Shown: positions 1-5,756 of the stretch, in pieces
How the letters are laid out: each line of letters opens with the position of its first letter
Numbering within the stretch: position 1 is the first letter of the stretch
NCBI GenBank assembly: GCA_015058265.1
Contig: SVCR01000122.1
Span: 1 to 5,756 of the forward strand
Direction: 5' to 3'
DNA length: 5,756 nt
DNA from: Clostridiales bacterium
GTDB taxonomy: Bacteria > Bacillota_A > Clostridia > Peptostreptococcales > Anaerovoracaceae
The notes under the pieces: generated by a model
Databases searched by the model: none
Told to the model about the DNA's origin: nothing
Seen by the model: only the letters and a program-made list of their open reading frames with translations
Program-made: the position numbers and the translations under genes

Positions 1-627
1 TTGTCTCTTGAGTTCCAGCTGTCTTTCGGTCTCTCTGATTCTGCTGATACAGTCGTCAGTGAAGCCCTGATTGTCTGTGGTCATCACTGTACCGTGGTCA
101 TCGATGACCACATATGGAGCTTTGCGGCCATAGTTCTCACTTAGCATCAAATAATAAAGCTTCCCATCAATCATGGCTGAGTCTGCCGCCATCCAGCTGC
201 CTTTACGGCCGTCTATCATGTACCCGGCAGTATCAATCGATATAAGCGCCGCGGATGATGGTTGGCCGAAGAAGTCCGGCAACAGTATCAGGCGGTTCGG
301 ATCAACATAATACGCCAGAGTAAGGCCGTCCTTGGTCGTTGCAATAACATCGCCCACTTGTAATAGCTTCCGCTCTGTTCGATCCAAAACGCTGCCGATA
401 TTATGAATACCTCTGTCGTCATCTCCCTTTTCAAGCCGCTCCCGGATTTCTCTGACAGTCTCGCTGCCATTAAGTACTTCCTTTTTCACCATCCTGTAAT
501 CACGTACGCGGACGCTGATGTTATGTCTCTGCAGCTCTTTATATGGTCTGTACAGTAAAGCCTGTCTTATGCGCTCCGGATATCTCTCCGGCACAGGCTT
601 ATACAGTTCATAGTAGCTGGCAGCCAT
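1..627 (-). CDS. YodL-like domain protein, N-terminal 209 codons (3' end outside window)
   Basis: The frame is open from the ATG at 627 to the left edge without a stop. Residues 5-120 follow the layout I remember of YodL domains from Clostridial conjugative elements: YYELY near the start, YRPYKELQRHNISV and DYRMV, a segment with an acidic helix, then VGDVIATTKDG, LAYYVDP and LLPDFF. YodL is a domain of unknown function, found alone or in larger multi-domain proteins. A second module follows: after about residue 130 comes MIDGKLYYLMLSENYG (152-167), PYVVIDDHGTVM and NQGFTDD, perhaps one of the 'large polyvalent protein associated' domains such as LPD28 (uncertain). The visible end (ETERQLELKRQ) turns helical and charged. 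The ATG shares one base with the preceding stop (TGATG) and no Shine-Dalgarno is visible, so it is probably translated by reinitiation. A GTG directly before it (630) is in frame. Confidence 0.75.
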   Translation of the reverse strand, partial: MAASYYELYKPVPERYPERIRQALLYRPYKELQRHNISVRVRDYRMVKKEVLNGSETVREIRERLEKGDDDRGIHNIGSVLDRTERKLLQVGDVIATTKDGLTLAYYVDPNRLILLPDFFGQPSSAALISIDTAGYMIDGRKGSWMAADSAMIDGKLYYLMLSENYGRKAPYVVIDDHGTVMTTDNQGFTDDCISRIRETERQLELKRQ

Positions 628-971
628 CACATTTTCATGATCGGTATTGAGCCGTTATAGTCTGGATCAACCCAGATGAAGTCTACCGGTGAATGCAGTC
701 CCGCCAATCCTGAGACAAATGCGTATTCATCATAATCGCTGTCAGCATCCTCATAGTAGCCTTCAAATACAGCTTCTGAATAATTGAGATCAAGATAGTC
801 TCTATCTGTCATGTCCTCAACCTTCCCGATAACGCTGATGACCAAATCAAACATCTCGCGGTCTCCCTCGAGTTCAGTCAATGCCGCCCTCATATTATCC
901 AGGCACTCCTGCCTGCTGTCACAGTCAAATAATTCAAGTACTGTAAGTTCGTCTATATCAAAATACATCAT
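627..971 (-). CDS. TTRAP-like small protein (transposon-transfer assisting family) with C-terminal extension
   Basis: Residues 4-65 follow the pattern I remember for the transposon-transfer assisting protein family: FDIDELTVLELFDCDSR, then a helical stretch with MRAALTELEGDREMFDLVIS, then GKVEDMTDRDYLDLNY. That family is made of small proteins (roughly 65-75 residues) encoded in Clostridial conjugative elements. The name implies help with transfer, but I know of no defined mechanism. This protein is 114 residues long; the extra 45-50 residues are acidic and aromatic (EGYYEDADSDYDEYAF, then SPVDFIWVDPDYNG) and unlike the usual member. The ATG at 971 overlaps the ardC stop as ATGA, with GGAGG at 986-982 about 10 nt upstream; a second ATG directly follows. 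It is probably cytoplasmic, with no signal peptide or membrane segment. The family assignment is by eye. Confidence 0.78.
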   Translation of the reverse strand: MMYFDIDELTVLELFDCDSRQECLDNMRAALTELEGDREMFDLVISVIGKVEDMTDRDYLDLNYSEAVFEGYYEDADSDYDEYAFVSGLAGLHSPVDFIWVDPDYNGSIPIMKM

Positions 972-2140
972 ATCGCCTGCTCCTCCTTTTTTGGCTCAAT
1001 CGCTTTCCCGCCTTTCCCAATACCGGATTCCCTGTTGACCATGTCACGCTTATCACGCAGATCCTGAAGAAGAGACTCTCGTCTGCCGACTGTTGGACTG
1101 CTGACTACCTGAACCGGGGCCTTATCAGCAACCATATCCGGTTTCTCTTTCCCCGGCTCTGCGTAAGACTTGTTCTGCTCGCTGCGTTCTACCGTCAGCT
1201 GCAGCATTTCTGCCTCAAGGTCATTTATTATCATTGACGAAGTCTCCTGAATCGTTTCAAGTGATGCGTGCAATTCTTTCAGATCCGGGCTGCTGGCATA
1301 GCTCACCAGATAGGGAAAGCTGTAATCACCGACATCTTCAAATCCGAAGTGTGTCAGGCACACAAGTGCACAGCCCTCTGCCTCGGTCTCGATGATCCCT
1401 TTATCCTTTGGATTACCATCGGGAGTCAGCATCTTCGATCTGTCATCATGTAAGACGCTGTGAACGAGCTCATGGCAGCATGTTTTCAATGTCTGCAGTT
1501 CAGGCATCCCTCCCTGAATAACGATCTCCTTGTTTGCTCTGTCATAGTACCCTTTCGCTCCGCCTTCAATATCTGCAAACCTTATCGGCACAGGAGCAAT
1601 ATTCCTGATCGCTTTGAGGAACAGATCATAATTCTCAACACTTGCCTGCAGTTCCTTGATACCGAGAGTAGGCAGCGGTCGGCCGCTGGTCTGTGAATAA
1701 TCAAAGACCGAGACTGCCTTAAACCTCGGGATCGTTATCTCCTTAGTCTCTTTGAGCGGCTTGCCGTCACTGCCCATCAGAGCCTTACCGGTTGATGGAT
1801 CCATCCTGTCCACTTCGCGTGTGGTTTTATATGGCGCAGGTGCTATGATCCGTATGCCCTTCTCACCCTTATTTACCTGCCGGCCGAATTTCTTCTTCCA
1901 ATCAGAATACGAAGCTATCATGGTGCTGTCCGGCTTCTGCAGGAATATGAGAAGAGAGTTCCGATATGAATATCTGTGGAATTTTGCCATAGTCTGCATG
2001 TATGTGCGGAATGAGTCTGAATTCAAGATGCCGCGACATCCTTCTTCGATTTGTCCGGTTATCTCAGCTATCCGTTCTTTCCGCCTGGCTTCTATCTCCT
2101 GATAGCTCAGCTTGCTTTCGGTTTTGTTTTCTTCTGCCAT
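968..2140 (-). CDS. ArdC-like protein: ssDNA-binding type N-terminal region plus zinc metallopeptidase motif
   Basis: This 390-residue protein has the ArdC-like layout. After a charged start, residues 38-100 (DSFRTYMQTMAKFHRYSYRN, SLLIFLQKPDSTMIASYSDW, KGEKGIRIIAP) match the N-terminal region that binds single-stranded DNA in ArdC. Residues 138-160 (PRFKAVSVFDYSQTSGRPLP) continue the family pattern. A gluzincin-type peptidase region follows: His223, Glu224 and His227 in CCHELVHS, with a third metal ligand probably Glu253 or Glu255 in ETEAEGCALV. The last 75 or so residues look disordered and hold RESLLQDLRDKRD (1081-1043). ArdC of plasmid pSa is an antirestriction protein reported to protect incoming ssDNA and to travel to the recipient; the same role here is inference. 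The ATG at 2140 has GGAGG 7 nt upstream. The stop overlaps the next start as ATGA. Two adjacent cysteines (221, 222) precede the motif. Confidence 0.92.
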   Translation of the reverse strand: MAEENKTESKLSYQEIEARRKERIAEITGQIEEGCRGILNSDSFRTYMQTMAKFHRYSYRNSLLIFLQKPDSTMIASYSDWKKKFGRQVNKGEKGIRIIAPAPYKTTREVDRMDPSTGKALMGSDGKPLKETKEITIPRFKAVSVFDYSQTSGRPLPTLGIKELQASVENYDLFLKAIRNIAPVPIRFADIEGGAKGYYDRANKEIVIQGGMPELQTLKTCCHELVHSVLHDDRSKMLTPDGNPKDKGIIETEAEGCALVCLTHFGFEDVGDYSFPYLVSYASSPDLKELHASLETIQETSSMIINDLEAEMLQLTVERSEQNKSYAEPGKEKPDMVADKAPVQVVSSPTVGRRESLLQDLRDKRDMVNRESGIGKGGKAIEPKKEEQAI

Positions 2141-2161
2141 TGCTTTTCCTCCATTTAAAGA

Positions 2162-2188
2162 GCAGCCCCATCGCCGTGACGAGGCTGC
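2162..2188 (-). promoter_or_regulatory. hairpin in the radC-ardC gap, overlapping an 11-codon mini-ORF
   Basis: The 81-nt gap (2141-2221) is the longest untranslated stretch in the window. Read on the minus strand it holds GCAGCCTCGTC, a 5-nt loop ACGGC, and GATGGGGCTGC: an 11-bp stem with two G-T wobbles. It ends 10 nt before the ardC ribosome binding site (GGAGG, 2152-2148). Only TCTTTAAA follows, not a run of T, so it is a poor intrinsic terminator; partial termination, RNA processing, 3'-end stabilisation or control of ardC translation are all possible. The stem lies within a mini-ORF, ATG at 2190 to TAA at 2157-2155, coding MQPRHGDGAAL, which could be a leader peptide but has no clear ribosome binding site. 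I see no convincing -35/-10 pair in the gap. Confidence 0.5.
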
Positions 2189-2221
2189 ATATACTGTTTG
2201 TGATTCCGCTGCCGATATTGC

Positions 2222-2944
2222 CTACAGTGACGGATCTGTCTTCTTCGGTCTTGATAAGCCGTGCGGATGAGTGGCTTGCTGCAGCTTTTCGATCAGCTCT
2301 ACATGACGGGGATTGAGCACAACTTCTGTCTCTGCCTTTTTGTCATTCAGCCGATCTATCACCGAAGGCTTCTTCTCGTTCGAATCTGCCACGCTGCTGA
2401 TCTCAGGAAATACCGACATGTCCCACATTCCTTCGAACAGCTCCGGATGATTCTCTTTGAAGCTGTATATCTCGCCGCTGTAGGCTCCTATGATCAGGTG
2501 ATCAATGACCTGAATGCCGAGAAGTTTGCCTGCATTGACAACTCTTTTTGTGACCTGAATGTCATCAGTACTTGGATCTGTCAGGCCGCTCGGATGATTA
2601 TGAGCCAAAAAAATTGCCGATGCATTTTGCATGATCGCGACCTTGAACGTATTCTGAATTGGCACAACTGAAGAGCATGTGTCGCCGATCGATATCACTG
2701 AGTACGAAATGGGTCTGAGTTTATTGTCAGTAGACACGACGCATACCATCTCGCGATCCAGCTCTCTCATCACATCCGCAAGGACTCTGGCTGCATCACC
2801 GGCCTCACGAATCGGAGTCGAACTGTAGAGACCGCCGGACTCTTTGAGGACGAGTCTGACACTTACCTCTTTGAGCTCATAGTCATTGAGTGACAGCTGC
2901 TCTGAATCCATGGTCATTGATGTATCCTTTTTCTTCCTCGCCAT
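2222..2944 (-). CDS. radC: RadC-family JAB/JAMM domain protein (short, no N-terminal HhH region)
   Basis: This 240-residue protein has the RadC/JAB domain at about residues 25-165. The JAMM metal site is visible: Glu65 in DREMVCVV is the likely glutamate, His115 and His117 are in AHNHPSG, and Ser125 to Asp128 give the S-x-x-D. The flanking RadC signatures VVPIQNTFKVAIMQNAS and IDHLIIG...YSF are also present. The N-terminal helix-hairpin-helix part of chromosomal RadC (about 220 residues in total) is absent; about 25 residues of another kind replace it, and about 75 residues follow the JAB core. The function of RadC is unsettled; it is not the DNA repair enzyme once proposed, and short versions are common ICE passengers. 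The ATG at 2944 has GGAGGAGG 6 nt upstream (2958-2951), inside the preceding gene. The tail holds KPSVIDRLNDKKAE (2371-2330), like segments in two other proteins here. TAG stop at 2224-2222. Confidence 0.93.
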   Translation of the reverse strand: MARKKKDTSMTMDSEQLSLNDYELKEVSVRLVLKESGGLYSSTPIREAGDAARVLADVMRELDREMVCVVSTDNKLRPISYSVISIGDTCSSVVPIQNTFKVAIMQNASAIFLAHNHPSGLTDPSTDDIQVTKRVVNAGKLLGIQVIDHLIIGAYSGEIYSFKENHPELFEGMWDMSVFPEISSVADSNEKKPSVIDRLNDKKAETEVVLNPRHVELIEKLQQATHPHGLSRPKKTDPSL

Positions 2945-3089
2945 GCTTCGCCTCCTCCAGTTGTATCACCAGCATCTCATCATCCATCACCTGTCTGAAG
3001 AGACTTATAAACGCTGCTTTCAGCTCATCGGCATCTTTTACTGTGACAGTCACCTTGACACTGTCTTTATCTGCTGTCCGGCTTGTCAT
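2883..3089 (-). CDS. hypothetical small protein (68 aa) between topB and radC
   Basis: I do not recognise this protein. The ATG at 3089 is chosen because GGGAGG at 3103-3098 lies 8 nt upstream. The ATG at 3095 is only 2 nt from it, and a TTG at 3125 has no ribosome binding site. The gene starts 23 nt inside the 3' end of topB and ends 62 nt inside radC, so it is probably co-translated with both. The sequence suggests a small beta-alpha-beta fold: a strand (VKVTVTV, residues 9-15), an amphipathic helix (DADELKAAFISLFRQVMDDE, 17-36), a strand (MLVIQLEE), then a charged tail. There is no signal peptide or Cys/His cluster. A role as a small partner of TopB or RadC is inference from position only. 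The last 20 or so codons share DNA with radC, so conservation there may reflect RadC instead. Confidence 0.65.
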   Translation of the reverse strand: MTSRTADKDSVKVTVTVKDADELKAAFISLFRQVMDDEMLVIQLEEAKHGEEEKGYINDHGFRAAVTQ

Positions 3090-5211
3090 CAGCATCGCCT
3101 CCCTTCTTCCCTCCAGGGAATTCAAGTTTCAAACGTGCTTTTCCATCTTCTACAGTCATTACAAGTTCAGCATTAAAGAGCTTGCCGCTCTTCCGGGAGT
3201 ACAGATCCTTTACATATGATCTGCCTGATGAAATAAGGTCCTCAGCTACCTGTCTGGTCATCTTCTTTCGCATGCTCCCAAGATATCGGTCTTCCCTCCA
3301 CAGGCAGAACCTGCAGTTATCAGCTGAGCAGTAGAAGGTTTTAGGTCCTTCATATATCGGGGACCCGCATACGGGGCACTTTCCCAACGAAGTCCTTTTC
3401 TCTGTCTTTCGGACGCGGTACTTTGTCCTTTCGCTCTCCGGGATTCGTCTTAGCTCTTCTAACAGATATATGATCTGAGCTGTGACATCATCGATAAAGG
3501 AATCCGGATCAGCGTTGCCGCGCTCCATCTCCAGCAGCCTGTTCTCCCACTCGGCTGTCATATCAGCTGATTTCAGATAGTCAGGCACAAGTGAGATAAG
3601 AAGCTTTCCCTCGTCTGTAGGCAGTAGCTGCTTCCCTTTTCTTCTGACGTATCTTGCCGAAATAAGCTTTTCTATCGTTGCAGCTCTGGTGGCAGGAGTT
3701 CCGAGTCCCTTGCGCTCGACATCTTCATCCATATAGCTGGCTCCTGCTTTCTCCATAGCAGAGAGCAAAGTGCCTTCCGTAAAGTGTTTTGGCGGCTGCG
3801 TCCAATGATCGGTTAGATCGCTTTCAACTGCCGGTATCAGATCGCCTTCTGCTGCCTCTGGCAGAGCAGTCTTGCTTATATCCTTATCAGCCTTATCTTC
3901 CTCAGGTTCGCCTGTCTTGTAGTAGTTTTTAAGAGCATCCTCATAAGTCTTCCATCCAGGTTCGTCGATCTGTTTCCCCTGCGCTACGAACGGGTATCCA
4001 TTGCAATCGATCAGAGCGCTGGTCAGTGTGTACCTGTGAGCTACATCCGTTGCGCACAGAAGTCTGGTTCCTATCAGCATGAGCAGCTTCGAGTCCGCAT
4101 CTGCAAGTTTTGTCAGGTCTGCGCCCCGTATCTCTGCTGTTGGAATGATCGCATGGTGGTCAGAGACCTTCTTGTTATTCATGATCCTGTCGATATCCGA
4201 ATAGTCTCGCCCGATCCCGAATGGAAGAATGCCGGGCAAAGCCTGTATGATCGACAGCACCGTATCTCCCATATCCTCCGTAAGAAACTTACTGTCTGTC
4301 CTCGGATATGTGATCAGCTTGTTTTCATAAAGCCTCTGAGCGGATTCGAGGGTCTGACTGGCTGTCATGCCAAACAGTCTGTTAGCGTCCCGCTGCAGCG
4401 AAGTAAGGTCATACAGTTTTGGCGGAGCCACAGTTTTAGACTCAGTCTTCACTGCTGTGATGCGTGCGTCCATTCCATTACATGCCGCAGCGACAGACTC
4501 CGCCTCTCCTCTATTCATGTATCTCTTGGAAACAGCATTCAGCCCATCTTTTCGGATGTGTACAAGGTAGTACTGCTCTTTGGTAAATCCGCTTATTGAA
4601 CTTTCCCGGTCAACTATCATTGCCAGGGTCGGTGTCATCACTCTTCCTACTTTGAGCACCCTCCCGTATGTTGTCGTAAGAGCCCTTGTGTCATTCATTC
4701 CAATCAGCCAGTCTGCTTTTGCTCTGCAGATCGAAGCAGCTCCAAGCGCATCATACGCTTCACTGCTTCTGAGATTTCTGAAGCCTTCAAGTATCGCCTT
4801 GTCCTCCATAGAGGATATCCAGAGTCTCTTTACGGGGAGCTTTGACTTTGTCAGCTCATACACCCGGCGGAAAATGAGTTCTCCTTCACGCCCGGCATCG
4901 CAGGCATTGACGATATACTCTATCTGACGGACAGAACTTGAGAGGAGGTTCTTGATCACACCATATTGCTTTTTCTTATCCTGGGATATGCTCAGTCTCC
5001 ACTCATCAGGGATGACGGGCAGATCGTCGAATCGCCAGACCTTGTACTTCTCATCGTAAAACTCAGGATTGTTGAACTCTGCAAGATGTCCAAGGCACCA
5101 GCTGACAATGCAGTCATTGCCAGCCAGATACCCGTCCTCCTCCCTGTATGCTCCGATCACATTAGCAATAGATCTTGCCACGCTCGGTTTTTCTGCTATC
5201 ACAAGGTACAT
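3067..5211 (-). CDS. topB: DNA topoisomerase III (type IA), mobile-element type TopB
   Basis: This 714-residue type IA topoisomerase cuts and rejoins one DNA strand through a 5'-phosphotyrosine and decatenates or unlinks DNA with single-stranded regions. The Toprim domain starts at MYLVIAEKPSVA (Glu7, Lys8) and continues to CDAGREGELIF (Asp105, Glu109, Glu111). The domain that follows has ICRAKADWLIGMNDTRALT (about 161-179) and GRVMTPTLAMIVDRE (189-203). The active-site tyrosine is Tyr302 in ITYPRTDS. Further on are the conserved HFTEGTLLSAME and GLGTPATRAATIEKLI segments. A C-terminal Cys4 zinc ribbon (Cys612, 615, 628, 633) precedes a topoisomerase C-terminal repeat ending near KSGKLFNAELVM. 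The ATG at 5211 gives the canonical N-terminus and has AGAAGGTG upstream (about 5226-5219). The second acid of the usual Toprim DxD is Gly107, as I recall in many element-borne TopB proteins. Length and domains are complete. In ICEs and conjugative plasmids it is thought to help processing of transferred DNA. It overlaps a small gene at each end. Confidence 0.97.
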   Translation of the reverse strand: MYLVIAEKPSVARSIANVIGAYREEDGYLAGNDCIVSWCLGHLAEFNNPEFYDEKYKVWRFDDLPVIPDEWRLSISQDKKKQYGVIKNLLSSSVRQIEYIVNACDAGREGELIFRRVYELTKSKLPVKRLWISSMEDKAILEGFRNLRSSEAYDALGAASICRAKADWLIGMNDTRALTTTYGRVLKVGRVMTPTLAMIVDRESSISGFTKEQYYLVHIRKDGLNAVSKRYMNRGEAESVAAACNGMDARITAVKTESKTVAPPKLYDLTSLQRDANRLFGMTASQTLESAQRLYENKLITYPRTDSKFLTEDMGDTVLSIIQALPGILPFGIGRDYSDIDRIMNNKKVSDHHAIIPTAEIRGADLTKLADADSKLLMLIGTRLLCATDVAHRYTLTSALIDCNGYPFVAQGKQIDEPGWKTYEDALKNYYKTGEPEEDKADKDISKTALPEAAEGDLIPAVESDLTDHWTQPPKHFTEGTLLSAMEKAGASYMDEDVERKGLGTPATRAATIEKLISARYVRRKGKQLLPTDEGKLLISLVPDYLKSADMTAEWENRLLEMERGNADPDSFIDDVTAQIIYLLEELRRIPESERTKYRVRKTEKRTSLGKCPVCGSPIYEGPKTFYCSADNCRFCLWREDRYLGSMRKKMTRQVAEDLISSGRSYVKDLYSRKSGKLFNAELVMTVEDGKARLKLEFPGGKKGGDADDKPDSR

Positions 5212-5381
5212 TGATCATCACCTTCTGTCTCATTGTCTCCGCAAAGCTGGTCCATACTGCCACCGGAAACGTTTCCTGCACCATGATTCTCTGCGATTAC
5301 CGCCAGCTGCGAGCTGTAATGATTTTTTCTGGCCGTCTGTGCGGCTTTCTTCTCCACAACATTGATTGGTTCTATCAACAT
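5199..5381 (-). CDS. hypothetical small protein (60 aa) upstream of topB
   Basis: I do not recognise this protein. I chose the ATG at 5381 (MLIEPINVVEKK...) because GGAAGGTGA at 5395-5387 is well placed for it, with about 8 nt from the GG pair to the ATG. A GTG at 5390 is in frame but lies inside that ribosome binding site. The stop (TGA, 5201-5199) overlaps the start of topB by 13 nt, so translation of the two is probably coupled. The product is hydrophilic, with no signal peptide, membrane segment or Cys/His metal site. The N-terminal half is mixed and basic (EKKAAQTARKNH); the C-terminal half is Gly/Asn/Asp rich and acidic (GDNETEGDDQ), probably disordered. Support is the ribosome binding site and its fit between two genes. 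It could be a poorly conserved spacer ORF, although no longer ORF competes for the space. Confidence 0.6.
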   Translation of the reverse strand: MLIEPINVVEKKAAQTARKNHYSSQLAVIAENHGAGNVSGGSMDQLCGDNETEGDDQCTL

Positions 5382-5407
5382 AACAGTCACCTTCCTTCCC
5401 CTTATCT

Positions 5408-5756
5408 CTATATCGCTATGCCCGGCTGGCGATGGATTCCCCTACCGGACTGCTCGCCTATATCAAGATGCTCTTTCTTATCCTGCAGCTTCCCAAGCAG
5501 CGATCCTCTGTCTGAATGACGCTCCGCTGCTTTCTCTGCTGTACGGGTCTCAAAGCGCTCAGCGAGCTCAAATATCTTCTCCTGCGAATCATAATGAAAC
5601 ACGTTATCTGACAGCCGGTCTACTGGATCCACCACCGTACGGTTGGCGCTTCTTACCATCTCCTCCAGATCAGGTCTGTTAAACTTGCCGTTATCTGGCA
5701 CCGCGATCCACTCATGTGTCGAGGATGGGAGCAGGAAATAATTGCCATTGAATCTG
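5408..5756 (-). CDS. DUF5688-like protein, C-terminal part (5' end outside window)
   Basis: The frame is open from the right edge (first whole codon at 5755-5753) to a TAG stop at 5410-5408, giving 115 visible residues. The first part reads NGNYFLLPSSTHEWIAVPD, then a DLEEMVRSAN segment and LSDNVFHYD. This order (PSS-x-HE, EMV-x-x-x-N, LSD-x-V-[FY]-x-Y-[DE]) is what I recall of the C-terminal end of DUF5688 proteins, a family of unknown function common in Clostridial mobile elements; the match is from memory. About 60 charged residues follow the LSD motif, longer than I expect for the family, and include RGSLLGKLQDKKE (5509-5471), which resembles tail segments of the RadC-like and ArdC-like proteins downstream. 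An in-frame GTG at 5701 is internal, because the family motif begins before it. No catalytic residues or membrane segment are visible. It is the most upstream gene seen; 26 nt separate it from the next start. Confidence 0.8.
   Translation of the reverse strand, partial: RFNGNYFLLPSSTHEWIAVPDNGKFNRPDLEEMVRSANRTVVDPVDRLSDNVFHYDSQEKIFELAERFETRTAEKAAERHSDRGSLLGKLQDKKEHLDIGEQSGRGIHRQPGIAI

Follow-up and report, generated by a model that had tools for sequence, protein, structure and literature searches.

A two-part C-terminal tail that recurs among unrelated proteins encoded by conjugative elements of Clostridia and related bacteria looks like a channel-loading address label

The VirB/VirD4-type signals of Agrobacterium effectors are C-terminal, with R-x7-R-x-R-x-R near the end. 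Other signals, namely the BID domain and TSA/TSB, are folded domains. According to the available sections of two papers, the relaxase signals TSA and TSB recruit substrates to VirD4-type receptors (PMC12624023, PMC8406263). The F-type plasmid pED208 co-transfers SSB, PsiB, and ParB in a process that depends on the coupling protein, and the available sections of that report describe no common tail on this cargo (PMC8406263). For Tn1549-like elements, the available parts of Iyer et al. 2017 (PMC5512222) discuss polyvalent proteins as invasion-phase effectors and describe neither a shared tail nor a link to relaxases; the term "secretion signal" does not occur in its main text. A 2025 review, in the sections available, states that nearly all known functions of Gram-positive type IV secretion systems (T4SS) are DNA transfer only, with the 89K island of Streptococcus suis as the cited exception (PMC12857230). 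It also describes protein translocation by these systems as a long-standing question, with limited evidence on relaxosome recruitment.

We analyzed a 5.8 kb stretch of DNA (the window). The original prediction was that three unrelated proteins in the window share a segment near their C-termini. All three segments are present in the minus-strand translation, and the carriers have different Pfam matches: DUF5688 (C-terminal piece only), RadC, and ArdC-N plus M78. The features of the window are:

5408..5755, minus strand: DUF5688 protein, a C-terminal piece that runs past the window end (PF18941, E = 8e-17)
5471..5509, minus strand: tail motif of the DUF5688 protein, RGSLLGKLQDKKE, starting 33 residues before the C-terminus
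3067..5211, minus strand: TopB-type topoisomerase, without the tail motif; C-terminal score about background
2222..2944, minus strand: RadC/JAB protein with tail (PF04002, E = 4e-34)
2330..2371, minus strand: tail motif of RadC, KPSVIDRLNDKKAE, starting 49 residues before the C-terminus
2225..2254, minus strand: last 10 residues of RadC, SRPKKTDPSL, part 2 of the putative signal; C-terminal score 8.02
968..2140, minus strand: ArdC-N plus M78 metallopeptidase protein with tail (Pfam)
1043..1081, minus strand: tail motif of ArdC, RESLLQDLRDKRD, starting 37 residues before the C-terminus
971..1000, minus strand: last 10 residues of ArdC, IEPKKEEQAI, part 2 of the putative signal; C-terminal score 8.39
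627..971, minus strand: TTRAP protein (Pfam), without the tail motif
1..630, minus strand: LPD18 protein (Pfam), truncated by the window start, with its tail outside view

As predicted, the motif is absent from TopB, TTRAP, and the two small proteins of the window (63 and 80 amino acids). The gene order (TopB, 80-aa protein, RadC, ArdC, TTRAP, LPD18) matches the annotated elements L210–L212 and follows the scheme TopB, one or more helpers, ArdC, TTRAP, and then LPD18/YodL or ArdA. We take this to be the context of a Tn1549-like element (a name that is also used in PMC5512222). The ArdC end at 971..1000 overlaps an RBS-like AAGGAGG ahead of the TTRAP start.

Across related loci, the tail has two parts. 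Part 1 is [KR]-x-S-[VIL]-x-x-x-L-x-x-x-[KRQ], a helix-start motif (the Ser motif), which lies 30–38 residues from the C-terminus in 151/172 distinct tails (simple ORFs). Part 2 is a flexible basic stretch, rich in K/R, that ends in about K-K-x-E-x-x-[L/I/V]: there is often an acid at position -4, and the last residue is often L, I, or V. In the window, RadC ends in KKTDPSL and ArdC in KKEEQAI. The predicted motif is real, but it is only half of the tail, the last ~10 residues being the second common part. Also, the D-K-[KR] ending that was proposed as part of the common pattern is not general; the wider motif is what the tails have in common. The DUF5688 protein of the related locus L060 has KGSLLGKLAEKK in its tail.

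Over the final 30 residues, the charge averages +3.5 in 99 carriers and +4.8 in PcfB, versus -5.0 in 20 VirD4 proteins. In the AlphaFold2 model of RadC (mean pLDDT 68.9, and 46–63 near the motif), a low-confidence helix (195–206) immediately follows the motif's Ser194; the predicted model of PcfB has a mean pLDDT of 58.7. The idea that this is an amphipathic helix fared less well: a helix is predicted at low confidence, and across 119 tails the moment barely exceeds that of shuffles (0.364 vs. 0.325).

The segment is kept in part of the orthologs. It is present in 13 of the 20 nearest homologs of RadC, in 18/120 among the RadC homologs listed, and, with the strict pattern, in 1/5 for DUF5688. 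We aligned the window's RadC with 14 of its 20 nearest homologs; the six that were excluded are a near-copy (99% identical) and five tail-less proteins. In these rows, which were selected for having the tail, the serine is invariant, the leucine is nearly so, and the length of the linker varies.

Like the Agrobacterium signals, the tails are C-terminal, positively charged, and found on unrelated proteins; they differ in having a putative helix that starts at a serine and a K-rich end, and in belonging to Gram-positive elements. The strict arginine pattern occurs in 0/99 carriers, 0/20 PcfB, and 1/24 MobQ relaxases, and a relaxed K/R form in 4/99 carriers and 7/20 PcfB. The proposed function is similar to that of BID and TSA/TSB, but the tail is short, and its helix is predicted at low confidence. 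As in the available parts of the pED208 study (PMC8406263), helpers for DNA establishment would be delivered beside the DNA; pED208 differs in being from Gram-negative bacteria, in carrying unrelated proteins, and in having internal relaxase signals (TSA and TSB). The classes discussed in the available parts of Iyer et al. 2017 (PMC5512222) are the classes of our carriers: ArdC, YodL, LPD domains, and methylase-helicase.

Parts of the tail fall within existing Pfam models. DUF4316 (PF14195) overlaps the tail of YodL/ArdA proteins, and its matches in YodL-LPD18 and ArdA proteins cover the start of the motif; for DUF3801 (PF12687) and DUF6674 (PF20379), it is the end of the model that runs into the tail, in PcfB and DUF6674 proteins, respectively. 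None of these models covers the putative signal as a unit: among 54 isolated tails at E = 0.1, six match DUF3801, one matches DUF6674, and none matches DUF4316. The window's proteins have no match to the three models at E = 0.01.

To quantify the motif, our first search used [KR].S[VLI]...L...[KRQ] against simple ORFs from 80 related loci. Of 149 matches, 143 fall within the last 70 residues of an ORF, as expected for a C-terminal T4SS signal, and the other 6 lie elsewhere. These counts correspond to densities of 2.65 and 0.019 per 1,000 residues. Because the simple ORF caller (which underlies the 143 vs. 6, 151/172, and 5/731 figures) sometimes picks wrong-frame ORFs, we re-called genes with a codon model for the family counts. 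With the better-called genes, 146/601 had the motif in their last 60 residues, while shuffling their tails gave a mean of 0.88 and a maximum of 5 carriers. By the same measure, there were 25/238 carriers in relaxase-anchored loci, 17/910 in viral loci, and 5/564 in 40 random pieces of chromosome. With simple ORFs, the chromosome control had 5/731 carriers, of which four are inside mobile elements and one is probably a wrong-frame ORF. The predicted enrichment in element tails over chromosomal tails was borne out, with all chromosomal tails counted, disordered or not. Taken with the partial retention in orthologs, the prediction largely withstood both of its proposed refutations. The controls for position, chromosome, and shuffled tails rule out chance or composition as the source of the motif.

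Within the elements, the Ser motif is nearly all-or-none for each family. Counting distinct tails, it is present in PcfB (24/28), MutS_I (14/15), ArdA-LPD18 (9/10), a 317-aa family (13/14), a second unnamed family (33/34), methylase-helicases (18/23), and YodL-LPD18 (63/71); the window's LPD18 protein is a predicted carrier, given the high rate for the YodL-LPD18 model. PcfB is encoded adjacent to the coupling protein. The motif was found in none of the distinct tails of the sampled channel or coupling proteins (29 VirD4, 16 VirB4, 9 VirB6, and 8 PrgI), of C40/CHAP (11), DUF4315 (17), DUF4366 (31), or DUF6017 (17), or of TopB (30), TTRAP (52), MobC (43), recombinases (39), or integrases (13).

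ArdC is mixed (54/120 distinct tails, with viral loci included), and its tail goes with markers of conjugation. With an element marker in view, the motif is present in 56/64 and 29/33 ArdCs, and in 10/13 on viral contigs. In viral loci without a conjugation marker in the retrieved stretch, it is present in 0/57, although these viral ArdCs are more distant relatives (mostly 27–46% identity). Genome loci with no marker in view have it in 7/13. These counts fit a T4SS signal, which is expected on unrelated proteins where a T4SS serves and absent elsewhere. The ArdC of an E. faecium plasmid has a C-terminal score of -3.1.

We also searched 20 genomes with a model of the tail. Among the matches listed on three large contigs, 38/40 have a marker (PcfB, ArdC, or relaxase) no more than 30 kb away; such zones make up 21–26% of each contig. 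Of the two outlying matches, one (L225) adjoins further carriers and a DUF3991/Toprim gene, and the other (L332) is itself a protein with weak similarity to Mob_Pre, in the vicinity of a Tn916-type integrase.

Some relaxases carry the tail as well. A MobA/MobL relaxase (L333), which adjoins an integrase and a Tn916-Xis-like gene, has the Ser motif, as do 6/11 distinct tails of its group, 9/38 of the MobQ group, and 2/23 of MobV/Pre (one being a Thr variant). The MobP relaxases of the elements lack the Ser motif (0/63 and 0/56 distinct tails with two overlapping models), and 29/54 have [NSTQ]-[VIL]-[DA]-x-x-[LIYM] near the C-terminus.

To compare C-terminal ends, we trained a 10-residue profile on 99 accessory carriers and compared scores with those of 515 chromosomal proteins. 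L225, L231, and L234 were excluded from the chromosome set because they contain mobile elements. Only a fraction 0.002 of the chromosomal proteins score as high as the window's RadC. The area under the curve (AUC) is 0.98 for PcfB (n = 20), 0.94 for MobQ (n = 24, dereplicated from 29/54 ORFs after dropping fragments and near-duplicates), 0.87 for MobV/Pre (n = 15, similarly from 17/32 ORFs), and 0.86 for MobP (n = 51). The C-termini of these three relaxase superfamilies resemble the end of the tail. Thirteen other element families have AUCs of 0.28–0.72; among non-substrate families, DUF4366 is mildly raised (AUC 0.70, P = 4e-4), as are VirB4, PrgI, and DUF4315 (P = 0.02–0.04). Median scores are 8.1 for carriers, 1.4 for MobP, -1.5 for MobV, and -10.4 for the chromosome. 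Two Lactobacillales plasmids outside the training set have 42 and 33 complete annotated coding sequences; on each plasmid, the two highest scores belong to PcfB and the relaxase.

The variants of the motif co-vary among unrelated proteins of the same element: across 34 elements, a set that includes a few unassigned and possibly spurious ORFs, the statistic is 1.272 vs. 0.713 when permuted (sd 0.075; P = 0.0005). With one element per lineage, and with PcfB and the unassigned carriers removed, P is at most 0.007 (23 or 11 lineages); the 55% lineage setting leaves only four lineages. The tail of PcfB does not co-vary with those of other carriers (P = 0.12, 0.94, 0.22, and 0.60), nor do YodL and hyp_A tails co-vary (P = 0.56).

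The original prediction had proposed a docking segment linked to conjugation. Enrichment, the split between families, the lack of the motif in ArdCs of marker-less viral loci, covariation, and the presence of the motif in a family of MobA/MobL relaxases strongly favor this idea; the identity of the partner is not part of that support. From these sequence patterns, it seems probable that the tail is a bipartite C-terminal recruitment or translocation signal for the PcfB-VirD4 (CD1115-type) T4SS of Tn1549-like elements. A short helix, starting at the serine cap, would dock on the coupling complex, and the mobile basic end could lead the way into the channel, meeting VirD4 at its acidic C-terminal tail. 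ArdC, ArdA, methylase-helicase, RadC, and other helpers would then travel with the T-strand, and the exported kit would handle the recipient's defenses and repair before the element's genes are expressed. This explanation does not account for PcfB's own tail or for the many relaxases without the Ser motif. More tentatively, the tails may form an address code of Gram-positive conjugative elements, in which each lineage would have its own variant (SIR, SVL, SVK, or SLL) that the coupling complex reads, the kit would be exported, and the relaxases of mobilizable elements would be tagged.

It is conceivable but unlikely that the tail instead tethers helpers to PcfB, VirD4, or the relaxosome at oriT within the donor, where the helpers would process or protect DNA with no translocation. 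The tail of PcfB, VirD4's neighbor, fits such tethering, and all of the tests in this analysis are of association. Also, as far as the available sections of the R388 study go, what was needed was expression of ArdC in the recipient, with export neither required nor ruled out, and the transport of pSa's ArdC to the recipient, which the original prediction had taken as given, is only a proposal (PMC7213743). On the other hand, several carriers (the anti-restriction proteins ArdA and ArdC, and the methylase-helicase) are expected to have their targets in the recipient; the annotated relaxosome protein MobC is never tailed; and relaxases have a similar C-terminal end. We consider it improbable that the tail is a basic disordered end that coats single-stranded DNA or improves DNA binding. 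The positive charge and the DNA-related domains of several carriers would suit this role, but the same elements' MobC, TopB, recombinases, and integrases lack the tail, as do the ArdCs of marker-less viral loci. Furthermore, charge alone would not require a fixed Ser, Leu, spacing, or element-specific variants, and the motif hardly ever arises when tails are shuffled at constant composition.

A neutral or weakly selected tail that recombined between an element's genes, which we consider very improbable, would give both the spread and the likeness within elements. Indeed, in L212, 9/10 codons at identical residues are the same in ArdC as in the 317-aa protein, and overall codon identity at common residues is 0.448 (223/498) vs. 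0.340 expected. However, just 3/62 pairs of carrier tails have at least 80% identical codons, so recent copying is confined to a few pairs. A neutral tail would hardly be retained in nearly all carrier lineages yet be missing from neighbors such as TTRAP, and the conservation of Ser and Leu in RadC (in rows selected for the tail), as against the variable linker, suggests purifying selection. Finally, the basic/acidic end might be a by-product of the next gene's ribosome binding site, as AAGGAGG can be read as K-E or K-G-E; as an account of the tail, this is hardly credible. The window's ArdC does end in AAAAAAGGAGGAGCAGGCGATATGATG, and C-terminal scores are higher for carriers whose next gene is within 20 nt (median 12.3). 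But the median is still 7.4 for 25 carriers that lack a gene on the same strand within 400 nt, compared to about -10 for the chromosome, while it is -6.7 for 19 TTRAPs whose next gene is close; nor does the overlap account for a Ser motif 30–38 residues upstream. The overlap contributes to the basic-end score without explaining the signal.

If the tail is a loading label, as we think probable, then it bears on the question of protein delivery in Gram-positive conjugation. A recognizable tail would give a list of candidate protein cargo for many elements, including the vanB-bearing element of L211. It would also point to roles for several DUF proteins and offer a clue to the way in which small mobilizable elements exploit a helper's channel. 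If the address code is true as well, then these elements would export a kit for anti-restriction and DNA repair along with their DNA, and mobilizable elements would ride the channel by means of the tags on their relaxases.

All genes in the 5,756-bp window lie on the minus strand, in this order:

DUF5688 protein, minus strand, end of the gene
63-aa ORF, 5199-5390, minus strand, GTG start, between DUF5688 and TopB
TopB, minus strand
80-aa ORF, minus strand
RadC/JAB protein, minus strand
ArdC-N/M78 protein, minus strand
TTRAP protein, minus strand
LPD18 protein, minus strand, interrupted by the start of the window

The original prediction was that DUF5688, RadC, and ArdC share a segment near their C-termini. 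Translating the window gave the same three segments, which start 33, 49, and 37 residues before the C-terminus, respectively. RadC ends in KKTDPSL and ArdC in KKEEQAI; the C-terminal score of each is matched by a fraction of 0.002 of 515 chromosomal proteins (0.033 for DUF5688). RadC and ArdC domains are also fused in single proteins (L050:9482-12718, L069:9437-11182, P0147, P0158, P0192, and P0200), which parallels the separate, adjoining genes of the window.

To quantify the motif, we scanned 80 species-genome loci surrounding relatives of ArdC for [KR].S[VLI]...L...[KRQ] (the Ser motif). Among simple ORFs, the last 70 residues contained 143 matches (2.65 per 1000 residues), and the rest of the sequence contained 6 (0.019 per 1000 residues). 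The motif starts 30-38 residues before the C-terminus in 151 of 172 distinct tails. As a control, we took 40 pieces of 20 kb at random positions on three chromosomes, where 5/731 simple ORFs had the motif: three are in a single element (L231), one is PcfB (L234), and one is apparently in the wrong frame. With genes from a codon model, the 80 loci had the motif in 146/601 genes, versus a mean of 0.88 (maximum 5) after each tail was shuffled over 100 rounds. The counts were 25/238 (0.33 expected from shuffling) for loci anchored on relaxases, 17/910 (0.71 expected) for viral loci, and 5/564 (0.52 expected) for random chromosome. Thus, the motif is more frequent in element tails than expected by chance, and the proposed enrichment over the chromosome (146/601 versus 5/564 genes) is borne out against chromosomal tails of all kinds.

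Families with the Ser motif (distinct tails, from our own family models over the loci; multi-domain proteins may enter more than one family)
PcfB: 24/28
MutS_I: 14/15
ArdA-LPD18: 9/10
317-aa family (unnamed): 13/14
YodL-LPD18: 63/71
Methylase-helicase: 18/23
Second unnamed family: 33/34
DUF6674 family: 3/4
ArdC: 54/120, viral loci counted in
DUF5688: 1/5 for the strict pattern; by eye, variants in 2 of the remaining 4
RadC: 0/2 within the loci, both ArdC-RadC fusions

The motif is absent from distinct tails of the coupling and channel proteins VirD4 (0/29), VirB4 (0/16), VirB6 (0/9), and PrgI (0/8), as well as C40/CHAP (0/11), DUF4315 (0/17), DUF4366 (0/31), DUF6017 (0/17), Maff2 (0/1), TopB (0/30), TTRAP (0/52), MobC (0/43), recombinases (0/39), and integrases (0/13). 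Three annotated elements show the same division. Presence across families, also proposed as a check, holds for most PcfB, MutS_I, and YodL-LPD18 proteins and less well for two families of the window: DUF5688 (1/5) and RadC (13 of the nearest 20 homologs, and 18 among the 120 matches listed). Among the 120 ArdC homologs listed, 49 have the motif, and many others are incomplete or lack a tail.

ArdC has the motif in 56/64, 29/33, and, on viral contigs, 10/13 genes with an element marker in view, in 7/13 genes from genome loci with no marker in view, and in 0/57 genes from viral loci without a marker. Most of these 57 terminate close to the globular domain. A caveat is that their relationship to the query is also more distant.

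The tail has two parts: the Ser motif and a common extreme C-terminal end. Compared to chromosomal proteins, carriers have more K/R in the last 12 residues (3.5 versus 1.8), and more often have E or D at -4 (57% versus 17%) and L/I/V/M as the last residue (61% versus 26%). In an alignment of the window's RadC with 14 others picked for having the tail, the serine is invariant and the leucine nearly so, and the stretch upstream varies greatly in length. In low-confidence AlphaFold models, a helix begins directly after this serine (Ser194 of RadC and Ser127 of PcfB).

Parts of this tail also occur in some relaxases. A tail-model search of 20 genomes listed 40 matches on three large contigs, of which 38 were within 30 kb of a PcfB, ArdC, or relaxase marker. 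Of the other two, L225 adjoins further carriers and a DUF3991/Toprim gene, and L332, a protein encoded near a Tn916-type integrase, matches Mob_Pre below the threshold. Two further matches, L333 and L335, score as MobA/MobL relaxases (44.5 and 39.4 bits, against a cut-off of 26.7), with NCBIfam MobQ scores far under that model's cut-off. Because both are near an integrase, and L333 is also near a Tn916-Xis-like gene, we read their loci as small mobilizable elements. The Ser motif is in 6/11 distinct tails of their group, 3/27 from other MobQ groups, and 2/23 from MobV/Pre (one a Thr variant). We did not find it in MobP relaxases, of which 29/54 have [NSTQ][VIL][DA]..[LIYM] close to the C-terminus. 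We trained a ten-residue C-terminal profile on 99 accessory carriers; it distinguishes relaxases and PcfB from 515 chromosomal proteins (AUC of 0.94 for MobQ, 0.86 for MobP, 0.87 for MobV/Pre, and 0.98 for PcfB); 13 other element families gave 0.28-0.72, with four nominally raised (P from 4e-4 to 0.04). A helix profile gave 0.88 for MobQ, 0.83 for MobV/Pre, and 0.72 for MobP. In two Lactobacillales PcfB-VirD4 plasmids from outside the training set, PcfB and the relaxase rank as the top two of 42 and 33 complete CDS; ArdC of one plasmid does not score. On an E. faecium plasmid, PcfB (L445:6617-7771) and ArdC (L445:20001-21032) have a divergent tail segment in common, SLTKKLDKLEDKAQEINQQRE and SLSDQLEEFDDKAKSLNEQRE, which is possibly a Lactobacillales relative of the motif. 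Near MobP relaxases (L424-L437), some proteins have related basic C-termini (KSKEQER, RERGDAR, and KCHEER; for instance, L424:773-1636 and L424:4796-5500), as though the end signal took a separate form in such elements.

Unrelated carriers from one element resemble each other more than expected at the variable motif positions. Across 34 non-redundant elements with at least two carriers (from 115 elements and 294 carriers), mean BLOSUM62 between unrelated carriers was 1.272 (115 pairs), versus 0.713 in permutations (sd 0.075, maximum 0.991; P = 0.0005). In L326/L327, for example, the motifs are RISVKEKLAQFR (PcfB), RISVKEKLAEMR, RVSVKDKLSQMK, and RISIKEKLAEKK. Without PcfB, the values were 1.524 versus 0.817. 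With a single element per lineage and with PcfB and unassigned ORFs excluded, P was at most 0.003 (23 lineages) or 0.007 (11 lineages). ArdC covaries with YodL (P = 0.002), methylase-helicase (0.020), the hyp_A carriers (0.009), and the 317-aa family (0.022). Pairings with PcfB were not significant (P = 0.117, 0.937, 0.222, and 0.596), nor was YodL with hyp_A (0.555). Codons at shared residues were identical in 223/498 cases (0.448 versus 0.340 expected), and 3/62 pairs showed apparent copying of the tail. In L212, an annotated element, the ArdC tail (21960-22061) and the adjoining 317-aa gene (22068-23021) are near-identical in the DNA of the motif, which appears to be a case of tail copying.

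Because parts of the tail recur in some relaxases as well as in helper proteins, and the tail is missing from the machine, it is best read, from these sequences, as a substrate-recognition feature. The C-terminus of VirD4 is acidic (mean charge -5.0 over 30 residues; 20 tails, including L210-L212) and carrier C-termini are basic (+3.5 over 30 residues; 99 tails), which suggests that VirD4 contacts the tail. This pairing is only a hint, because TTRAP tails are as acidic (-5.4). Passages of a 2025 review name the C-terminal tail and all-alpha domain of VirD4 as substrate sites (PMC12624023). PcfB is both a carrier and a neighbor of VirD4, and it could be a substrate, an adaptor, or a plug. In 14 loci, which may be mobilizable elements, a DUF3801 (PcfB-like) gene directly adjoins a MobP relaxase (for instance, L424:1639-2493, L428:1736-2602, L432:2065-2910, and L433:1973-2836). 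This arrangement suggests that PcfB-like proteins might be relaxase adaptors. By eye, the Ser motif is absent from the C-terminal portion in 12 of the 14; L432 and L433 have [RK]-P-S-V-R-R-E-L at a greater distance from the end.

The Pfam models DUF4316, DUF3801, and DUF6674 cover parts of the tail. We found no paper on DUF4316 in the open-licence literature and, in its titles, abstract openings, and passages, no description of a tail or signal common to proteins of these elements. C-terminal type IV secretion signals are known as a kind from Gram-negative bacteria; this form of the signal, and its breadth across Gram-positive elements, would be new.
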